A stretch of 64,000 nt of DNA, taken from Pararhodobacter aggregans. Its GTDB lineage: Bacteria > Pseudomonadota > Alphaproteobacteria > Rhodobacterales > Rhodobacteraceae. Within the stretch, counting starts at the first letter, position 1. Each line of letters begins with the position of its first letter. The DNA lies in assembly GCF_003075525.1 (NCBI RefSeq), contig NZ_QDDR01000007.1, forward strand, positions 124,001-188,000, written 5' to 3'. A program made the position numbers and the translations under genes. The notes below the pieces were generated by a model, which worked only from the letters and a program-made list of their open reading frames with translations, was not told the origin of the DNA and ran no database searches. Below, in pieces: positions 1-64,000 of this stretch.

Positions 1-131
1 CCCGCAAGGTGGCGATGCTGCAAAAAGGCGGCATCGAGGTGGTCGCGCGGGTGCCGCTGCAGGTCGGCCTCACGGACGAGAACGCCGCCTATCTGGCGAC
101 CAAGGCCGCCAAGTCGGGGCACCTCTTGTGA
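1..131 (+). CDS. ribA: GTP cyclohydrolase II, C-terminal end (partial)
   Basis: Only the last 42 codons are inside the window; the frame begins at base 3 and ends in TGA at 129-131. The tail contains KGGIEVVARVPL and finishes YLATKAAKSGHLL, which is the usual C-terminal pattern of GTP cyclohydrolase II, alone or fused to RibB. That enzyme opens the GTP imidazole ring in the first committed step of riboflavin synthesis. The zinc-binding and catalytic residues lie upstream of the window, so RibA and RibBA cannot be told apart. The stop overlaps the GTG start of the next gene, which suggests translational coupling. Confidence 0.85.
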   Translation, partial: RKVAMLQKGGIEVVARVPLQVGLTDENAAYLATKAAKSGHLL

Positions 132-841
132 CCGGCGGGGTGGTGGTCATCCTCGGCAGCGCACCCGCCGCGGTGCAGGCTGTCGACTGGCCCCGCCCCC
201 TGCCCGGAACGCTGCTGGCGATCAACAACGCCTGGCGGATCTGCCCCGACTGGCAGGTGCTGATCCACCCCGAGGACCTGCCGCCGGACCGTCTGCCCGG
301 CAGGCTGGATCCCGGCCAGCGCATCGTCACCGCCGCCGAGTATGTGCCGGTGCAGAACCGCTACGGCGGCTTCCTCCTTGCCGGGGCGACCATGGCCTTT
401 ACCGCCGGTTACTGGGCGCTGGGGGCGCTGGAGCCCCGGGTTCTGGCCTGGTTCGGCTGCGATCTGGTCTATCCCGCCACCGGCCCCACGCATTTCTATG
501 GCACCGGCCAGCCCGACCCGCTGCGCGCCGATCTCTCATTGCGCAATCTCGAGGCGAAATCCGCCCGCCTGCTGCTGCTGGCCGCCGCCCGGGGCTGCGC
601 CTGCGTGAACCTCTCGGCGGGGGAAAGCCGTCTGGTCTTTCCCCGCAGCACGCTGGCCGCGCTCGCCAACGAAAGACCCCTCGCCCCGCCCGACCTCGCC
701 GCCCCTCTGGCCACCGAGGCGCGGCTCGGCTACGACACCCCGACCGGGCGCTACGATCACGTGGCCCGGCGCGTCGACCTGACCGAACTCGACGCGCTCG
801 ACACGACCTGGCTGTCCCTGGCGAAGGAGATCCTGCGCTGA
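128..841 (+). CDS. Conserved hypothetical protein, GTG start
   Basis: A 237-residue protein without a signal peptide or membrane segment. It begins at GTG 128-130, overlapping the ribA stop as GTGA. The N-terminus VVILGSAPAAVQA looks like the first strand and turn of a Rossmann-like fold. Further motifs are INNAWRICPDW (residues about 33-43) and WFGCDLVYPA (about 108-117). This arrangement resembles the DUF115 / glycosyltransferase-like proteins found in Rhodobacterales, but no catalytic signature allows a function. Codon use and GC match the neighbours. Its stop at 839-841 overlaps the proposed CTG start of the following L,D-transpeptidase gene. Confidence 0.7.
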   Translation: MTGGVVVILGSAPAAVQAVDWPRPLPGTLLAINNAWRICPDWQVLIHPEDLPPDRLPGRLDPGQRIVTAAEYVPVQNRYGGFLLAGATMAFTAGYWALGALEPRVLAWFGCDLVYPATGPTHFYGTGQPDPLRADLSLRNLEAKSARLLLLAAARGCACVNLSAGESRLVFPRSTLAALANERPLAPPDLAAPLATEARLGYDTPTGRYDHVARRVDLTELDALDTTWLSLAKEILR

Positions 842-1341
842 GCCCCGACGACCTGCTTCTCACCCGCCTCGGCCTGCGCTTCCGGCGCCGCCTGATCCCC
901 TGCACGCTGGGCCGCGGCGGCATCACCCGTGACAAGCATGAGGGCGACGGCGCCACGCCCGCCGGGATCCTGCATGTGACGGGGATGCTCTACCGCCCCG
1001 ACCGGCTGAACGCCCGCGCCCTGCCCGGCTGGGCACAGCCGATCGGCCTGCGGGACCTGTGGTGCGACGACCCGGCGCATCCGGCCTACAACCTGCCGGT
1101 CCGCGCCCCGTTCAAACCCAGCCATGAAAGCCTGCGCCGGGCCGATCCGCTCTATGACCTGATCCTGACCACCGACTGGAACTTCCCCGAGGCCATCCCC
1201 GGCAGGGGCTCGGCCATCTTCCTCCATAGCTGGCGCCGCCCCGGCTACCCGACGGCGGGCTGCCTCGCCTTCGCACGGTCGGATCTTCTCTGGATCGCGC
1301 AGCGCGTGACGCCGGGCGCCCGGATCCTGATCCGCCCCTGA
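838..1341 (+). CDS. L,D-transpeptidase (YkuD) family protein with CTG start
   Basis: A 167-residue protein of the YkuD-like fold, a family that makes or edits peptidoglycan cross-links or anchors proteins to the wall. The active-site region is FLHSWRRPGYPTAGCLAF: the histidine and the T-A-G-C cysteine form the expected pair, though the spacing is shorter than in classical YkuD. The only ATG/GTG/TTG starts in frame are at 976 or later, which would delete the conserved GRGGITRDKHEGDGATPAG stretch. CTG at 838-840 is preceded by AAGGAG (824-829) at 8 nt and overlaps the upstream TGA as CTGA. It is cytoplasmic by sequence, because no signal peptide is visible. Confidence 0.75.
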   Translation: MSPDDLLLTRLGLRFRRRLIPCTLGRGGITRDKHEGDGATPAGILHVTGMLYRPDRLNARALPGWAQPIGLRDLWCDDPAHPAYNLPVRAPFKPSHESLRRADPLYDLILTTDWNFPEAIPGRGSAIFLHSWRRPGYPTAGCLAFARSDLLWIAQRVTPGARILIRP

Positions 1342-1344
1342 GCT

Positions 1345-1366
1345 CTTCTTTGCGCTGGAAATATCC
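1345..1366. repeat. Intergenic repeat motif, copy 1
   Basis: The complement reads GGATATTTCCAGCGCAAAGA. It matches the copy at 51981-52001 at all but one position and is related to the pair at 24766-24847. It lies just after the stop of the L,D-transpeptidase gene, in the gap before the convergent YggS gene. Function unknown. Confidence 0.6.
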
Positions 1367-1514
1367 GCGGGCGTGAGGGCCGCCCGGACGAGGCGCCTGT
1401 GGCGCGTCGTCAGGCCCGAACGCCCGGAGCGAAAGCGGAGGGCCGGCGGGGGGCCGACGGCCCCCCGGCGCGGCGAGGGGGCTCGATGCCCCCGAGCCGC
1501 GCCCCCTGCGGCCC

Positions 1515-2171
1515 TCAGACCGGCGCCACCCGGGTCCCGAAGATCGCCGAGCCCACGCGCACATGCGTGGCCCCCAGCGCCACCGCCGTCTCGAAATCCT
1601 CGGACATGCCCATCGACAGGCCGCTCAGCCCGTTCCGCGCCGCGATCTCGCCCAGCAGGCGGAAATGCGGGGCCGGGTCCTCGTCCGCCGGGGGGATGCA
1701 CATCAGCCCCGCCACCGGCAGTGACAGGGCGCGGCACCGGGCGACCAGCGCATCGGCCTCGCCGGGCAGGACGCCCGCTTTCTGCGGCTCCTCGCCGGTG
1801 TTGACCTGCAGGAAAAGCTCGGGGCAGCGGCCGATCTCGTCGGCAAGGCGCGCCAGCGTCTCGGCCAGTTTCACCCGGTCCACGGAATGGATCGCGTCGA
1901 CCATGCCCATCGCCGCCCGGGCCTTGTTGGATTGCAACGGCCCGATCAGGTGCAGCGAAATCCCCTCGTAGCGCGCCTGGAAATCCGGCCAGCGGCCCTG
2001 CGCCTCCTGCACCCGGTTTTCGCCGAAGATCCGCTGACCCGCCGCCAGCACGGCCTCGACCCGCTCGGGCGGCTGCACCTTGGACACGGCGATCAGCGTG
2101 ACCGAACCCGGCGCGCGCCCGGCGCGGGCTTCGGCGGCGTGCAGCCGTTCGGTGATGGATTGCAGGGACAT
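1515..2171 (-). CDS. YggS-family pyridoxal phosphate homeostasis protein
   Basis: A 218-residue single-domain PLP-binding protein of the alanine racemase N-terminal fold (YggS/PLPBP). The PLP lysine sits in LIAVSKVQP near residue 31, and the family signature FGENRVQEAQ follows at about residue 49. The C-terminal LSMGMSEDFETAV region, which contacts the cofactor phosphate, is complete. Such proteins buffer free PLP and affect vitamin B6 and amino acid pools; no enzymatic reaction is established. Length is slightly short of the usual 225-235 residues. It is monocistronic and convergent with the upstream plus-strand genes. Confidence 0.92.
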   Translation of the reverse strand: MSLQSITERLHAAEARAGRAPGSVTLIAVSKVQPPERVEAVLAAGQRIFGENRVQEAQGRWPDFQARYEGISLHLIGPLQSNKARAAMGMVDAIHSVDRVKLAETLARLADEIGRCPELFLQVNTGEEPQKAGVLPGEADALVARCRALSLPVAGLMCIPPADEDPAPHFRLLGEIAARNGLSGLSMGMSEDFETAVALGATHVRVGSAIFGTRVAPV

Positions 2172-2245
2172 GGCCTTACCTCCTCCGCGCCAGGATCAAC
2201 GGGCGGTTCGGGCCGAAAGAGCCACAGCAGGCCGGAAAAGGAAAG

Positions 2246-2554
2246 TCAGTTCCGCCGGTCGGCAGCGCTGGCGCGCGATTCGAAGGGCGAGAGGGGGCGA
2301 CGGTCGGGATCGAGATTGCCGAACATCACGCCCAGTTCGAAGCGAAAGCGCATCCCGTTGTCGGCCTGGTGGTCGATCGTCGTCGTATACCGCCCCTCGA
2401 ACAGCGGCTCGGCCTGACCCCGGCTCGCCCCCGGACCCTGCGTATAGGCGACGCCGAAGCGCCCCTGGATCGAATGCGAGACATCAGCCAGCGCAGGCCC
2501 TGAAAGGGCCAGAGGCAAAAGCGCGGACAGGAGGCCGGAGAAAGAGGGTTTCAT
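2246..2554 (-). CDS. Small exported porin-like protein (truncated barrel)
   Basis: Start ATG at 2554 gives 102 residues with a clear signal peptide, MKPSFSGLLSALLPLALSG, cleaved after PALA. The mature part begins VSHSIQGRFGVAYTQGPG, closely patterned on the first strands of the neighbouring porin (VTINGNGRMGLVYTRTAAG). It continues through YTTTIDHQADNGMRFRFELGV, like porin strands 2-3, then ends in a charged tail. A barrel porin needs about 300 residues, so this is either a porin remnant or a short periplasmic protein. It lies downstream of the porin on the same strand, separated by a strong terminator. Confidence 0.6.
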   Translation of the reverse strand: MKPSFSGLLSALLPLALSGPALADVSHSIQGRFGVAYTQGPGASRGQAEPLFEGRYTTTIDHQADNGMRFRFELGVMFGNLDPDRRPLSPFESRASAADRRN

Positions 2555-2695
2555 CAGTGAAATCGCGTTTGTTTTGAAAACGCTATCACGCGGGCACCCG
2601 GCCGGGAAGGCACGCGGCCGTGATGGGCGGAGTCTTGCCGATCCGGTGACAACCGCACGCTGTGGCCCTACCCCGGAAACCTGGGAGGCTTGGCC

Positions 2696-2728
2696 AAAAA
2701 ACAAAGAGCGGGCCTGAGCCCGCTCTTT
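2696..2728 (-). terminator. Rho-independent terminator of the porin gene
   Basis: An 11-bp perfect stem, AAAGAGCGGGC (2703-2713) with GCCCGCTCTTT (2718-2728), and a 4-nt loop. Reading leftwards it is followed by GTTTTTT. It lies 22 nt after the porin stop. Confidence 0.9.
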
Positions 2729-2749
2729 GCCGATCCGGTAGGAACCGTA

Positions 2750-3676
2750 TCAGAAGTTGAACGCAACACCGACTTCGGCGCGGGTCGCGTCGTTGGTGCG
2801 CTCGATGCCGGCGGCAACGCGAGCACCACCACCCAGGCCGTACGAGTAGCCGAGGCCGTAGGTGTTGTCGTTGGTCGCAACAACGCCGTCGACATAGCGG
2901 CCGACGTAGCCGTTCAGAGTGCCACCGCCCAGAGCGACGTTACCGCCGATGATCCAGTTGGTGCCGGTGTTTTCAACACGGGCGACGATGGCGCTCACGC
3001 CCCAGCTGCCGCCATTGTAGGCGCCGGCGATGGTGCTGATCGAGGTGCCAGCGGCGTAGCCGGCGCCCGAGGCGTTGGCGTAGCCAGCCATGACGCTGAA
3101 CTGACCGAAGGTGCCGCCGACGGCGATTTCGGTACCGGCGTTGGCACCGAGCCAAGCGCGGTCATGCGACACGTGCACGTAGTAGCCGTTGGCCTGGTAC
3201 TGGACCGCAACGCGCTGGTTCGGACCGGCCGGCCCGGGCAGACCGTTCGAGGTCTGGCCTTGCGGGATCGCGAACATGCCAGCCGAGCTGCCGACGAAGG
3301 TGCCGCCGGTGTAGCCAACGGTCTGGGCGCCGACGAGGCGGGTCTGGATCGCACCGTCCTGGTTGCCGAAGGTCAGGCGCAGGCCGTTCGATTCGACCCA
3401 GACGCGCGACGAAGCCAGCGCACCAGCGTAGGCCAGGCCGTTGTTCATGCCCGACTGGGTACGAACGAAGGCGCCGAAGGTCAGGCCGTGGTCAGCTTCG
3501 ATCGCGACGTTGAACTGCAGACGCAGACGGTTTTCCATCACGGTGGTCGAAACGCCAGCAGCGGTACGGGTGTAGACGAGACCCATACGGCCGTTACCGT
3601 TGATGGTCACGCCTTGAGCGTGGGCCAGACCAGCCGACAGGGCCAGGGCGGTCGTAGCAAGAAGAAGCTTTTTCAT
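2750..3676 (-). CDS. Outer-membrane porin, Rhodobacter type
   Basis: A 308-residue precursor. ATG at 3676 follows GAGGGA and opens the signal peptide MKKLLLATTALALSAGLAHA. The mature protein starts QGVTINGNGRMGLVY, the first strand of 16-stranded alphaproteobacterial general porins, and ends VGVAFNF with the C-terminal phenylalanine recognised by the Bam machinery. It forms trimeric channels for small hydrophilic solutes. An upstream in-frame extension exists but has no signal sequence and is rejected. The gene is monocistronic: a 349-nt leader lies upstream and a strong terminator downstream. Confidence 0.93.
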   Translation of the reverse strand: MKKLLLATTALALSAGLAHAQGVTINGNGRMGLVYTRTAAGVSTTVMENRLRLQFNVAIEADHGLTFGAFVRTQSGMNNGLAYAGALASSRVWVESNGLRLTFGNQDGAIQTRLVGAQTVGYTGGTFVGSSAGMFAIPQGQTSNGLPGPAGPNQRVAVQYQANGYYVHVSHDRAWLGANAGTEIAVGGTFGQFSVMAGYANASGAGYAAGTSISTIAGAYNGGSWGVSAIVARVENTGTNWIIGGNVALGGGTLNGYVGRYVDGVVATNDNTYGLGYSYGLGGGARVAAGIERTNDATRAEVGVAFNF

Positions 3677-4025
3677 GGTTTCCCTCGTTGACGTAAAATC
3701 TTGCCCACCTTGCCAACAAGCTGGGTCTTGCTCTGTTTCGTTTTTTCGTTGGCTCAATGCAAGTTCACCGCCAAGCCCGTCCAAACTCTGCCGTTTTGTG
3801 GTGCAGATTTGCCACGACACCCCGGGACGCCCCCGGGACCGGCCCAAAACTCCCCTCCTTCTCGCGCGCGCGGGCGCAGGCACGCCGAACGGAGGTCACG
3901 GCCCGGTGCGCGGGGAGCAAAGCGCTTGTTCGGATCGCGCCGCTCGGCTAGACACGGCCCGACCGGACGCCGGGCAACAAGGGGCCCGCCGTTCAGAAAG
4001 ACCGCGCGAGGATCAGGAGCGACGG
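3677..4025. other. 349-nt divergent intergenic region, porin / lipoprotein
   Basis: This gap separates the leftward porin from the rightward DUF3576 lipoprotein gene. The 120 nt next to the porin are much less GC-rich than the surroundings and contain T/A runs (around 3735-3746), as expected of the promoter and untranslated leader of a highly expressed porin. No convincing sigma-70 hexamers, riboswitch or small gene could be assigned. Confidence 0.5.
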
Positions 4026-4532
4026 ATGGTGGAAACACGGGTGACACGACGGTCGCTGCTGGCGCTGGGCATGGCGGGCGCGCTGGCTGGCTGCGGCGGC
4101 GGCGGGCTGTTCGGCGGCGACAACTCGGGCGACCGCGCAGCGGCAGAGCGCGAATCCCTCCGGCAGCGCCAGACCGAGACCGGCACCACGGATTCGATCT
4201 GGAACCTCTTTTCGAATCGCGAGGACCCCTCGACCGTCCTGACGGTGAACCGCTATATCTGGACCGCCGCGCTGGAGACGCTGGATTTCCTGCCGGTCGA
4301 GCAGGTTGATCCCTTCTCGGGCGTGATTACCACCGGCTTCGGCACGCCCCCCGGCGGCGGGCGCCCTTACCGCGCCACCATCGCCGTGACCGATGCCGCG
4401 CTCGACGCGCGCTCGCTCAACGTGGCGCTGATGACCCGCAACGGCCCGGCCAGCGCCGAGACGGTGCGCGCGGTGGAAAACGCCATCCTGACCCGCGCCC
4501 GGCAGATCCGCATCCGCGAGCTTGGGCTCTGA
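4026..4532 (+). CDS. DUF3576 domain lipoprotein
   Basis: ATG at 4026 follows AGGAG (4014-4018) and gives 168 residues. The N-terminus RRSLLALGMAGALAGCGGGG is a lipoprotein signal with lipobox LAGC, predicting a lipid anchor. A low-complexity charged linker follows. The rest (about residues 60-168) is the DUF3576 domain, with NRYIWTAALETLDFLPVEQVDPFSG and a C-terminal LTRARQIRIREL. The domain has no assigned biochemical role. In alphaproteobacteria it is commonly found directly before leuS, as here. A terminator-like hairpin separates it from leuS. Confidence 0.88.
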   Translation: MVETRVTRRSLLALGMAGALAGCGGGGLFGGDNSGDRAAAERESLRQRQTETGTTDSIWNLFSNREDPSTVLTVNRYIWTAALETLDFLPVEQVDPFSGVITTGFGTPPGGGRPYRATIAVTDAALDARSLNVALMTRNGPASAETVRAVENAILTRARQIRIRELGL

Positions 4533-4592
4533 TCCCCTAGGCCCGGACCGATTCGGCGGGCTGGAATCCCCGCCCGCAGCAGAGTAAGACAC

Positions 4593-4624
4593 GGCCGGGC
4601 CCCGAAAGCCCGGCCTTTTCATTT
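4593..4624 (+). terminator. Hairpin plus T-tract between the DUF3576 gene and leuS
   Basis: Stem GGCCGGGC (4593-4600) with GCCCGGCC (4608-4615), followed by TTTTCATTT. It lies 60 nt after the lipoprotein stop and immediately before leuS (ATG 4637), so it probably separates the two units. Confidence 0.75.
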
Positions 4625-4636
4625 CAGGAAACGCGC

Positions 4637-7195
4637 ATGTCCGCTGACGCCCGCTATTCGCCGCAAGAGATCGAGCCCCGTTGGCAAGCCGCCTGGGATG
4701 CCGAGGGCTGCTTCGCCGCCAAGGCCGACCCGGCGCGCCCGAAATATTACGTGCTGGAGATGTTCCCCTATCCCTCGGGGCGCATCCATATCGGGCATGT
4801 GCGCAACTACACGATGGGCGATGTGGTGGCGCGCTACAAGAAGGCGCAGGGCTTCAGCGTGCTGCATCCGATGGGCTGGGACGCCTTCGGGATGCCGGCC
4901 GAGAATGCGGCGATGGCCGAGGGCGGGCATCCGGGCACCTGGACCTACAACAACATCACGGTGATGAAGGGGCAGATGAAGCCCCTCGGCCTGTCGATCG
5001 ACTGGTCGCGCGAATTCGCCACCTGTGACCCCGAATATTACGGCCAGCAGCAGGCGCTGTTCCTCGACATGCTGAAGGCGGGCCTCGTCTATCGCAAGAA
5101 TGCGGTGGTCAACTGGGACCCGGTGGACATGACGGTTCTGGCCAACGAGCAGGTCATCGACGGCAAGGGCTGGCGTTCTGGCGCCGAGGTCGAGCGGCGC
5201 GAACTCACGCAATGGTTCTTCAAGATCTCGGATTATTCCGAGGAATTGCTCGATGCCATCGACGGGCTGAAGGACTGGCCGGAAAAGGTGCGCCTGATGC
5301 AGGCCAACTGGATCGGCAAGTCGCGCGGGCTGCAATTCGCCTTCGACCGCACCGATGGCAAGGGCCAGATCGAGGTCTATACCACCCGCCCCGACACGCT
5401 GATGGGCGCGAGCTTTGTCGGCATCTCGCCCGACCACCCGCTGGCCAAGGAGCTGGCGGCGGGCAATCCCGCCCTGCAGGCCTTCCGCGAGGAATGCGCC
5501 AAGGGCGGCACCACGGCGGAAGAACTGGAAACCGCCGAGAAGAAGGGCTTCGACACCGGCCTCACGGTGACCCATCCCTTCGATCCCGATTGGCAGCTGC
5601 CGGTCTGGGTCGCCAACTTCATCCTGATGGATTACGGCACCGGCGCCATCTTCGGTTGCCCGGCGCATGACCAGCGGGATTTCGAGTTCGCCACCAAATA
5701 CGCGCTGCCGATCCCGCCGGTCTTTGTGGAAAAGGACGCGGGGGAAGCCCCGCTGACCGAGGCCTTCGTGCCCGCCAAGACCGAGCCCGTGCGCTATGTC
5801 CGCCTGCTGGCCGGGGACGCGGTGCAGACCGGCGAGGCGGCGGTCGATGCCGCCATCGCGCTCTGCGAGGAAAAGGGCATCGGCCAGGGCGTGACCAAGT
5901 TCCGCCTGCGCGACTGGGGCCTCAGCCGCCAGCGCTATTGGGGTTGCCCGATTCCGGTGATCCATTGCGACGCCTGCGGCGTGGTGCCGGAGAAAAAGGA
6001 AAACCTGCCGGTCCGCCTGCCCGATGACGTGACCTTCGACAAGCCCGGCAACCCGCTGGACCGTCACCCGACCTGGCGCGATTGCACCTGCCCGACCTGT
6101 GGCGCGCCCGCCAAACGCGAAACCGACACGATGGACACCTTCGTCGATTCGTCGTGGTATTTCGCGCGCTTCACCGCGCCCCATGCCTCGACGCCCACCG
6201 ACATGGCCGAGGCCGAGTACTGGATGAACGTCGACCAGTATATCGGCGGCATCGAACACGCGATCCTGCACCTTCTGTATTCGCGCTTCTTCGCCCGGGC
6301 GATGAACAAGACCGGCCACCTGCCGGTCAAGTCGATCGAGCCGTTCAACGCGCTGTTCACGCAAGGCATGGTCACCCATGCCATTTTCCAGACCCGCGAC
6401 GCGAAGGGCCGCCCGGTCTATCACTTCCCCGAGGAAGTCGACTTGCGGGACGGCAAGGGCTTCCTGAAAGACGGGCGCGAGGTCGAGATCATCCCCTCGG
6501 CCAAGATGTCGAAGTCGAAGCGCAACGTGGTCGATCCCATCGCCATCATCGAACAATTCGGCGCCGATACCGCGCGCTGGTTCGTGATGTCGGACAGCCC
6601 GCCCGAGCGGGACGTGGAATGGACCGCTGCCGGGGCCGAGGCCACGCACAAGCACCTCGGCCGGGTCTGGTCGCTGGGCGAGCGGATCGGGGCGATGGAC
6701 GCGGCGGCGCCGGGCGAGGGCGACGACGACCTGCTGCGGGCCACGCATCGGGCCATCGACGACGTGACGCGGATGATCGAGGGCTTCGCCTTCAACAAGG
6801 CCATCGCCAAGCTCTATGAATTCACCAATATCCTGAGCCGCTCCAAGGCCTCGGGCGCGGTGCAGAAACAGGCGGCGCGGGTGCTGGCGCAGCTGATGTC
6901 GCCGATGACGCCGCATCTGGCCGAGGATCTGTGGCATCGCCTCGGCGGCGCGGGGCTGGTGATGCTGGCTCCCTGGCCCAAGGCGGACCCGGCGCTGCTG
7001 GTCGACGACATGGTCACGCTGGCCGTCCAGTTCAACGGCAAGCGCCGGACCGAGATCACCGTGCCCAAGGACGCCAGCAAGGAAGAGGTTGAAAAAGCCG
7101 CGCTGGCCGACGAAGCTGTCATCCGGGGTCTGGCAGGTGCCACGCCCAAGAAGGTGATCGTGGTGCCGGGGCGGATCGTGAATGTGGTGGTCTGA
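4637..7195 (+). CDS. leuS: Leucyl-tRNA synthetase
   Basis: An 852-residue class I synthetase that charges tRNA-Leu. The HIGH signature is HIGHVRNY (about residue 53), and the KMSKS loop is AKMSKSKRN (about 622). Between them lies the CP1 editing domain (with [15 protein letters not shown]) and a zinc-ribbon-like CDACG...CPTCG segment. The C-terminal anticodon-binding and tail domains are complete. Length fits the family. The ATG follows AGGAAACGCGC. It is the first gene of a tight unit: lptE starts within its last codons, and holA follows by an ATGA overlap. Confidence 0.97.
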
Positions 7196-7691
7196 GACCA
7201 AGGGCTTGAACCGGCGGGGCTTCCTGATGGCAGGGGGCCTCATGGCGCTGGCCGGTTGCGGCTTCCGCCCGGTCTATGGCGAAGGCGGCGCGGGCCGGGT
7301 GCTGCAGAACGCGGTGCGCGCCGACGATCCCGTCACCCGTGCCGATTTCCAGTTCCTGCACGCCTTCGAGGAACGGCTGGGCCGTCCCGCCGCCCCGCGA
7401 TTCGCGCTGTCCTACCGGATCGAGACGCGCGAGGACGGCGGCGGCGCGGTGAAGGACTTCGGCGACACCCGGATCCAGGTCTTCGGCACGCTGCATTTCA
7501 CCCTGACCGAGATCGCCACCGGCGCCACGCTGGCCGAGGGCCAGGTCGAGGGCAACACCGCCTATTCCACCACCGGCACGCAATTCGCCAGCTCCACCGC
7601 CGCCGAGGATGCCGAATTGCGGCTGATGCGGATGCTGGCCGACTCGCTGGTGACGCGGCTTTACACCGAGCCGGGCCTTCCCGCGGCATGA
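7182..7691 (+). CDS. lptE: LPS assembly lipoprotein LptE
   Basis: A 169-residue lipoprotein. Its ATG lies inside the last codons of leuS (14-nt overlap). The twin-arginine-like segment [23 protein letters not shown] contains lipobox LAGC; the GCGFRPVYG start of the mature protein is typical of alphaproteobacterial LptE. LptE plugs the LptD barrel in the outer membrane and helps place lipopolysaccharide on the cell surface. Position between leuS and holA is the conserved order in many proteobacteria. The stop overlaps the holA start as ATGA. Confidence 0.93.
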
Positions 7692-8713
7692 AACTCTCGC
7701 CCCGCGATGCGGCGGGTTTTCTGAACCGCCCCGATCCCAGGGTCCCGGGACTGCTGATCTACGGCGCCGATGCGATGCGGGTCAGCGAACGGCGGGTGAC
7801 GGTGGTCAGCGCCCATGTCGGCCCGAACGCGGACACCGAGATGCGGCTGACGCGGATGCCCGGCAGCGATCTGCGCCGCGACGCCGCCGCCGCAGTCGAT
7901 GCGCTGAAAGCGCAGGGCTTCTTCCCCGGGCCGCGCGCCGTGGTGGTGGATGACGCGACCGATACCGCGGCCGAGGCGCTGAAGGCGGCGCTGGCCGAAT
8001 GGGCCGAGGGCGACGCGCTGCTGGTGGTGACGGCGGGGGCGCTGACGCCGGGCTCGAAACTGCGCAAGCTCTTCGAGGGGGACAAGCGGGCGCTCTGCCT
8101 TGCCGTTTACGACGATCCCCCGGGAAGGGCCGAGATCGAAGGGATGCTCCGCGCCGAGGGGCTGGGCGATGTGCCGCCGCAGACGCTGGGAGATCTGGTG
8201 GCGCTGGGGCAGCTGCTGGAGCCCGGCGATTTCCGCCAGACCCTGACCCGCATCGCGCTTTACAAGCTGAACGATCCGCAGCCGCTGACCCCGGCCGAGG
8301 TCGCCCTGCTGGCCCCGCAAAGCAGCGAGGCGGACGTTGACGACATCATCGAGGCGCTGGCCGAGGGACGCGTTGCCGACCTCGCGCCGATCCTGTCGCG
8401 GCTGGCGGCGCAGGGGGTGACGCCGGTCACGATCTGCATCGCCGCCACCCGCCACATGCGGCTTCTGCACGCGCTGCTCAGCGCGCCGGGGGGGCCGTCG
8501 CAGGGGATCGGCACGCTGAAGCCGCCGGTCTTCGGCCCCCGCCGCGACAAGCTGCTCAGGCAGGCGCAGCGCTGGACCCTGCCCCGGGTCGAAGAGGCGC
8601 TGAAGGATCTGACCACCACCGACCTGACGCTGCGCTCCACCACGCGGGCGCCGTTGCAGGCGGTGGCCGAACGCGCGCTTCTCAGGCTGGCGCGGATGGC
8701 GGCGCGGCGGTGA
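7688..8713 (+). CDS. holA: DNA polymerase III delta subunit
   Basis: A 341-residue clamp-loader subunit that opens the beta clamp. The ATG overlaps the lptE stop. The N-terminal segment PGLLIYGADAMRVSERR corresponds to the degenerate nucleotide-binding start of HolA, and DALLVVTAGALTPGSKLRKLFE to its central strand. The C-terminal collar domain (about 210-341) includes LARLAAQGVTPV and a final WTLPRVEEALKDLTTTDL helix. The length is standard. The stop overlaps the GTG of the next gene (GTGA), so the leuS unit extends to that nucleotidyltransferase. Confidence 0.93.
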   Translation: MKLSPRDAAGFLNRPDPRVPGLLIYGADAMRVSERRVTVVSAHVGPNADTEMRLTRMPGSDLRRDAAAAVDALKAQGFFPGPRAVVVDDATDTAAEALKAALAEWAEGDALLVVTAGALTPGSKLRKLFEGDKRALCLAVYDDPPGRAEIEGMLRAEGLGDVPPQTLGDLVALGQLLEPGDFRQTLTRIALYKLNDPQPLTPAEVALLAPQSSEADVDDIIEALAEGRVADLAPILSRLAAQGVTPVTICIAATRHMRLLHALLSAPGGPSQGIGTLKPPVFGPRRDKLLRQAQRWTLPRVEEALKDLTTTDLTLRSTTRAPLQAVAERALLRLARMAARR

Positions 8714-9309
8714 GCCATCTGCGGCTGAAGGGCGCGGACCCCGAGGTCCAGCGCGCCGCGCTCCTCGGGATCGTGGGCGACAGCCCGGTCTTGATGCGGA
8801 CCCTGCATCTGGCCCGGGACATGGCGCTGCCCGATTGGTGGCTGGTCTCGGGGGCGATCTACGGGCAGGTCTGGAACGCCCTGACGGATCGACCCGAAAT
8901 GCACGGGGTCAAGGACATCGACCTCTTCTATTTCGACCCCGACACCAGCTACGCGGCCGAGGACCGGCAGATCCGCCGCGCCGCCGCCCTCTTCCCGCCC
9001 GCCCCGCCGGTGGAGCTGCGCAATCAGGCGCGCGTGCCGCTCTGGTATCCGGCGCATTTCGGCAGGACCTATCCGGCGATCCGGACCTCGGCCGGGGCCA
9101 TCGACCTTTTCGCCTGCACCACCCATTGCGTGGGGCTCAGGCTGGAAGCGGACGACAGCCTGACCCTGTACGCGCCCTACGGGCTGGAGCCGATCTTCGC
9201 CTTCCGGCTGGAGCCGAACACGCGGCTCGACAACCGCGCCACGCATGCGGCCAAGGCCGAGCGACAGCAACGTCACTGGCCGGAACTGACGGTGATTCCC
9301 TGGCCATAG
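8710..9309 (+). CDS. Nucleotidyltransferase family protein (DUF925 type)
   Basis: A 199-residue protein beginning at GTG, overlapped by the holA stop. The core VKDIDLFYFDPDTSY (about residues 61-75) carries a D-x-D metal-binding pair after a WWLVSGAIYGQVWN segment. This is the layout of the NTP_transf_6 / DUF925 group, whose natural substrate is unknown. FRLEPNTRLDNRATHAAKAERQ near the C-terminus is also family-conserved. There is no transmembrane or export signal. It ends the leuS-lptE-holA unit. Function should be left as nucleotidyltransferase-like. Confidence 0.85.
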   Translation: MSHLRLKGADPEVQRAALLGIVGDSPVLMRTLHLARDMALPDWWLVSGAIYGQVWNALTDRPEMHGVKDIDLFYFDPDTSYAAEDRQIRRAAALFPPAPPVELRNQARVPLWYPAHFGRTYPAIRTSAGAIDLFACTTHCVGLRLEADDSLTLYAPYGLEPIFAFRLEPNTRLDNRATHAAKAERQQRHWPELTVIPWP

Positions 9310-9366
9310 GCTTGCGGGCACCCGGGGCGCGTGTCTTGATGCGGCAACGCCAAGGGAGGACGCAAG

Positions 9367-9963
9367 ATGACCCAATACACGCTGATCGGTGCCGCCAGCA
9401 CCCGCGCCGGCCGCGCGCTGTGGATGCTGGAAGAACTGGGCGTGCCCTATGAGCATGTCGGCGTGAAGCCGCATGCCGAGGAAGTCACCCGCCACTACCC
9501 GCGCGGCAAGGTTCCGGTCCTGCTGGTCGATGGCGAGCCGCTGACCGATTCGACGGCGATCATCCAGTATCTGGCCGATGCGCATGGCCGCTTCACCGCC
9601 GCCGCCGGAACGCTGGACCGGGCGCGGCAGGATGCGATGCTGCACCTGCTGCTGGACGAATTCGACGCGGTGCTCTGGACCTCGGCCCGGCACAGCTTCA
9701 TCCTGCCCGCCGAGCGCCGGGTGCCCGAGGTGAAGGATTCGCTGCGTTGGGAATTCTCGGTCAACCAGGCCTCGCTGGTGCGGCGGATGGGTGAGCGGCC
9801 CTATGTCACGGGCGACGATTTCACCGTGGCCGATATCGTGCTGGCGCATTGCCTGATCTGGGCGCGGGCGGCGAAATTCGAGATCACCGAACCGGCGCTG
9901 CAGGACTATGCCAGGCGCATTGCCGAGCGTCCGGCCTTCCGGCGGGTGTTCATGAAGGGCTGA
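9367..9963 (+). CDS. Glutathione S-transferase family protein
   Basis: A 198-residue soluble protein. The N-terminal thioredoxin-like domain (residues 1-76) has STRAGRALWMLEELGVPYEHV with the catalytic Ser/Arg region, a cis-Pro segment GKVPVLLVDG, and the glutathione-binding LTDSTAIIQYL (E/D-S-x-A-I). The C-terminal helical domain (about 88-198) ends YARRIAERPAFRRVF. Such enzymes conjugate or reduce electrophiles with glutathione; the substrate is not predictable. The ATG follows AGGGAGGACGCAAG. It is convergent with tamB, 7 nt away. Confidence 0.92.
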   Translation: MTQYTLIGAASTRAGRALWMLEELGVPYEHVGVKPHAEEVTRHYPRGKVPVLLVDGEPLTDSTAIIQYLADAHGRFTAAAGTLDRARQDAMLHLLLDEFDAVLWTSARHSFILPAERRVPEVKDSLRWEFSVNQASLVRRMGERPYVTGDDFTVADIVLAHCLIWARAAKFEITEPALQDYARRIAERPAFRRVFMKG

Positions 9964-9970
9964 GCCCGCC

Positions 9971-12900
9971 TCAATAGTCGCGTTCGTAGAACAGGCCGAC
10001 GCCGGAGCCGCCCGAGGTATCGGCGCGGCCCCGGAGCGTGACATTGGGCATCAGGTCCAGGTTGATCGTCACCTGGCCCTGCCCGGTCGAATCGACGCTG
10101 ACATCGGTATAGAGCCGGTCGCCGATATGCCGCCCGGCCCTGAGCTGGGTATTGCCCGCGTCATTCACCGTGAAATCGAGGTCGTCGAGGCCCATCGCCT
10201 CACGCGTGCGGGACAGGATGGAATTGTCCGCGCGCCCGGTCAGGGTGGCCACCGACATGGCCAGCTGCGCCGCCTGGAACGGGCTGAGCGAGGTCAGCGA
10301 GCGGCGGAAGATCAGCCGCGCCATCACCTCGTCCTCGGGCAGTTCGGGGACCGAGGAGAAGCTGATCTCAGGACTGTCCGCCTGCCCCGACAGCGTGACC
10401 GAGGTCAGCACGCCGTCGCTTTCGGTGGTGGCGGTCAGGCGGATGAAGGGCATGAAGCTGCCGACCATGCTGGCCGAGCCGTCGGTCAGGGTGAAACGGT
10501 TGCCCAAGAGGTCCAGACGGCCACGGATCAGGGTGAAATTGCCCGCGGGCACCACGGTCCGGGTGTTGCCGCCCAGGGTCAGCGTGCCGCCCAGTTCCGC
10601 GTCCAGCCCCCGGCCCCGCACGAAGACCCGCCCCGGCGCATTGAGCCGCAGGTCCAGCCTGAGCGGCACCGGCGCCGCGCCGACCCGGGTGCCCGTGGCG
10701 ATGCCCGCGTTGATGCGGGTCTGGCGGCTGGCGGCGTCCTCGGCGACATGGGTCAGGCCCTGCAGGCCGATCCCGGCCCGGCCGAGGGGCGAATTGGGGA
10801 TGCGGATCTCGGCCTCGTTCACCGTGACATCGCCCGAGACCAGCGCCCCGGCACTGAGCGGGCCGTTCAGCCGGAAGGTGCCGGACACCCGCGCATCGAA
10901 GAGCCGCGGCTGCTGCACCATCAGATCGTCGACCCGGATGCTGAGGTCGGCGCTGCTGCCCCGGTCCAGCCGGATCCCGCCCGAGATCGTCGCCCGCCCG
11001 CCCGACAGCGAATTGCCCGACAGCTCGATCTGCGCGCTGGCACCGTTCAGCCGGGCGCTGGCCTCGATATCCTGGAAGGCGACGCCGACCGCGGGCAGCG
11101 AATAGCGCCCGCCGCCCAGGCTGGCGGTGAGCCGCAGCGCCTCGAGCCCCGGGCGACCGTTCATCGACCCGTCGAACCGCACCACGCCCGAGACGCTGGC
11201 AGGTTCCAGCATCGGGTTCAGGAGCACGCTGTCGGCCTGACCGTTGAAAGCCAGCGCCACGGTGAAATCGTCGTTGATCCGCCCGGTGGTGGTGGCGTTC
11301 AGCCCCGAGGGCCCCGCCAGCCGCAGATCGACGCCATAGGCCGTGGCCCCCGCGCCGCGCGTCACGTCGCCGCCCAGCGTCACCCGCCCGCCGATGCCGG
11401 GCACCAGACGGCCGATGTTCTCGATCGCCGCGTCGATGGTGAAGCGGGCGGCGCCGGTGGCCTGCTGCACGCCGCTCACGCTGGCGCGCAGCCCGTCGGC
11501 GGTCAGCTGCACGCTGTCGATGGCGATGGCGCCGCTATCGGTCGCCGTGGCCCGGGCCATCAGCGACAGGCCGCTGCCGATCAGCGCATCGACCTGGGCG
11601 ATGCCGGTGGCGAGCGGCCCCTCACCCTCGACCGCCAGCGCGTAGCGGGTGGTGCCTGCGGCGCCGTTCATCTCGGCCCGGCCGCTGATCGCGCCCCGCC
11701 CGCCCGGGGTCAGTGCCGCCAGATCGAGCCTGAGCATCCTCAGCGTCAGGTCGGGGGCGGTGGCGGAATAGGCGCCCTCGGCCTCCATCTCCAGCCGCGG
11801 GCCCTGAAGCGAGGCCTGGACCACCTGCGTGACACCATCGGCGATGACCAGATCGGCCAGCAGCCGGTTGGTGCCGGTGAAGATCCCGCCCAGGATCCCG
11901 GCCGCGGGCAGATCGGCCAGTGCCAGATCCGAGACGGTGCCGTCCAGCTGGACCCGCGTGGCGCTGGCGGTGGTCGAGAGCCGTGCATCGAGCGCCGCCT
12001 GCCCGCCATAGCCCGCGCCCAGCCGCGAGAGATCCGAGGCGACAAGCCGCGCGCTGACATCGGCGGCGCCGGGTTCCAGCGAGCCCTCGGCCGAAAGCTG
12101 CAGCGTGCCCGCCGTCAGGCTGAGCGAGCGCAGCGTCGTGCCCTCGGTATCGCGGCGGATCGACAGCTCGATCCCGGCCTGACCGGCCAGCAGCGCGTCT
12201 GCCTCGGCAATACCGACCGAAAGGTCGCGCGTGGTCAGGTTGGACGTCAGGTCCAGCGCGCCGGTCAGCGGGTTGACGCTGCCCTGCATGTTGGCCAGCG
12301 CATGCCCGCCCAAGGGCCGCCCGGCCAGCGCGCTGAAGGCCGACAGATCCGGCGCCTCGAATTCGACATAGCCGTCGAAATTCAGCCCGGTCAGCTGGCC
12401 ATAGGCGGTGAGCGAGACGGTCTGCCCCTCGAAGGCAAGGCCGGTCAGTTCGATGGGGCTGTCGGCGCCGGGCCAGTTGAGGCTGGCAAGGCCGAAAAAG
12501 CTGCTGCCGATGGCCTGTTGCAAAGCAGGATCGGCGGCATCGACGCCCTGCGCCTGGAATTCGAAGACGCCCTCGAACAGCGGCACCTGCGCGTCACCGG
12601 GCAGGGGCGCCTGTTCGGTGGCGTTGAGCCGCCCGCGCCCGTTGAGCGTGGCGGTGGCGATGGTCAGGTCGGTCAGGTCCAGCCGGTCCATCTCGGCCCG
12701 GACCTGCCAGTCGCGCGACTGGCTTTCGTCATAGGCAATGGTCAGGTTGGCGCTGCGCAGATGCCCCGCGCCCGAGGTGCCGGGCAAGAGCACCGGCTCG
12801 CCATCCTCGCGCGAGATGCCGGCGGTCAGCTGCACCATGCGCGGCACGCCCTGGGCGCTGAAGGCGGCGCTGCCGTTCACCCGCATCGCCCGGGTCGAGA

Positions 12901-13915
12901 TGGTCAGTTCCGGCAGGTCGATCTCGCCCTCGTCCGAGCGGGTGCCGGTGGCGCGCAGGCGGGAGCTTGCGCCGAAAAACGGATGCAGGTCGGCAACCAG
13001 CAGCGGCCGCAAATCGCCCTCGATATCCAGCGAGAAGCCACCGCCCGACAGCACGCCGGTTTCCGGCGAATCGTCGACCACGGCGAAACGGCCGGTCACG
13101 CGCTCCTCGCCATCGGTCGAGAGGGTGATGTCGGCGCCGAAGGTGCTGATCGGTCCCGCGCCCTGCACCCGCATGCCCAGCGCCGGACGCTCGGGGATGT
13201 TGAGCAGCGTGGCGACGATGCCGCCGCCGCCCTCGGTCAGTTCCAGATCCAGCGTCAGGTTGCGGCTTTCGTTGTCGAAATCCCCGGCGAAGCGGAAGGC
13301 GCCCTCCTGCCCGTCGGTGCGGTGGGCGTCGAACCGGGCCACGCCCTGCCCGCCCTGCAATTGCGCCGATCCGGTCAGCGTGAACTCGGCCACCTGCCCG
13401 ATCACCGGCGGTTCCAGATGCACAAGCCCCGCGCGCACCTCGCCGATCAGCAGCGCCACCGGCAGTTCCGGCAGCGAGAAATCCTCGCGCGCGGTGGGGC
13501 TGGGCAGGTTGTTGTCGGCGGGCGCGGTATTGGGCAGGCGGGCGATGTCGATGCGCCCGGCGCTGAGTTCGTTGATCTCGACCCGGCGGTTGAGCAGCGC
13601 CGAGCGGTTCCAGTCGATCACCACATCGGTGAGCGTGATCCAGATGCCCTGATCGTCGGCGATGGAAATCTCGCGCACCGTGGCGCGCGAGGACAGCGCC
13701 CCCTCGAAGCCGCGGATCCGCACGTCGCGCCCGGCATCGGACAACAGGTCCTGCAGCGTGCCGGCCAGGATGCCGACATCCTCGCTGGTGTCCTGCGCGG
13801 CCATCGGCAGGGGGGCGGCGATCAGCATCAGCAGCGCCACAAGCCCGGCAAGCAGCCAGCGATGACGGCGGAGGGGGCGCTCCGCAGCCCGGGAGAAAGC
13901 GCGCCGTTCCCGCAT
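9971..13915 (-). CDS. tamB: Translocation and assembly module protein TamB
   Basis: A 1314-residue inner-membrane-anchored periplasmic protein. A single N-terminal membrane segment (WLLAGLVALLMLIAAPLPMAA) is followed by long beta-rich repeats. The C-terminal DUF490/TamB domain, about the last 400 residues, ends GSGVGLFYERDY. TamB spans the periplasm and works with TamA in outer-membrane protein insertion and phospholipid transport. Its ATG overlaps the tamA stop by one base (TGATG), confirming a tamAB operon. Long open frames on the opposite strand are compositional shadows. Confidence 0.95.
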   Translation of the reverse strand: MRERRAFSRAAERPLRRHRWLLAGLVALLMLIAAPLPMAAQDTSEDVGILAGTLQDLLSDAGRDVRIRGFEGALSSRATVREISIADDQGIWITLTDVVIDWNRSALLNRRVEINELSAGRIDIARLPNTAPADNNLPSPTAREDFSLPELPVALLIGEVRAGLVHLEPPVIGQVAEFTLTGSAQLQGGQGVARFDAHRTDGQEGAFRFAGDFDNESRNLTLDLELTEGGGGIVATLLNIPERPALGMRVQGAGPISTFGADITLSTDGEERVTGRFAVVDDSPETGVLSGGGFSLDIEGDLRPLLVADLHPFFGASSRLRATGTRSDEGEIDLPELTISTRAMRVNGSAAFSAQGVPRMVQLTAGISREDGEPVLLPGTSGAGHLRSANLTIAYDESQSRDWQVRAEMDRLDLTDLTIATATLNGRGRLNATEQAPLPGDAQVPLFEGVFEFQAQGVDAADPALQQAIGSSFFGLASLNWPGADSPIELTGLAFEGQTVSLTAYGQLTGLNFDGYVEFEAPDLSAFSALAGRPLGGHALANMQGSVNPLTGALDLTSNLTTRDLSVGIAEADALLAGQAGIELSIRRDTEGTTLRSLSLTAGTLQLSAEGSLEPGAADVSARLVASDLSRLGAGYGGQAALDARLSTTASATRVQLDGTVSDLALADLPAAGILGGIFTGTNRLLADLVIADGVTQVVQASLQGPRLEMEAEGAYSATAPDLTLRMLRLDLAALTPGGRGAISGRAEMNGAAGTTRYALAVEGEGPLATGIAQVDALIGSGLSLMARATATDSGAIAIDSVQLTADGLRASVSGVQQATGAARFTIDAAIENIGRLVPGIGGRVTLGGDVTRGAGATAYGVDLRLAGPSGLNATTTGRINDDFTVALAFNGQADSVLLNPMLEPASVSGVVRFDGSMNGRPGLEALRLTASLGGGRYSLPAVGVAFQDIEASARLNGASAQIELSGNSLSGGRATISGGIRLDRGSSADLSIRVDDLMVQQPRLFDARVSGTFRLNGPLSAGALVSGDVTVNEAEIRIPNSPLGRAGIGLQGLTHVAEDAASRQTRINAGIATGTRVGAAPVPLRLDLRLNAPGRVFVRGRGLDAELGGTLTLGGNTRTVVPAGNFTLIRGRLDLLGNRFTLTDGSASMVGSFMPFIRLTATTESDGVLTSVTLSGQADSPEISFSSVPELPEDEVMARLIFRRSLTSLSPFQAAQLAMSVATLTGRADNSILSRTREAMGLDDLDFTVNDAGNTQLRAGRHIGDRLYTDVSVDSTGQGQVTINLDLMPNVTLRGRADTSGGSGVGLFYERDY

Positions 13916-15789
13916 CAGAACGCCTGGCCGATGCCGAGATAGATCTGCAGATTGTTGCCGGTGACCCCCGCGTTGCGGCGCACCGGCACGGCCAGATCCA
14001 GCCGCAGGGGGCCGATCGGCGTGGCGTAGCGGATGCCGAAGCCCGCGCCCGCGTGCCAGCCGGTGGCGCCGGAGAAGACCTCGGACGAAACCGCGCCGGC
14101 ATCGGCGAAACCCACCACCTGCCAGCTTTCGTTGACCCGCACCCGCACCTCGCCCGAGAGCGCGGCGAAACCCCGCCCGCCCGAGGGCGGCGGCCCGGCC
14201 ACGCCCAGCGATTGATAGGGCAGGCCGCGCACGCTGCCGCCGCCGCCGGAATAGAACAGGAAGCCGCGGGGCGTGGCGTCGATATCGGGGCCGATCACCG
14301 CGCCCAATTGCCCGCGCCCGGCCAGCACGATCCGGTTCTCGCTGCCCAGCCCCAGATAGACCCGGCCGTCAAAGCGCAGCCGCAATCCGCTGTCCGCACC
14401 GGCGAAACCGAAATAGGGCATCGCCTCGGCCCAGAGGTAATGGCCGCGCGTGGCGTCGAGCGCCTCGTCGCGGGTGTCCCGGGTCACGGCGACCGGCAGG
14501 CCGAAAGTGCCGAAATTGCGGTCCACGCCGGAAAATGCCGCGTTCTCGAAGCGCAGCACCGCTCCGCCGCTGATCCTGAACGCCTCGCCGAAACGGCGCA
14601 CCAGCTGGGCCGAGGCCTCGTAGGCGTCGGCCTCGTAGTCGCGCTCGTTCAGCCGCACGGCGTTGAGGCCGAGTTCCAGATCGGTGTCGCGGTTGAAGGT
14701 CGCGGGCCGGGTATAGCGCGCGTCCAGCGTGAAGCCGATGCCGCCGACCCGGGCGCCGATCCCGTCGATCGCCGCCTCAAGCCGCAGCCGCTCGGCCCCG
14801 CGCAACAGGTTGCGGTGCAGCCAGAAACCGCTGAGCCGCACGCCGGATTCGCTGTCCACCTCGACCCCGAAGCCGATGCGGCGCGGCAGGGCCTCGTCCA
14901 CCCGGGCGGTCACGTCGATGGTGCCGTCGGGATTGGCGCGTTCGGCGGTTTCCAGCACCACCGAGGAGAAGGTGCCGGTCTGGCGCAGCCGCGTCTCGGC
15001 CTCGGAGATGGCCTCGGGCGTGTGCAGCTCGCCGCGGTCAAGCCCGGCGATATCGACGACCCGCTCGCCCCGCGTGCGCTCGTTCCCGGCCGGGATGACG
15101 CTGCCGACATGCAGCTGCGGCCCCGGCGCCAGCGACAACCGCACATCGAGGCGCTGCGCGGCGTGGTTGGCCACCACCTGCTGGCCGGTCGGCTCGATCA
15201 GCGCGTAGCCCTGATCGCGCCAGGCATCCATCGCCGCGCCCAGCGCCGCGCGCACGACGGTCGAACGCGCCGGCTGGCCGGCGGCGAATTCTTCGGGCAA
15301 GTCGGTGCCCGGGGCCAGCGGCGCGATGGAGACCGTGCCGAAGGTGAATTCGGGCCCGAGCTCGATGTTGATGACGATCCGGTCGATCCGCGACGGGTTC
15401 GAGAGGGGCGAGATATCCGCCGCCTCGCGCCCGTCGACCAGCACATGGATCACCGGGGCGTAATAGGCTTCCTCGTAGAGCAGGTTGATGAGCCGCCCGT
15501 ATTCCGCCCGTGCCGCCGCCATCAGGTCCAGCGGCGCGGTCCGCTCGGCCGCCTGCGCGGTCATCAGCAGCGAGCTGGCTTCCAGCGTCTCGCGCAGCGC
15601 GTCCGAGGCGCCCGGGACGTTGAGATCAAGGGATTCCAAGGCTTTGGCAGGCGTGCTCAGCGGCAGCAAAGCGATCAGTCCGACGGCAAAAAACCAAGAC
15701 AACCGGGAGCCACCGACCCGGAATCCCGGAGTCCCTGCCACCCCGGCGGCGCCCGGGTTTCCCCGCCGTCCTGCCGTCGCGTTGCCCAC
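13915..15789 (-). CDS. tamA: Autotransporter assembly factor TamA, GTG start
   Basis: A 624-residue Omp85-family barrel. GTG at 15789 is preceded by AGAGGAC at 6 nt; no in-frame ATG lies nearer to the signal segment LSWFFAVGLIALLPLSTPAKA. POTRA-like repeats occupy roughly residues 100-290. The barrel follows, with RRIGFGVEVDSESGVRLSG and the GGGGSVRGLPYQSLG loop, where the Omp85 VRG(Y/F) motif appears as VRGLPY. The C-terminus IYLGIGQAF ends in phenylalanine, as required for insertion. It acts in the outer membrane with TamB, whose gene it overlaps. Confidence 0.93.
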   Translation of the reverse strand: MGNATAGRRGNPGAAGVAGTPGFRVGGSRLSWFFAVGLIALLPLSTPAKALESLDLNVPGASDALRETLEASSLLMTAQAAERTAPLDLMAAARAEYGRLINLLYEEAYYAPVIHVLVDGREAADISPLSNPSRIDRIVINIELGPEFTFGTVSIAPLAPGTDLPEEFAAGQPARSTVVRAALGAAMDAWRDQGYALIEPTGQQVVANHAAQRLDVRLSLAPGPQLHVGSVIPAGNERTRGERVVDIAGLDRGELHTPEAISEAETRLRQTGTFSSVVLETAERANPDGTIDVTARVDEALPRRIGFGVEVDSESGVRLSGFWLHRNLLRGAERLRLEAAIDGIGARVGGIGFTLDARYTRPATFNRDTDLELGLNAVRLNERDYEADAYEASAQLVRRFGEAFRISGGAVLRFENAAFSGVDRNFGTFGLPVAVTRDTRDEALDATRGHYLWAEAMPYFGFAGADSGLRLRFDGRVYLGLGSENRIVLAGRGQLGAVIGPDIDATPRGFLFYSGGGGSVRGLPYQSLGVAGPPPSGGRGFAALSGEVRVRVNESWQVVGFADAGAVSSEVFSGATGWHAGAGFGIRYATPIGPLRLDLAVPVRRNAGVTGNNLQIYLGIGQAF

Positions 15790-15984
15790 GCGCTGTCCTC
15801 TTGTCGTACCGCCTTTTTTCAAGATGTCGCACAAAGCCCCCCAGCGGACAACACCCGATTGCCCCGGTTTGGCGGCCCGGCGCCTGCCGTGGCGGAAAGG
15901 CGCCTTGCCGGATTCGCCTGCCAGACGCTTGACAGAAAGGGCGCCGAGGTTCAGTTCACCCGTGAACATGTGAAGGAAGCTGCG

Positions 15985-17214
15985 ATGGCCGACTCGACCG
16001 TCCCTCAGCCCACCATCGGCACCCCGTCCCCGCAATCGGCGCAGGCGGTGGTTCAGACCCAGTATCTGGTGATCCTGTCGATTGCTGTGTGCCATTTTAT
16101 CAACGATGTGATGCAGTCGGTGCTTTCGGCAAGCTATCCGCTGCTTCATGACGAATTCTCGTTGAGCTTCACACAAATCGGCCTGATGTCGCTGGCTTTC
16201 ATGGGCACGGCCTCGGTCCTGCAGCCGCTGGTCGGCACGATCACCGACCGCTACCCCTTCGCGCAATCGCTGACGCTGGGCATGGGCTCGACCATGCTGG
16301 GCCTTCTGCTGCTGGCCAATGCGCCGAGCTACGGCTTCCTGCTGATGGGCGCCTCGCTGATCGGCATCGGCTCGGCCGTCTTCCATCCTGAGGCCAGCCG
16401 CGTCGCCCGCGCCGCCGCGGGACGCAAGTTCGGCACCGCGCAGAGCTTCTTCCAGGTCGGCGGCAACGCGGGCCATGCCGCGGGGCCCTTGCTGGCCGCG
16501 TTCATCGTCGTGCCCTCGGGCCGGGCCTCGGTCGCCTGGTTCGCGCTGCTGGCGCTGGTCGGCATGGCGATCCTCAGCCAGGTCGGGCGCTGGCACGCCA
16601 ACCATCGGCGGACGAAAAAGGCCGTGGCCCCTGCCCGCGCCCATGGGCTGCCGAAGCGGACGGTGGTCATCACCATCACCCTGCTGGCCTTCCTCGTCTT
16701 CACCAAGAACGCCTATATCGCCTCGATCAGCTCGTATTACACCTTCTTCCTGATCGAGCGGTTCGAGCTGAGCACGCAGGAAGCGCAGATGATGCTGTTC
16801 ATCTTCCTCGCCGCCTCGGCCGCGGGGGTGATCTTCGGCGGGCCGATCGGCGACAAGATCGGCACGCGGGCGGTGATCTGGGTGTCGATCCTGGGCGTGC
16901 TGCCCTTCACGCTGGCGCTGCCCTATGCCAACCTCTTCTGGACCGGGGTGCTGACCGTCTTCATCGGGCTGATCCTGTCCTCGGCCTTCCCGGCCATCGT
17001 GGTCTTCGCGCAAGAGCTGGTGCCGGGCCGGGTCGGCCTGATCGCGGGCGTGTTCTTCGGCCTTTCCTTCGGGATCGGCGGGATCGCGGCGGCGGCGCTG
17101 GGTCTGGTGGCCGATGCGACCAGCATCGAGTTCGTCTATCACCTCTGCGCCTTCCTGCCGGCGCTGGGGATCCTGGCCGCCTTCCTGCCCCGGCTGGGGC
17201 AGGATCCGGCCTAA
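15985..17214 (+). CDS. MFS transporter, fosmidomycin-resistance (Fsr) type
   Basis: A 409-residue inner-membrane protein with about 12 hydrophobic segments. The early motif VCHFINDVMQSVLSASYPLL and the loop DRYPFAQSLTLGMG match the Fsr branch of drug:H+ antiporters, as does VFHPEASRVARAAAGRKFG between helices 4 and 5. A basic central loop (HANHRRTKKAV) splits the halves. The ATG follows GAAGGAAGC. It probably exports a small amphipathic compound; the substrate is unknown. Its last bases overlap the convergent LysR gene. Confidence 0.88.
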   Translation: MADSTVPQPTIGTPSPQSAQAVVQTQYLVILSIAVCHFINDVMQSVLSASYPLLHDEFSLSFTQIGLMSLAFMGTASVLQPLVGTITDRYPFAQSLTLGMGSTMLGLLLLANAPSYGFLLMGASLIGIGSAVFHPEASRVARAAAGRKFGTAQSFFQVGGNAGHAAGPLLAAFIVVPSGRASVAWFALLALVGMAILSQVGRWHANHRRTKKAVAPARAHGLPKRTVVITITLLAFLVFTKNAYIASISSYYTFFLIERFELSTQEAQMMLFIFLAASAAGVIFGGPIGDKIGTRAVIWVSILGVLPFTLALPYANLFWTGVLTVFIGLILSSAFPAIVVFAQELVPGRVGLIAGVFFGLSFGIGGIAAAALGLVADATSIEFVYHLCAFLPALGILAAFLPRLGQDPA

Positions 17215-18083
17215 CCCGCGGCGCGCCGCAGCCAGCGGCGGAAGATCTGCGCGCCGGGTGACAGCGGTTCGGGCCGGGTGACGATGTAGTATCCCAGCCC
17301 CGCCGCGTCGCCTTCGTGCAGGGCGATCAACTGGCCCGATTGCAGATCGGGCTCGATCAGCGCCAGGGCCTGGATCGACAGGCCGAGGCCCGCGCGCACC
17401 GCGCTCACCACCATGCCGTTGCTGGCCATCTCGCGCGCGCCGACCGTCTGGAAATCGACGCCGACCACCGCGCCCCAGAGCCGCTGCTCGCTGGCGCCGG
17501 TAGAGAAGAACCAGTCATGCGCGGTGAGCTTGCCCAGATCCTCGAGCGAGCGCGCCTTGGTATAGCCGGGCGCCGCCACCACGGCGAAGCGGTTGGCGGT
17601 CAGCATCTCGGCCTCCACCCCGGGCCAGGTGCCGCCGCCGAAACGGATCGCCAGGTCGATACCGTCACGGCGCAGGTCCGAGAGCGCGATGCCGGGCACC
17701 AGCCGCACCTCCACCTCGGGATGCGCGGCCCAGAAGCCGCCCATGCGGGGCATCAGCCAACTTTCGGCAAACGAGGGGGTCAGCGCCACCACGACGGGGC
17801 GCTGTTCGCGCCTCGCCCGCATCCGCGCCACACCCTCGGCGATCATCGCGAACCCCTCGCCCAGCGCGGCGGCCAGTTCGTGCCCGGCCTCGGTCAGCGC
17901 CATCCCCTGCCCCTCGCGCAGCGCCAGCGGTTCGGCGAAATCCGCTTCCAGCTGGCGCAGGTGCTGCGAGACGGCGGCATGGGTGACATTCAGCTCCCGC
18001 GCCGCGGCCGAAAGGCTGCCGTGACGCGCCAGCGCCTCGAACGCGCGGAGCGAGGCCAGCGAGGGGATCTCCTTCCAATCCAT
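17211..18083 (-). CDS. LysR-family transcriptional regulator, GcvA-like
   Basis: A 290-residue regulator. The winged helix-turn-helix occupies residues 8-65 (SLRAFEALARHGSLSAAAREL and THAAVSQHLRQLEADF). The effector-binding domain spans about 92-290, with FAESWLMPRMGGFWAAHPEVEV, IDLAIRFGGGTWPGVEAEML and the terminal FRRWLRRAAG; this is the GcvA subgroup layout. It diverges from a 58-residue gene starting at 18184, which is the natural candidate target in the usual LysR arrangement. The effector is unknown. Its 3' end overlaps the MFS gene by 4 bp on the opposite strand. Confidence 0.92.
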   Translation of the reverse strand: MDWKEIPSLASLRAFEALARHGSLSAAARELNVTHAAVSQHLRQLEADFAEPLALREGQGMALTEAGHELAAALGEGFAMIAEGVARMRARREQRPVVVALTPSFAESWLMPRMGGFWAAHPEVEVRLVPGIALSDLRRDGIDLAIRFGGGTWPGVEAEMLTANRFAVVAAPGYTKARSLEDLGKLTAHDWFFSTGASEQRLWGAVVGVDFQTVGAREMASNGMVVSAVRAGLGLSIQALALIEPDLQSGQLIALHEGDAAGLGYYIVTRPEPLSPGAQIFRRWLRRAAG

Positions 18084-18140
18084 CCCCGGATGTTAGCACA
18101 GGTAACAGGCAAAAAACCATCCGAACTTCGGTCGGGGCGG

Positions 18141-18168
18141 CGTTTCTGGCAGAGTGGAGGCCAGAAAC
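18141..18168. promoter_or_regulatory. Inverted repeat in the LysR / small-gene intergenic region
   Basis: GTTTCTGGC (18142-18150) and GCCAGAAAC (18160-18168) form a 9-bp perfect dyad with a 9-nt spacer. It lies just upstream of the AAAGGAG (18171-18177) of the small gene. It could be a LysR-type operator or a hairpin next to the ribosome-binding site. Confidence 0.5.
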
Positions 18169-18183
18169 CGAAAGGAGTTTCCC

Positions 18184-18360
18184 ATGTTCGGCATCCTCAA
18201 CGCCACCCTCCGCGTCGCCACCCGCTCTGATTCCTGGCCGGATGCGGAGAAGCCGCCGGTCAAGCGCGCGAGCCGCCCGCTGCTGCCCTGGTTCGACGAG
18301 ACCCCGTGCAACCCGCGCACCGGGCTCAGGCCGGGTGAAAGCTGGACTGACAGGTTCTGA
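18184..18360 (+). CDS. Small hypothetical protein (58 residues), divergent from LysR
   Basis: ATG 18184 follows a strong AAAGGAG at 6 nt. The product begins [18 protein letters not shown] and ends [22 protein letters not shown]. It has no membrane span and only one cysteine. It carries proline- and arginine-rich segments, and [12 protein letters not shown] is the most distinctive stretch. I do not recognise the family. Good spacing of the Shine-Dalgarno, coding-like GC distribution and divergence from a LysR gene argue that it is real. It may be the target of that regulator, since LysR proteins usually control the divergent neighbour. Confidence 0.65.
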
Positions 18361-18425
18361 TCCGGGTGCCAAAACCCTGCCCGGCGCCGCGTTTTCCCCC
18401 TGCAAACCCTGACTCCGGGCTGGCA

Positions 18426-18454
18426 TTGCCGCGGAATGGCCCGAGTGTTATCTC
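18426..18454 (+). promoter_or_regulatory. Candidate promoter of ahcY
   Basis: TTGCCG (18426-18431), 17 nt, TATCTC (18449-18454), ending 34 nt before the ahcY ATG. A CCGAG/CTCGG mini-hairpin overlaps the -10. The -10 match is weak, so this is tentative. No SAH riboswitch core was recognised here. Confidence 0.3.
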
Positions 18455-18488
18455 GGCAGCAAATTCAGGGTATGAACAGGAGCCGGGC

Positions 18489-19889
18489 ATGGCCGCGGAT
18501 TACATCGTCAAGGACATCAAGCTCGCCGATTTCGGCCGCAAAGAGCTGGATATCGCCGAAACCGAAATGCCGGGCCTGATGGCCTGCCGTGAGGAATTCG
18601 GCGCGTCGCAGCCGCTGAAGGGCGCCAAGATCGCCGGCTCCCTGCACATGACGATCCAGACCGCCGTGCTGATCGAGACGCTGAAAGCGCTGGGCGCCGA
18701 TGTGCGCTGGGCGTCGTGCAACATCTTCTCGACCCAGGACCACGCCGCCGCGGCCATCGCGGCAAGCGGCACGCCGGTCTTCGCCATCAAGGGCGAGACG
18801 CTGGTGGAATACTGGGAATACACCGACCGCATCTTCCAGTTCGGCGGCGAGGGCGGCACCTGCAACATGATCCTCGACGATGGCGGGGACGCGACACTCT
18901 ACATCCTGCTGGGTGCCCGCGTCGAAGCCGGTGAAACCGGCCTGATCGACGTGCCCACTTCGGAAGAGGAAGAGGCGCTGTTCGCGCAGATCAAGAAGCG
19001 CCTCGCCGCCAGCCCCGGCTGGTTCACCAAGCAGCGCGCCGAAATCAAGGGCGTCTCCGAGGAAACCACCACCGGCGTTCACCGCCTCTATGACCTGCAC
19101 AAGAAGGGCCAGCTGCCCTTCCCGGCGATCAACGTCAACGACAGCGTCACCAAGTCGAAATTCGACAACAAATACGGCTGCAAGGAATCGCTGGTCGACG
19201 GCATCCGCCGCGCCACCGACACGATGATGGCCGGCAAGGTCGCCGTGGTCTGCGGCTATGGCGACGTGGGCAAGGGCTCGGCCGCCTCGCTGCGCGGCGC
19301 CGGTGCCCGGGTGAAAGTGACCGAGATCGACCCGATCTGCGCCCTGCAGGCCGCCATGGACGGCTACGAGGTGGTGACGCTGGAGGATGTGGCCGGCTCG
19401 GCCGATATCTTCATCACCACCACCGGCAACAAGGACGTGATCCGCATCGAGCATATGCGCGCGATGAAGGACATGGCGATCGTCGGCAACATCGGCCACT
19501 TCGACAACGAGATTCAGGTCGCCCAGCTGAAGAACCACAAATGGACCAACATCAAGGACCAGGTGGACATGATCGAGATGCCCTCGGGCAGCCGGATCAT
19601 CCTGCTGTCCGAGGGGCGGCTGCTGAACCTCGGCAACGCGACCGGGCACCCCAGCTTCGTGATGTCGGCGTCCTTCACCAACCAGGTGCTGGCGCAGATC
19701 GAGCTTTACACCAAGCAGGGTGAGTACGCGCCCGGCGTCTATATCCTGCCCAAGCATCTGGACGAGAAGGTCGCGCGCCTGCACCTCGCCCGGATCGGCG
19801 TGAAACTGACCGAGCTGAAGCCGGAACAGGCCGAGTATATCGGCGTGACGGTCGAGGGGCCTTTCAAGTCCGATCACTACCGCTACTGA
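18489..19889 (+). CDS. ahcY: Adenosylhomocysteinase (S-adenosylhomocysteine hydrolase)
   Basis: A 466-residue cytosolic enzyme that splits S-adenosylhomocysteine to adenosine and homocysteine, relieving product inhibition of methyltransferases. ATG 18489 starts [20 protein letters not shown]; a longer in-frame upstream extension is not conserved-looking. The substrate region has [15 protein letters not shown] and [16 protein letters not shown]. The NAD-binding [10 protein letters not shown] is near residue 256. The C-terminus ends KSDHYRY, the family-typical tail that contacts NAD of the neighbouring subunit. Length includes the 40-residue insert of bacterial and plant forms. Confidence 0.97.
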
Positions 19890-19912
19890 CCCCGCCTGCA
19901 TCGGGATCGGAC

Positions 19913-19934
19913 ACGGGGGCCTTCGGGCCCCCGT
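19913..19934 (+). terminator. Hairpin after ahcY
   Basis: ACGGGGGCC (19913-19921) pairs with GGCCCCCGT (19926-19934) around a 4-nt loop, 24 nt after the stop. It is followed by ATGCGTTTG, so the T-tract is poor. Confidence 0.6.
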
Positions 19935-20007
19935 ATGCGTTTGAAACGGCGGTTGAATCCCGGCGCGTGATCGGGTCTGATCCGCGCAACGGGAAAGGGA
20001 GTCTGGC

Positions 20008-20982
20008 ATGCGGGTGATCGTCTACGGGATGGGGGCCATCGGCGGGATCGTCGCCGCGGCACTGGCGCGTTCGGGCGCCGAAGTGATCGGCATCGCCCGC
20101 GGCCGGATGCTGGAGGCGGTGCGGGGCAAGGGCCTCCGCCTGATAAGCCCCGATGTCGATGTGACGGTCCCGGTGCCGGTGGTGGCCGCGCCCGGGGACA
20201 TCGCCTTTCGCCCGGATGACGCGATCCTCCTGTGCATGAAGACTCAGGACACGCTCCCCGCGCTCGAGGCGCTGCGGCTGGCCGGGGTGCGCGACCAGCC
20301 GGTCTTCTGCATGCAGAACTCGGTTGCCAACGAACGGTTGGCGCTGCGGGTCCTGCCCAATGTCCATGGCATCACGGTGATGCTGCCCGCGACCTATCTG
20401 ACGCCGGGCGAGGTCATCTCCTATTGCTCGCCGAAATTCGGCATGTTCGACATCGGGCGCTATCCCGAGGGCGCCGATCAGGCGGACGAGGATCTGGCGG
20501 CCTTGCTGACCACGGCGGGTTTCGCGGCCTTCGCCGACCGCGAGGTGATGCGGTCGAAACACGGCAAGCTCTTGCTGAACCTCGGCAATATCTCGGGCGC
20601 CGCGCATGGTGTCGCGACCGACGACAAGGCGCTGCGCCAGGCCCTGCAGGCCGAGGCCGAGGCGGTGCTGCACGCCGCGGGCATCCCCTTCGCCGATGTG
20701 AGCCAGGCCGACCCGCGCCGCGCGCTCTATGTCAACATCAAGCCGGTGCCGGGCCAGCTGCCGATGAGCAATTCGACGCTGCAAAGCCTGAAGCGCGGCG
20801 GCGGGATCGAGACGGATTACCTGAACGGCGAGATCTGCCTGCTGGGGCGTCTGCATGGCGTGCCGACGCCGCTGAACGACGCGATGATGGATCTGGCAAC
20901 GCGGATGCTGCGCGAGGGGATCGAACCCGGCGGCGTGGCGCTGGAGCAGACCATGGCGGCGCTGGGGCTCGACGGGCGTTAA
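20008..20982 (+). CDS. Ketopantoate reductase family (PanE/ApbA) oxidoreductase
   Basis: A 324-residue NAD(P)H-dependent enzyme of the 2-dehydropantoate 2-reductase family. The N-terminal Rossmann fold starts VIVYGMGAIGGIVAAAL (GxGxxG). The catalytic lysine is expected in REVMRSKHGKLLLNLGN, and the C-terminal helical domain carries the substrate-side SNSTLQSLKRGGGIETDYLNG motif. Whether it truly makes pantoate cannot be told, because bacteria carry several paralogues and no pan genes are adjacent. The ATG follows GGGAAAGGGAG. Confidence 0.85.
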   Translation: MRVIVYGMGAIGGIVAAALARSGAEVIGIARGRMLEAVRGKGLRLISPDVDVTVPVPVVAAPGDIAFRPDDAILLCMKTQDTLPALEALRLAGVRDQPVFCMQNSVANERLALRVLPNVHGITVMLPATYLTPGEVISYCSPKFGMFDIGRYPEGADQADEDLAALLTTAGFAAFADREVMRSKHGKLLLNLGNISGAAHGVATDDKALRQALQAEAEAVLHAAGIPFADVSQADPRRALYVNIKPVPGQLPMSNSTLQSLKRGGGIETDYLNGEICLLGRLHGVPTPLNDAMMDLATRMLREGIEPGGVALEQTMAALGLDGR

Positions 20983-21066
20983 GCTCTGGTTAGGCTTCTG
21001 CCGCTACGGCAGGGTTGATCCACGGGCGCCGCCGGGCAGTATCTCCGGTAGCCGAAGGAGGGGGCG

Positions 21067-21492
21067 ATGAGCGAACACCTGGACCGGGGCCGCCGCATTC
21101 TCGAGGCGCAGCCTTTCAGCCGCTTGCTGGGGACCGAGCTGGTCTCGCTGTCCCCGGGGCGGGCCGAGCTGTCGCTGCCCCTGCGCGAGGATCTGCGCCA
21201 GCAATACGGTTTCGCCCATGGCGGCGTGCTGGCCTATCTGGCGGATAACGCGCTGACTTTCGCCGGGGGCACCATGCTGGACGGGCGGATCGTGACGCTG
21301 GAGATGAAGATCAATTACCTGCGCCCGGGTCTGGGCGAGCGCCTGATCGCCCGGGCCGAGGCGATCGGTGCAGGACGCTCGCAAGCCGTGTGCCGCTGCG
21401 ATATCGTCGCCGTGGACGGGGGCGTCGAAAAGCTGGTCGCCGCCGCGCAGGGCACCATCGCCGTCGCGCCCGAGCGCCCGGGCACCCCGTAG
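21067..21492 (+). CDS. PaaI-family acyl-CoA thioesterase (hotdog fold)
   Basis: A 141-residue hotdog-fold protein. The family signature is YGFAHGGVLAYLADNALTFA, where HGG and the downstream acidic residue support hydrolysis of CoA thioesters. The following strand VTLEMKINYLRPG is typical of the PaaI branch, which acts on aromatic or medium-chain acyl-CoA. The ATG follows GAAGGAGGGGGCG. It stands alone, 85 nt after the panE-like gene, and is 8 kb from the box genes, so participation in benzoyl-CoA metabolism is possible but not indicated. Confidence 0.88.
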   Translation: MSEHLDRGRRILEAQPFSRLLGTELVSLSPGRAELSLPLREDLRQQYGFAHGGVLAYLADNALTFAGGTMLDGRIVTLEMKINYLRPGLGERLIARAEAIGAGRSQAVCRCDIVAVDGGVEKLVAAAQGTIAVAPERPGTP

Positions 21493-21536
21493 GATGGGCC
21501 GTTCCGCGCGGCACGCGCGGGTTGGCCCATCGCCAC
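21489..21536. repeat. REP-like imperfect palindrome after the PaaI gene
   Basis: GTAGGATGGGCC at 21489 and GGCCCATCG around 21525 form complementary arms around a GC-rich centre. It resembles the GTAGGGTG... palindromes at 28697 and 34152 but is more diverged. Confidence 0.4.
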
Positions 21537-21587
21537 CATGATCTCACGCCGGGGCACCCGCCCCTTGCGACCCCAGGGAGAACCCCG

Positions 21588-22307
21588 ATGACCCGACTGA
21601 TACCCGCCCTGCTGCTGCTCGCCGCGATCCTCTTCGCCGCTTCGCCCCTCTTCGTCACCAGTTTCGCGGGCTTCGACCCGGCGCTGTTCCCGGTGCCGCA
21701 GGACAATCCCCCGGTGCAGCCCGCGCCCTATACCTTCGCCATCTGGGGCCTGCTCTATACCTGGCTGATCGTCTCCTCGGCTTTCGGCCTGTGGAAACGG
21801 GCCGGGGATCCGGCCTGGCAACCGGCCCGGCCCTGGCTGCTGGCCAGCCTCGGCCTCGGCATCTTCTGGCTGCCGGTGGCCGAACGCAGCGTGATCGCTG
21901 CCACGGTGCTGATCTGGGCGATGCTGGCACTGGCGCTGGTCGCGCTCTTCCGCACCCGGCGCCATGACCGCTGGTGGTTCCAGGCTCCCGTCGCCACCTA
22001 TGCCGGCTGGCTGCTGGCTGCCTCCTCGGTCTCGGTCGGGCTGATCCTCGCGGGATGGGGCGTGATGGAGGCCACACCCGCCGCGCTGGTGGCGCTGGCG
22101 CTGGCGCTGGTGCTGGGCCTGACGGTGCAATGGAAAGTGCTGCGCGCCCCGGGTCTGGGTCTCGCGCTGATCTGGGCCCTGATCGGTGTCGCGGTGAACA
22201 ATTCCAGCCCGCTGAACATGCCGGTGCTGGGTCTGGCGCTGCTGGGCGTTGTGGCCTTCGTCGTCATGCTGGCCCTCGGCCGGCGGCAGCGCCGCAAGGG
22301 CGCCTGA
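21588..22307 (+). CDS. Membrane protein, tryptophan-rich TspO/MBR-like
   Basis: ATG 21588 after AGGGAG gives 239 residues with about seven hydrophobic segments. Segment 2 contains PYTFAIWGLLYTWLIVSSAFGLW, a pattern seen in relatives of the TspO/MBR tryptophan-rich sensory proteins. These proteins are longer than TspO itself (about 160 residues) and lack an assigned ligand. The C-terminus is basic (RRQRRKGA), fitting a cytoplasmic end. Location is the inner membrane. It converges on the DUF1761 gene, with a GC-rich hairpin between. Confidence 0.7.
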   Translation: MTRLIPALLLLAAILFAASPLFVTSFAGFDPALFPVPQDNPPVQPAPYTFAIWGLLYTWLIVSSAFGLWKRAGDPAWQPARPWLLASLGLGIFWLPVAERSVIAATVLIWAMLALALVALFRTRRHDRWWFQAPVATYAGWLLAASSVSVGLILAGWGVMEATPAALVALALALVLGLTVQWKVLRAPGLGLALIWALIGVAVNNSSPLNMPVLGLALLGVVAFVVMLALGRRQRRKGA

Positions 22308-22313
22308 GGGAAC

Positions 22314-22346
22314 CGGGCCGTCCCCCTCCCCCCGGAGGGCGGCCCG
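22314..22346. terminator. GC-rich hairpin between convergent genes
   Basis: CGGGCC (22314-22319) and GGCCCG (22341-22346) enclose an inner CTCC/GGAG pairing, directly between the stops of two convergent membrane-protein genes. There is no T-tract, so this may be a weak bidirectional terminator. Confidence 0.35.
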
Positions 22347-22353
22347 CTAGCCG

Positions 22354-22749
22354 TCAGAACAGCAGCAGCACGCCCCCCATGATGGCGCAGGCGATGGCGG
22401 CATAGCCGCCGTCGATCAGGATCAAGATCTTCGGCCGCTGGGAAAAGAGGATGTTCAGCGCAATCCAGGGCGCGATCAGGAAGAGGCCGATCCCGAGCCC
22501 CCCCATCACCCCCAGATTGACCGTGGTGATGGCCGACATGGCAAAGACATGCCGCATCATCCCCGCCACCAGCAGGATGCAGAGATAGGCGAGGGCATAG
22601 GTCACCGGATTGCCGCCGTCGCGCGGCGCGCCCTTGTCATCCGTCGGCACGCCCGAGGCCGCGACCCAGCGGCGCGAGAACACGCCATACCACAGCGCGC
22701 CGATGCCAAAACCCACCGCCGCCGTCACGAAGACCGCCAGAAAATCCAT
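22354..22749 (-). CDS. DUF1761 domain membrane protein
   Basis: A 131-residue inner-membrane protein with four predicted helices. The N-terminus MDFLAVFVTAAVGFGIGALWYGVFSRRW holds the family's GALWYGVF motif. A central polar loop and NILFSQRPKILILIDGGY before the last helix also match. The domain is widespread in bacteria and has no known function. It is monocistronic, and the start follows GGGAGCGCAACCT. Confidence 0.85.
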   Translation of the reverse strand: MDFLAVFVTAAVGFGIGALWYGVFSRRWVAASGVPTDDKGAPRDGGNPVTYALAYLCILLVAGMMRHVFAMSAITTVNLGVMGGLGIGLFLIAPWIALNILFSQRPKILILIDGGYAAIACAIMGGVLLLF

Positions 22750-22857
22750 AGGTTGCGCTCCCTTGCCGCATTTTCCGGCAGGCTAGCGCGACATTCTGCC
22801 GCTGGGAAGCGGTAAGTCCGGGGCGGATTTGACCGCGCCCCGGGGACCGGCCATGGC

Positions 22858-23271
22858 TCAGAGCCCGCCCATGCGGCAGACGAGGTCCCATTCCGCCTCG
22901 GTCACCGGCTGCACCGACAGCCGCATCGAGGTCACCAGCGACATCTCGGTCAGTTCGGGCGTCGCCTTGACCTCTTTCAGCGTCACCGGCCGCGGCAGTT
23001 TCTGAACCGCACGGATATCGACGCAATCCCAGCGGGGATCCTCGGTGGTGCTGTCGGGATGCGACAACGCGCAGACCTCGGCGATGCCGACGATCTCCAG
23101 CCCGATGTTGGAATGGTAGAAGAACACCTTCTCGCCCAATTGCATCGCCCGCATGTTGTTGCGCGCGAGGTAGTTGCGGACCCCGTTCCATTCCTCGCCC
23201 GTCTCGCCCACGGCGACCAGATCGTCCCAGGAAAAGACATCGGGCTCGGATTTCATCAGCCAGAAGGCCAT
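22858..23271 (-). CDS. EVE domain-containing protein
   Basis: A 137-residue single EVE (PUA-like) domain, which binds modified nucleobases in DNA or RNA. The N-terminus FWLMKSEPDVFSWDDL and the later KVFFYHSNIGLEIVGIAEV are hallmarks; the aromatic residues W/F and Y line the base pocket in characterised members. ATG 23271 overlaps the YciI stop by one base (TGATG), so it belongs to the tsaD - yciI-like - EVE direction of transcription. The short upstream extension from 23292 overlaps YciI more and is less likely. Confidence 0.93.
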   Translation of the reverse strand: MAFWLMKSEPDVFSWDDLVAVGETGEEWNGVRNYLARNNMRAMQLGEKVFFYHSNIGLEIVGIAEVCALSHPDSTTEDPRWDCVDIRAVQKLPRPVTLKEVKATPELTEMSLVTSMRLSVQPVTEAEWDLVCRMGGL

Positions 23272-23543
23272 CAGCCGATCACCTTCTTCCATTCCTCGAC
23301 GCGGACCTTGGCGAAGAGCCCGGCCTTGGCATAGGGGTCATCCTTGGCCCAGGCCTCGGCCGCGGCGCGGTCGGCCACGTCGATCACCACCAGCGAGCCG
23401 GTCATGGCGCCGCCGTCCAGGAAGGGCCCGGCCATCAGCGTGACGCCCGAGGTGTTGAGATAGGCCAGATGCGCCTCGCGGTTGGCCTTGCGCAGCGGTT
23501 CGCATTCGGCCTTGTCGGTGCAGATGAGGGCGAAAAGGGGCAT
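23271..23543 (-). CDS. YciI family protein
   Basis: A 90-residue dimeric alpha-beta barrel protein. The pattern MPLFALICTDKAECEPLRKANREAHLAYL and DDPYAKAGLFAKVRVEEWKKV fits the YciI family, where a His-Asp pair is thought to be catalytic. The H in REAHLAYL is present. The reaction is unknown in most members. The gene lies 30 nt downstream of tsaD and overlaps the EVE gene start, an arrangement often seen in Rhodobacterales. Confidence 0.9.
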   Translation of the reverse strand: MPLFALICTDKAECEPLRKANREAHLAYLNTSGVTLMAGPFLDGGAMTGSLVVIDVADRAAAEAWAKDDPYAKAGLFAKVRVEEWKKVIG

Positions 23544-23573
23544 GGTTCCTCCGGGGTTACGGGCTGTCTGGGG

Positions 23574-24659
23574 TCAGGCTTTGGCGCCGCGCTTGCCCGA
23601 TCCGATCAGGGGCACGGCCGAGGGATCGAGCGGCCAGCGAGGCCGGGCGCCGAGGGTCAGGTCGTCGGCATGGCCAAGGCGCAGTCGCTCGATCCCGGCC
23701 CAGGCGATCATCGCCGCATTGTCGGTGCACAGCGACAGGGGCGGCGCCACGAAGGGCAGATCGCCCGCCACCTCGGTCAGCCGGGCGCGCAGCGTGGCAT
23801 TGGCGGCGACGCCCCCGGCCACCGCAAAGGCGGTGACGCCGGGGCTGGCGGTCAGCGCCCGGCGCGATTTCTCGGCCAGCGTGTCGGCGATGGCGGCTTG
23901 GAACCCGGCGCAGAGGTCGGCGCGGTCCTGCCGGGTCAGCCCGCCCTGTTCGGCGACCAGCGCATCCCGCGCCCGCATCAGCGCAGTCTTGAGGCCGGAA
24001 AAGCTGAGGTCGCAGCCGGGCCGGTCCAGCAGCGGTCGGGGAAAGGCGAACCGCTTCGGGTCGCCCTGCCTGGCCTCGGCCTCGACCGCCGGGCCTCCGG
24101 GCTGCGGCAAGCCCAGAAGCTTGGCGCATTTGTCGAAGGCCTCGCCCGGCGCATCGTCGATGGTGCCGCCGAGACGGGTGAAACTCTCGGGCCCCTCGAC
24201 GCGCAGGAACTGGCAATGCCCGCCCGAGACGAGCAGCATGAGATAGGGGAATTCGATCCCGTCCGTCAGCCGCGGGGTCAGCGCATGGCCTGCCAGATGG
24301 TTGACGCCCACCAGCGGCAGGCCGGTCGCGGCGCTGAGCCCCTTGGCCATCATCACCCCCGACAGCACCCCGCCGATCAGCCCCGGCCCGGCGGTCACGG
24401 CGATGGCGTCGAGGTCGCCGAGCGTCAGACCGGCCCGGGCCAGCGCCTGCTCGACCACCAGATCCAGCCTCTCGGCATGGGCGCGGGCGGCGATCTCCGG
24501 CACGACTCCGCCGAAGGCCGCGTGCAGCTCGGTCTGGCCCGCGACGACATTTGCCAGAATCTCGGGGGCCAGCACCTCGGGCGCGCCCTCGCCCGCCCTG
24601 ACCAGCGCGGCGCCGGTGTCGTCACAGCTCGATTCGATGCCGAGAACGGTGAGGGTCAT
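23574..24659 (-). CDS. tsaD: tRNA N6-adenosine threonylcarbamoyltransferase
   Basis: A 361-residue ASKHA-fold enzyme that transfers threonylcarbamoyl from TC-AMP to A37 of ANN-decoding tRNAs, acting with TsaB and TsaE. ATG 24659 starts [20 protein letters not shown]. Metal-binding histidines are in HAERLDLVV and [13 protein letters not shown] contacts in [11 protein letters not shown], and the [13 protein letters not shown] loop follows. An in-frame extension to 24854 runs into an intergenic inverted repeat and is not coding. It leads the tsaD-yciI-EVE run. Confidence 0.96.
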
Positions 24660-24988
24660 GGGGTCCAGAAGGCAGCGGGCGTCCCTTGCGGGGTAGCATC
24701 GGCGGCGCGGGCTGGCAAGGAAGGCAGGGGGCCTTCTGCCCCCTCTTGGCCTGACGGCCAATTCACCCCCGAGGATATTTGGAGAACAAAGATGGCAGGT
24801 TAGCGACCTCTTAACCTTCATCTTTGTTCTGAAAATATCCTCGGGGGTTTCCAAAGGGGGCCGAGGGTCCCCTTTGGCGGGGGGTGAGCGGCGTCTCGGA
24901 AACGCGCCAGTGGCGTGTTTCAGCCGCGAACGCCGCGCCCGTGGCGCGGCCGGGAGTCGAGGGGGCTGGCCCCCCGGGCTTCCGTCGC
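24660..24988. other. 329-nt intergenic region, amidohydrolase to tsaD
   Basis: Both flanking genes run leftwards. The region holds the large inverted repeat at 24766-24847 and, on each side of it, GC-rich runs of C or G that are common next to this repeat family. The 100 nt before tsaD must contain its promoter, but no clear hexamers were found. No gene is visible. Confidence 0.5.
24766..24847. repeat. Long inverted repeat built from two copies of the GGATATTT...CAAAGA motif
   Basis: The left arm (24766-24794) and right arm (24819-24847) are complementary over 29 positions with two mismatches. An inner AGGTTA (24797-24802) / TAACCT (24812-24817) stem closes a 9-nt loop. Each arm carries GGATATTTNNAGAACAAAGA, the motif seen at 1345 and 51981. 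The whole element could fold as one long hairpin. Confidence 0.8.
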
Positions 24989-26131
24989 CTACCCCAGCAG
25001 CTCCCCCAGGGCATGGGCAAAGAGGCCGACACCGGGGCCGATCAGCGCGTCGGGGAAGTCGTAATACTGGTCATGCAGCGCCGGGTGGTCGGATCCGGCG
25101 CCGAGGAACAGCATGGCGCTTTTTGCCCCTGTCCCGAAGCGGCCGAAATCCTCGGAGGCGCGCATCGGCAGGTCGCCGGGGTCATGGCCGATGCCCTGGG
25201 CGTCCAGCGCGCGGGCCAGGATTGCCGTGGCGTCGGGGTCATTGCGGCAGGCGGCGAAGGCGTCGTGGATCTCGCACCTTGCGGCCAGCCCGGCGGCGGC
25301 GGCTTCGGTCTCGACCAGGGCCTCGGCGCGGGTCAGCAGCGTCGCCAGATCCTCGTCGGTCAGGCCCCGAAGCGTCACCCAGAGCTCGGCCGCGCCGGGG
25401 GCGATCCCGAACGCGGGTTCGCCCATCCTGATATGGGTGATCGTGGCCAGCCGGAAGCCCGGCGCCAGGGCGCCGCCCGGGCCGAGGGCGCGCAACCCGT
25501 CGATCAGCCGGGCCAGCGCGGCGGTGGGCGCGCGGCCGGTTTCCGGGGTTGCGGCATGGGCGGTGCTGCCGGTCAGCGTGACCTTCAGCCCCAGCGAAGC
25601 GCAATTGGCGGGACCGGGCGCCAGCCAGGCGCGGCCCAGCGGCACGCCCGGCATGTTGTGCAGGGAGAGCGCCCAATCGGGCTGCAAATCGGCGAAACGG
25701 GGATCGGCCAGCACCGCGGCGGCGCCCGATCCGTCCTCTTCCGCCGGTTGGAACAGCAGCACGGCGCGACCGCTTGCGGGACGCCGCCGGGCCAGCAGCC
25801 GGGCCAGCCCCAGCAGGATCGTCGAATGCCCGTCATGGCCGCAAAGATGGCCTTTGCCGGGGCTCTGGCTGGCATGCGGCAGGCCGGTCAGTTCCAGAAT
25901 CGGCAGCGCGTCCAGTTCGCTGCGGATCATCACCGTCGGCCCCGGCCGGCCGCTGTCATAGACCGCCGCCACCCCATGACCGCCGAGCCCCGTCACCAGC
26001 GCATCCGGGGCGGGTAGTGCCCGGGCGATGGCGGCGGCGGTTTCGCGTTCCTGCCCCGAAACCTCGGGCTGGCGGTGCAGCGCCTGACGGAAGGCGGTGA
26101 GTTCGACGATATCGGTGTTGGTCAGGCGCAT
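24989..26131 (-). CDS. M20D-family amidohydrolase (hippurate hydrolase-like)
   Basis: A 380-residue di-metal peptidase-fold enzyme. Metal- and catalysis-related motifs are [23 protein letters not shown] (Cys/His ligands) and [11 protein letters not shown] (catalytic Glu), with [11 protein letters not shown] in the lid domain and [10 protein letters not shown] near the C-terminus. Relatives cleave N-acyl amino acids such as hippurate or indole-acetyl conjugates. ATG 26131 follows AAGGATCTGTG and overlaps the DUF2783 stop (TGATG). Co-transcription with an aromatic hydroxylase beside the box genes suggests, but does not prove, an aromatic amide substrate. Confidence 0.88.
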
Positions 26132-26298
26132 CACAGATCCTTCGCACAATCCCGAAATATGCCCAGCGCGCGCTCGCCATCGCCCAGCGCCTCGGCCAGG
26201 GCCAGCGCCGCCTTGGCCAGGAAGAGCGGCGCCTGAGCCTCGCCCAATTGGTCGAGATGGGCGGCGAGGGCCTCGTAAAGGGGTTCGGCGGGGTTCAT
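26131..26298 (-). CDS. Small DUF2783-like protein (55 residues)
   Basis: Translated from ATG 26298 this reads MNPAEPLYEALAAHLDQLG and ends GIFRDCAKDL. The helix-rich LALAEALGDGERAL part fits DUF2783, a short family encoded beside FAD-dependent aromatic hydroxylases. The start overlaps the stop of the hydroxylase (ATGA), and its own stop overlaps the amidohydrolase start (TGATG), so it is the middle gene of a three-gene operon. A role as a partner of the flavoprotein is an inference from that constant linkage. The family assignment is by pattern only. Confidence 0.7.
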   Translation of the reverse strand: MNPAEPLYEALAAHLDQLGEAQAPLFLAKAALALAEALGDGERALGIFRDCAKDL

Positions 26299-27866
26299 GG
26301 GCGCTCCAGCATCGCGGTCAGGGTGGACAGGATGACCTGCGCATCGGCCGAGGTCCAGCGGGCGGCGAGATGCAGGTCGGGGCGGATCAGGAAGGCGCTG
26401 CCTTCGGGGGCGCCCCAGAGGGCGGGCAGGGAGAGGGTGGTGAGCAGGGGATGCGTGACCTCGGGCGCGGGGCCGAGGGTCACGAGGGTGAAGCCCGGTC
26501 CCATCCGTTGCGACAGGAACCCGTCGCCAAGATTGGCATCCGGGATCAGCGCGCCGGGGGCCGGGCCGGGGCCGGGGTCGCCGGGCCGGGTCAGCGGGCT
26601 TTCGGCATAGGTATAGGGCGCCATCTGACGGGGGTTGGCCAGCTCGCCCGCCCAGGGAAAGCGCAGCGCCAGCGACAGGGCGGCGTCGCGCATCAGCCTT
26701 GTGCCGAAGCTGGGCGGCGTCATGAAGCGCGCGCTTTTCGAGGCATTGGCGAAGACGTCGAGCGTGGCGCCGCGCCGTTCGGGCGTGTAGCTGTCAAGGA
26801 GCCCCTCGCCCGCCTGCCCGTTCAGCACCAGCGCCAGTTTCCAGCCGATGTTCTGGGCGTCGGCCAGACCGTTGTTCAGCCCCCGCACCCCGAAGATCGG
26901 CACGATATGGGCGCTGTCACCGATGAAGACCACGGGGCCGTGGCGGTACTCGTCCAGCGCCAGGGTGTTGGCGGAATAGACCGACCACCATTCCAGATCC
27001 CACGCGCCCGCCTCGCCGATCTCGTCCAGCACGCCCTGCACGCCGGCGCGGACATTCTCCTCCCGCGTCGCCTCCTCGGCGCTTTCGCCCTCGGCCAGCT
27101 GGTAGTCGATGCGCCAGATGTCGTCGGGCTGGCGGTGGATCAGCACCGTCCCGCCGGGGCGGCAGGCGGGATCGAACAGGGCGCGGCGGATGGTCGGATA
27201 ATCATGCGGCATGCGGATGTCGGCGATGACGTAGCGCCCCTCGAAATTCTCGCCCTTGAGGCGCAGGCCCAGCGCCTGCCGCACGGTGGAGCGCGCGCCA
27301 TCGGCGGCCAGCACCCAGCGCGCGGGCAGATCATAGGCGCCGGAGGGGTCGGTCAGGTGCAGCACCGCGCCCTCCCTGCCGGTTTCGATCCCGGTGAGGC
27401 GGGTCTGCCAGCGGGTCTCGATCAGCGGCTGGGCTTCGATGGCCTGCCAGAGGAATTGCTCGATATATTGCTGTTGCAGGTTGTACATCGGCCGAAAGCG
27501 CTCGTCCGCGCTGTCGGGCATGGTGAATTCGAGGATCTGCCGGCCGCGGAAGAAGCTGCGCCCGGTGGTCCAGGGCAGCGCCTTGGCCAGGAAGGGCGGC
27601 AGGGCGCCGATCCGGTCGAGGATCTGGAAGCTGGAGCGCGACAGGCAAATGGCGCGGCTGCCGTCGTTGAAGGTGTCACGGGCCTCGATCAGGACCGAGC
27701 GCTGGCCGTGCCGTGCCAGTTCCAGCGCCGCGACCATGCCCACGGGACCGGCGCCGACGATGGCCACGGGGACCGGGCTGGTCCGGTCCAGGCCGGGCGG
27801 CGGGGCGTCGAAATGGGGATAGGTGAAATAGAGCGAGTCATGCTCGCCGCGGCCTTGGGGTCTCAT
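26295..27866 (-). CDS. FAD-dependent monooxygenase, MhpA / PHBH-like
   Basis: A 523-residue group A flavoprotein hydroxylase. The FAD dinucleotide fold is VAIVGAGPVGMVAALELARHG (about residues 34-54), followed by the DG motif VLAADGARSTVRQALGL. The GD motif VVFIGDSAHIVPIFGVRGLN (about 318) marks the flavin ribityl contact. The C-terminal thioredoxin-like extension (LVTLGP onwards) resembles 3-(3-hydroxyphenyl)propionate hydroxylases. It adds a hydroxyl to a phenolic substrate with NAD(P)H and O2. It leads the operon with the DUF2783 gene and the M20 amidohydrolase, and diverges from a LuxR-type regulator gene 95 nt away. Confidence 0.88.
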   Translation of the reverse strand: MRPQGRGEHDSLYFTYPHFDAPPPGLDRTSPVPVAIVGAGPVGMVAALELARHGQRSVLIEARDTFNDGSRAICLSRSSFQILDRIGALPPFLAKALPWTTGRSFFRGRQILEFTMPDSADERFRPMYNLQQQYIEQFLWQAIEAQPLIETRWQTRLTGIETGREGAVLHLTDPSGAYDLPARWVLAADGARSTVRQALGLRLKGENFEGRYVIADIRMPHDYPTIRRALFDPACRPGGTVLIHRQPDDIWRIDYQLAEGESAEEATREENVRAGVQGVLDEIGEAGAWDLEWWSVYSANTLALDEYRHGPVVFIGDSAHIVPIFGVRGLNNGLADAQNIGWKLALVLNGQAGEGLLDSYTPERRGATLDVFANASKSARFMTPPSFGTRLMRDAALSLALRFPWAGELANPRQMAPYTYAESPLTRPGDPGPGPAPGALIPDANLGDGFLSQRMGPGFTLVTLGPAPEVTHPLLTTLSLPALWGAPEGSAFLIRPDLHLAARWTSADAQVILSTLTAMLERP

Positions 27867-27961
27867 GCGATGCTCCGTCCGGGGTCCGGCCCTCGTTTAC
27901 CCGGGTCCCGGCTTTCGATATGTCCCCTTTTTCAGGGGACGCAAGGATGGGAGGGCACGGC

Positions 27962-28660
27962 ATGACAGAGGCCTTCCGCCAGATCGGCGCCTGCCTCGAC
28001 GCCATCGGTCAGCCCGGTTTCCCGCTCAGGCTGCTGGAACTGGCCGAGCGGACCGGGGCACGGCAGGTGATGGTCTTCGAGCTGGGGCCGGACAGCGCGC
28101 GCTGCCTGCTGTCGCGGAACTACGCGCGGCAGGGGTTGGGCGAGGCGCTGGCGGGCGATTACCTCGACGGCTGGCATCTGCACGACCCGCTGCGCCCGGC
28201 CTTGCGGCGGCTGCAGCCCGGGCAGCGGCGACTGCTGCGGGTCACGGCCGAGGGGATGGAGGACGCTTACCGCGAGCTTTTCTTCACCCGGCCCGGGCTC
28301 AGCGGCAAGACCTCGGTCCTGCTGGCCGGGCCGCGGCGGCGGCTGGTGGTGAACCTCTACGAGGCCGGGGCGCCGGTCGATGCGGCGCTGGCCGAGCTGG
28401 TGGGCCAGCTGATCCTGATGCAGGCCGAAGCAGCGGGCGAGGCGCCCTATCCCCCGGCGCTGTCGGCGCTGAGCGAGCGGGAGCGGGCGGTCTGTCTGGG
28501 CATTCTGGCCGGGCAGAAGACCGAGGCCATCGCGGGCGGGTTGGGGCTGTCCCCCGGGACGGTCATCACCTATCGGCGGCGGGCCTATCACAAGCTGGGC
28601 ATCGCCTCGCGCGGGGCGTTGTTCGGGTTATGCCGGGGCGATGGGCCGGGGGCGGGATGA
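27962..28660 (+). CDS. LuxR-type (GerE helix-turn-helix) transcriptional regulator
   Basis: ATG 27962 gives 232 residues; an earlier in-frame start at 27920 is possible. The C-terminal GerE domain (about 170-232) reads ALSERERAVCLGILAGQKTEAIAGGLGLSPGTV, followed by RRRAYHKLGIASRGALFGL. The N-terminal 160 residues contain no receiver aspartate or recognisable autoinducer-pocket signature; they may form a GAF-like sensor. It diverges from the flavoprotein hydroxylase operon, its likely target. The effector is unknown. Confidence 0.85.
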   Translation: MTEAFRQIGACLDAIGQPGFPLRLLELAERTGARQVMVFELGPDSARCLLSRNYARQGLGEALAGDYLDGWHLHDPLRPALRRLQPGQRRLLRVTAEGMEDAYRELFFTRPGLSGKTSVLLAGPRRRLVVNLYEAGAPVDAALAELVGQLILMQAEAAGEAPYPPALSALSERERAVCLGILAGQKTEAIAGGLGLSPGTVITYRRRAYHKLGIASRGALFGLCRGDGPGAG

Positions 28661-28696
28661 AATCCCACCCTGCGCGGCGCGTTGGCTCGTGCCATG

Positions 28697-28759
28697 CCGT
28701 AGGGTGCGTGCTCGCACGCACCATCCCGCCCAAGGTGCGTGCGAGCACGCACCCTACGG
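28697..28759. repeat. REP-like perfect inverted repeat, 26-bp arms
   Basis: The left arm (28697-28722) and right arm (28734-28759) are exact reverse complements, separated by 11 nt. Each arm is itself a palindrome with core GGTGCGTGC/GCACGCACC plus a CCGTAGG flank. The right arm supplies the TAG stop (28754-28756) of the adjacent 3-hydroxyacyl-CoA dehydrogenase gene. A near-identical element is at 34152-34211. Confidence 0.85.
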
Positions 28760-29788
28760 GTGGTAGTGATGGAAGAGGACGCCGCCCTTTGCCTCGGGAA
28801 AACCGCAGGCCATGACCGATATCAGGTCGACGATCCCCGCCTCGATCCTCAGCGACAGCGCCGACCGGACCAGCGCCCTCAGCAACCGTTCGACGATCTC
28901 GGCCTCGGCAATCGGCCGGGTGGAGACCCCGGCGAAATGGGCTTCCTCGCGGGCCAGATCCTCGATCAGCGGGTCGATGACCCGCCCGCCGCCGCCCGGA
29001 TAGCGATACCAGCCGACGCCGCCCTTCCGCCCGAGCCGCCCCTCGGGCACCATCCGGTCGATCAGGGGCAGCGGGTGACCCTGTGCCCGATGGCGGGCAA
29101 AGGCGCGATCCAGCCCGCGCAGATCCTGCGCCGCGCAGGGGCCGAGGGTGAAGCCGAAGCCTTCGGCCGCGGCATCGACCTCCCAGGGGGTGGAGCCCTG
29201 GAAGACCAGCGCCTCGGCCTCGTCCTCCAGCGCCGCCACCAGCCGCGCGCCCTTGAAGCCGGGCACCACCACCGGCAGCGCCCCCAGCCGCCAGGCCAGC
29301 CCCAGCGCGCGGATGTCAGAACCCTTGACGATCTCCATCAGGCCGATGGCGGGCGGCGGCGCGTCGGTGTCGATCAGCGCGACCGGCGCGCCGAGGCTCT
29401 CGCGCAGCGCGCCCAGCGTCACCCCGGGGCCGAGGCTGACAGCCAGTGCCCCCGGTGCCGCGGCCAGGAGCGCCCTCAACAAGCCGATCCGCTCCGCCGC
29501 CGCCCCGCCCGAGGCCTCGACCAGCAGATCGGCGCCCTCCGCCTCGGCCATAGTGGTCGCCAGCCGGATCCCGGCGCCCCGGCCGCTGCGCTTCAGCGCA
29601 TCGCGGGCGCGGGCCGCGTCCCAGTCGTCAGCCTCGATCAGGGTCACGGCGGCGCCGGTGTCGATCAGCGCCACCGCCAGCCCCAGCGCCTGCGGGCTGC
29701 CCCCGGCCACGGCGGCGCGGGTCACGGCAAGGGGGGCGCCCTGCGACAGGCGGGCGCGCAGCTTTGCCAGATGCGCCTCTGGCGTCAC
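28754..29788 (-). CDS. 3-hydroxyacyl-CoA dehydrogenase family protein with degenerate active site
   Basis: A 344-residue protein corresponding to the dehydrogenase part of FadB-like enzymes. The C-terminal 3HCDH domain is clear: RLGRKGGVGWYRYPGG and IVERLLRALVRSALSL, then MACGFPEAKGGVLFHH. The N-terminal Rossmann region lacks a proper GxGxxG (it has VAGGSPQALGLA), and the usual HFFNP catalytic histidine segment is replaced by LIDTDAPPPAIGLMEIVKG. It overlaps the boxR stop (start 29788), so it belongs to the box regulon. By position it could act on 3-hydroxyadipyl-CoA or a related intermediate, but dehydrogenase activity is doubtful. Confidence 0.8.
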   Translation of the reverse strand: MTPEAHLAKLRARLSQGAPLAVTRAAVAGGSPQALGLAVALIDTGAAVTLIEADDWDAARARDALKRSGRGAGIRLATTMAEAEGADLLVEASGGAAAERIGLLRALLAAAPGALAVSLGPGVTLGALRESLGAPVALIDTDAPPPAIGLMEIVKGSDIRALGLAWRLGALPVVVPGFKGARLVAALEDEAEALVFQGSTPWEVDAAAEGFGFTLGPCAAQDLRGLDRAFARHRAQGHPLPLIDRMVPEGRLGRKGGVGWYRYPGGGGRVIDPLIEDLAREEAHFAGVSTRPIAEAEIVERLLRALVRSALSLRIEAGIVDLISVMACGFPEAKGGVLFHHYHP

Positions 29789-30720
29789 GAAAGAAAACCG
29801 CGCTCGCGGATCAGGGCCAGCAGATCGGCGAGCGAATCCTCGACGCTGCGGCCGGTGGTGTCGAGCTTGGCGCGGGCCTGATCGTAAAGCGTCTCGCGGC
29901 TGGTGAGGATGAACTTGAGCTGGTCCATCGCCTCGGGGTTGCCGGCCATCGGCCGCATGTCGCCCTGCGCGCGGACCCGGTTCATATGCTCGGCGGGCGC
30001 GGCCTTGACCCAGATGGTGTGGAAGTTCCCCAGAAGCGTCTTGAAGGTCTCGGGCTCGGACACGATGCCGCCCGCCACGGCCAGGATCATCGCCTCATGC
30101 GTGGCGATGACGCGGCCCAGCGCCTGCGCCTCCAGCCGGCGGTAGCCTTCCTGCCCGTAGAAGGCCATGACCTCGTTCACCGGCATGCCGGCCTGATCCT
30201 CGATCTCGCGGTTGAGCTCGACAAAGGGCAGGCCCAGCGCCGCGCCGGCCCGGGCGCCCAGCGTGGATTTCCCCGCCCCGCGCAGGCCGATCAGCGCGAT
30301 CCGGTGGCGCCGCGCGGTGGCTTCGGGCTGCGGCAGCAGGTGGTCGAGGACCTGCGCCCGGACCTCGGCCGGGGCGGCGCGGTAGAGTTCGGCGACCCTG
30401 AGCGCTTCCGAGGTCCAGGGGTCATCCTCGCCCACCAGCCATTCGATGCGGTGGTCCAGCGCATCCGCCACCCGCTGCAACAGGCCGATGGAAATATTGC
30501 CTTCGCCCGCCTCCAGCAGCGCCAGATAGCGCGGCGAGACGCCCGAGACCTCGGACAGGACGCGGCGGGGAATGCCCTTCAGCTCGCGCGCCTTGCGCAC
30601 CCGTTCGCCGACGCGCAGGATCAGCGCCCGCACCGCCGCTTCGCCGCGGCTGTCGGGATCGGGGGCGAGCGTCTCGCCGCGGAAGTTGGTGATCTCGGAC
30701 ATCTCGGGATCGGCGATCAT
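29785..30720 (-). CDS. boxR: BoxR/BzdR-type regulator: XRE domain fused to shikimate-kinase-like domain
   Basis: A 311-residue fusion. Residues about 35-92 form a Cro/CI helix-turn-helix (RVGERVRKARELKGIPRRVL and VSPRYLALLEAGEGNISIG). From about 140 a shikimate-kinase-like domain begins with P-loop LIGLRGAGKSTLG. In BoxR and BzdR this domain binds benzoyl-CoA and releases the repressor from TGCA operators. The start is uncertain: ATGs at 30738, 30720 and 30702 and a TTG at 30768 are all in frame, and none has a good Shine-Dalgarno. A degenerate operator sits just upstream. It overlaps the dehydrogenase gene by ATGA-type coupling. Confidence 0.93.
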   Translation of the reverse strand: MIADPEMSEITNFRGETLAPDPDSRGEAAVRALILRVGERVRKARELKGIPRRVLSEVSGVSPRYLALLEAGEGNISIGLLQRVADALDHRIEWLVGEDDPWTSEALRVAELYRAAPAEVRAQVLDHLLPQPEATARRHRIALIGLRGAGKSTLGARAGAALGLPFVELNREIEDQAGMPVNEVMAFYGQEGYRRLEAQALGRVIATHEAMILAVAGGIVSEPETFKTLLGNFHTIWVKAAPAEHMNRVRAQGDMRPMAGNPEAMDQLKFILTSRETLYDQARAKLDTTGRSVEDSLADLLALIRERGFLS

Positions 30721-30724
30721 TTCG

Positions 30725-30771
30725 GAACAATAGTGCATAACCCTAGGCGATGCCGGAAGCCCGAACAATAG
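30725..30771 (-). promoter_or_regulatory. Candidate BoxR autoregulatory region
   Basis: GAACAATAG occurs twice, at 30725-30733 and 30763-30771. The first copy runs directly into TGCA (30734-30737), giving CAATAGTGCA, close to the right half CTATAGTGCA of the boxC operator. GATGCC/GGCATC (30749-30754, 30771-30776) adds a small dyad. It overlaps the possible boxR start codons. Confidence 0.45.
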
Positions 30772-30796
30772 GCATCCGATGATCGCGGCCGGTCAG

Positions 30797-30810
30797 TGCA
30801 TTATCCTGCC
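30797..30810. promoter_or_regulatory. Imperfect BoxR operator (TGCA-N6-TGCC)
   Basis: TGCATTATCCTGCC differs from TGCA-N6-TGCA at one base. It lies upstream of boxR and overlaps the TAA stop (30801-30803) of the thioesterase gene. Confidence 0.45.
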
Positions 30811-31220
30811 GGGGCTTCGATCTGGCCGAGGATCAGCGCGCGGATCTCGGCCGGGGGCGGTTCCTTGGCAAAGACGCTGGCCTTGACGAAGACGCAGGTG
30901 AAGCGCCCCTCGAAGCAATGCACCCCGTCCTGATACCCGCCGACGCGCCAGTCGATCGAGGTCTCGCCCAGCCTTGTCGGCGCCACCTCGCAGATCAGCC
31001 GGTGGCGCGGCGTCATCGGGGCCAGGAAATCGAGCGCCATATGCACGAAGGGCGTGCCCAGGTCGCGGTCCAGATCCATCTGGAACCAGCCGCCGCCCAG
31101 GTGATGCTCCCACCAGCCGTTGATCGCATCGAGCGCGAAACCCGGAATGCGCGCGGTGTAGACGATCTTTGCCGGGTCGCAATCGCCCCAGGCGATGCGG
31201 ATCTCGTGCCGGTAGGGCAT
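30801..31220 (-). CDS. 4-hydroxybenzoyl-CoA-type thioesterase in the box operon
   Basis: A 139-residue hotdog-fold thioesterase. The N-terminal motif AWGDCDPAKIVYTARIPGF carries the Asp-x-Asp-Pro pattern whose Asp is catalytic in the Pseudomonas 4-hydroxybenzoyl-CoA enzyme. ATG 31220 overlaps the boxA stop by one base (TGATG); a TTG one codon earlier is less likely. Its probable role is to hydrolyse benzoyl-CoA or dead-end CoA thioesters and return CoA. The 3' end carries an imperfect BoxR site that precedes boxR. Confidence 0.9.
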   Translation of the reverse strand: MPYRHEIRIAWGDCDPAKIVYTARIPGFALDAINGWWEHHLGGGWFQMDLDRDLGTPFVHMALDFLAPMTPRHRLICEVAPTRLGETSIDWRVGGYQDGVHCFEGRFTCVFVKASVFAKEPPPAEIRALILGQIEAPAG

Positions 31221-32401
31221 CAATAGGTCTCGACGTGGTAGCGGCCTTCATCGCGCATCGCGTCGCGGGTGGCTTCCCAGGCCAGGCCCGTGGATTCGGC
31301 GATGTTCTTGAAGGCCAGCTCGACGCCCTGCTCCATCCCGCGCAGCCCGCAGATGTAGATATGCGTCTGCGGATCGGCCAGCAGGTTGGCGACGGCCTCC
31401 TGTTCGACCATCATGCGGTCCTGCACGTATTCCTTGTCGACCCCCGGGATCCGGCTGAAGACCAGATGCTTCTTCAGCAGCCGCTCGGGCACTTTGTTGA
31501 GCGGGCCGAAATAGGGCAGCGAATCGGGGGTGCGGGCGCCGAAGAACATGATCATGTCGCCGCTGCCGCCCGCTTGCGCCCGCTGGCGGCGCATGGTGAA
31601 GGCGCGGAACGGGGCCGATCCGGTGCCGGTGCAGATCATCAGCATCCGCGCCGCGCTGTCCTCGGGCATGAGGAAGGTGGCGCCAAAGGGGCCGGTGACC
31701 TTCACCTCGTCGCCGATCTTCAGATCGCAGACATAGTTGGAACAAAGCCCCTGCACCTCGCGCTTCACGGTGAGCGAGAGGTTGTTGAAATTCGGCCGCT
31801 CGCCATCGCGCGGCGAGCTGACGGAATAGAGCCGCGGCAGGTGCGGCTTGCCCTCGGCATCCGTGCCGGGCGGGATGATGCCGATGGACTGGCCTTCGAG
31901 CACCGGCATCGGCTGGGCGCCGAAATCGAGGATGATATGGCGCACGTCCGAGCCGGATTCGCCGCTGGTCAGGCGGAAATTGCCGGTGACCTTGGCGGTG
32001 GCGGGCTTGCCGAGGTTATAGAGGTTCACGGTGGGCTTGGTGGCCGTCGCCGGAGCCTTCGACTTGCCGCCCGCGCCCTTGTGGGCCTCGGCCAGCAAGG
32101 CCTCCATCGCGTCGTCCAGCGCCTCGACGCCCGACGAGCTGCCGATCTCCGCCTGCGCGGGCAATTCCTGCCAGCCGAATTGCTCGTCCAGCGAATAGGG
32201 GGTTTCGACCACGCGCCATTCGTCGATGGACCCCGTTGGGCAGACCGGAATGCAATCCATGCAGAAATCGCATTTTTCGGCATCGACCACGACGTTGTTG
32301 TCGTCATGGGTGATCGCCTCGACCGGGCAGGTCATCTCGCAGGTGTAGCAGCGGATGCAGATTTCCGGGTCGATCAGATGCTGTTTCAGGGGCTTGTTCA
32401 T
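31220..32401 (-). CDS. boxA: Benzoyl-CoA 2,3-epoxidase reductase subunit BoxA
   Basis: A 393-residue NADPH:ferredoxin-type reductase that delivers electrons to the BoxB oxygenase. The N-terminus has two complete [4Fe-4S] motifs, CIRCYTCEMTCP and CDFCMDCIPVCP. The C-terminal ferredoxin-NADP reductase part includes PRLYSVSSPRDG for FAD and CTGTGSAPFRAF for the nucleotide, and ends YHVETY with a terminal aromatic residue. Start ATG 32401 overlaps the stop of a 51-residue four-cysteine gene (ATGA). It acts in the cytosol on the aerobic CoA-dependent benzoate route. Confidence 0.97.
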   Translation of the reverse strand: MNKPLKQHLIDPEICIRCYTCEMTCPVEAITHDDNNVVVDAEKCDFCMDCIPVCPTGSIDEWRVVETPYSLDEQFGWQELPAQAEIGSSSGVEALDDAMEALLAEAHKGAGGKSKAPATATKPTVNLYNLGKPATAKVTGNFRLTSGESGSDVRHIILDFGAQPMPVLEGQSIGIIPPGTDAEGKPHLPRLYSVSSPRDGERPNFNNLSLTVKREVQGLCSNYVCDLKIGDEVKVTGPFGATFLMPEDSAARMLMICTGTGSAPFRAFTMRRQRAQAGGSGDMIMFFGARTPDSLPYFGPLNKVPERLLKKHLVFSRIPGVDKEYVQDRMMVEQEAVANLLADPQTHIYICGLRGMEQGVELAFKNIAESTGLAWEATRDAMRDEGRYHVETY

Positions 32402-32553
32402 GCGCGGTGTGTCCGGGGATGCAGCACCGTCTCGGGCAGACGGCTCAGTTCGAGAAGGCTCCAGCACAGGCCGGCGCAATCGGCGCAGCCGAGGCAGGCG
32501 GCATCGCTGCGGGGTGGGCGCGGGGCTTGCAGGGCGGAACGTTCAACGGGCAT
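32398..32553 (-). CDS. 51-residue protein with one ferredoxin-type Cys motif, upstream of boxA
   Basis: From ATG 32553, preceded by GGGAGG at 6 nt, this gene encodes MPVERSALQAPRPPRSDAA, then CLGCADCAGLC, and ends at HRA. The cysteines at 20, 23, 26 and 30 have the C-x2-C-x2-C-x3-C spacing of a [4Fe-4S] ferredoxin half, but proline does not follow the last Cys. Its TGA overlaps the boxA ATG (ATGA), so the two are translationally coupled. I do not recognise a family. It could be an accessory electron carrier, a cluster-delivery peptide, or a leader peptide whose translation sets boxA expression. Confidence 0.7.
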   Translation of the reverse strand: MPVERSALQAPRPPRSDAACLGCADCAGLCWSLLELSRLPETVLHPRTHRA

Positions 32554-32639
32554 CGGGACCTCCCTTCCGTTTGCCGGGCTGGCAGGCAGGGGCCGAGGGC
32601 CCCCGCCCTTCGTCGTCGCGGGCGAGCAGCGCGGCAGGC

Positions 32640-32662
32640 GTAGGGTGGAGTTTCACCCCACC
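32640..32662. repeat. Short REP-like palindrome after boxB
   Basis: GTAGGGTGG (32640-32648) and CACCCCACC (to 32662) form an imperfect dyad around AGTTT. It lies between boxB and the 51-residue gene and resembles one arm of the larger repeats nearby. Confidence 0.45.
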
Positions 32663-32679
32663 ATCGCCCGCGCCGCGGC

Positions 32680-34131
32680 TCACGCCATGTGCAGCTTCAC
32701 ATATTCGAAGTCGCCGGGCTTGTTGTCGATCCCCACTTTCGGCGGCGCGATCCAGCCGGCGAATTTGCCGGGCTCGTAGCAGGGCTTCATCAGCGACTGG
32801 ATGAAATCGCCATCGGCGCGGGTCGGCAGCCAGTTGTCGCGCTGCGCGTCGTACTCGGCGCCCGACAGCAGGTTCCCGTCCGGGTCGAAGGCCTTGCCCT
32901 TGAAGACACCGATCTGGCGGTGGAAGCTCTCGTGCGGCAGCTTCAGCTCGAACTGGATCCCCGATTTCTCGATGATCTTGTTCCAGCGGCCGACCCCGCC
33001 CGCCGCGTCGCGGGTGTAATCGTCGCGCAGGCGCATGTTGATCGCAGTCAGGGCCGGAACCTCGTGGCGGATCAGCTTGCCGTCGACGAAATCCCAGACC
33101 GGATAGGTGTCGCCCTTCAGCTGGTGGTCGTCGGTCAGGCGGTGCTCCATGTAGCGGCCCTTGACCCCGGCGTTGAACGCGTTGGCGGCGTTGGTCGAGA
33201 CTTCCTGGCCGAACAGATCCAGGGACAGCGTATAGTGCAGGTTCAGCTTCTTCTGGATCGTCGGCAGGTCGATCACGCCGAGGGCCCGGATGCGGTCGAT
33301 CTCGAAGGGGTCGTCGATGCCGTTCTCGGCCATCACCTGACAAGTGCGTTCGATCACCCGGCCGACCCCGGTCTCGCCCACGAACATGTGGTGCGCTTCC
33401 TCGGTCAGCATGAAGCGGCAGGTGCGCGACAGCGGGTCGAAGCCCGATTGTGCGAGCGATTCCAGCTGCATCTTGCCGTCGCGGTCGGTGAAATAGGTGA
33501 ACATGAAGAAGGACAGCCAGTCCGGCGTTTCTTCGTTGAAGGCGCCCAGCATGCGCGGCGCTTCTTCCGAGCCCGAGGAGCGGACCAGCAGGTCATCAGC
33601 CTCTTCCCGGCCGTCCTTGCCGAAGTATTTCTGCAGCAGATAGACCATGGCCCAGAGGTGGCGGCCCTCCTCGACGTTCACCTGGAACAGGTTGCGCATG
33701 TCATAGAGGGACGGCGCGGTCAGGCCGAGGAAGCGCTGCTGCTCGACCGAGCCGGGCTCGGTATCGCCCTGGATGACGATGAGGCGCTTGAGCATGTTGC
33801 GGTATTCGCCGGGGACTTCCTGCCAGGCGGGCTGGCCCGCGTGTTCGCCACAGGGGATCACGCGCCCCTCGACCTGCGGGGCCAGCAGGATGCCCCAGCG
33901 GTATTCCGGCATCTTCACATAGTCGAACTTGGCCCAGCCCTTGGGGTCGACCGACACGGCGGTGCGCAGGTAGACCATCGACTTCTGGAAGTTCTGCGGG
34001 ATCAGGTCATTCCACCAGTTGATGTACCCGGGGTGCCATTTCTCCAGCGCCTTGAGCACGCGCTTGTCGTTCGAGAGACCCACGTTGTTGGGGATCTGGG
34101 TGTCGTAGCTGACGTTGATGAGGTCGATCAT
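32680..34131 (-). CDS. boxB: Benzoyl-CoA 2,3-epoxidase oxygenase subunit BoxB
   Basis: A 483-residue class I di-iron monooxygenase that converts benzoyl-CoA to 2,3-epoxybenzoyl-CoA using O2 and electrons from BoxA. The carboxylate/histidine motifs are VNVEEGRHLWAMVYLL and LTEEAHHMFVGETG, both intact, and VYLRTAVSVDPKGWAKFDYV is BoxB-typical. ATG 34131 follows a strong GGAGGAGA. An in-frame extension to 34206 comes from the repeat DNA between boxC and boxB and is not coding. The product is an electrophilic epoxide handled by BoxC. Confidence 0.97.
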   Translation of the reverse strand: MIDLINVSYDTQIPNNVGLSNDKRVLKALEKWHPGYINWWNDLIPQNFQKSMVYLRTAVSVDPKGWAKFDYVKMPEYRWGILLAPQVEGRVIPCGEHAGQPAWQEVPGEYRNMLKRLIVIQGDTEPGSVEQQRFLGLTAPSLYDMRNLFQVNVEEGRHLWAMVYLLQKYFGKDGREEADDLLVRSSGSEEAPRMLGAFNEETPDWLSFFMFTYFTDRDGKMQLESLAQSGFDPLSRTCRFMLTEEAHHMFVGETGVGRVIERTCQVMAENGIDDPFEIDRIRALGVIDLPTIQKKLNLHYTLSLDLFGQEVSTNAANAFNAGVKGRYMEHRLTDDHQLKGDTYPVWDFVDGKLIRHEVPALTAINMRLRDDYTRDAAGGVGRWNKIIEKSGIQFELKLPHESFHRQIGVFKGKAFDPDGNLLSGAEYDAQRDNWLPTRADGDFIQSLMKPCYEPGKFAGWIAPPKVGIDNKPGDFEYVKLHMA

Positions 34132-34151
34132 GGGTTCTCCTCCGAGGGGGT

Positions 34152-34211
34152 GGTGCGTGCAAGCACGCACCCTACGATGTTGCGTCTGTAGGGTGCGTGC
34201 TCGCACGCACC
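34152..34211. repeat. REP-like inverted repeat between boxC and boxB
   Basis: Arms 34152-34175 and 34188-34211 are complementary over 24 nt with one mismatch, and the spacer is 12 nt. The sequence is the same as the element at 28697-28759 apart from flanks (core GTGCGTGC/GCACGCAC with CCTAC/GTAGG ends). Being inside the boxC-boxB gap, it would be in the operon mRNA. Confidence 0.85.
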
Positions 34212-34218
34212 ATGCCGG

Positions 34219-35877
34219 TCACACGCGCTGCATGTTGTAATCGCCGCGCACGCCGGTGCCGTAGCGCTGCAGCGCACCGTCCTTGCCGGTGGCGTTGGGG
34301 CGGTTGAAGATCCAGTTCTGCCAGGCGGTCAGGCGACCGAAGATCCGGGTCTCCATCGTCTCGGGGCCGGCGAAGCGCAGGTTGGCTTCCATGCCGGTCA
34401 TCGCATCCGGGCTGAACGAGGCGCGCTCTTCCATGAAGATGCGGATCTCGTCGTCCCAGTCGATGTCGTCGAAGGCTTCGGTGACAAGGCCCGCCTCCAT
34501 CGCGTCGTCCGATTCCATCGCCTCGCCGATCCGGGCCTGCAGCGCGCCGACCGCCTCGGGCTCGCCCAGGAAGCGGGTTTGCAGGCGGGTCAGGTCATTG
34601 CCCATCGGGAAGGGGCCGAAGTTGCCTTCGGACAGGGTGACGGTGGCGACCGGGCGGTTGTCGCCCTCGAACTCGCCTTCCATCATGTAGCTGCGGTCCG
34701 AGGCCCAGAGCAGTTCCGCCAGGAAACCGGCATAGCAAGAGCCGTTCTCGACCAGCGCGACCAGCGAGCGCGAGGTCACGTCGACCCGCTTCAGCACGCG
34801 CTTCCAGTATTGCAGGATCTCGCGGCCCAGCCAGTGGTCCTTGTGTTCCAGCAGGAAGGCTTCATGCGCCAGCACGGCCTCGGCGTCGCCTTGCGTGCGG
34901 AACACGACCAGACCCAGCTCCATCTCGTTGAGGCGCAGCTCCAGGATCGCGTCGTCGAATTCCCGGGCGAGGCGCAGCATCCACGACTGGTCGCCCTCGG
35001 CCACCAGCGCCTCGACCGAGGCGGGCACGTCGCGGTCGGGGCCGTTCAGGGTGATCGTCGCCTTGCGGCCCTCGCGGTCCACTTCGACCTCGACCAGCGA
35101 ATAATGGATCGAGCCATTCTCATCGACGGTCTTTTTCAGCGGGGTCAGCGCGATGCCCTGACCCGTCGCCTTGTCCGAGGCCGCGGCGAATTCCTGCGCG
35201 CGCTGGGCGACGGTTTCGTCGAATTTCGAGGTGGCGACCACCTCGTCCACCAGCCGCCAGTCCTTGGCGCGCTTGCCCTTGATGCCTTCTTCCAGCGAGC
35301 AGAAGATATCGGCGAGATCGCGGCGCACCTTGCGCTTGTCGGTGACGCGGGTCAGGCCGCCGGTGCCGGGCAGCACCGCCAGCAGCGGCACCTCCGGCAG
35401 CGACACGGACGAGGCGCTGTCATCGACCAGCATGATGTGGTTGCAGGCCAGCGCCAGCTCATAGCCGCCGCCCGCGCAGGCGCCCTTCACGGCGGCGACG
35501 TATTTCTGGCCCGAGTCGGCCTCGGCCGCCTCGAAGGTGTTGCGGGTCTCGTTGGTGAATTTGCAGAAGTTGACCTTGTGCGCATGGGTCGCGCCGCCCA
35601 GCATGCGGATGTTGGCCCCGGCGCAGAACACCTTGTCCTTGCCCGAGCGCATGACCACCACCTTCACCTCGGGGTGTTCGAAGCGCATCCGCTGCACCAC
35701 GTCGGCCAGTTCGATGTCGACGCCCAGATCGTAGCTGTTCAGCTTCAGCTGGTAGCCGTCGAAGAGCCCGCCGTTCTCGTCCACGTCCATGGTCAGGTTG
35801 GCCACGGCGCCGTCATAGTCCACGCGCCAATGGCGGTACTGGGACGGCTCGGTCTGGAAGTTGATGCGCTTGGTCAC
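34219..35877 (-). CDS. boxC: 2,3-epoxybenzoyl-CoA dihydrolase (benzoyl-CoA-dihydrodiol lyase) BoxC
   Basis: A 552-residue crotonase-superfamily enzyme that adds two waters to the epoxide and cleaves the ring to 3,4-dehydroadipyl-CoA semialdehyde plus formate. GTG 35877 is preceded by GGGAGGATTCCA. The N-terminal half has the oxyanion-hole regions FCAGANIRMLGG and ACAGGGYELALACNHIMLVDD. A second crotonase-like half follows, with VENGSCYAGFLAELLWASDR. Length and two-lobe layout are as in known BoxC. Two TGCA-type operators lie 41-149 nt upstream, so a BoxR-controlled promoter starts here. Confidence 0.96.
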   Translation of the reverse strand: MTKRINFQTEPSQYRHWRVDYDGAVANLTMDVDENGGLFDGYQLKLNSYDLGVDIELADVVQRMRFEHPEVKVVVMRSGKDKVFCAGANIRMLGGATHAHKVNFCKFTNETRNTFEAAEADSGQKYVAAVKGACAGGGYELALACNHIMLVDDSASSVSLPEVPLLAVLPGTGGLTRVTDKRKVRRDLADIFCSLEEGIKGKRAKDWRLVDEVVATSKFDETVAQRAQEFAAASDKATGQGIALTPLKKTVDENGSIHYSLVEVEVDREGRKATITLNGPDRDVPASVEALVAEGDQSWMLRLAREFDDAILELRLNEMELGLVVFRTQGDAEAVLAHEAFLLEHKDHWLGREILQYWKRVLKRVDVTSRSLVALVENGSCYAGFLAELLWASDRSYMMEGEFEGDNRPVATVTLSEGNFGPFPMGNDLTRLQTRFLGEPEAVGALQARIGEAMESDDAMEAGLVTEAFDDIDWDDEIRIFMEERASFSPDAMTGMEANLRFAGPETMETRIFGRLTAWQNWIFNRPNATGKDGALQRYGTGVRGDYNMQRV

Positions 35878-35917
35878 TGGAATCCTCCCTGGGGTCCGTC
35901 GGCAGCCTTGGTTGCGA

Positions 35918-35931
35918 TGCACAATAATGCC
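35918..35931. promoter_or_regulatory. Imperfect BoxR operator upstream of boxC (TGCA-N6-TGCC)
   Basis: TGCACAATAATGCC, 41 nt before the boxC GTG, differs by one base from TGCA-N6-TGCA. The region is markedly AT-richer than the genome. Confidence 0.55.
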
Positions 35932-36012
35932 GACATGGTAAGCGGTAAATACCTATTTTGCCGATTCGGCGGCCGAAGTGCAAAATATTTCCACCGCCAT
36001 CAGCCGTATTTT

Positions 36013-36026
36013 TGCACTATAGTGCA
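36013..36026. promoter_or_regulatory. Perfect BoxR operator (TGCA-CTATAG-TGCA)
   Basis: A perfect 14-bp palindrome TGCACTATAGTGCA, 136 nt upstream of the boxC start. This is the TGCA-N6-TGCA pattern bound by BzdR and BoxR. It overlaps the TAG stop codon (36017-36019) of the upstream DUF309 gene. A lone TGCA also occurs at 35979-35982. Confidence 0.8.
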
Positions 36027-36448
36027 TTTTCCGCCCGAATGCGAGCCTCAAGCTCGGCAACCTGCCGCCGATCCAGCCCCATGACCGACTCACCGCCGCG
36101 CCGGAACCCTTCGCGCAGGGCAGCCTCGGCCAGCGGCAGGATGCGGACAGCGGCTGCCTCGCGACCCATGCGGCGCTTCAACCCGGCGTTGGCCAGCTGG
36201 ATCAGGCCCCGCATGAGTTCCCGCTCGGCGGAAGCCTGCGGCAGGGCGGACCAGATCCCTTCCCAGAATTCATGCGCTTCCCAGTAATAGCCAGCGCGAA
36301 AGGCCGAAAGCCCGCCCTGAAAGGCGGGGCTGAGGGCCAGAGCCTCGGGCGAGAGCGCCTCAAGACCCGCGAGGGCATGGGCAAAGATTGCCGGATCCGG
36401 GCGCGGGTTGCGGCCCGGCAGATGCGGCGCGGGGGGCAGCGGGGTCAC
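36017..36448 (-). CDS. DUF309 domain-containing protein
   Basis: A 143-residue soluble helical protein beginning at GTG 36448, overlapped by the hydrolase stop (GTGA). The family motif is FRAGYYWEAHEFWEGIW (about residues 51-67), with conserved His-Glu, followed by GLIQLANAGLKRRMGRE. DUF309 has no established reaction; its Glu/His cluster suggests a metal or small-ligand site. It is the last gene of the bclA-hydrolase-DUF309 unit, and its stop codon is part of the BoxR operator for boxC. Involvement in benzoate metabolism is inferred from position only. Confidence 0.85.
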   Translation of the reverse strand: MTPLPPAPHLPGRNPRPDPAIFAHALAGLEALSPEALALSPAFQGGLSAFRAGYYWEAHEFWEGIWSALPQASAERELMRGLIQLANAGLKRRMGREAAAVRILPLAEAALREGFRRGGESVMGLDRRQVAELEARIRAENAL

Positions 36449-37257
36449 ACGCCCTCGGGCTGCGCGGCCTCATGCGCCATCAGGCGGGCGGTGAAGAAGC
36501 GCACCGCGTCCAGCACCGCCCCGGGCTGGTCGAATTGCGGCGAGTGGCGGCAATCCTCCAGCGCCAGCACGTCGACCGGCGCGTAAGAGCGCGTCTCGAA
36601 TTCCGCCACCTGCTTCATGGTGCCGTATTGGTCGTCCACACCCTGAATGACCAACGCCGGCACGCGCAGGTAGTCGATGACCTCGCTCACGTCCCAGGCG
36701 GCGAAATCGGGGTTCAGCCAGGCGTCGTTCCAGCCGCGGAAGGTGGCTTCCGGGTCGCGATGGTACTTGCCCATCCTGGCCGCCATCTCGGGCCCGAAGG
36801 CCGCACCGGCGCGGGCGATCTCCGCCAGACCCATGGGTTCCGTGAAGACATGCGGCGCCATCAGGACGATGCCGCGGACGCGGAAATCCTCGACCCGGCC
36901 GGCGTATTCGGCGGCGATGGTGGCGCCGTCGGAATGGCCCATCAGCAGGTAATGGGCCGCGCCGATCTGGTCCAGAACCTCGGGCAGGACGTCCCTGGCC
37001 TGCCGGGTCATGTAGTCGATGGGGAAAGGCAGATCGCCCGCATCGGACTGGCCGTAATTGGCGCGGGAGAAGGCAAAGACGCCGAGGCCGGTGGCCCGTG
37101 CCAGCGCTTCAGGAAAGTCCCGCCAGAGCGCCAGACACCCCAGCCCCTCGTGCAGCAGAACGATCACCGGGCCCGCGTCGCGCTGACCCCAGCAGGCCCA
37201 TTCCAGCCGCTTGCCGCCTGCCGTCAGCCAGCCTTTGCCCGCGTTCCAGTCGATCAT
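36445..37257 (-). CDS. Alpha/beta hydrolase in the box cluster
   Basis: A 270-residue serine hydrolase fold. The oxyanion region is LLHEGLGCLALWRDFPE, the nucleophile elbow LLMGHSDGATIAAEYAG (G-H-S-D-G), the acid in IQGVDDQYG, and the histidine in ALEDCRHSPQFDQPG. ATG 37257 overlaps the bclA stop (ATGA). In aromatic clusters such enzymes hydrolyse esters or ring-cleavage products; candidates are benzoyl esters feeding benzoate or a CoA thioester side product. The substrate cannot be set from sequence. Confidence 0.88.
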   Translation of the reverse strand: MIDWNAGKGWLTAGGKRLEWACWGQRDAGPVIVLLHEGLGCLALWRDFPEALARATGLGVFAFSRANYGQSDAGDLPFPIDYMTRQARDVLPEVLDQIGAAHYLLMGHSDGATIAAEYAGRVEDFRVRGIVLMAPHVFTEPMGLAEIARAGAAFGPEMAARMGKYHRDPEATFRGWNDAWLNPDFAAWDVSEVIDYLRVPALVIQGVDDQYGTMKQVAEFETRSYAPVDVLALEDCRHSPQFDQPGAVLDAVRFFTARLMAHEAAQPEGV

Positions 37258-38801
37258 GCCACAACCTCCGCATCCCGCAGCTTGAAGCGCTGGATCTTGC
37301 CGGTCGCGGTCTTGGGCAATTCGTCCACCACGGTGACCCAACGGGGATATTTCCACATGCCGATCTTTCCCTTGATGTGGTCCTTGAGCGCCTCGGGATC
37401 GAGCGTGGCGCCCTCTTTCAGCACGACGAAAGCGGCGGGCTTGACGAGGTCCTTGTCATCGGCGCGGGCGACGACGGCGGCCTCCAGAATGCCGGGATAT
37501 TCGACCAGCGCCTGTTCGACCTCGAACGGGCCGACCCAGATGCCCGAGACCTTGAACATGTCATCCGTGCGCCCGCAATAGACGAAGCGGCCGTCCCGGG
37601 TGCGCTCGTATTTGTCGCCGGTGCGGGTCCAGTGCCCCTGAAAGGTGCTCATGCTCTTCGATCGCCGGTTCCAGTAGCCCTCGGCACTGGACGGACCGCG
37701 GACCAGCAGCTCGCCGACCTCGCCCTCGGGCACGTCCTGATCGTGTTCGTCGACCAGCCGCACCTCATAGCCCGGCACCGCCACGCCCGAGGTGCCATAG
37801 ACGATGTCGCCCGGGCGGTTCGACAGGAAGATGTGCAGCATCTCGGTCGAGCCCACGCCATCGACGATCTCGGCCGCCCAGAGCTTTTCCCAGCGCTCGC
37901 CGATGTCGCGCGGCAGGGCCTCGCCGGCCGAGGTGCAGAGCCGCAGGGAATGGACGGGCGGCGTGCCCATCTTCTCCTGCTCGGCCACCAGCGCGGCATA
38001 GAGGGTCGGCACGCCGCAGAAGATCGTCGGCTTTTCCTGTGCGAGGATCTCGAACACCGCGTCCGGGGTGGGGCGTCCGGCGAAGATCACCGTGGTCGCG
38101 CCCGCCGACATCGGGAAGGACATGGCATTGCCCAGCCCATAGGCGAAGAACATCTTCGCCGCGCTGAACACCGTATCATCCTCGCGGATGCCCAGCACCT
38201 GATTGCCGAAGGTATCGACCGTGGCCTTCAGGCTGGAATGGATGTGGCGCACGCCCTTCGGCACGCCGGTCGAGCCCGAGGAATAGAGCCAGAAGGCCAG
38301 CTCATCGCCATGGGTCTCGACCGTTTCGACCGGCTCGGCCCCGGCGACGAAATCGGTGTAGCTGACGCATTCGGTGCCGCATTCCTGCTTGGCGCCGATC
38401 ACCACCACGGCCCGCAGGAAGCGGTTGCCGTCCACGGCGGGTTTCACCGTTTCCCACAGCTGTTCGGATACCACGAGGATCGAGGCGCGGCTGTCGTTCA
38501 GGATCGCCTCGTAGACCGAGGCCGAAAGGAGCGTGTTCAGCGGCACCGGGATGGCGCCCGCCTTCAGCGCGCCCCAGAAGACCACCGGAAATTCGATCTG
38601 GTCGCGGACGATCATCGCGATCCGTTCCTCGCGCCGCACGCCGTGGCGGCCCAGCGCCCCGGCGAAGACCGCCGATTGCGCGGCCAGATCGCCATAGCTC
38701 AGGCTGCGCTTCGCGCCATCGGCCTCGCGAAAGGCGGTCCTGGCGGCGCGTCCTTCGGTCACGTGGCGGTCTACGAAATAGACGGCTGCGTTCTCGTTCA
38801 T
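37254..38801 (-). CDS. bclA: Benzoate-CoA ligase
   Basis: A 515-residue ANL-superfamily adenylating enzyme that makes benzoyl-CoA from benzoate, ATP and CoA. The P-loop is WLYSSGSTGVPKGVRH (about residue 178), the adenylate motif GVGSTEMLHIFLSN and the hinge YCGRTDDMFKVSGIWV. The catalytic lysine is in LPKTATGKIQRFKL near the end. Local sequence is of the BclA/BadA branch. ATG 38801 follows GGGAGGATTTTG. It heads the operon, with two BoxR operators 64-128 nt upstream. Confidence 0.95.
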   Translation of the reverse strand: MNENAAVYFVDRHVTEGRAARTAFREADGAKRSLSYGDLAAQSAVFAGALGRHGVRREERIAMIVRDQIEFPVVFWGALKAGAIPVPLNTLLSASVYEAILNDSRASILVVSEQLWETVKPAVDGNRFLRAVVVIGAKQECGTECVSYTDFVAGAEPVETVETHGDELAFWLYSSGSTGVPKGVRHIHSSLKATVDTFGNQVLGIREDDTVFSAAKMFFAYGLGNAMSFPMSAGATTVIFAGRPTPDAVFEILAQEKPTIFCGVPTLYAALVAEQEKMGTPPVHSLRLCTSAGEALPRDIGERWEKLWAAEIVDGVGSTEMLHIFLSNRPGDIVYGTSGVAVPGYEVRLVDEHDQDVPEGEVGELLVRGPSSAEGYWNRRSKSMSTFQGHWTRTGDKYERTRDGRFVYCGRTDDMFKVSGIWVGPFEVEQALVEYPGILEAAVVARADDKDLVKPAAFVVLKEGATLDPEALKDHIKGKIGMWKYPRWVTVVDELPKTATGKIQRFKLRDAEVVA

Positions 38802-38864
38802 CAAAATCCTCCCGCGCGGGCACGGCCCCCTCCCGGGCCGGGGCGCAGACTCGCGCCGCCGCTG

Positions 38865-38878
38865 TGCGATATAGTGCA
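38865..38878. promoter_or_regulatory. BoxR operator 1 upstream of bclA (TGCG-N6-TGCA)
   Basis: TGCGATATAGTGCA, 64 nt before the bclA ATG. The right half ATATAGTGCA matches the boxC operator half CTATAGTGCA at nine of ten positions. Confidence 0.65.
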
Positions 38879-38915
38879 AATATGCGCCTGATGTGCAAGT
38901 TGTTTGTTCTGCTGA

Positions 38916-38929
38916 TGCACTTTCCTGCA
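38916..38929. promoter_or_regulatory. BoxR operator 2 in the bclA/kefF intergenic region (TGCA-N6-TGCA)
   Basis: TGCACTTTCCTGCA has both TGCA boxes with a 6-nt spacer, 115 nt before bclA and 77 nt before the divergent kefF. A further TGCA at 38894-38897 lies between the two operators, all within an AT-richer stretch. Confidence 0.7.
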
Positions 38930-39005
38930 CAAGCGCCCCACAAGGACGCCATTGCCGCCGCCGGCAATCCGCCTCAGATTAGGGCATTCCCCGCAAGGAG
39001 CCGCC

Positions 39006-39602
39006 ATGGCCCGTCTGCTGCATTACGCCGCCCATCCCAGCCCCGGAACCTCGAGCGCCAACAGCGCCATGCTGAAGCGGGTCCGCGGGCTGGAAGGGAT
39101 CACCTCGCTGGACCTCTATGCGGAATATCCCCGCTACGATATCGACATCGAGGACGAACAGCAGCGGCTGCTAGCCCATGACGTGATCGTCCTGCAATTC
39201 CCGCTGTTCTGGTATTCCTGCCCGGCGCTGGTCAAGGAATGGCTGGATCTGGTCTGGGAGCATGGCTTCGCCTATGGGCGGGGCGGCGACCGGCTGAAGG
39301 GCAAGCTGCTGATGCTGGCGGTGACCACCGGCGGCCCGCAGGAGGCCTACGGCGCCGAGGGTTACCAGCATTACGAACTGCGGACCTTCCTGACGCCCTT
39401 CGAACAGGCGGCGCGGCTGGCGCAGATGCGCTTTCTGGCACCCTATGTCCTGCACGGCGCCCTCAAGACCGAGCCCGAGGCGCATGCGCTGGGCTTCCTC
39501 AGGCTGATGACGGCGCTCAGGGACGAACGGCTGGACCTGCGCGCGGCGGAGAGCGCCGATATTCTCACCCATGACACGCTGCCGCTGATGGGGATCAACT
39601 GA
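39006..39602 (+). CDS. kefF: NAD(P)H oxidoreductase, KefF-like ancillary protein
   Basis: A 198-residue flavodoxin-fold quinone reductase. ATG 39006 follows CAAGGAGCCGCC. The FMN region HPSPGTSSANSAML and the family motif VLQFPLFWYSCPALVKEWLD are clear. KefF binds the cytosolic side of KefC, helps activate K+ efflux and reduces quinones. Its stop overlaps the kefC start (TGATG), supporting the pairing. It diverges from bclA across the BoxR sites, so benzoate-linked control is possible. Confidence 0.9.
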   Translation: MARLLHYAAHPSPGTSSANSAMLKRVRGLEGITSLDLYAEYPRYDIDIEDEQQRLLAHDVIVLQFPLFWYSCPALVKEWLDLVWEHGFAYGRGGDRLKGKLLMLAVTTGGPQEAYGAEGYQHYELRTFLTPFEQAARLAQMRFLAPYVLHGALKTEPEAHALGFLRLMTALRDERLDLRAAESADILTHDTLPLMGIN

Positions 39603-41518
39603 TGTCGGATTTCCTGCTGCTCGCCTTCCTGTTCCTGATCGCCGGGGTCGCCGCGGTCCCCATCGCCACCGCGCTGGGGCTGGGCTCGGTCCTGGGCTAC
39701 CTGATCGCCGGGATCGCGCTGAGCCCGATCCTGCTGCTGCTGGAGGTGGATGTCGTCTCGATCCAGCATTTCGCCGAATTCGGCGTGGTGATGATGCTGT
39801 TCCTCGTCGGGCTGGAACTGGAGCCGAAACGCCTGTGGGAAATGCGCAACCGCCTGCTGGGGCTGGGCGGATTGCAGGTGGGGCTGACGGCCGCGCTGAT
39901 CGCGGGCGTGCTGATCGCCTTTCAGATGGATTGGCGGATCGCCGTGGCGGTCGGGCTGATCCTGGCCATGTCCTCGACCGCCATCGTGTTGCAGACGCTG
40001 GCCGAGAAGGGGCTCCTCAGGGGCGACGGCGGGCAGGCGAGTTTCTCGGTCCTGCTGTTTCAGGACATCGCCGTGATCCCGATTCTGGCGCTGGTGCCGC
40101 TGCTGGCGATGCCCGGGGCGCATCACGCCGGGGCCGAGGACGGGCACGGCGCGGGAATGTCGCTGGTCGCGGATCTGGCGGGCTGGCAGGCGGCGCTGGT
40201 CACGGCCGGGGCGATTGCGCTGGTCATCGCCGGCGGCATGTTCCTGACCCGTCCGCTGTTTCGCTACATCGCCAAGGCCCGGCTGCGCGAGATCTTCGTG
40301 GCCACCGCGCTGATGTTCGTGGTCGGCATCGCGCTTCTGATGACGCTGGTGGGCCTCTCGCCCGCGCTGGGCACGTTCCTCGCGGGTGTGGTGCTGGCCA
40401 ACAGCGAATACCGGCACGAGCTGGAATCGGACATCGACCCGTTCCGCGGGCTGCTGCTGGGTCTGTTCTTCATGACCGTCGGCGCGGCGATCAATTTCCA
40501 GATGCTGTGGGACGACCTGTTCCCGATCCTGGGCCTGACATTCGCTGTCATTGCGGCCAAGGCGCTGGTGCTGCTGATCCTCGCCCGGATCTTCGCGCTC
40601 AGGGGGTCCGAGAAGTTCCTCTTCGGTCTGGGGCTGGCGCAGGCGGGGGAATTCGGCTTCGTGCTGAGCTCGTTCGCGGTGTCCAACCTGGTCCTGCCCG
40701 AGACGATGGCGCCAAGGCTCAACCTCATCATCACCTTGTCGATGATGCTGACCCCGGGGCTGTTCATCCTGTACGAACGGGTGATCCGGCCCGCCTTCGA
40801 CCGCCCGGTCGTCCGCGAGGATGACGAGATCACCGAAAAGGGCACCGCGATCATCGCCGGGCACGGGCGCTTCGGCGGCATCGTCAACCGGATGCTGCTG
40901 GCGGCGGGCTACAAGACGACGGTGCTGGACCATTCGGCGGCGCAGCTCGACATGCTCAGGGTCTTCGGCTTCAACGTCTATTACGGCGATGCCTCGCGCC
41001 CGGACCTCTTGCATGCGGCGGGGATCGAGGAGGCGACGCTCCTCGTCATCGCCATCGACGACCCGGCGCAGGCGGTGGCGATCGTGCATCACGTCTCCCA
41101 GAACCACCCGCATGTCCACATCATCGCCCGGGCCCGCGACCGGCACCATGTCTACGAGCTGTACAACGCCGGCTGCCGGGACGTGATCCGCGAGACCTTC
41201 GATTCCTCGGTACGGGCCGGGCGTTCGTCCTACGAGGCGCTGGGCATGCATCCGTTCGAGGCCGAGCGGCTGGCGCGGGCCTTCGTCAAGGCCGACCGCC
41301 ACGCGCTTTATGAACTGGCGCAGGTCTGGGATCCGGAGATCCCCGAGACCCAGAACCCCGCCTATGTGCAGAAGGTGCGCGAGATGAACGAGGTGATGGA
41401 GCCCGGCGCCGCGCTGGGTGCCTTCCGCGAGCGGCACGAGCGCGGCTGGACCCCGCCCTCGCCCCAGGACACCGAAACCGACCGCCAGCGGATCGAGGCG
41501 GCGCGCGACGGGGCCTGA
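39602..41518 (+). CDS. kefC: Glutathione-regulated K+ efflux antiporter, KefB/KefC type
   Basis: A 638-residue CPA2 antiporter. About 12 membrane segments occupy residues 1-385, including FAEFGVVMMLFLVGLELEP and MSSTAIVLQTLAEKGLL. A regulatory RCK/TrkA-N domain follows, with nucleotide-binding IIAGHGRFGGIVNRMLL (about 418) and YYGDASRPDLLHAAG. It extrudes K+ and acidifies the cytosol when electrophile-glutathione adducts bind. KefB and KefC are not separable here. The start overlaps kefF. The C-terminal extension after the RCK domain is charged. Confidence 0.92.
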   Translation: MSDFLLLAFLFLIAGVAAVPIATALGLGSVLGYLIAGIALSPILLLLEVDVVSIQHFAEFGVVMMLFLVGLELEPKRLWEMRNRLLGLGGLQVGLTAALIAGVLIAFQMDWRIAVAVGLILAMSSTAIVLQTLAEKGLLRGDGGQASFSVLLFQDIAVIPILALVPLLAMPGAHHAGAEDGHGAGMSLVADLAGWQAALVTAGAIALVIAGGMFLTRPLFRYIAKARLREIFVATALMFVVGIALLMTLVGLSPALGTFLAGVVLANSEYRHELESDIDPFRGLLLGLFFMTVGAAINFQMLWDDLFPILGLTFAVIAAKALVLLILARIFALRGSEKFLFGLGLAQAGEFGFVLSSFAVSNLVLPETMAPRLNLIITLSMMLTPGLFILYERVIRPAFDRPVVREDDEITEKGTAIIAGHGRFGGIVNRMLLAAGYKTTVLDHSAAQLDMLRVFGFNVYYGDASRPDLLHAAGIEEATLLVIAIDDPAQAVAIVHHVSQNHPHVHIIARARDRHHVYELYNAGCRDVIRETFDSSVRAGRSSYEALGMHPFEAERLARAFVKADRHALYELAQVWDPEIPETQNPAYVQKVREMNEVMEPGAALGAFRERHERGWTPPSPQDTETDRQRIEAARDGA

Positions 41519-41585
41519 GGGGAACAGGCGGCAGGGTGGCGCGTTTTCCTGACAACAGCGAAACGCCAACCGAAAGGACGATGCG

Positions 41586-42086
41586 ATGAACGCCTATGCC
41601 GCCATCACCGAAGACCCGCGCCACGCTCTGGAGAAAGGGCTGGAAAAGGTCCGTGCCGGAATGCTGGGGGTGCAGGGCTCTGCCCAGCACATGCAGCCGA
41701 TGACCCATTTCGCCGACTGGCCGCAGAACCGGCTGTGGTTCCTGACTTCGAAGGACACCGACCTCGTGCGCAGCCTGTCCCCGGGCGCCCGGGCGCATTT
41801 CTGCGTCATGGACGAAAAGCACGGGTTCGACGCCTGCCTCGCCGGGCACCTGACCGAGGATCTGGACCGCGCCAGGCTGGACGAGTACTGGTCCCCCGTC
41901 GCCGCCGCCTGGTTCAAGGGCGGCAAGGAGGACCCGATGCTGACCATGCTGCGCCTCGATCTGGCCGATGCCGCGCTCTGGGGCAGCACCGGCAATCCGG
42001 TGAAATTCGGCTTCGAGGTGCTGAAGGCCAACCTGTCGAAGGACGAGACGCCGGATCTGGGCGTCCACCGCGTCCTGACCTTCTGA
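41586..42086 (+). CDS. Pyridoxamine 5'-phosphate oxidase-like (general stress protein 26) family
   Basis: A 166-residue split-barrel flavin-binding-like protein. MQPMTHFADWPQNRLWFLTSKDTDLV and the C-terminal WGSTGNPVKFGFEVLKANLSK match the stress-protein branch, rather than PdxH itself. Such proteins bind FMN/FAD or heme, but the reaction is generally unknown. The ATG follows GAAAGGACGATGCG. It is convergent with the YihY gene, whose stop lies 3 nt away. Confidence 0.88.
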   Translation: MNAYAAITEDPRHALEKGLEKVRAGMLGVQGSAQHMQPMTHFADWPQNRLWFLTSKDTDLVRSLSPGARAHFCVMDEKHGFDACLAGHLTEDLDRARLDEYWSPVAAAWFKGGKEDPMLTMLRLDLADAALWGSTGNPVKFGFEVLKANLSKDETPDLGVHRVLTF

Positions 42087-42089
42087 GCC

Positions 42090-43001
42090 TCAATCCCGGG
42101 GCACTGACTCGGCGGGCGCACCTTCGGGCGCGCCCGCCCTGCGTTTGCGCTCGCCGTGAAACACCGCCTCCAGCGCCGCGTTCAGTTCGGCGCCGAGCAG
42201 CAGCACATAGACCGAGAGCCAGAGCCAGGTCAGCAACACGATCACCCCGGTCAGCGCGCCGAAACTGCGCTGGTAGCTGGCGAAATTCTCGGCATAGAGC
42301 GAGAACCCGGCCGAAGCGATGACCCACAGCAGGCAGGCCACCACCGCCCCCGGCAGCGTCCAATGCCAGCTGCGCCGCTGCCGGTTCGGACCGAAGCGGT
42401 AGATCACCGCGATCCCCGCCGTGCTGATCGAGAAGAGCGCAACCCAGCGGATCACCGAGACGATGCTCTGCGCCTGCACCGCTTCGGGAAAGAGCGCCAG
42501 CAGCACCGGGATCACCGCGATGGCGGCCATGCCCAGCAGCGCCCCGCCGATGACGAAGACCGCCAGCAGGATGATCGCCAGCCAGCGCCTGACGATGCCG
42601 CGCGTCTCGGTCTGGTTGAAAGCCACGTTCAGGCCCTGGATCAGGTGCCGCATGCCGCGCGCCGTGGCATAGAGCGCCGCGATCAGGCCCACGGCGGCGG
42701 TGACGCCCAGCGCGCTGTGGTCGGCGGCGACGATGCTGGAGGCCTGCTCGCGGATCAGGCTTGCGGCGCTGGGCGGGATGGCGGCGGTCGCGGTTTCGAC
42801 CGGGCCGGTGATCTCGGCCGCGGAAAAGAAGATGCCGAGGATCGCCAGCACCGAGGCCATGGCGGGAAAGATCGCCAGCAGCGCGTAAAAGGCGATGCCG
42901 GCGGCCAGCAGGCCGATCTGGTCGCTGATGACCTCCTGATACATGCGCACCGCGACCCGCATCGCCAGCCGCGGCAGGGCGTTGAGCCAGCCGCCGCTCA
43001 T
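42090..43001 (-). CDS. YihY/BrkB-family inner membrane protein
   Basis: A 303-residue protein with six membrane helices. Typical stretches are DQIGLLAAGIAFYALLAIFPAM in the first helix, YATARGMRHLIQGLNVAFNQ in the loop, and VLLTWLWLSVYVLLLGAELNA near the C-terminus. The family was once misnamed ribonuclease BN; its role is unknown. ATG 43001 overlaps the pdeM stop (ATGA), so it is read with the DNA-repair cassette. That link may be only transcriptional. Confidence 0.92.
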   Translation of the reverse strand: MSGGWLNALPRLAMRVAVRMYQEVISDQIGLLAAGIAFYALLAIFPAMASVLAILGIFFSAAEITGPVETATAAIPPSAASLIREQASSIVAADHSALGVTAAVGLIAALYATARGMRHLIQGLNVAFNQTETRGIVRRWLAIILLAVFVIGGALLGMAAIAVIPVLLALFPEAVQAQSIVSVIRWVALFSISTAGIAVIYRFGPNRQRRSWHWTLPGAVVACLLWVIASAGFSLYAENFASYQRSFGALTGVIVLLTWLWLSVYVLLLGAELNAALEAVFHGERKRRAGAPEGAPAESVPRD

Positions 43002-43654
43002 GCCCGCCGCCTCGTGCCGGGGGTGAGCGGCCGGGCCATGACCCGCGTGCCGGTCAGCAGCGCCAGCCCCGGACCGACCAGATCGGCCAGCGGCGGCGCC
43101 TCGCAATCGAGGCCGCCGGTATAGGTGCCGAAGGCGGGCAGGATCAGATGCGCCCGCCCCCAGAGGAACGCGGGCCGGCTGCGCCCGGCCAGCCGCGCCT
43201 TGGGGTGGTAATGGCCGCTGATGTCCGGCCCCTCGCCCGCGATATGGCGAAAGGCGATGCCTTCTTCGTGGATTTCCGAAACAGTCTCGCCCAGCCCCGG
43301 CAGCGCCCCGCCATCGTGGTTGCCGGTGATCCAGACCCAGACCCGGCCCCGCGCCATCGCCGCCAGCCGCGCCCGGTTCGGGGCGCTCAGCGCCTCGGGC
43401 GCGCGGTCATCCTCGAAAGCGTCGCCCAGCGACAGGACGCGGACGACCGGCAGCGCCGCCAGCTCCGCCTCCAGCCGCGACAGCGTATCCTCGTCCTCGT
43501 GCGGGGGCAGCAGCGCGCCGCCGCGCGCCGCCATGGTCGCGGATTTGCCCAGATGCAGGTCGGCGACGATCAGCGTCCGCCTTGCGGGCCACCAGAGGGT
43601 GCCGGCCGGCCGGGCCTCGAACCCCTGCCCCGCGAAAGACAGCGGATGGGTCAT
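42998..43654 (-). CDS. pdeM: Ligase-associated DNA repair phosphodiesterase/endonuclease PdeM
   Basis: A 218-residue metallophosphoesterase. The metal motifs are ADLHLGKSATM (D-x-H), LGDAFEDDRA (GD), ITGNHDGG (GNHD) and GHYHPKARL (GHxH). PdeM from the ligase-associated cassette is a manganese phosphodiesterase. The start at 43654 overlaps the helicase stop (ATGA). Of the four cassette genes it is the most downstream, and YihY follows. Confidence 0.93.
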   Translation of the reverse strand: MTHPLSFAGQGFEARPAGTLWWPARRTLIVADLHLGKSATMAARGGALLPPHEDEDTLSRLEAELAALPVVRVLSLGDAFEDDRAPEALSAPNRARLAAMARGRVWVWITGNHDGGALPGLGETVSEIHEEGIAFRHIAGEGPDISGHYHPKARLAGRSRPAFLWGRAHLILPAFGTYTGGLDCEAPPLADLVGPGLALLTGTRVMARPLTPGTRRRA

Positions 43655-46029
43655 GCCAGCCCCGCCTCCTGCATCAGCCGCTCGGCCTCGCGCGCCATCA
43701 GCCGCTCGCGGCCCTCGCCCTCGACCGAGACCTTGCCGATCTCCAGGATCAGGGGCGCGGACAAGGGCGTCACATGCGGCGCAAGCGCGTGATCTATCAA
43801 GGGGTTGGAGCGCAGCATATCCTCGATCCGGTCGAAATCCACCAGCCCCCGCCGCGCCTCGTCACGGGTGATCCGCAGCAGAAGATGGTCGGGGTCGTGC
43901 CGCCGCAGGGTGTCATGGATGATGTCCGAGGAAAAGGTCGCCTGCTTGCCGGACCGCCGCTGCCCCGGCAGATTGCGCTGCATCAGCCCGGCGATGGTCG
44001 CCACATTGCGGAAGCTCCGCTTGATGAGCGAATTGCCGGACAGCCAGCCGTCCAGCCCCTCGCGCAGCGCCCCGGCGTTCAGCAAGCGGGCGGGGTCGGT
44101 CAGGGGGTCGACCGACCAGATCATCAGCGCATGGTCAGTCGGGACAAAGCCCAGCGGGCCGAGGCCCAGCGCCTCCATCTGCCGGGTCAGCAGCAGGCCG
44201 AGGGTCTGGTGCGCGTTCCGCCCCGCGAAACCGTAGAGCGTGAAATGCCAGCGGTCGCCGCGCGGGAACGTCTCGCAAGCCAGCACCCCGGGGCGCGGCA
44301 GGACCGAGAGGCGGCGCTGCGTCTCCAGCCAATCGCGCAGGTCGGGGGGCAGCACGTCCCAGCGCCCGGGGTCGCCGATCAGCGCCTGAATGCGGTGCGA
44401 GACCTGCAGCGAACTCGCCATCTTCACCCCGCTGAAGACGGCGATGCGCGGCTGTTTGCGGGCGGCGTGGCCGACCTCCACCACCATCTCGCGCAGGCGC
44501 TCGAAGGCGACGACCTTGCCGCCGATCAGGAAGGTGTCGCCGGGTTCGAGGGACGCGGCGAAACTCTCCTCGACCGTGCCGAGGGGGGCACCGCCGCGCG
44601 AGCGGGCCATGCGGACGTTCAGATGCTCGGGGTCGGTGATGGTGCCGATGTTGAGGCGGATCAGCTTCGCGACGCGGGGGTCGCGCAGATACCAGAGGCC
44701 GCCCCGCAGCATCAGCCGTTGCCAGCGGTCATAGGCCTTCAGCGCATAGCCGCCGGTGGCGCAGAAATCGAGGCAGGCGTCGAAATCGGCGCGGGTCAGG
44801 GTGCGGTAGGGGCCGGCGCTGCGGAACTCGTGATAGAGCGCGTCGGCTTCGAAGGGACCGGCGCAGGCGGTGAGCAGGATGTGCTGGCAGAGCACGTCCA
44901 AGGGCCCCGGCCCGCGCCTTTCGCCGTCCAGATCGCCCGTATTCACCGCCTCCAGCGCGACGACGCTTTCGATCACCTCGAAGCGGTTGGCGGGCACGAG
45001 GCGCGCGCGGGAGGGCGCGTCGTAGCGGTGGTTCGACCGGCCGATCCGCTGCACCAGCCGCGTGACCAGCTTCGGTGCGCCGACCTGCAACACCAGATCC
45101 ACATCGCCCCAGTCGATGCCCAGATCGAGCGAGCCGGTGCAGACCACCGCACGCAGGGCCCCCGCCGCCATCGCCTGCTCCACCCGCTGCCGGGCCTCGC
45201 GCGCCAAGGATCCGTGGTGCAGGCCGATGGGCAGGTTCTGCGGGTTATGCTCCCAGAGCTGCTGGAAGAAGAGTTCCGCCTGCGCGCGGGTGTTGACGAA
45301 GATCAGCGTCATCCGCGCCTTTTCGACGGCGGCCATCACATCGGGCACCGCGTAATGGGCGTTGCCCCCGGCCCAGGGCGCCGGGGCGCTGGTCGGCAGC
45401 AGGGCGATGTCCGCGGCGGGCCCGGGATCGGCGCGCAGCACCGTGGCGCCGCCCATGAAGGCGGCGAGGCCCTCAGGGTCGGCGACGGTGGCGGAAAGGC
45501 CGGTCACGGTCAGCCCCGGGGACAGGGTCCGCAGCCGGGCGATGCCCAGCATGGTCTGGTCGCCGCGTTTCGATTCCGCCAGGGCGTGGATCTCGTCCAC
45601 CACCACGCGCTTGAGGTCTTTGAAGATCTTCGGCGCCTCGGGGTAGGAGGTCAGCAGGGCCAGCGATTCCGGCGTGGTCAGCAGGATGTTCGGCGGATCG
45701 ACCCGCTGGCGCGCCCGCTTGGTGCTGGAGGTGTCGCCGGTCCGGTCCTCGATACGGATGGGCAGGCCCATCTCGCCCACCGGCGCGGCGAGGTTGCGGG
45801 CGATGTCGGCGGTCAGCGCCTTAAGGGGCGACAGGTAGAGCGTGTGCAGCCCGGTGCCGCCGCCCGCCAGATCGACCAGCGAGGGCAGGAACCCGGCGAG
45901 CGTCTTGCCGCCGCCGGTGGGGGCGATGAGCAGGGTGTCGCCCCGGGCCTCCAGCAGCGCCAGTTGATGCGCATGGGGCGCCCAGCCGCGCGCGGCGAAC
46001 CAGTCGCGGAACCTGTCGGGCAGGATCAT
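43651..46029 (-). CDS. Ligase-associated DEXH-box helicase (Lhr-like)
   Basis: A 792-residue superfamily 2 helicase related to Lhr-Core. Walker A is LLIAPTGGGKTLAGFLPS, the DEXH box VVVDEIHALAESKRG, motif III TGLSATV, and motif VI VQRIGRSNHRYD. A C-terminal winged-helix and DUF4175-like (Lhr) region follows. It translocates 3' to 5' on DNA and is thought to act in a repair pathway with the adjacent ligase. ATG 46029 overlaps the ligase stop. Confidence 0.94.
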   Translation of the reverse strand: MILPDRFRDWFAARGWAPHAHQLALLEARGDTLLIAPTGGGKTLAGFLPSLVDLAGGGTGLHTLYLSPLKALTADIARNLAAPVGEMGLPIRIEDRTGDTSSTKRARQRVDPPNILLTTPESLALLTSYPEAPKIFKDLKRVVVDEIHALAESKRGDQTMLGIARLRTLSPGLTVTGLSATVADPEGLAAFMGGATVLRADPGPAADIALLPTSAPAPWAGGNAHYAVPDVMAAVEKARMTLIFVNTRAQAELFFQQLWEHNPQNLPIGLHHGSLAREARQRVEQAMAAGALRAVVCTGSLDLGIDWGDVDLVLQVGAPKLVTRLVQRIGRSNHRYDAPSRARLVPANRFEVIESVVALEAVNTGDLDGERRGPGPLDVLCQHILLTACAGPFEADALYHEFRSAGPYRTLTRADFDACLDFCATGGYALKAYDRWQRLMLRGGLWYLRDPRVAKLIRLNIGTITDPEHLNVRMARSRGGAPLGTVEESFAASLEPGDTFLIGGKVVAFERLREMVVEVGHAARKQPRIAVFSGVKMASSLQVSHRIQALIGDPGRWDVLPPDLRDWLETQRRLSVLPRPGVLACETFPRGDRWHFTLYGFAGRNAHQTLGLLLTRQMEALGLGPLGFVPTDHALMIWSVDPLTDPARLLNAGALREGLDGWLSGNSLIKRSFRNVATIAGLMQRNLPGQRRSGKQATFSSDIIHDTLRRHDPDHLLLRITRDEARRGLVDFDRIEDMLRSNPLIDHALAPHVTPLSAPLILEIGKVSVEGEGRERLMAREAERLMQEAGLA

Positions 46030-47597
46030 GCGCCGGCCCCGTCCAGAATATCGGTCAGCGCGGTCAGGCGGTCGGCCTCCTCGGCCGGCTTGTCCCAGCG
46101 GATGCGGCTGATCCGGGGAAAGCGCATGGCGACGCCCGACTTGTGGCGGGGGGAGCGGTTCAGCCCCTCGAACGCCACCTCGACCACCAGCGCCGGTTTC
46201 AGGGACCGGACCGGGCCGAAACGGTCGATGGTATGGGCGCGGACGAAACGGTCGAGCTTGCCCAACTCCTCATCCGTGAAGCCGGAATAAGCCTTGCCCA
46301 CGGGCACCAGCCGGTCCCCGTCCCACAGGCCGAAGGTGAAATCGGAATAGAAGCCCGAGCGTTTGCCATGGCCCCGCTGGGCGTAAAGGATCACCGCATC
46401 CACCACCATCGGCTCGCGCTTCCATTTGAACCAGGGGCCCCGGGGCCGCCCGGCAACATAGGCAGACTCGAGCCGTTTCAGCATCACCCCTTCGATCACC
46501 GCGGCGGGCGGATCGGCCCTGAGCGCCGCCAGAGCCTCCCAATCGGCAAAGGCAAGCCGGGGCGAGGCGTCGAAACGGGCGGGGTCGAGGGTGGCGACGG
46601 CGGCCTCCAACCGGGGGCGGCGCTGGGACCAGGGCAGCGGGCGCAGATCCTCGCCCTGCCAGATCAGGATATCGTAGAGCCTGAGCGCGGCGGGATGCGA
46701 GGCGAGCATCGCCTTGCCGGGCGCCTTGCGGCCGAGGCGTTTTTGCAGATCGGCGAAGGGCGCCACCTCCTCGCCCCGCCGGACCAGCAATTCGCCGTCG
46801 AGCGCACCGTCGAACCGCAGCCCGGCGGTGATCTCGGGGAAGGCGGCCGAGATATCCTCGCCCGTGCGGGTATAGAGCCGGGCGGTGCCGCCCTCGGCCA
46901 CCGCCTGCACGCGGATCCCGTCCCATTTCCATTCGGCGGCGAAATCGGCGGGGTCGAGGGTGGCGAGGTCGGGCTCGGTGAGCGGCGTCGACAGCATGAC
47001 GGGCCGGAAGGGGGCGCGGGCGGTGATTTCGGGGCGGGGGCCGCCCTCAAGCCAGGCGAAGAGGGGCGCGTAGGGCGGCGTGAACCCGGCCCAAAGCTCG
47101 CCGATCTCTTCGACCGGGACGGTGCCGATGCGGGCGAGGCCGGTCAGCGCCAGCCGGGCCGAGATGCCGACGCGCAGGCCACCCGTCACCAGTTTTATCA
47201 GCGCCAACCGCTCGGACGGGCCCAGCGCATCGAGCCAGCGGGCCATCAGACCCGGAACCTCGGCCTTGCCCGCCCGCGCCAGCCCTTCGACCACCTCGGT
47301 CAGGGGTACGTCGCGCTCGGGGCCCCGGGCAGGCCAGATCAGCGCGATGGTCTCGGCCAGATCGCCGACGAAATCGTAGGACATCGCGAACAACTCGGCA
47401 TCGACCCGCTCCGCCACCAGCGCCCGCAACAGCGCCGGTTTCGCCTGCCCTGTCTCCAGCCCGCCGGTCAGCACGGCAAGGGCATAGCCGCGGTCGGGGT
47501 CCGGCACCTCGTGGAAAAACCGCTCCAACAACGCCAGCTTGGCGTTGCGCCCGGGGGTGAAGGCGAGGCGTTCGAGGAGATCGGCGAAGGCTTTCAT
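46026..47597 (-). CDS. ATP-dependent DNA ligase (ligase-associated repair cassette)
   Basis: A 523-residue LIG1-like enzyme. Residues 1-200 form the helical DNA-binding domain. The adenylated lysine is K224 in AEWKWDGIRVQ, followed by motif III FDGALDGELLV, motif IV VIEGVMLKRLESAY, and motif V WFKWKRE. The oligonucleotide-binding domain ends the protein. It seals nicks using ATP, unlike housekeeping LigA. ATG 47597 overlaps the exonuclease stop. It is the second gene of the exonuclease-ligase-helicase-PdeM cassette. Confidence 0.95.
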   Translation of the reverse strand: MKAFADLLERLAFTPGRNAKLALLERFFHEVPDPDRGYALAVLTGGLETGQAKPALLRALVAERVDAELFAMSYDFVGDLAETIALIWPARGPERDVPLTEVVEGLARAGKAEVPGLMARWLDALGPSERLALIKLVTGGLRVGISARLALTGLARIGTVPVEEIGELWAGFTPPYAPLFAWLEGGPRPEITARAPFRPVMLSTPLTEPDLATLDPADFAAEWKWDGIRVQAVAEGGTARLYTRTGEDISAAFPEITAGLRFDGALDGELLVRRGEEVAPFADLQKRLGRKAPGKAMLASHPAALRLYDILIWQGEDLRPLPWSQRRPRLEAAVATLDPARFDASPRLAFADWEALAALRADPPAAVIEGVMLKRLESAYVAGRPRGPWFKWKREPMVVDAVILYAQRGHGKRSGFYSDFTFGLWDGDRLVPVGKAYSGFTDEELGKLDRFVRAHTIDRFGPVRSLKPALVVEVAFEGLNRSPRHKSGVAMRFPRISRIRWDKPAEEADRLTALTDILDGAGA

Positions 47598-48610
47598 TCG
47601 ACCTCGTCCTCGTAGCCCACCAGATGCAGCGGCTTGGCGCGGCGCTGTTCCAGGTCGGCCCAGCGCATCAGCGCGTCGTCGCGGCCGTGGGTGATCCAGA
47701 ACTCCCCGGGGTTCAGCTCGCGCAGGGTGCGGGTCAGGTCCGGCCAATCCACATGGTCCGAGATGACCAGCGGCAGCTCCACCCCGCGCTGGCGGGCCCG
47801 GGCGCGGATCTGCATCCAGCCCGAGGCGAAGGCGATCACCGGATCGGCGAAACGCTGCACCCAGGGGCTGGCGAAGGCCGAGGGGGGCGCGATGACCACG
47901 GCACCGCGCAGCGCCTTCGCCTCGGCCTTGTCCATGGTCGCGGGGCGCAGGTCGCCCAGCGGGATCCCCTGCTCCAGATGGTAGTCGCAGAGCCGCTGCA
48001 GGGCGCCGTGGATATAGATCGGCGCGTCATGGCCCGCCTGCCGCAGCAGCATGATGACCCGCTGCGCCTTGCCCAGCGCATAGGCGCCGATCAGATGCGC
48101 GCGCTCGGGGAAGGCCTGAACCGAGGCCAGCAGCCGGGCGATTTCCTCGCCCGGCGGAGGGTGGTGAAAGACCGGCAGGGCGAAGGTGGCCTCGGTCACG
48201 AAAAGGTCGCAGGGCACCGGCTCGAAGGGGGCGCAGGCCGGGTTCGGCACCCGGGAATAATCGCCCGAGACGACCGCGTTGACGCCGCCCGCCCGGACCT
48301 CGATCTGGCACGAGCCCAGCACATGGCCCGCCGGATGAAACCGCACCTCGACGCCCCCCAGCGTGACCGTCCCCTCGGCCACTTGCCGGGTGCCCGCGAA
48401 GCCCTCGCCATAGCGGATCGCCATGATGTCCAGCGTCTGGGCCGAGGCCAGCACCGCGCCATGCCCGGCCCGGGCATGGTCGGCATGGCCGTGGGTGATC
48501 AGCGCGCGGGCGACCGGGCGCGTCGGGTCGATATGGAAATCGCCCTCTGGACAATAGAGGCCCTCGGGCCGCAGGGTCAGAAGGCGGGTGGCATCGGCTG
48601 GCATCGGCAT
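47594..48610 (-). CDS. Ligase-associated metallo-beta-lactamase-fold exonuclease
   Basis: A 338-residue MBL/beta-CASP nuclease. The zinc motif is ITHGHADHARAG (H-x-H-x-DH), and VVSGDYSRV carries the metal-bridging Asp. HPAGHVLGSCQIEV and the late WITHGRDDALM hold further histidines. Start codons at 48610 and 48604 are both possible, as GAGGA lies 4-10 nt upstream. It opens the repair cassette and diverges from the zinc metallopeptidase gene. Confidence 0.92.
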   Translation of the reverse strand: MPMPADATRLLTLRPEGLYCPEGDFHIDPTRPVARALITHGHADHARAGHGAVLASAQTLDIMAIRYGEGFAGTRQVAEGTVTLGGVEVRFHPAGHVLGSCQIEVRAGGVNAVVSGDYSRVPNPACAPFEPVPCDLFVTEATFALPVFHHPPPGEEIARLLASVQAFPERAHLIGAYALGKAQRVIMLLRQAGHDAPIYIHGALQRLCDYHLEQGIPLGDLRPATMDKAEAKALRGAVVIAPPSAFASPWVQRFADPVIAFASGWMQIRARARQRGVELPLVISDHVDWPDLTRTLRELNPGEFWITHGRDDALMRWADLEQRRAKPLHLVGYEDEVE

Positions 48611-48690
48611 CACGTCCTCAGGGGCAGATGAAACCTCTCGCCCCTTCACGGGTTAACTGGCACCCTAACCCGATCTCTCAAGGGCTTGTC

Positions 48691-49668
48691 ATGCGTCGTT
48701 TCGATTGTCCCTCGTGTGGCCACGAGGTCTTTTTCGCCAATACCGCCTGCCTGAGCTGCGGCACGGCGCTGGTCTATGCCCCGGGGCGGGGGTTCCTGCC
48801 CTCGACCGATGGCGACGGGTTCTGCGCCAACCGCGAGGCGATCGGCTGCAACTGGGCTGGCGAAAGCCCGGACGGGCTGTGCCTGTCCTGCCAGCATACG
48901 CTGATCGTGCCCGACCTGACCGTCGCCGGCAATGCCGAGCGCTGGGCCCGGCTGGAGGCCGCCAAGCGCCCGGTGATCCGCGCGCTGCATCACCTGCGAC
49001 TGCCGCTGACCGATGCGCAGGGCCAACCCGCCCCGGTCTTCGAGCTGAAGGGCGATCCGCTGGCCTCCGATGCGCCCAAGGTGATGACCGGCCATGACAA
49101 CGGCACCATCACCCTCAACATCGCCGAGGCCGACGATGCCGAACGCGCCGCGATCCGCCAGTCGCTGGGCGAGCCCTACCGCACCCTGACCGGCCATTTC
49201 CGCCACGAGGTCGCGCATCATTACTGGCAGGTGCTGACCGGGGGCGAGCCCGCGCGCCTCGACGCCCTGCGCGCGGTCTTCGGCGACGAGCGGCAGGATT
49301 ACGCCGCCGCGCTCGAGGCGCATTACCGCGACGGGCCGCCCCCGGACTGGTCGCAGCACTTTATCTCGGCCTATGCCTCGTCCCACCCTTGGGAGGATTT
49401 CGCCGAGACCTGGGCGCATGTGATGCATCTGCTCGACGGGCTGGAAACGGCGCGGGCCTTCCGGCTGGTGCCGGGGGATCTGCCGCTCGACCTGGCGGAT
49501 CTGGCCGCCCTGCCGATGGCACGGCTGGCCGAGGCCTGGGCGGCGCTGTCGGTCGCGCTCAACGCCGTCAATCAGGCGATGGGGCACGAGACCTTCTATC
49601 CCTTCGTCCTGACACCGCCGGTCGTCGCCAAGATGGAGGCGGTGCGGCAAATGATCCAGCGCGCCTGA
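48691..49668 (+). CDS. Zinc-binding metallopeptidase with N-terminal zinc ribbon
   Basis: A 325-residue protein. The N-terminus MRRFDCPSCGHEVFF continues into NTACLSCGT, a C-x2-C...C-x2-C ribbon, and a second pair CLSCQ lies near residue 69. The peptidase motif is GHFRHEVAHHYWQVL (HExxH) near residue 174, with a downstream HPWEDFAETWAHVMH that probably supplies the third ligand. This is the family of putative zinc-binding metallopeptidases with unknown substrates. The ATG follows AAGGGCTTGTC. Confidence 0.88.
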   Translation: MRRFDCPSCGHEVFFANTACLSCGTALVYAPGRGFLPSTDGDGFCANREAIGCNWAGESPDGLCLSCQHTLIVPDLTVAGNAERWARLEAAKRPVIRALHHLRLPLTDAQGQPAPVFELKGDPLASDAPKVMTGHDNGTITLNIAEADDAERAAIRQSLGEPYRTLTGHFRHEVAHHYWQVLTGGEPARLDALRAVFGDERQDYAAALEAHYRDGPPPDWSQHFISAYASSHPWEDFAETWAHVMHLLDGLETARAFRLVPGDLPLDLADLAALPMARLAEAWAALSVALNAVNQAMGHETFYPFVLTPPVVAKMEAVRQMIQRA

Positions 49669-49764
49669 TCGTCTGCCCGATTGTCCGATCGTCTGCGCCT
49701 CACCCCTTGCCGAGGCAGCGAAAGCCCGCGACAGTGCCGCCCGGGACGATTGGGAGGAACCATC

Positions 49765-50736
49765 ATGAAATTCGCCACCCTGCCGGACGGCAGCAAGGAC
49801 GGCCGCCTGCATCTGGTCAGCCGCGACCTGAGCCGCTGCGCTCCGGCCAAGGCCTGCACCACGCTGCAAGCGGCGCTGGAGGGATGGGAAGCCCTCGCCC
49901 CGGCGCTGGAGGCCGAATATGGCGCGCTGAACGCGGGCGGCGGCGTGGCCTTCGACCCGGCCGCGGCGCTCGCCCCCCTGCCCCGGGCCTGGCAATGGCT
50001 GGACGGCTCGGCCTTTGCCGCGCATGCCGAGCTGATGATGCAGGCCTTCAAGGCCGCTCCCATCGACAGTCAGGGCAAGCCCCTGATGTATCAGGGCATG
50101 TCGCATGAATTCCTGGCGGGGGCCGAGGATGTGCCGCTGCCTTCCGAAGACGACTGGATCGATTTCGAGGGCGAGTTCGGCATCATCACCGACGCCGTGC
50201 CGATGGGGGTGAACCCGGCCGAAGCGCGGCGCCACATCCGGCTGCTGGTGCAGATCAACGACTGGTCGCTGCGCCGCATCGCGCCGGTCGAGATGCGGAC
50301 CGGCTTCGGCTGGATCCATGCAAAGCCCGCCTCCTCCATGGCGCCGGTCGCGGTCACGCCGGATGAGCTGGGACCGGCCTGGGCCGAGGCGCGGATCGCG
50401 CTGGACCTGCTGATCGACTGGAACGGCGCGCGGTTCGGCGCGGCCAATGGCGTCGACATGGGCTGCGGTTTTGACGATCTGGTGGCGCATGCCGCCTATT
50501 CCCGCAAGCTGGTAGCGGGGACGGTGATCGGCTCGGGCACCGTGGCCAACCAGAATTACCGCGAGGTCGGCTCCTCCTGCATCGCCGAGCGGCGCGGGAT
50601 GGAGATCGTCGATCACGGCGCGCCGCGGACGCCCTTCATGGCCTTCGGCGACCGGGTTCGGATGGAGGCGGCCTTGCCCGACGGCACGCCGCTGTTCGGC
50701 GCCATCGACCAGCGGGTGGTCAAAGGCGGCGCGTGA
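49765..50736 (+). CDS. Fumarylacetoacetate hydrolase family protein
   Basis: A 323-residue FAH-superfamily enzyme. The metal-binding set appears as DDWIDFEGEFGIITDAVPMG (E, E) and the downstream IALDLLIDWNGARFG (D); GVDMGCGFDDLVAHAAY and LVAGTVIGSGTVANQN complete the active site. Members cleave C-C bonds of acylpyruvates or fumarylacetoacetate. No tyrosine-degradation partner is adjacent, so the substrate is unknown. The ATG follows GGGAGGAACCATC. Its 3' end overlaps the convergent arsJ by 17 bp. Confidence 0.9.
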   Translation: MKFATLPDGSKDGRLHLVSRDLSRCAPAKACTTLQAALEGWEALAPALEAEYGALNAGGGVAFDPAAALAPLPRAWQWLDGSAFAAHAELMMQAFKAAPIDSQGKPLMYQGMSHEFLAGAEDVPLPSEDDWIDFEGEFGIITDAVPMGVNPAEARRHIRLLVQINDWSLRRIAPVEMRTGFGWIHAKPASSMAPVAVTPDELGPAWAEARIALDLLIDWNGARFGAANGVDMGCGFDDLVAHAAYSRKLVAGTVIGSGTVANQNYREVGSSCIAERRGMEIVDHGAPRTPFMAFGDRVRMEAALPDGTPLFGAIDQRVVKGGA

Positions 50737-51925
50737 CGATCCAGGCCGCGGCGGCCAGCAGCCCCGCCGTGGCCAGGCACAGCGGCAAGCCTCCCAGCTG
50801 ATAGCTGACGCCCGACAGCAGCGTCCCCAAGAGCCGCCCGGCGGCGTTGGCCATGTAGTAGAAGCCGACGTCCCGGGTGATCCGGCTGGCCTGCCCGAAG
50901 GCCAGGATCAGGTAGGAATGGACCGAGGAATTGACGGCGAAGACGAAGCCGAAGGCCAGCAGCCCGAGGACCAGCACCGCCGTCAGCCAATCCTGCGGCC
51001 CGCCCGAAAGCCACGCCGCCAGCGCCAGCGCGAAGGGGATCGGCACCAGCAGCGCGGCCCAGCTTCGGGCCTTGGCCTGCGGCTCGCCCCCTTGCAGAAG
51101 CCGCGGCGCCAGCGCCTGCACCGCGCCATAGGCGATGATCCAGAGCGCGAGGAAACCGCCGATGGCGAAGAAGGCCCAGCGGCGGCCCTCGTCCGTGCCA
51201 TCCGACAGGACCGACTGGAAATAGACCGGCACGCCGACCACGAACCAGACATCCCGCGCGCCGAACAGGAAGAGCCGCGCCAGCGACAGCCGGTTCACCC
51301 GCGGATCGGGCGAGCGCCAGCCGGCGAATTTGGCGCCCTTGTCGGGGGCGGGCAGGCCCCTGGGCAGGAAGAGCGCGACGGCGATCAGGATCAGCGCCAG
51401 AACCCCGGCCATGGCATGGAGCGCGGGCTGGAACCCGGCCAGGGCCAGCAGCGCCGCGCCGAGGAAGAAACCGGCGCCCTTGACCGCGTTCTTCGAGCCG
51501 GTGAGCAGCGCCACCCAGCGAAAGAGGCCGCCCTCGGGCGCCAAAAGCTTGACGGCGGATTTGGACGACATCTTGGCCAGATCCTTGGCCACGCCGGAAA
51601 CCCCCTGCACCGCCATGACGAAACCGACCGAGGCGGCGACGGACCATTCCGGCCCCAGCTGCGTCAGCGCCAGCAGCGCGGCGATCTGCAGCGCGAGTCC
51701 GGCATAGAGCGTGGCGGCGAGGCCAAAGCGCTGGGCGAGGAAACCCGCGTAGAGGTTGGTGACGATCCCGGCGAGTTCGTAGAGCAGGAACAGCCAGGCC
51801 AGTTGAATCGGGCTGAAGCCCAGCCCGTTGAACTGGAGGAGGACCAGCATCCTCAGCGCCCCGTCCGAGAGCATGAAGGCCCAATAGGCGGCGGTGACGG
51901 CGGCATAGGCGCGAAGCGGATTCAT
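50720..51925 (-). CDS. arsJ: Organoarsenical efflux MFS transporter ArsJ
   Basis: A 401-residue MFS protein. The N-terminus AYAAVTAAYWAFMLSDGALRMLVLLQF is characteristic of ArsJ, as is GVSGVAKDLAKMSSKSAVKLL in the loop after helix 4 and LTGSKNAVKGAGFFLGAALL after it. About 12 helices. ArsJ exports 1-arseno-3-phosphoglycerate made from arsenate by the partner GAPDH. It is third in the arsRC - gapdh - arsJ order. A GGATATTT repeat copy lies in the 80-nt gap before it. Confidence 0.93.
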   Translation of the reverse strand: MNPLRAYAAVTAAYWAFMLSDGALRMLVLLQFNGLGFSPIQLAWLFLLYELAGIVTNLYAGFLAQRFGLAATLYAGLALQIAALLALTQLGPEWSVAASVGFVMAVQGVSGVAKDLAKMSSKSAVKLLAPEGGLFRWVALLTGSKNAVKGAGFFLGAALLALAGFQPALHAMAGVLALILIAVALFLPRGLPAPDKGAKFAGWRSPDPRVNRLSLARLFLFGARDVWFVVGVPVYFQSVLSDGTDEGRRWAFFAIGGFLALWIIAYGAVQALAPRLLQGGEPQAKARSWAALLVPIPFALALAAWLSGGPQDWLTAVLVLGLLAFGFVFAVNSSVHSYLILAFGQASRITRDVGFYYMANAAGRLLGTLLSGVSYQLGGLPLCLATAGLLAAAAWIVTRRL

Positions 51926-51980
51926 GCGGGCTCTCACGTCCGGGCCGGGGAACCGGGGGGCCAGCCCCCCGGACCCCCCG

Positions 51981-52001
51981 GGATATTTGCAGCGCAAAGA
52001 A
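51981..52001. repeat. Intergenic repeat motif, copy between gapdh and arsJ
   Basis: GGATATTTGCAGCGCAAAGA is preceded by runs of C. It differs at one base from the copy at 1345-1366 (complement) and is intercistronic in the arsenic operon. Confidence 0.6.
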
Positions 52002-52005
52002 GGGG

Positions 52006-53010
52006 TCAGAGGCTGGCGGCGATCATCCGGGCGATATCTGCCAGACGGCAGGCATAGCCCCATTCATTGTCGTACCAGGCGTAGATCTTCACCTGCGTGC
52101 CGTTGATGACCATGGTCGAGGGCCCGTCGATGATCGCCGAACGCGGGTCGTTGGTGAAATCCGACGACACCAGCGGGCGCGATTCGAAGCCGAGGATGCC
52201 CTTGAGCGGCCCGTCGGCGGCGATCTGGAAGAGCGCGTTGACCTCGTCGGCACTGGTCGCGCGCTCCACCTCGAAGACGCAATCGGTGAGCGAGGCGTTG
52301 AGCAGCGGCACGCGCACGGCGTGGCCGTTCAGGCGGCCTTTCAGTTCGGGGTAGATGACGGTGATCGCTGTGGCGGAGCCGGTCGTCGTGGGGATCAGGT
52401 TGGTCAGGGCCGAACGGGCGCGGCGCATGTCCTTGGCGGGGCGGTCGACGATGGTCTGGGTGTTGGTCACGTCATGGATCGTGGTGATCGAGCCGTGGCG
52501 GATACCGAGGCCCTCGTGGATCACCTTGACCACCGGCGCCAGGCAATTCGTCGTGCAGGAGGCGGCGGTGATGAGGTCATGGCGCGCGGGATCGTAGCCA
52601 TCGTGGTTAATGCCATAGACGAGGTTCAGCGCGCCCGACTCCTTGACCGGGGCCGAGACCACGACCTTCTTCACCCCGGCGGCGAAATAGGGGGCGAGTT
52701 TCGCCTGCGTCTTGAAGACGCCGGTGCAGTCGATGACCATGTCCACGCCGCCGAGCGGCAGCGCCTCGAGCGTCTTTTCCTGCGTCAGGCGGATCTTGTG
52801 ATCGTTGATCGTCAGCGCGCCCGGTTGGGCGGCGATCCGGGCAGGCCAGCGGCCGTGCACGCTGTCGAATTCCAGAAGCAGCGCGTGCTGGTCGGGATCG
52901 CCCGCCGGGTCGTTCAGCAGCACGATGTCACCGGCAATTCCCTGCTCGATCAGGTCGCGCAGCACGAGTTTGCCGATCCGGCCGAGGCCGTTCAGGGCGA
53001 TGCGGGGCAT
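52006..53010 (-). CDS. ArsJ-associated glyceraldehyde-3-phosphate dehydrogenase
   Basis: A 334-residue type I GAPDH. The NAD fold begins IALNGLGRIGKLVLRDL; the catalytic cysteine is C152 in TAASCTTNCLAPVVK, and the active-site His is expected in TTIHDVTNTQ. The C-terminus has WYDNEWGYACRLADI. Operon position between the arsRC fusion and arsJ identifies it as the arsenic-dedicated copy, which combines arsenate with glyceraldehyde-3-phosphate to form 1-arseno-3-phosphoglycerate for ArsJ. It may also act in central metabolism. Confidence 0.94.
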   Translation of the reverse strand: MPRIALNGLGRIGKLVLRDLIEQGIAGDIVLLNDPAGDPDQHALLLEFDSVHGRWPARIAAQPGALTINDHKIRLTQEKTLEALPLGGVDMVIDCTGVFKTQAKLAPYFAAGVKKVVVSAPVKESGALNLVYGINHDGYDPARHDLITAASCTTNCLAPVVKVIHEGLGIRHGSITTIHDVTNTQTIVDRPAKDMRRARSALTNLIPTTTGSATAITVIYPELKGRLNGHAVRVPLLNASLTDCVFEVERATSADEVNALFQIAADGPLKGILGFESRPLVSSDFTNDPRSAIIDGPSTMVINGTQVKIYAWYDNEWGYACRLADIARMIAASL

Positions 53011-53013
53011 GGG

Positions 53014-53850
53014 TCAGTCCTGCGGTTGGGTCAGGGACAGGGCGTCGACGCTGGCCTGCAGCGCCATGCGGTCAAGCGTCTCGACCGGCAGCTCGACGAA
53101 GGTCGCGATGCGGCGGCGGAGCGCGCCATAGGTGCGGGCAAAGACGATGCCCTTCTCGGCCTCGGTGCCGGTGGCGCGGGCGGGATCGGGCACGCCCCAA
53201 TGGCCGGTGATCGGCTGGCCGGGCCAGGGCGGGCATTCCTCGGCCGCGGCCGTATCGCAGACGGTGAAGACGAAATCCATCACCGGCGCGCCGTGCTGCT
53301 GGAATTCCGAGATGTGTTTCGAGCGCAGGCCATCGACCGCATGGTCATTGCGCGCCAGCACCTGCAACGCCACCGGATTCAGGCTGCTGTTGGGGTTGGT
53401 GCCGGCCGAATAGGCGTGGAACCGGGGACCGCCCAGATCGCGCAGCAGCGCCTCGGCGAAGATCGAGCGCGCCGAATTCCCCGAGCAGATGAAGAGCACG
53501 TTAAAGGTCTTGTCCGGCATGATCCGGTCCTCCTGCGGACCCCGTATCGGGGCGGTGAACTGTGGCCGCCCCCGCCCGACGTCGAGGGCGAGGTAGCCGA
53601 TCAAGGCTTCGGCCCTGTCCATCGCGACCGAGTAGTACAGGCTGCGCCCCTGCCGTTCGGCCGCGACCAGCCCGGCCGCGGTCAGATCGGCCAGGTGATG
53701 CGAAAGCGTGTTGGCCTTCAGCTCCAGCGCCTGGGCCATTTCGGTCGGGCGCACGCCGCGGGGGGCGAAGCGCATGAGCAGGCGGAACACCGCCAGCCGG
53801 TCGGGATGGCCGAGGGTCGAGAAGGCGAGGGAGGCATCTGTCGTTTCCAT
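53014..53850 (-). CDS. ArsR-ArsC fusion: regulator plus LMW arsenate reductase
   Basis: A 278-residue fusion. Residues 1-85 form an ArsR winged helix (FSTLGHPDRLAVFRLL; ALELKANTLSHHLADLTAAG). Residues 115-278 form a low-molecular-weight phosphatase-type ArsC with catalytic loop FICSGNSARSI (C122-x5-R128) and a later cysteine-containing VCDTAAAEECPPWPG. The ArsR half contains no cysteine, so the usual As(III)-binding pair is absent. It opens the arsenic operon. A short dyad overlaps the start region (53852-53869), consistent with autoregulation. Confidence 0.92.
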   Translation of the reverse strand: METTDASLAFSTLGHPDRLAVFRLLMRFAPRGVRPTEMAQALELKANTLSHHLADLTAAGLVAAERQGRSLYYSVAMDRAEALIGYLALDVGRGRPQFTAPIRGPQEDRIMPDKTFNVLFICSGNSARSIFAEALLRDLGGPRFHAYSAGTNPNSSLNPVALQVLARNDHAVDGLRSKHISEFQQHGAPVMDFVFTVCDTAAAEECPPWPGQPITGHWGVPDPARATGTEAEKGIVFARTYGALRRRIATFVELPVETLDRMALQASVDALSLTQPQD

Positions 53851-53851
53851 G

Positions 53852-53869
53852 ATTCCTGATTAGTGGAAT
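53852..53869. promoter_or_regulatory. Candidate ArsR operator upstream of the arsRC fusion
   Basis: ATTCC (53852-53856) and GGAAT (53865-53869) form a dyad with an 8-nt spacer. It directly abuts the start codon and adjoins an AT-rich TAAATAATT on the minus strand that could serve as -10. The 5' leader would be very short. Confidence 0.5.
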
Positions 53870-54118
53870 TATTTATCCGGTGCCAGTGAAGTTTTCATGA
53901 CAGCTGCGCGGCCCGGCGGCAGACCGGCGGTCCCGGGGTACATGGCAGCGAAAACTCTGGCCCGGCACCTGTGACAGGGGTGCGACGCGGGGCGGCCGGA
54001 TCGCAACCAATGCCCCCTCGCCCGGTGCCCTCAGGGGGGCCGCCGCGGCCGGTCCCGAACGGAACGCATGCGAAAGCCGCCGCCGAGGCGGGAAGGATCA
54101 TGAAACCGACGGGAAGGA

Positions 54119-54194
54119 TGGTGCCGGTGAAGGGACTCGAACCCCCGACCCACGCATTACGAATGCGTTGCTCTACCAGCTGAGCTACACCGGC
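54119..54194 (-). tRNA. tRNA-Thr (anticodon CGT)
   Basis: The minus strand folds into a standard cloverleaf. The acceptor GCCGGTG (5') pairs with CACCGGC (3'), the D-arm is GCTCAGCTGGTAGAGC, and the anticodon stem ACGCA/TGCGT encloses loop TTCGTAA. The T-arm is GTCGG...GGTTCGAGTCC-like. The CCA end is encoded (54119-54121). Anticodon CGT reads ACG. Confidence 0.96.
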
Positions 54195-54299
54195 CCGGTG
54201 CCACGCACGGGGCGCCGAAGGGCCCCGTTCTGGTGGCTGGGTCTTAGCATCGGGCCGGGGCCGTATCCAGCCCCTTTTTTCGCCCGCAGCATTGCGGGA

Positions 54300-55823
54300 T
54301 CACAGGCCCATGCGCCGTGTCTGGTTCAGGTCGATCACCTCGGCCTCGGCGGCGGCATCGTCCTTTTCGGGTTCGGGCGGGATGACATCGGCGACCTCGG
54401 GCTCCGGGGCGGGTTCGGGCTCGACCGTCTCGGGCAGATCCGCCGCGGGCAGGGCGCCGACGATCAGCGGCAGCATCTCGGTCCCGGTGGCGCTGGGGCC
54501 GGAGCTGTCGGGCGTCTCGGTCCAGCCCAGCGTGTCGAAAGCGCCGCAATGGGCGCAGAGCGCGTGCCAGCCCGCATGGACGTGGTGGCAATTCTCGCAG
54601 ACCCATTGCGGGCCCTTCGGCGCGATCAGCGCCCGGGCCAGCCAGCCGCGCACCACCTGATCGGGCGAGCCCTCGCCGCGCTCGATGGCGGCCATGATGG
54701 TCATCACGCGCTGCGTCGGGTGGGTTTCGTGCAGATCGGCCATGGCGCGGCGCGCGGCGGGGAAATCCTCGGCCGCGATCAGCAGTTCGGCGCGGGTCAT
54801 CTGCGCCTCGGGCCCCGGGGTCAGGGCGAGCAGCGGCTCGAAGCGCTTCAGCCGGGTGGAGGGGGCCTCGTCAGGGGCGATGGCGGCGAAGGCCTGGGCC
54901 AGTTCGGGATGCGGTTGGGCCTTCCACGCCCGCTTGATGAGCTTGGCGGCGGCCTGTCCCTTGCCGCGCGCAGCGAGCGCCCTCGCGGCCATCACCGCGG
55001 CAGGCACCAGTTCGGGCGATTCGCGGTTGGCCTCGATCGCCAGATCCTGCGCCAGCGCGGTATTGCCCGCGGCTTCCTCGGCCTCGGCCTGTTGCAGGGT
55101 CAGGACCGCGTCGCGGCGCTTGAACACCGGCTTCGGCAGGCGGCCCGAGCGCGTGGTTTCCAATAGCGTGCGGCGCGCGCCGGACCAGTCGCCCGCCTGG
55201 TTCTGCAGCATCAGAAGCCGGTCCTGGGTCGGCGCATGGCCGGGGCGCAGGGTCAGCGCGGTTTCGGCCAGCTTGCGGGCCTTGGTGGCATTGCCGGCCT
55301 CGACCTGCTGGGCCAGCAGCCCCTGCACGCCGACGAAGCGCGAGCGATCATCCTCCAGCAGGCGCTTGTAATAATCCTCGGCCAGGGCGGTATTGCCCTT
55401 GACCTGCGCCGCCTGCGCGATCAGCAGCGTGGTCAGCGCCTGATCTTCCAGCAGCTTCTCGGCCTTGCGGCCCTTGGTCAGGGCCTTTTCCCCCTCGCCC
55501 GCGGCCAACGCCATGAAGCCGTCAGTCAGCGCCTCCAGCCCGCGGCGGCGGCGGTTGCGTTCGAAATGGCGGCTGATCGCCGTCTCGTCGCCGTTGATGA
55601 AGCGCAGGACGGCGACGGTCAGCCCCACCAGCCGCATCAGCAGCCACAGCCCGGCCAGCAGCAGCAGCGCGGCGATGGCCATCTGCACCGGGCCGAGGGT
55701 GAACTCGGTATTGCCGACGGCCAGCCTGAGCCCCGCCTCCTGCGTCATCAGCGCCTCGGCGCCCCAGACGAGGCCCGCCACCACCGCCAGGAACAGGACG
55801 ATCTTCAGAACGGTCCAGAACAT
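54300..55823 (-). CDS. hemY: HemY-family TPR membrane protein
   Basis: A 507-residue protein. Two N-terminal membrane helices (VLKIVLFLAVVAGLVWGAEAL and MAIAALLLLAGLWLLMRLVGL) are followed by the HemY_N region with RFINGDETAISRHFERNRRRR and tetratricopeptide-like helices to about residue 380. Near the C-terminus, C409/C412 and C423/C426 form a zinc- or rubredoxin-like knuckle, and an acidic, proline-rich tail ends at RRMGL. HemY_N proteins are linked by position to haem synthesis; their biochemical role is not settled. It is downstream of mic60, 6 nt apart. Confidence 0.9.
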   Translation of the reverse strand: MFWTVLKIVLFLAVVAGLVWGAEALMTQEAGLRLAVGNTEFTLGPVQMAIAALLLLAGLWLLMRLVGLTVAVLRFINGDETAISRHFERNRRRRGLEALTDGFMALAAGEGEKALTKGRKAEKLLEDQALTTLLIAQAAQVKGNTALAEDYYKRLLEDDRSRFVGVQGLLAQQVEAGNATKARKLAETALTLRPGHAPTQDRLLMLQNQAGDWSGARRTLLETTRSGRLPKPVFKRRDAVLTLQQAEAEEAAGNTALAQDLAIEANRESPELVPAAVMAARALAARGKGQAAAKLIKRAWKAQPHPELAQAFAAIAPDEAPSTRLKRFEPLLALTPGPEAQMTRAELLIAAEDFPAARRAMADLHETHPTQRVMTIMAAIERGEGSPDQVVRGWLARALIAPKGPQWVCENCHHVHAGWHALCAHCGAFDTLGWTETPDSSGPSATGTEMLPLIVGALPAADLPETVEPEPAPEPEVADVIPPEPEKDDAAAEAEVIDLNQTRRMGL

Positions 55824-55829
55824 CGCCGC

Positions 55830-57227
55830 TTACTCCCCGTTTTCCATCTGCGCCTGAAGCTCGGCCAAAGCCGCCAGCGCCGCCAGCCGCGCATCGACCG
55901 AGCCGCGCCATGCTGCCATTTCCGCCGCCGGGCCCGCGCTCAGCGCATCCAGCTCGGTCAGCGCGCCCGGCAGGTCGCCCGCCCGCACACGCGCCTCGGC
56001 GCGCGACAGGATGGCGTCGGTATCGTTGCCCTCACGCGGGGCCAGCGACCGGGCGCCGGTCTGCGCGCGCAGGAAATCCGTGACCCGCTCGCCCAGCGAG
56101 GCGCCGGGCGCCACCGGATCGGCGGCCAGCGCGCGGCGGGCATTGCCCGCGAAACCCGCCTGGATCTCGGCCAGCGTCGGCAGCCCCTCGCCCATCGGCC
56201 TGAGGTCGGCGGGCACGTCACCCAGCGTTGCCAGCGCGCCGGGTGAAGGCGCCCCCGATTCGGCGGCGGCGACCAGTTCGGCCAGCGCCGCACGGCGGGC
56301 GATGCGCTGCTGGGCGGCGGCGACATCTTCCTCGCGGGCGTCGAGCGAATCGGCCCGGGCGTCGATGGCGGCGCGGGCCTCGGCCATGGCGGCGGCGACC
56401 GAGCCCATGATGCGGGTGTCGATCCCCGATTCCAGCGTCTCGATCCGGGCAGCCAGCGCCTCGACCGGGGCCTCGGCCGGGGTCGCGCTTTCCAGCGCGG
56501 CGATGCGGGCCTCCAGCGGCGCGAGGTCGGTGGTGGCGGGGGGCCGGGCCTCGAGCGCGGTGACCCGGTCGTCCAGCCCGCCGTCGCCCTGATCCTCGAG
56601 CGCGGCGATGCGCGCCTCGAGCCGCGAGACGGCCTCGCTGTCGCTGCCGCCGTTGGCGGATTCGAGCGCCTGCACGCGGCGCAGCAGGTCAGGGTCAGCC
56701 GCGCCGCCCTGCCAGCCGTTGGGCAGGAAGATCAACACCACCAGCGCGCCCAGCACCGCCGCGGCGAACCCGCCGAAGATGAGGGGCATGGCGCTGCTGC
56801 CCGCAGGCGCGGGCGGCGGGGGCGGGGGCGGCAGGGGTGCAGGTGTCGGTTCCGGCTCGGCGGGGGTCACGGGCTCCGTGGCGGGCAGGGCGGCTTCGGG
56901 CTCGGCCGGGGCGGGCCGGGGATCCTCGACCACCGGGGCCGGGGGTTCGGGGTCCGAGACGGCCGGGTCCAGCGTAACCGGCGCGGGGTCCGCGACCTCG
57001 GGATCCGTGCCCTCGGCAGGCGGGGCTTCCGGCACGGGATCGGGCGTCGGCGGTTCGGGATCGCTGACCGCGGCGGAATCGGCGGGGTCCGGGTATTGGG
57101 GCGAGAGGTCCGGGCTTTCGCCCTCCGCCTGCGCGGGGCTTCCTGCGGCGATCTCGGCCTCGTCGATCGGCGTGGATTTGCCGCCCTCCTTGGGCGTCCT
57201 GGTGCGGTTGCTGGTCTTGCGGGCCAT
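55830..57227 (-). CDS. Bacterial Mic60 / mitofilin-domain protein
   Basis: A 465-residue membrane protein. Residues 1-145 are acidic and proline-rich, including a run of seven prolines near 133-139. A single membrane helix (about 147-168, MPLIFGGFAAAVLGALVVLIF) is followed by a coiled-coil region (about 175-300) and a C-terminal mitofilin signature (about 330-460, with FAGNARRAL and GDLPGALTELDALS). Alphaproteobacterial Mic60 shapes intracytoplasmic membranes and is encoded in hem clusters. It lies between hemD and hemY. Confidence 0.9.
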   Translation of the reverse strand: MARKTSNRTRTPKEGGKSTPIDEAEIAAGSPAQAEGESPDLSPQYPDPADSAAVSDPEPPTPDPVPEAPPAEGTDPEVADPAPVTLDPAVSDPEPPAPVVEDPRPAPAEPEAALPATEPVTPAEPEPTPAPLPPPPPPPAPAGSSAMPLIFGGFAAAVLGALVVLIFLPNGWQGGAADPDLLRRVQALESANGGSDSEAVSRLEARIAALEDQGDGGLDDRVTALEARPPATTDLAPLEARIAALESATPAEAPVEALAARIETLESGIDTRIMGSVAAAMAEARAAIDARADSLDAREEDVAAAQQRIARRAALAELVAAAESGAPSPGALATLGDVPADLRPMGEGLPTLAEIQAGFAGNARRALAADPVAPGASLGERVTDFLRAQTGARSLAPREGNDTDAILSRAEARVRAGDLPGALTELDALSAGPAAEMAAWRGSVDARLAALAALAELQAQMENGE

Positions 57228-57314
57228 CGGAACCTCCCCGTCACCGGTTCAAACGTCAGAGCCGCCCGGAAATTCGGGCGCTTCCCTGTTACTTAGCTCG
57301 CCCCCTGCCCGGTC

Positions 57315-58016
57315 TCAACCCGCCGGGGCATTCTGCGACAACGCTTCCGTCACGGCGCGCAGCATGGCGGAGCCATCCGGGGCCCCGGCGACGATTGCGC
57401 GGGCGGCGAGCGGATCGGGTAAAGCCGCCCGCGCCGCCGGGCTGATGACCACCGGCAGCAGGTCCGGCAGCGCCAGAACCCCCGACTGGCGCCCCAAGGC
57501 CGCCGCCGCCCGGGGCGAGAAGAGCGGCGCCACGATCCGCCGGCCCCGGGGCAGCAGATCCGCAGGCAGGGGCAGCGCCCGGGCCTCGTACAGCGCCACG
57601 CCGTCGATATCGAGACCGGGCACCGCCCCGGCGATCTGGCGCGCCAGATGCCGCCCATGGGCATGGACCAGCCGCCCCGCCGGGCGGTCGGCGTTCAGAA
57701 GCGCCAGCAGCGACACCGCATCGCCCCCGGCCTCGTGCGGCAGGAACCCGGCCCGGGCCGCCGACCGCGCCGTGGCGGGTCCGACGCACCAGGCGGGCAA
57801 GGGCGGAAGCGGCGGCAGGAAGGGCACGGCATTGGCCGAGGTCAGCACCAGCCCCGATGCGCCCTCGAACACGGCGGGGTCGAAGGGCAGGCCCACCACC
57901 TCGGACAGGGGCGCGATCAGCGCCTCATGCGGCGGGCAGGCGGCCGCGGCCTCGGCGGCGAAGCGGCGGGCCTGCGGCAGCGGGCGGGTTATCAGCAGGA
58001 TCGGCGGGCGGGTCAT
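57315..58016 (-). CDS. hemD: Uroporphyrinogen-III synthase
   Basis: A 233-residue, poorly conserved enzyme that cyclises hydroxymethylbilane with inversion of ring D. N-terminal RPPILLITRPLPQARRFAAEA and the segment LVLTSANAVPFL are HemD-typical, and GDAVSLLALLNADRPAGRLVHAHGRHLAR matches the hinge to the second lobe. Context supports it: mic60 and hemY follow, as in other alphaproteobacteria. hemC is not adjacent in this window. Confidence 0.9.
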   Translation of the reverse strand: MTRPPILLITRPLPQARRFAAEAAAACPPHEALIAPLSEVVGLPFDPAVFEGASGLVLTSANAVPFLPPLPPLPAWCVGPATARSAARAGFLPHEAGGDAVSLLALLNADRPAGRLVHAHGRHLARQIAGAVPGLDIDGVALYEARALPLPADLLPRGRRIVAPLFSPRAAAALGRQSGVLALPDLLPVVISPAARAALPDPLAARAIVAGAPDGSAMLRAVTEALSQNAPAG

Positions 58017-58095
58017 GGAAAACGGGCCTTGGGGTCAGCCGCACCCTACCCCCCGGCCCGGGGCGCCCGCAACCGCAAGCCGCCCCGGTGCGGGG

Positions 58096-58781
<686 letters not shown>

Positions 58782-58785
<4 letters not shown>

Positions 58786-59531
58786 TCGGAATCCCCCAGA
58801 TAGGCCTCGCGCACGGCGGGATCGTTGCGGATCTCCTCGACCGAGCCGGAGGCGATGATGCGGCCATAGACCAGCACGCTCAGCCGGTCGGCCAGCGCGA
58901 AAACCGCGTCCATGTCGTGTTCGATCAGCAGGATCGGCGCCTGCGCCTTGAGCCCGCGCAGGAAGTCGACCAGCGCGCCCACGCCCTCGGCCCCCATGCC
59001 CGCCATCGGCTCATCGAGCAGGAAGCAGGCGGGTTCCAGCGCCAGCGCCACGGCGATCTCCAGAAGCCGCCGCTCGCCATGGCTGAGTTCGGCCGAGGGC
59101 ACGCTGGCGCGCCCGGCAAGGCCGACCTTGGCCAGAATCGCCTCGGCCTCGTCCCGCAGGCGGCGGTCGTGCATCACCGGCTTGAGGAAGCGGAAGGAAT
59201 GACCCTGCCGCGCCTGCAAACCCAGCATGACGTTGCGCCGCGCCGAATATTCCGGGATCAGCGAGGAGATCTGGAAGCTGCGCCCCAGCCCCAGCCGCGC
59301 CCGCTGCGCCACGCTGAGGCCGGTGATGTCGCGGCCCTTGAAGGTGATGGTCCCGGCATCGGGCGCGATCCGGCCCGAGATCTGGCCGATCAGCGTGGAT
59401 TTCCCAGCCCCGTTCGGCCCGATCAGCGCGTGGATCTCGCCGGGCATCAGGGTCAGCGACACGTCGTCGGTGGCTTTCAGCGCGCCGAAGCTCTTGGACA
59501 GGTGGGAAAGGCTCAGAACCGGGTCAACCAA
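58782..59531 (-). CDS. livG: Branched-chain-type ABC importer ATPase LivG
   Basis: A 249-residue ATP-binding subunit. Walker A LIGPNGAGKSTLIGQ, signature AELSHGERRLLEIAVAL, Walker B CFLLDEPMAGMG and H-loop LLIEHDMDAVFALADRL are all intact. The C-terminal VREAYLGDSE is typical of LivG. It forms the ATPase dimer with LivF. It overlaps livM by 8 bp upstream and livF downstream, so the whole set is translationally coupled. Confidence 0.94.
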
Positions 59532-60501
59532 GGCGCTCCCTCCCCGCGATCAGGGTGACGATGCCGCCGCGCGCAAAGAGCACGGTCAGCAGCAGCACAA
59601 GGCCCAGCCAGAGCCGCCAATGCTCGGTCATGCCGCCGAAGATCACCTCGAAGCCGACCAGCACCGCCGCCCCCGCGACCGGCCCGAACAGCCGCCCGGT
59701 GCCGCCGAGGATGATGATGACGATCAACTCGCCGGACATGGTCCAGGCCATCGCCGCCGGGCTGGCGAAGCGCGACAGATCCGCCATCAGCGCCCCCGCA
59801 AGCCCGGTAATCATCGCCGAGATGACGAAGGCCGCCAGCTTGATCCCGAAGGGCGAGATGCCGACCGCCGCCACCCGGTCCGGGTTCTGCCGGATCGCCA
59901 TCAGCGCCGCCCCGAAGCGCGAGGCCCGGATCAGCGCGAAAGCACCGATCGCCAGCATCAAGAGGCACCAGCAGAGGATGAACAGGTTCCAGGGCCGCAT
60001 CGTGTTCAGCCCGGGGAAGGTGTTGCGCACATAGATCGGCAGGCCGTCCTCGCCGCCATAGGTCGGCCAGGAGATGGCGAAGTAATAGACCATCTGCGCG
60101 AAGGCGAGCGTAATCATGATGAAGAAAATGCCCGAGGTGCGCAGGCTGAAGGCGCCGATCACCGCCGCCAGCAACCCCGCCGCGATCATGGCGACGGGCC
60201 AGATGATGAGCATCTGGTTGGCCCCGGCGATGCCCAGAAAGGTCTCGCCATTGAAGGCATGCTGCGCGGCGATCCCGGCGACATAGCCGCCGACGCCGAA
60301 ATAGACCGCATGCCCGAACGAGACCATGCCACCCAGCCCCAGGGCGATGTTCAGCCCGACCGCGGCCAGGGCGAAGATGGCGATCCGGGTGAAGACGGTG
60401 ATGGTGAAGGGCGAGCCCGCCCAATAGGCCCAGAGCGGCACCAGCAGCAGCCCGAGCGCCAGCACGGCATTGAGCGCATATTCTCGGCGTTTGTCAGGCA
60501 T
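59524..60501 (-). CDS. livM: Branched-chain-type ABC importer permease LivM
   Basis: A 325-residue permease with about ten hydrophobic segments. AVGLNIALGLGGMVSFGHAVYFGVGGYVAG and the loop IRASRFGAALMAIRQNPDRVAAVGI are the LivM hallmarks, the latter being the EAA-like contact for the ATPases. It forms the channel with LivH in the inner membrane. The start at 60501 overlaps livH by 8 bp. Confidence 0.93.
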   Translation of the reverse strand: MPDKRREYALNAVLALGLLLVPLWAYWAGSPFTITVFTRIAIFALAAVGLNIALGLGGMVSFGHAVYFGVGGYVAGIAAQHAFNGETFLGIAGANQMLIIWPVAMIAAGLLAAVIGAFSLRTSGIFFIMITLAFAQMVYYFAISWPTYGGEDGLPIYVRNTFPGLNTMRPWNLFILCWCLLMLAIGAFALIRASRFGAALMAIRQNPDRVAAVGISPFGIKLAAFVISAMITGLAGALMADLSRFASPAAMAWTMSGELIVIIILGGTGRLFGPVAGAAVLVGFEVIFGGMTEHWRLWLGLVLLLTVLFARGGIVTLIAGRERLG

Positions 60502-61411
60502 GGACGGGGAACAATCCCTTGGGCCGGATGACCAGAATGAGGGCCATCAGCAGATAGACGAGGATCGAGGCCAGCGCGGCACCGGCGCCCGAGGCCTTGC
60601 TGGGGTCGAGGAACAGCGCGAAGACCTGCGGCAGCAGGAAGCGGCCCATCGTGTCGATGACCCCCACCAGAAGCGCGCCGACCATGGCGCCCCGGATCGA
60701 CCCGATCCCGCCGATGACGATGACCACGAAGGCCAGGATCAGCACGGGCTCGCCCATGCCGACCTGCACCGATTGCACCGCGCCGACCAGCGCCCCGGCC
60801 AGCCCCGCCAGCGCCGCGCCCAGCGCGAAGACCACGGTATAGAGGGCGCGGATGTTGACGCCGAGGGCGGCGATCATCTCGCGGTCATTCTCGCCCGCGC
60901 GGATGCGGATGCCGAGCCTCGTGCGCCCGATCAGCAGCCACAGCCCCAGCGCCACACCGATCCCGGCCACGATCAGCGCCAGCCGGTAAAGCGGATAGGG
61001 CGTCAGGCCCAGATCCACGGTGCCGGTCAGAAGCGGCGGCACGTCCAGATAGAGCGGGAAGGGCCCGAACAGGATCTTGGTCCCCTCGGACAGGATCAGG
61101 ATCAGCGCGAAGGTCGCCAGCACCTGATCGAGGTGATCGCGCGTATAGAGGCGGCGCATCACCGTCACCTCGATCAGCGCGCCCGCGGCGGCGGCGGCGG
61201 CCATCCCGGCGGCAAGGCCCAGCCAGAAATTGCCGGTCAGCCCGGCGGCGGCGGCGCAGAAGAAGGCGCCGATCATGAAGAGCGAGCCATGCGCCAGATT
61301 GATGAGCCCCATCACCCCGAAGACCAGCGTCAGGCCCGCGGACATGAGGAACAGCATCAGCCCGAATTGCAGGCCGTTCAGGAATTGTTCGAAAAGAAGA
61401 GCGGCTGTCAC
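60494..61411 (-). CDS. livH: Branched-chain-type ABC importer permease LivH, GTG start
   Basis: A 305-residue permease. The signature FLMSAGLTLVFGVMGLINLAHGSLFMIGA near the N-terminus identifies LivH, and IRAGENDREMIAALGVNIRALY is the ATPase-contact loop. GTG 61411 is preceded by GGGGGGTAAC. It is separated from livK by 67 nt that contain a stable hairpin, while livHMGF overlap one another. Confidence 0.93.
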   Translation of the reverse strand: MTAALLFEQFLNGLQFGLMLFLMSAGLTLVFGVMGLINLAHGSLFMIGAFFCAAAAGLTGNFWLGLAAGMAAAAAAGALIEVTVMRRLYTRDHLDQVLATFALILILSEGTKILFGPFPLYLDVPPLLTGTVDLGLTPYPLYRLALIVAGIGVALGLWLLIGRTRLGIRIRAGENDREMIAALGVNIRALYTVVFALGAALAGLAGALVGAVQSVQVGMGEPVLILAFVVIVIGGIGSIRGAMVGALLVGVIDTMGRFLLPQVFALFLDPSKASGAGAALASILVYLLMALILVIRPKGLFPVHA

Positions 61412-61440
61412 GTTACCCCCCGGACCGGCCGAATGGATGG

Positions 61441-61471
61441 GAGGGGCGCGGGCCTGGGCCGCGCGCCCCTC
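61441..61471 (-). terminator. Intercistronic hairpin between livK and livH
   Basis: GAGGGGCGCG (61441-61450) pairs with CGCGCCCCTC (61462-61471) over 10 bp, directly after the livK stop on the minus strand. There is no T-tract, so it more likely protects the livK mRNA 3' end than terminates transcription fully. Confidence 0.6.
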
Positions 61472-61478
61472 GCGGGGG

Positions 61479-62624
61479 TCATTCCATCGCGCAATCGGCG
61501 GCGTAGACGTCCTGATGATCCTCGAAGGCGGTGCCGACGATGCGGTTGGTCAGCACGCCATCGACCGAGACGACCTCACGGGCGTAGTAGTTCTGGATCG
61601 GATGCTGGTTGTTGCCGAAGCGGAAGCTGCCGCGCACCGAGTCGAAATCGGCGGCGCGCATGGCGGTGCGGAAGGCCTCCAGATCCGAGATATCGGCCGC
61701 CGCCAGCGCCGAGAGGATCAGGTTGGCCGTGTCGAAGCTCTGCGCCGCGTAGACCGACGGCAGGCGGCCATAGGCCTCCTGGAAGGCGGCGACGAAGGCC
61801 ACGTTCGCCTCGTTATCCATGTCGGGCGACCATTCGGCGGTGTTGATGACGCCCAGCGCCGCATCGCCCACCGCCGGGAGAACGTCCTGGCTGAAGGTGA
61901 AGGCGGCCGAGATGATCGGCAGATCGACACCCGATTGCGCGTATTGGCGCATGAAGCTGATGCCCATGCCACCCGGCTCGAAGATGAAGATCGAATCGGC
62001 ACCCGAGGCGCGGATCTGGGCGATCTCGGCGGCGAAATCGGTCTGGCCCAGCTGGGTATAGACCTCGCCGGCCAGCGTGCCCTGGAAATAGCGCTTGAAG
62101 CCGGTCAGCGCATCGACCCCGGCCGGGTAGTTCGGCGCCATGATGAAGGCGTTCTGATAGCCCAGCGTGTTGGCGTATTGACCGGCCGCCTCGTGCATCG
62201 TGTCGTTCTGGTAGGCGGCGTTGAAATAATTCGGCGTGCAGCCCGCGCCGGCCAGCGCCGAAGGCCCGGCGTTGGGCGAGACATAGATCACGTCCTGCGC
62301 CGTGACGGCGGGCACCACGGCCATGGCGAGGTTCGACCAGATGATCCCGGTCAGGATCTGCGCGCCTTCGGACTGGATCATCCGGTCGGCGATCTGCACC
62401 GCGTTCTCGGGGCGCTGGCCGTCATCCTCGACCACCAGATGGATCGCGTCCGACCCGGCCATCTGCAGCGCCAGCTCGAAAGCGTCGCGCACATCGACGC
62501 CCAGCCCGGCACCGCCCCCCGAGAGCGTGGTAATCAGGCCCACGGTGACCGGGTCGGCCTGGGCCACGCCCGCGCCCAGCGCCAGCACCGACGCGCAGGC
62601 CAGCGCATTCTTGCGAAACTTCAT
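61479..62624 (-). CDS. livK: ABC transporter periplasmic substrate-binding protein, LivK type
   Basis: A 381-residue precursor with signal peptide NALACASVLALGAGVAQA. The mature type I binding-protein fold starts DPVTVGLITTLSGGGAGLGVDVRD; VYVSP-like IYVSPNAGPSALAG and SIFIFEPGGMG line the cleft. The ligand is not fixed by sequence: this family binds leucine-type amino acids, amides or aromatic acids. ATG 62624 follows GGGAGTTGTCG. It heads livKHMGF, with an AT-rich dyad at 62698-62733 upstream. Confidence 0.9.
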   Translation of the reverse strand: MKFRKNALACASVLALGAGVAQADPVTVGLITTLSGGGAGLGVDVRDAFELALQMAGSDAIHLVVEDDGQRPENAVQIADRMIQSEGAQILTGIIWSNLAMAVVPAVTAQDVIYVSPNAGPSALAGAGCTPNYFNAAYQNDTMHEAAGQYANTLGYQNAFIMAPNYPAGVDALTGFKRYFQGTLAGEVYTQLGQTDFAAEIAQIRASGADSIFIFEPGGMGISFMRQYAQSGVDLPIISAAFTFSQDVLPAVGDAALGVINTAEWSPDMDNEANVAFVAAFQEAYGRLPSVYAAQSFDTANLILSALAAADISDLEAFRTAMRAADFDSVRGSFRFGNNQHPIQNYYAREVVSVDGVLTNRIVGTAFEDHQDVYAADCAME

Positions 62625-62697
62625 ATCGACAACTCCCTGTGTGTTGGCGGCCGTTCTGCGCGGCCTGATAGAGCGAGACTACCGGTCAGACCGCATT

Positions 62698-62733
62698 CCG
62701 CAAGCATTATTTTAAGCCTAAAACACCTTGCGG
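62698..62733. promoter_or_regulatory. Inverted repeat in AT-rich region upstream of livK
   Basis: CCGCAAG (62698-62704) and CTTGCGG (62727-62733) flank a 22-nt AT-rich core with TTAGGCTTAAAATAATG on the minus strand. It sits about 75-110 nt before livK, a plausible operator/promoter position. Confidence 0.4.
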
Positions 62734-62810
62734 GAGGGGGGAGTGGTCAGGCCGAGGCAGTGGGCGGGCTTGTCGCGGGAAGCGACAGCCGGTGCGCATG
62801 TCGGAGGCAG

Positions 62811-62846
62811 AAAAGAAAACGGGCTCGACGATCACTCGCCAAGCCC
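62811..62846 (-). terminator. Rho-independent terminator of tRNA-Ala
   Basis: The minus strand forms GGGCTTGGCGA / TCGTCGAGCCC, an 11-bp stem with two G-T wobbles and a GTGA loop, followed by GTTTTCTTTT. It begins 12 nt after the encoded CCA of the tRNA. Confidence 0.85.
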
Positions 62847-62857
62847 TTGAATTCTTT

Positions 62858-62933
<76 letters not shown>

Positions 62934-63120
62934 ACCGAGGTGCCGCCGTTCCCGGCTGCGAGGCGGGGTTTAGGGCCTGCCGAGAGAGAGATCAAGGGGA
63001 AAAATACATGCGCTCGCGAAAGCCTGAAAACACCGCCGCCCGGCACCCCCCGTGGCCATGGAAAAGGGGCGGACACCCATGGCGCCCGCCCCCGACCAGC
63101 CCGTTGCGGGGCCGCGAATC

Positions 63121-63453
63121 TCAGCTTTCGTCGTCGCCTTCGCCGGCGACGTCGCCGAGTTCGTCGAACGACACGGTATCGTCGTCCTCGTCCTCGAGCA
63201 GTTCGTCATCCGCATCCACCGCGACATCATCGTCATCGTCCAGAAGCACGTCATCCGTGTCCAGATCGGCGGTAGCCTTGACCTTCGCCTTGGCCGTTTC
63301 GGCAGCCATGGAGACCGAACCCTTGCGGCCGGGCAGGTCGATCGGCACGACCTCGCCGGTGTAGGGGCTGATCACCGGGGTCTTGTTCAGGTCGTAGAAA
63401 CGCTTGCCGGTCGTCGGGCACAGGCGCTTCACACCCCATTCTTCCTTGGGCAT
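63121..63453 (-). CDS. TIGR02300 family acidic protein
   Basis: A 110-residue protein from ATG 63453. The conserved head is MPKEEWGVKRLCPTTGKRFYDLNKTPVI, with the FYDLN motif that defines TIGR02300, and SPYTGEVVPIDLP. The second half (about 65-110) is almost entirely Asp/Glu, a probable disordered acidic tail. Function is unknown; the CPTTGKRFYDLN part resembles half a zinc knuckle. It diverges from the YgjP-like gene, 102 nt apart. A longer in-frame extension upstream is not supported. Confidence 0.92.
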   Translation of the reverse strand: MPKEEWGVKRLCPTTGKRFYDLNKTPVISPYTGEVVPIDLPGRKGSVSMAAETAKAKVKATADLDTDDVLLDDDDDVAVDADDELLEDEDDDTVSFDELGDVAGEGDDES

Positions 63454-63555
63454 AGACGGTCCTTCCCATGCTTGGATCGACGCCCGTTGCCATAGTTGGA
63501 TTGCCTTGTCAAAGCCTTTCCTGTTTGGTGTCGCCGACCCCGCCGAGGCCCGCCG

Positions 63556-64000
63556 ATGACAAAAGACCCCGAGACGATCTCCCTGCCCGGCCCCATGCCC
63601 GGCGATCCGCCCCTTGCCGTCCGGCTCCGCCGCTCGGCCCGGGCGCGGCGCGTCTCGCTCAAGGTGTCGCGGCTGGACGGGGCGGTGACGCTGACCCTGC
63701 CCGCCCGCGCCCCCCTGCGCGGCGCGCTCGCCTTTCTGGAGGAGCGGCGCGACTGGCTTTCGGCGGCGGTGGCGGGGCTGGAGGGGCCGCTGGCGGTGGC
63801 GCCGGGCCTCGTGCTGCCGGTCGAGGGGCAGGGCCTGACCCTGACCACCGCCCCGGTCCGCGCGGCCCGGATCGAGGGCGACGCGCTGCTGGTGCCCGCC
63901 GGGCGGCCCGCGGCGGCGGCGCTGGCCTTCCTCAAGCTCCGCGCGCGGGACCGGCTGGCGCAGCAGGTGGCGCGGCACAGCGCGGCACTGGGGCGCCCGG
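63556..64000 (+). CDS. YgjP-like (SprT/M48-type) metallopeptidase, N-terminal part
   Basis: The frame opens at ATG 63556 and runs off the window, so 148 residues are visible. The pattern VRLRRSARARRVSLKVSRLDGAV (given here in part) and LTLPARAPLRGALAFLEERRDW is the usual start of the YgjP/DUF45 family, in which the HExxH zinc motif follows about residue 170, outside the window. RLAQQVARHSAALGRP at the visible end precedes the catalytic region. These proteins are predicted zinc peptidases of unknown substrate. It diverges from the TIGR02300 gene. Confidence 0.85.
   Translation, partial: MTKDPETISLPGPMPGDPPLAVRLRRSARARRVSLKVSRLDGAVTLTLPARAPLRGALAFLEERRDWLSAAVAGLEGPLAVAPGLVLPVEGQGLTLTTAPVRAARIEGDALLVPAGRPAAAALAFLKLRARDRLAQQVARHSAALGRP

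Follow-up and report, generated by a model that had tools for sequence, protein, structure and literature searches.

A small four-cysteine protein encoded next to boxB defines a conserved protein family in Rhodobacteraceae and is a candidate accessory of benzoyl-CoA epoxidase

Small extra proteins are encoded in diiron oxygenase operons, MmoD and the DmpK-type proteins among them, and small iron-sulfur proteins can act in the repair of oxygenases, as do the XylT-like ferredoxins, which are of the plant-type [2Fe-2S] kind and reactivate catechol 2,3-dioxygenase. A further case is PaaD, a small accessory protein encoded with PaaABCE, a CoA-ester diiron epoxidase. In the available part of a review (PMC4498308), PaaD is given as a protein of about 170 residues that carries DUF59, is indispensable for phenylacetyl-CoA epoxidase in living cells although the enzyme works without it in vitro, and possibly serves to insert iron into PaaE or PaaA. 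The same part presents the related Box system as a two-part enzyme, composed of BoxA and BoxB, in which minor amounts of BoxA are sufficient for BoxB, and it describes no third carrier (PMC4498308). We report here on a 51-codon gene for a small four-cysteine protein, named SM for the present purpose, that is located between boxB and boxA; no mention of it was found in searches of the openly licensed literature, including the available parts of PMC4498308 and PMC9873259.

The stretch of DNA that was analysed, hereafter the window, comprises 64,000 nucleotides from Pararhodobacter aggregans. Its minus strand carries boxB (32680..34131), which encodes the diiron benzoyl-CoA 2,3-epoxidase (TIGR03225, E 1.4e-275; 914.4 bits against a cut-off of 499.1), and boxA (31220..32401), which encodes the reductase subunit of the same enzyme (TIGR03224, E 3.8e-161; 536.6 bits against a cut-off of 459.2). 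The SM gene lies on that strand at 32398..32553 and encodes 51 residues followed by a stop, MPVERSALQAPRPPRSDAACLGCADCAGLCWSLLELSRLPETVLHPRTHRA. A ribosome-binding site, GGAGGT, is found 4 bases upstream of its ATG (32558..32563 in plus-strand coordinates), and its stop codon overlaps the boxA start in an ATGA (32398..32401). A preliminary description of this DNA had proposed an overlooked gene of this length with a good ribosome-binding site and an ATGA overlap with boxA, and all three features are present in the sequence. The cysteines are residues 20, 23, 26 and 30, spaced C-x2-C-x2-C-x3-C, and are contained in a loop of the form C-x2-C-x2-C-x-G-x-C (codons 20-30, 32464..32496), recognized from the tblastn loci and alignment A1 described below; a second conserved motif, [LVI]-P-x-x-[VILM]-[LIV], is apparent in the same alignment and reads LPETVL in the window (codons 39-44, 32422..32439). 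The cysteine spacing had also been likened to that of the BoxA motifs, correctly so, since BoxA contains it twice (CIRCYTCEMTC and CDFCMDCIPVC). These two and SM are the only three matches to C-x2-C-x2-C-x3-C in all six frames of the window, versus a mean of 0.07 matches in 30 order-2 Markov copies of it. SM is present as a single copy in this genome. The box cluster of the window also includes a gene for a DUF309 protein (36017-36448, minus strand), relatives of which adjoin transporter-like genes at two other loci (L031 and L066). When the boxA-boxB DNA of the window was compared with a plasmid collection, 13 records matched, none of them over more than 80% of the query.

To follow the frame across related organisms, we searched a sample of 394 genomes from the same family, Rhodobacteraceae. 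With tblastn, the only additional member of the genus that had been sampled yielded a copy with 76% identity (E 8.4e-21), and matches in other genera reached E 5.9e-10 at best. The C-x2-C-x2-C-x3-C pattern was found in an open frame at all 30 of the best loci, which had been chosen on score alone, with the motif playing no part in the choice. Thus, the frame and its cysteines, whose conservation the preliminary description had proposed to check in this way, are shared across genera. Among 46 further stretches that were fetched, 43 contain C-x2-C-x2-C-x-G-x-C followed by the proline; the motif is absent from the other three (L065, L075 and L076), which were dropped as chance matches. In the resulting alignment, A1, of 63 distinct rows, C20, C23, C26, G28, C30 and P40 are invariant, partly by construction, as rows were selected by the cysteine-glycine-proline pattern, and L44 is conserved in at least 90%. 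Conservation beyond the cysteines is seen as MxIxR near the start and xLPxxVL near the end. The dN/dS ratio between the window copy and the same-genus copy is 0.54, compared to 0.18 for boxA of the same pair, and ranges from 0.12 to 0.60 in 14 other close pairs. Because all of these values are below 1, purifying selection acts on SM, although more weakly than on boxA. SM is therefore a real protein-coding gene, representing a conserved family inside Rhodobacteraceae. That the open frame arose by chance, or is what remains of a BoxA ferredoxin domain as a pseudogene, is hardly credible: spurious open frames are abundant in high-GC DNA, and the cysteine spacing equals that of BoxA, but the frame is conserved across genera with dN/dS below 1, and a comparison by hhalign with 13 BoxA ferredoxin domains aligned only 15 columns, with a probability of 2%. 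Derivation of SM as a duplicated BoxA domain was rejected on the same profile comparison.

What kind of protein SM might be is suggested mainly by its cysteine loop. C-x2-C-x2-C is the spacing typical of [4Fe-4S] loops, and four cysteines so spaced within eleven residues speak for an iron-sulfur cluster rather than a zinc finger. Database matches point in the same direction with low significance. Neither Pfam nor NCBIfam contained a family that the window protein matched, even with the threshold relaxed to E <= 10, and other members gave weak E values only among the matches listed at E <= 1: the best Pfam value over 63 members was 0.00054, to Fer4_21, Fer4_2 was matched weakly by 20 of the 63 (best E 0.0095), and NCBIfam matches were scattered over iron-sulfur families (best E 0.001). 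Compared to solved structures, the SM profile aligned only with the cluster loops of PsaC and ferredoxins, over 17 positions (best E 7.4e-5). Two AlphaFold2 models were weak (mean pLDDT 69 and 71, pTM 0.33); the one from a central member predicts, at low confidence, a helix, the cysteine loop and a second helix, unlike the ferredoxin fold, and a Foldseek search with this model gave no PDB match. SM shares its loop with the [4Fe-4S] ferredoxins (the Fer4 group, the BoxA N-terminus and PsaC) but has a single set of cysteines and no recognizable likeness beyond the loop, and the window copy lacks the proline by which the fourth cysteine is followed in the BoxA loops. SM may be the single-cluster ferredoxin that the preliminary description suggested, but a similarity confined to the loop does not establish it; the two other roles suggested there, iron-sulfur donor and sensor peptide, are hypothetical. 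We consider SM to be a new family of small, putatively metal-binding accessory proteins, as judged from its sequence; a [4Fe-4S] site is the most likely form of the metal, and another metal such as zinc or copper is conceivable.

The distribution of SM follows that of boxB closely. A profile search detected relatives in 66 of the 394 family genomes at E <= 1e-8; at E <= 0.01 there are 79, and the 13 weak ones (E > 1e-8) were not counted, although one of them, G302, has a real boxB neighbour. With boxB and boxA scored as not detected unless matched at E <= 1e-60 and E <= 1e-30, respectively, boxB is present in 82 genomes. SM and boxB occur together in 58, SM without boxB in 8, and boxB without an SM match in 24, so that SM is found in 58 of 82 boxB genomes versus 8 of 312 boxB-less ones (Fisher p 6e-41, uncorrected for kinship). 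A diverged form was identified by eye in 4 of the 24 (G017, G139, G240 and G302), and in two others (G102 and G344) the surroundings of boxB were cut by contig ends or unfetched. This leaves 80 boxB genomes of the family in which the surroundings could be read, and in 18 of them SM was not recognized; one of the 18 (G109) has a short frame with cysteines that lacks the pattern. In 16 of the 18, boxA directly follows boxB with gaps of 2-208 bases, and in the remaining two (G056 and G378) a flavodoxin-like gene follows. SM appears to be dispensable, as these 18 genomes carry boxB without it. They are also smaller than the others (median 3.6 versus 4.35 Mb, n=18 versus 62, p 8e-5, uncorrected for kinship).

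The search was also extended beyond the family. Among 385 genomes sampled across the class, the window's genome was alone in giving a strong match, and two others matched weakly and in part only (E 5e-4 and 8e-4). A phylum-wide sample included boxB in 35 of 398 genomes, 25 of them outside the family, and SM was absent from all 21 of the boxB loci examined among these 25 (about 1.5 kb to either side, on the boxB strand). At ten boxB loci that belong to other families within the class (L110-L117, L120 and L135), no boxA was present within about 1.5 kb. When the plasmid collection was searched by tblastn with one SM relative (L023), no match was obtained at E <= 1, and a contig search with a single relative returned two loci, one in Flavimaricola marinus (100%, likely the query's own genome) and one in a Roseovarius MAG (55%).

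The position of SM within box clusters is highly uniform. All 57 intact boxB-linked copies directly follow boxB on the same strand, with the first SM cysteine 101-286 bases past the boxB stop; a further genome, G009 (L103), has both genes with the SM frame broken over two frames, and is not included in the 57. boxA is next after SM in 53 of the 57. In the remaining four (G080, G213, G220 and G390) it is not beside SM on the fetched stretch, being located on another contig in G080 and G213 and giving no match in the genomes of G390 and G220, the latter 75% complete. At the loci of these last two genomes (L045 in G390, L066 in G220), the order is boxB, SM and a BoxR-like gene. The overlap between SM and boxA is 4 bases in 36 of the 53 and 1 base in 3 more. 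Such overlaps, together with the clustering of the cysteine codons, might indicate a leader peptide whose translation, by coupled stop and start or by stalling at cysteine codons, regulates boxA and whose product is inert. We regard this as very unlikely, given the conserved residues other than cysteine at both ends of the protein, the purifying selection, the 4 of 57 copies that have no boxA downstream on the fetched stretch, and the copies in genomes without a detected boxA.

Five genomes (G056, G139, G240, G302 and G378) have a flavodoxin-like gene after boxB and gave no boxA match at E <= 1e-30. Both genes tested (G302 and G240) match Pfam Flavodoxin_1, and the other three were labelled by reading their translations. 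Loci with a flavodoxin-like gene after boxB are L142 (gene at 9839-10297, minus strand), L143 (5482-5946), L083, L093, L101 and L136, the last from G953 and recognized by eye. A flavodoxin-like gene where boxA is expected is an unusual reductase arrangement for BoxB. Three of the five genomes (G139, G240 and G302) retain an SM variant between boxB and the flavodoxin-like gene, with the loop altered to C-x3-C-x2-C-x-G-x-C and a changed C-terminus. Since the variant follows boxB in three genomes with no detected boxA, BoxB rather than BoxA is the more plausible partner. The preliminary description had proposed SM as an accessory of benzoyl-CoA epoxidase and stressed its relation to BoxA. The first part is upheld by the strong gene linkage and the usual overlap with boxA; a special tie to BoxA is not borne out, because SM follows boxB, is kept as a variant in these genomes where boxA was not detected, and occurs in eight genomes as a lone copy.

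These genomes also bear on the possibility that SM is an electron carrier, passing electrons through a single cluster to BoxB from its reductase, whether this is BoxA or the flavodoxin-like protein. Its gene sits between those of the oxygenase and the reductase, and both its cysteine spacing and its C-terminal motif have changed together with the flavodoxin-like gene, as if to suit a new redox partner. However, the BoxB proteins of the three variant genomes form one clade (support 96), and the change therefore represents a single event. In addition, the 16 SM-less genomes with boxA directly after boxB must work without such a carrier, SM copies exist where boxA and boxB were not detected, and the minor need for BoxA and the lack of a third carrier in the available part of the review (PMC4498308) do not call for one. 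An electron carrier is consequently a doubtful reading, though nearly as likely as the one we prefer, in which SM assists BoxB.

The copies without a box cluster suggest another alternative. Eight of the 66 SM genomes (G106, G143, G193, G217, G239, G266, G332 and G389) have neither boxA nor boxB detected; the copy in G143 (L105) is split over two frames and the other seven are intact. The intact copies score from 87.2 to 57.2 bits, among the boxB-linked copies, and four of the seven fall within the upper 37 rows of the match list, scores to be read with the fact that the profile was built with lone copies included. Four lone copies (G106, G193, G239 and G389) adjoin genes for a LacI-like and an AlkZ-like protein, families that were assigned from one copy each and extended to the rest by blastp. 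The same pair flanks boxB in G220 and, judging by sequence starts, in G302, and therefore these four copies may have been left behind when box clusters were lost. Near box genes or lone SM, the pair recurs at L036, L037, L057, L059, L066 and L142. Two others are in unrelated surroundings, next to TupA-like (below the family cut-off) and PBP/HTH genes in G332 (L033), and after an HpaI-like aldolase gene in G217 (L035), where the nearby genes presumably encode a zinc-type ABC transporter. G383 carries a second SM copy beside a BoxR-like regulator, separate from its boxB-boxA copy. No partner common to the lone copies was found in their surroundings. Either they are remnants of lost box clusters or SM has a role without BoxAB, and because of the seven intact copies and the split one, a role with BoxB only is excluded as a general rule unless the losses were recent. 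SM might then be a stand-alone iron, redox or metal-responsive protein with a role of its own that mostly travels with box genes, as the high-scoring intact copies and the two in unrelated surroundings would suggest; we consider this unlikely, as 58 of the 66 SM genomes carry boxB and four of the lone copies may be such remnants.

To place the gene in the history of its neighbour, we computed a rapid tree from 90 BoxB rows, representing 58 genomes with SM, 4 with diverged forms, 18 without it and 10 from other families. All SM-linked BoxB proteins were contained in one clade of 76 rows (support 98), which also includes 13 SM-less rows and one row from another family. The presence of SM requires at least 11 changes on this tree, and fits one gain followed by repeated losses; gain and loss cannot be separated from the tree alone.

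Together, these observations lead us to favour, tentatively and at somewhat less than even confidence, the view that SM binds metal, probably as a [4Fe-4S] cluster, and assists the diiron epoxidase BoxB without being obligatory for it. This reading is favoured because BoxB, a diiron enzyme, is the constant neighbour. SM would be small and soluble, with a single metal loop of four cysteines between two short helices, co-produced with BoxB and its reductase, and it would keep the BoxB diiron centre loaded or re-reduced, presumably by contact with BoxB, either through off-pathway reactivation or by supplying iron and electrons. The proposal is modelled on PaaD, which is required in vivo only. The suggested role is similar, but SM has about 50-60 residues, and DUF59 is absent both from the window protein (Pfam E <= 10) and from the list of 21 families obtained with the 63 members. 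MmoD and the DmpK-type accessories are comparable by description alone, as small extra proteins, and the XylT-like ferredoxins in the concept of oxygenase repair by a small iron-sulfur protein, their cluster being of another type. Against a helper of BoxB stand the two of five flavodoxin-like-gene genomes that lack SM, the BoxB proteins at the loci examined outside the family, which manage without it, and the weak structure prediction. A more elaborate and quite improbable extension would make SM a 'half-ferredoxin', a one-loop protein of 50-60 residues whose iron-sulfur centre is shared or formed by a homodimer. It would have arisen once in the family, would serve BoxB whichever reductase is present, would have been retuned (C-x3-C) when the flavodoxin-like protein replaced BoxA, and would have acquired a second role in lineages from which the box pathway was lost.

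The case of SM shows that length cut-offs can hide a short gene even within a well-known pathway. As a third gene conserved across the majority of boxB clusters in a large family, it would represent a missing component of the Box system, small and easily made. With SM, it can also be tested directly whether a diiron epoxidase that stands alone depends on a helper in the cell, as the Paa enzyme does on PaaD.
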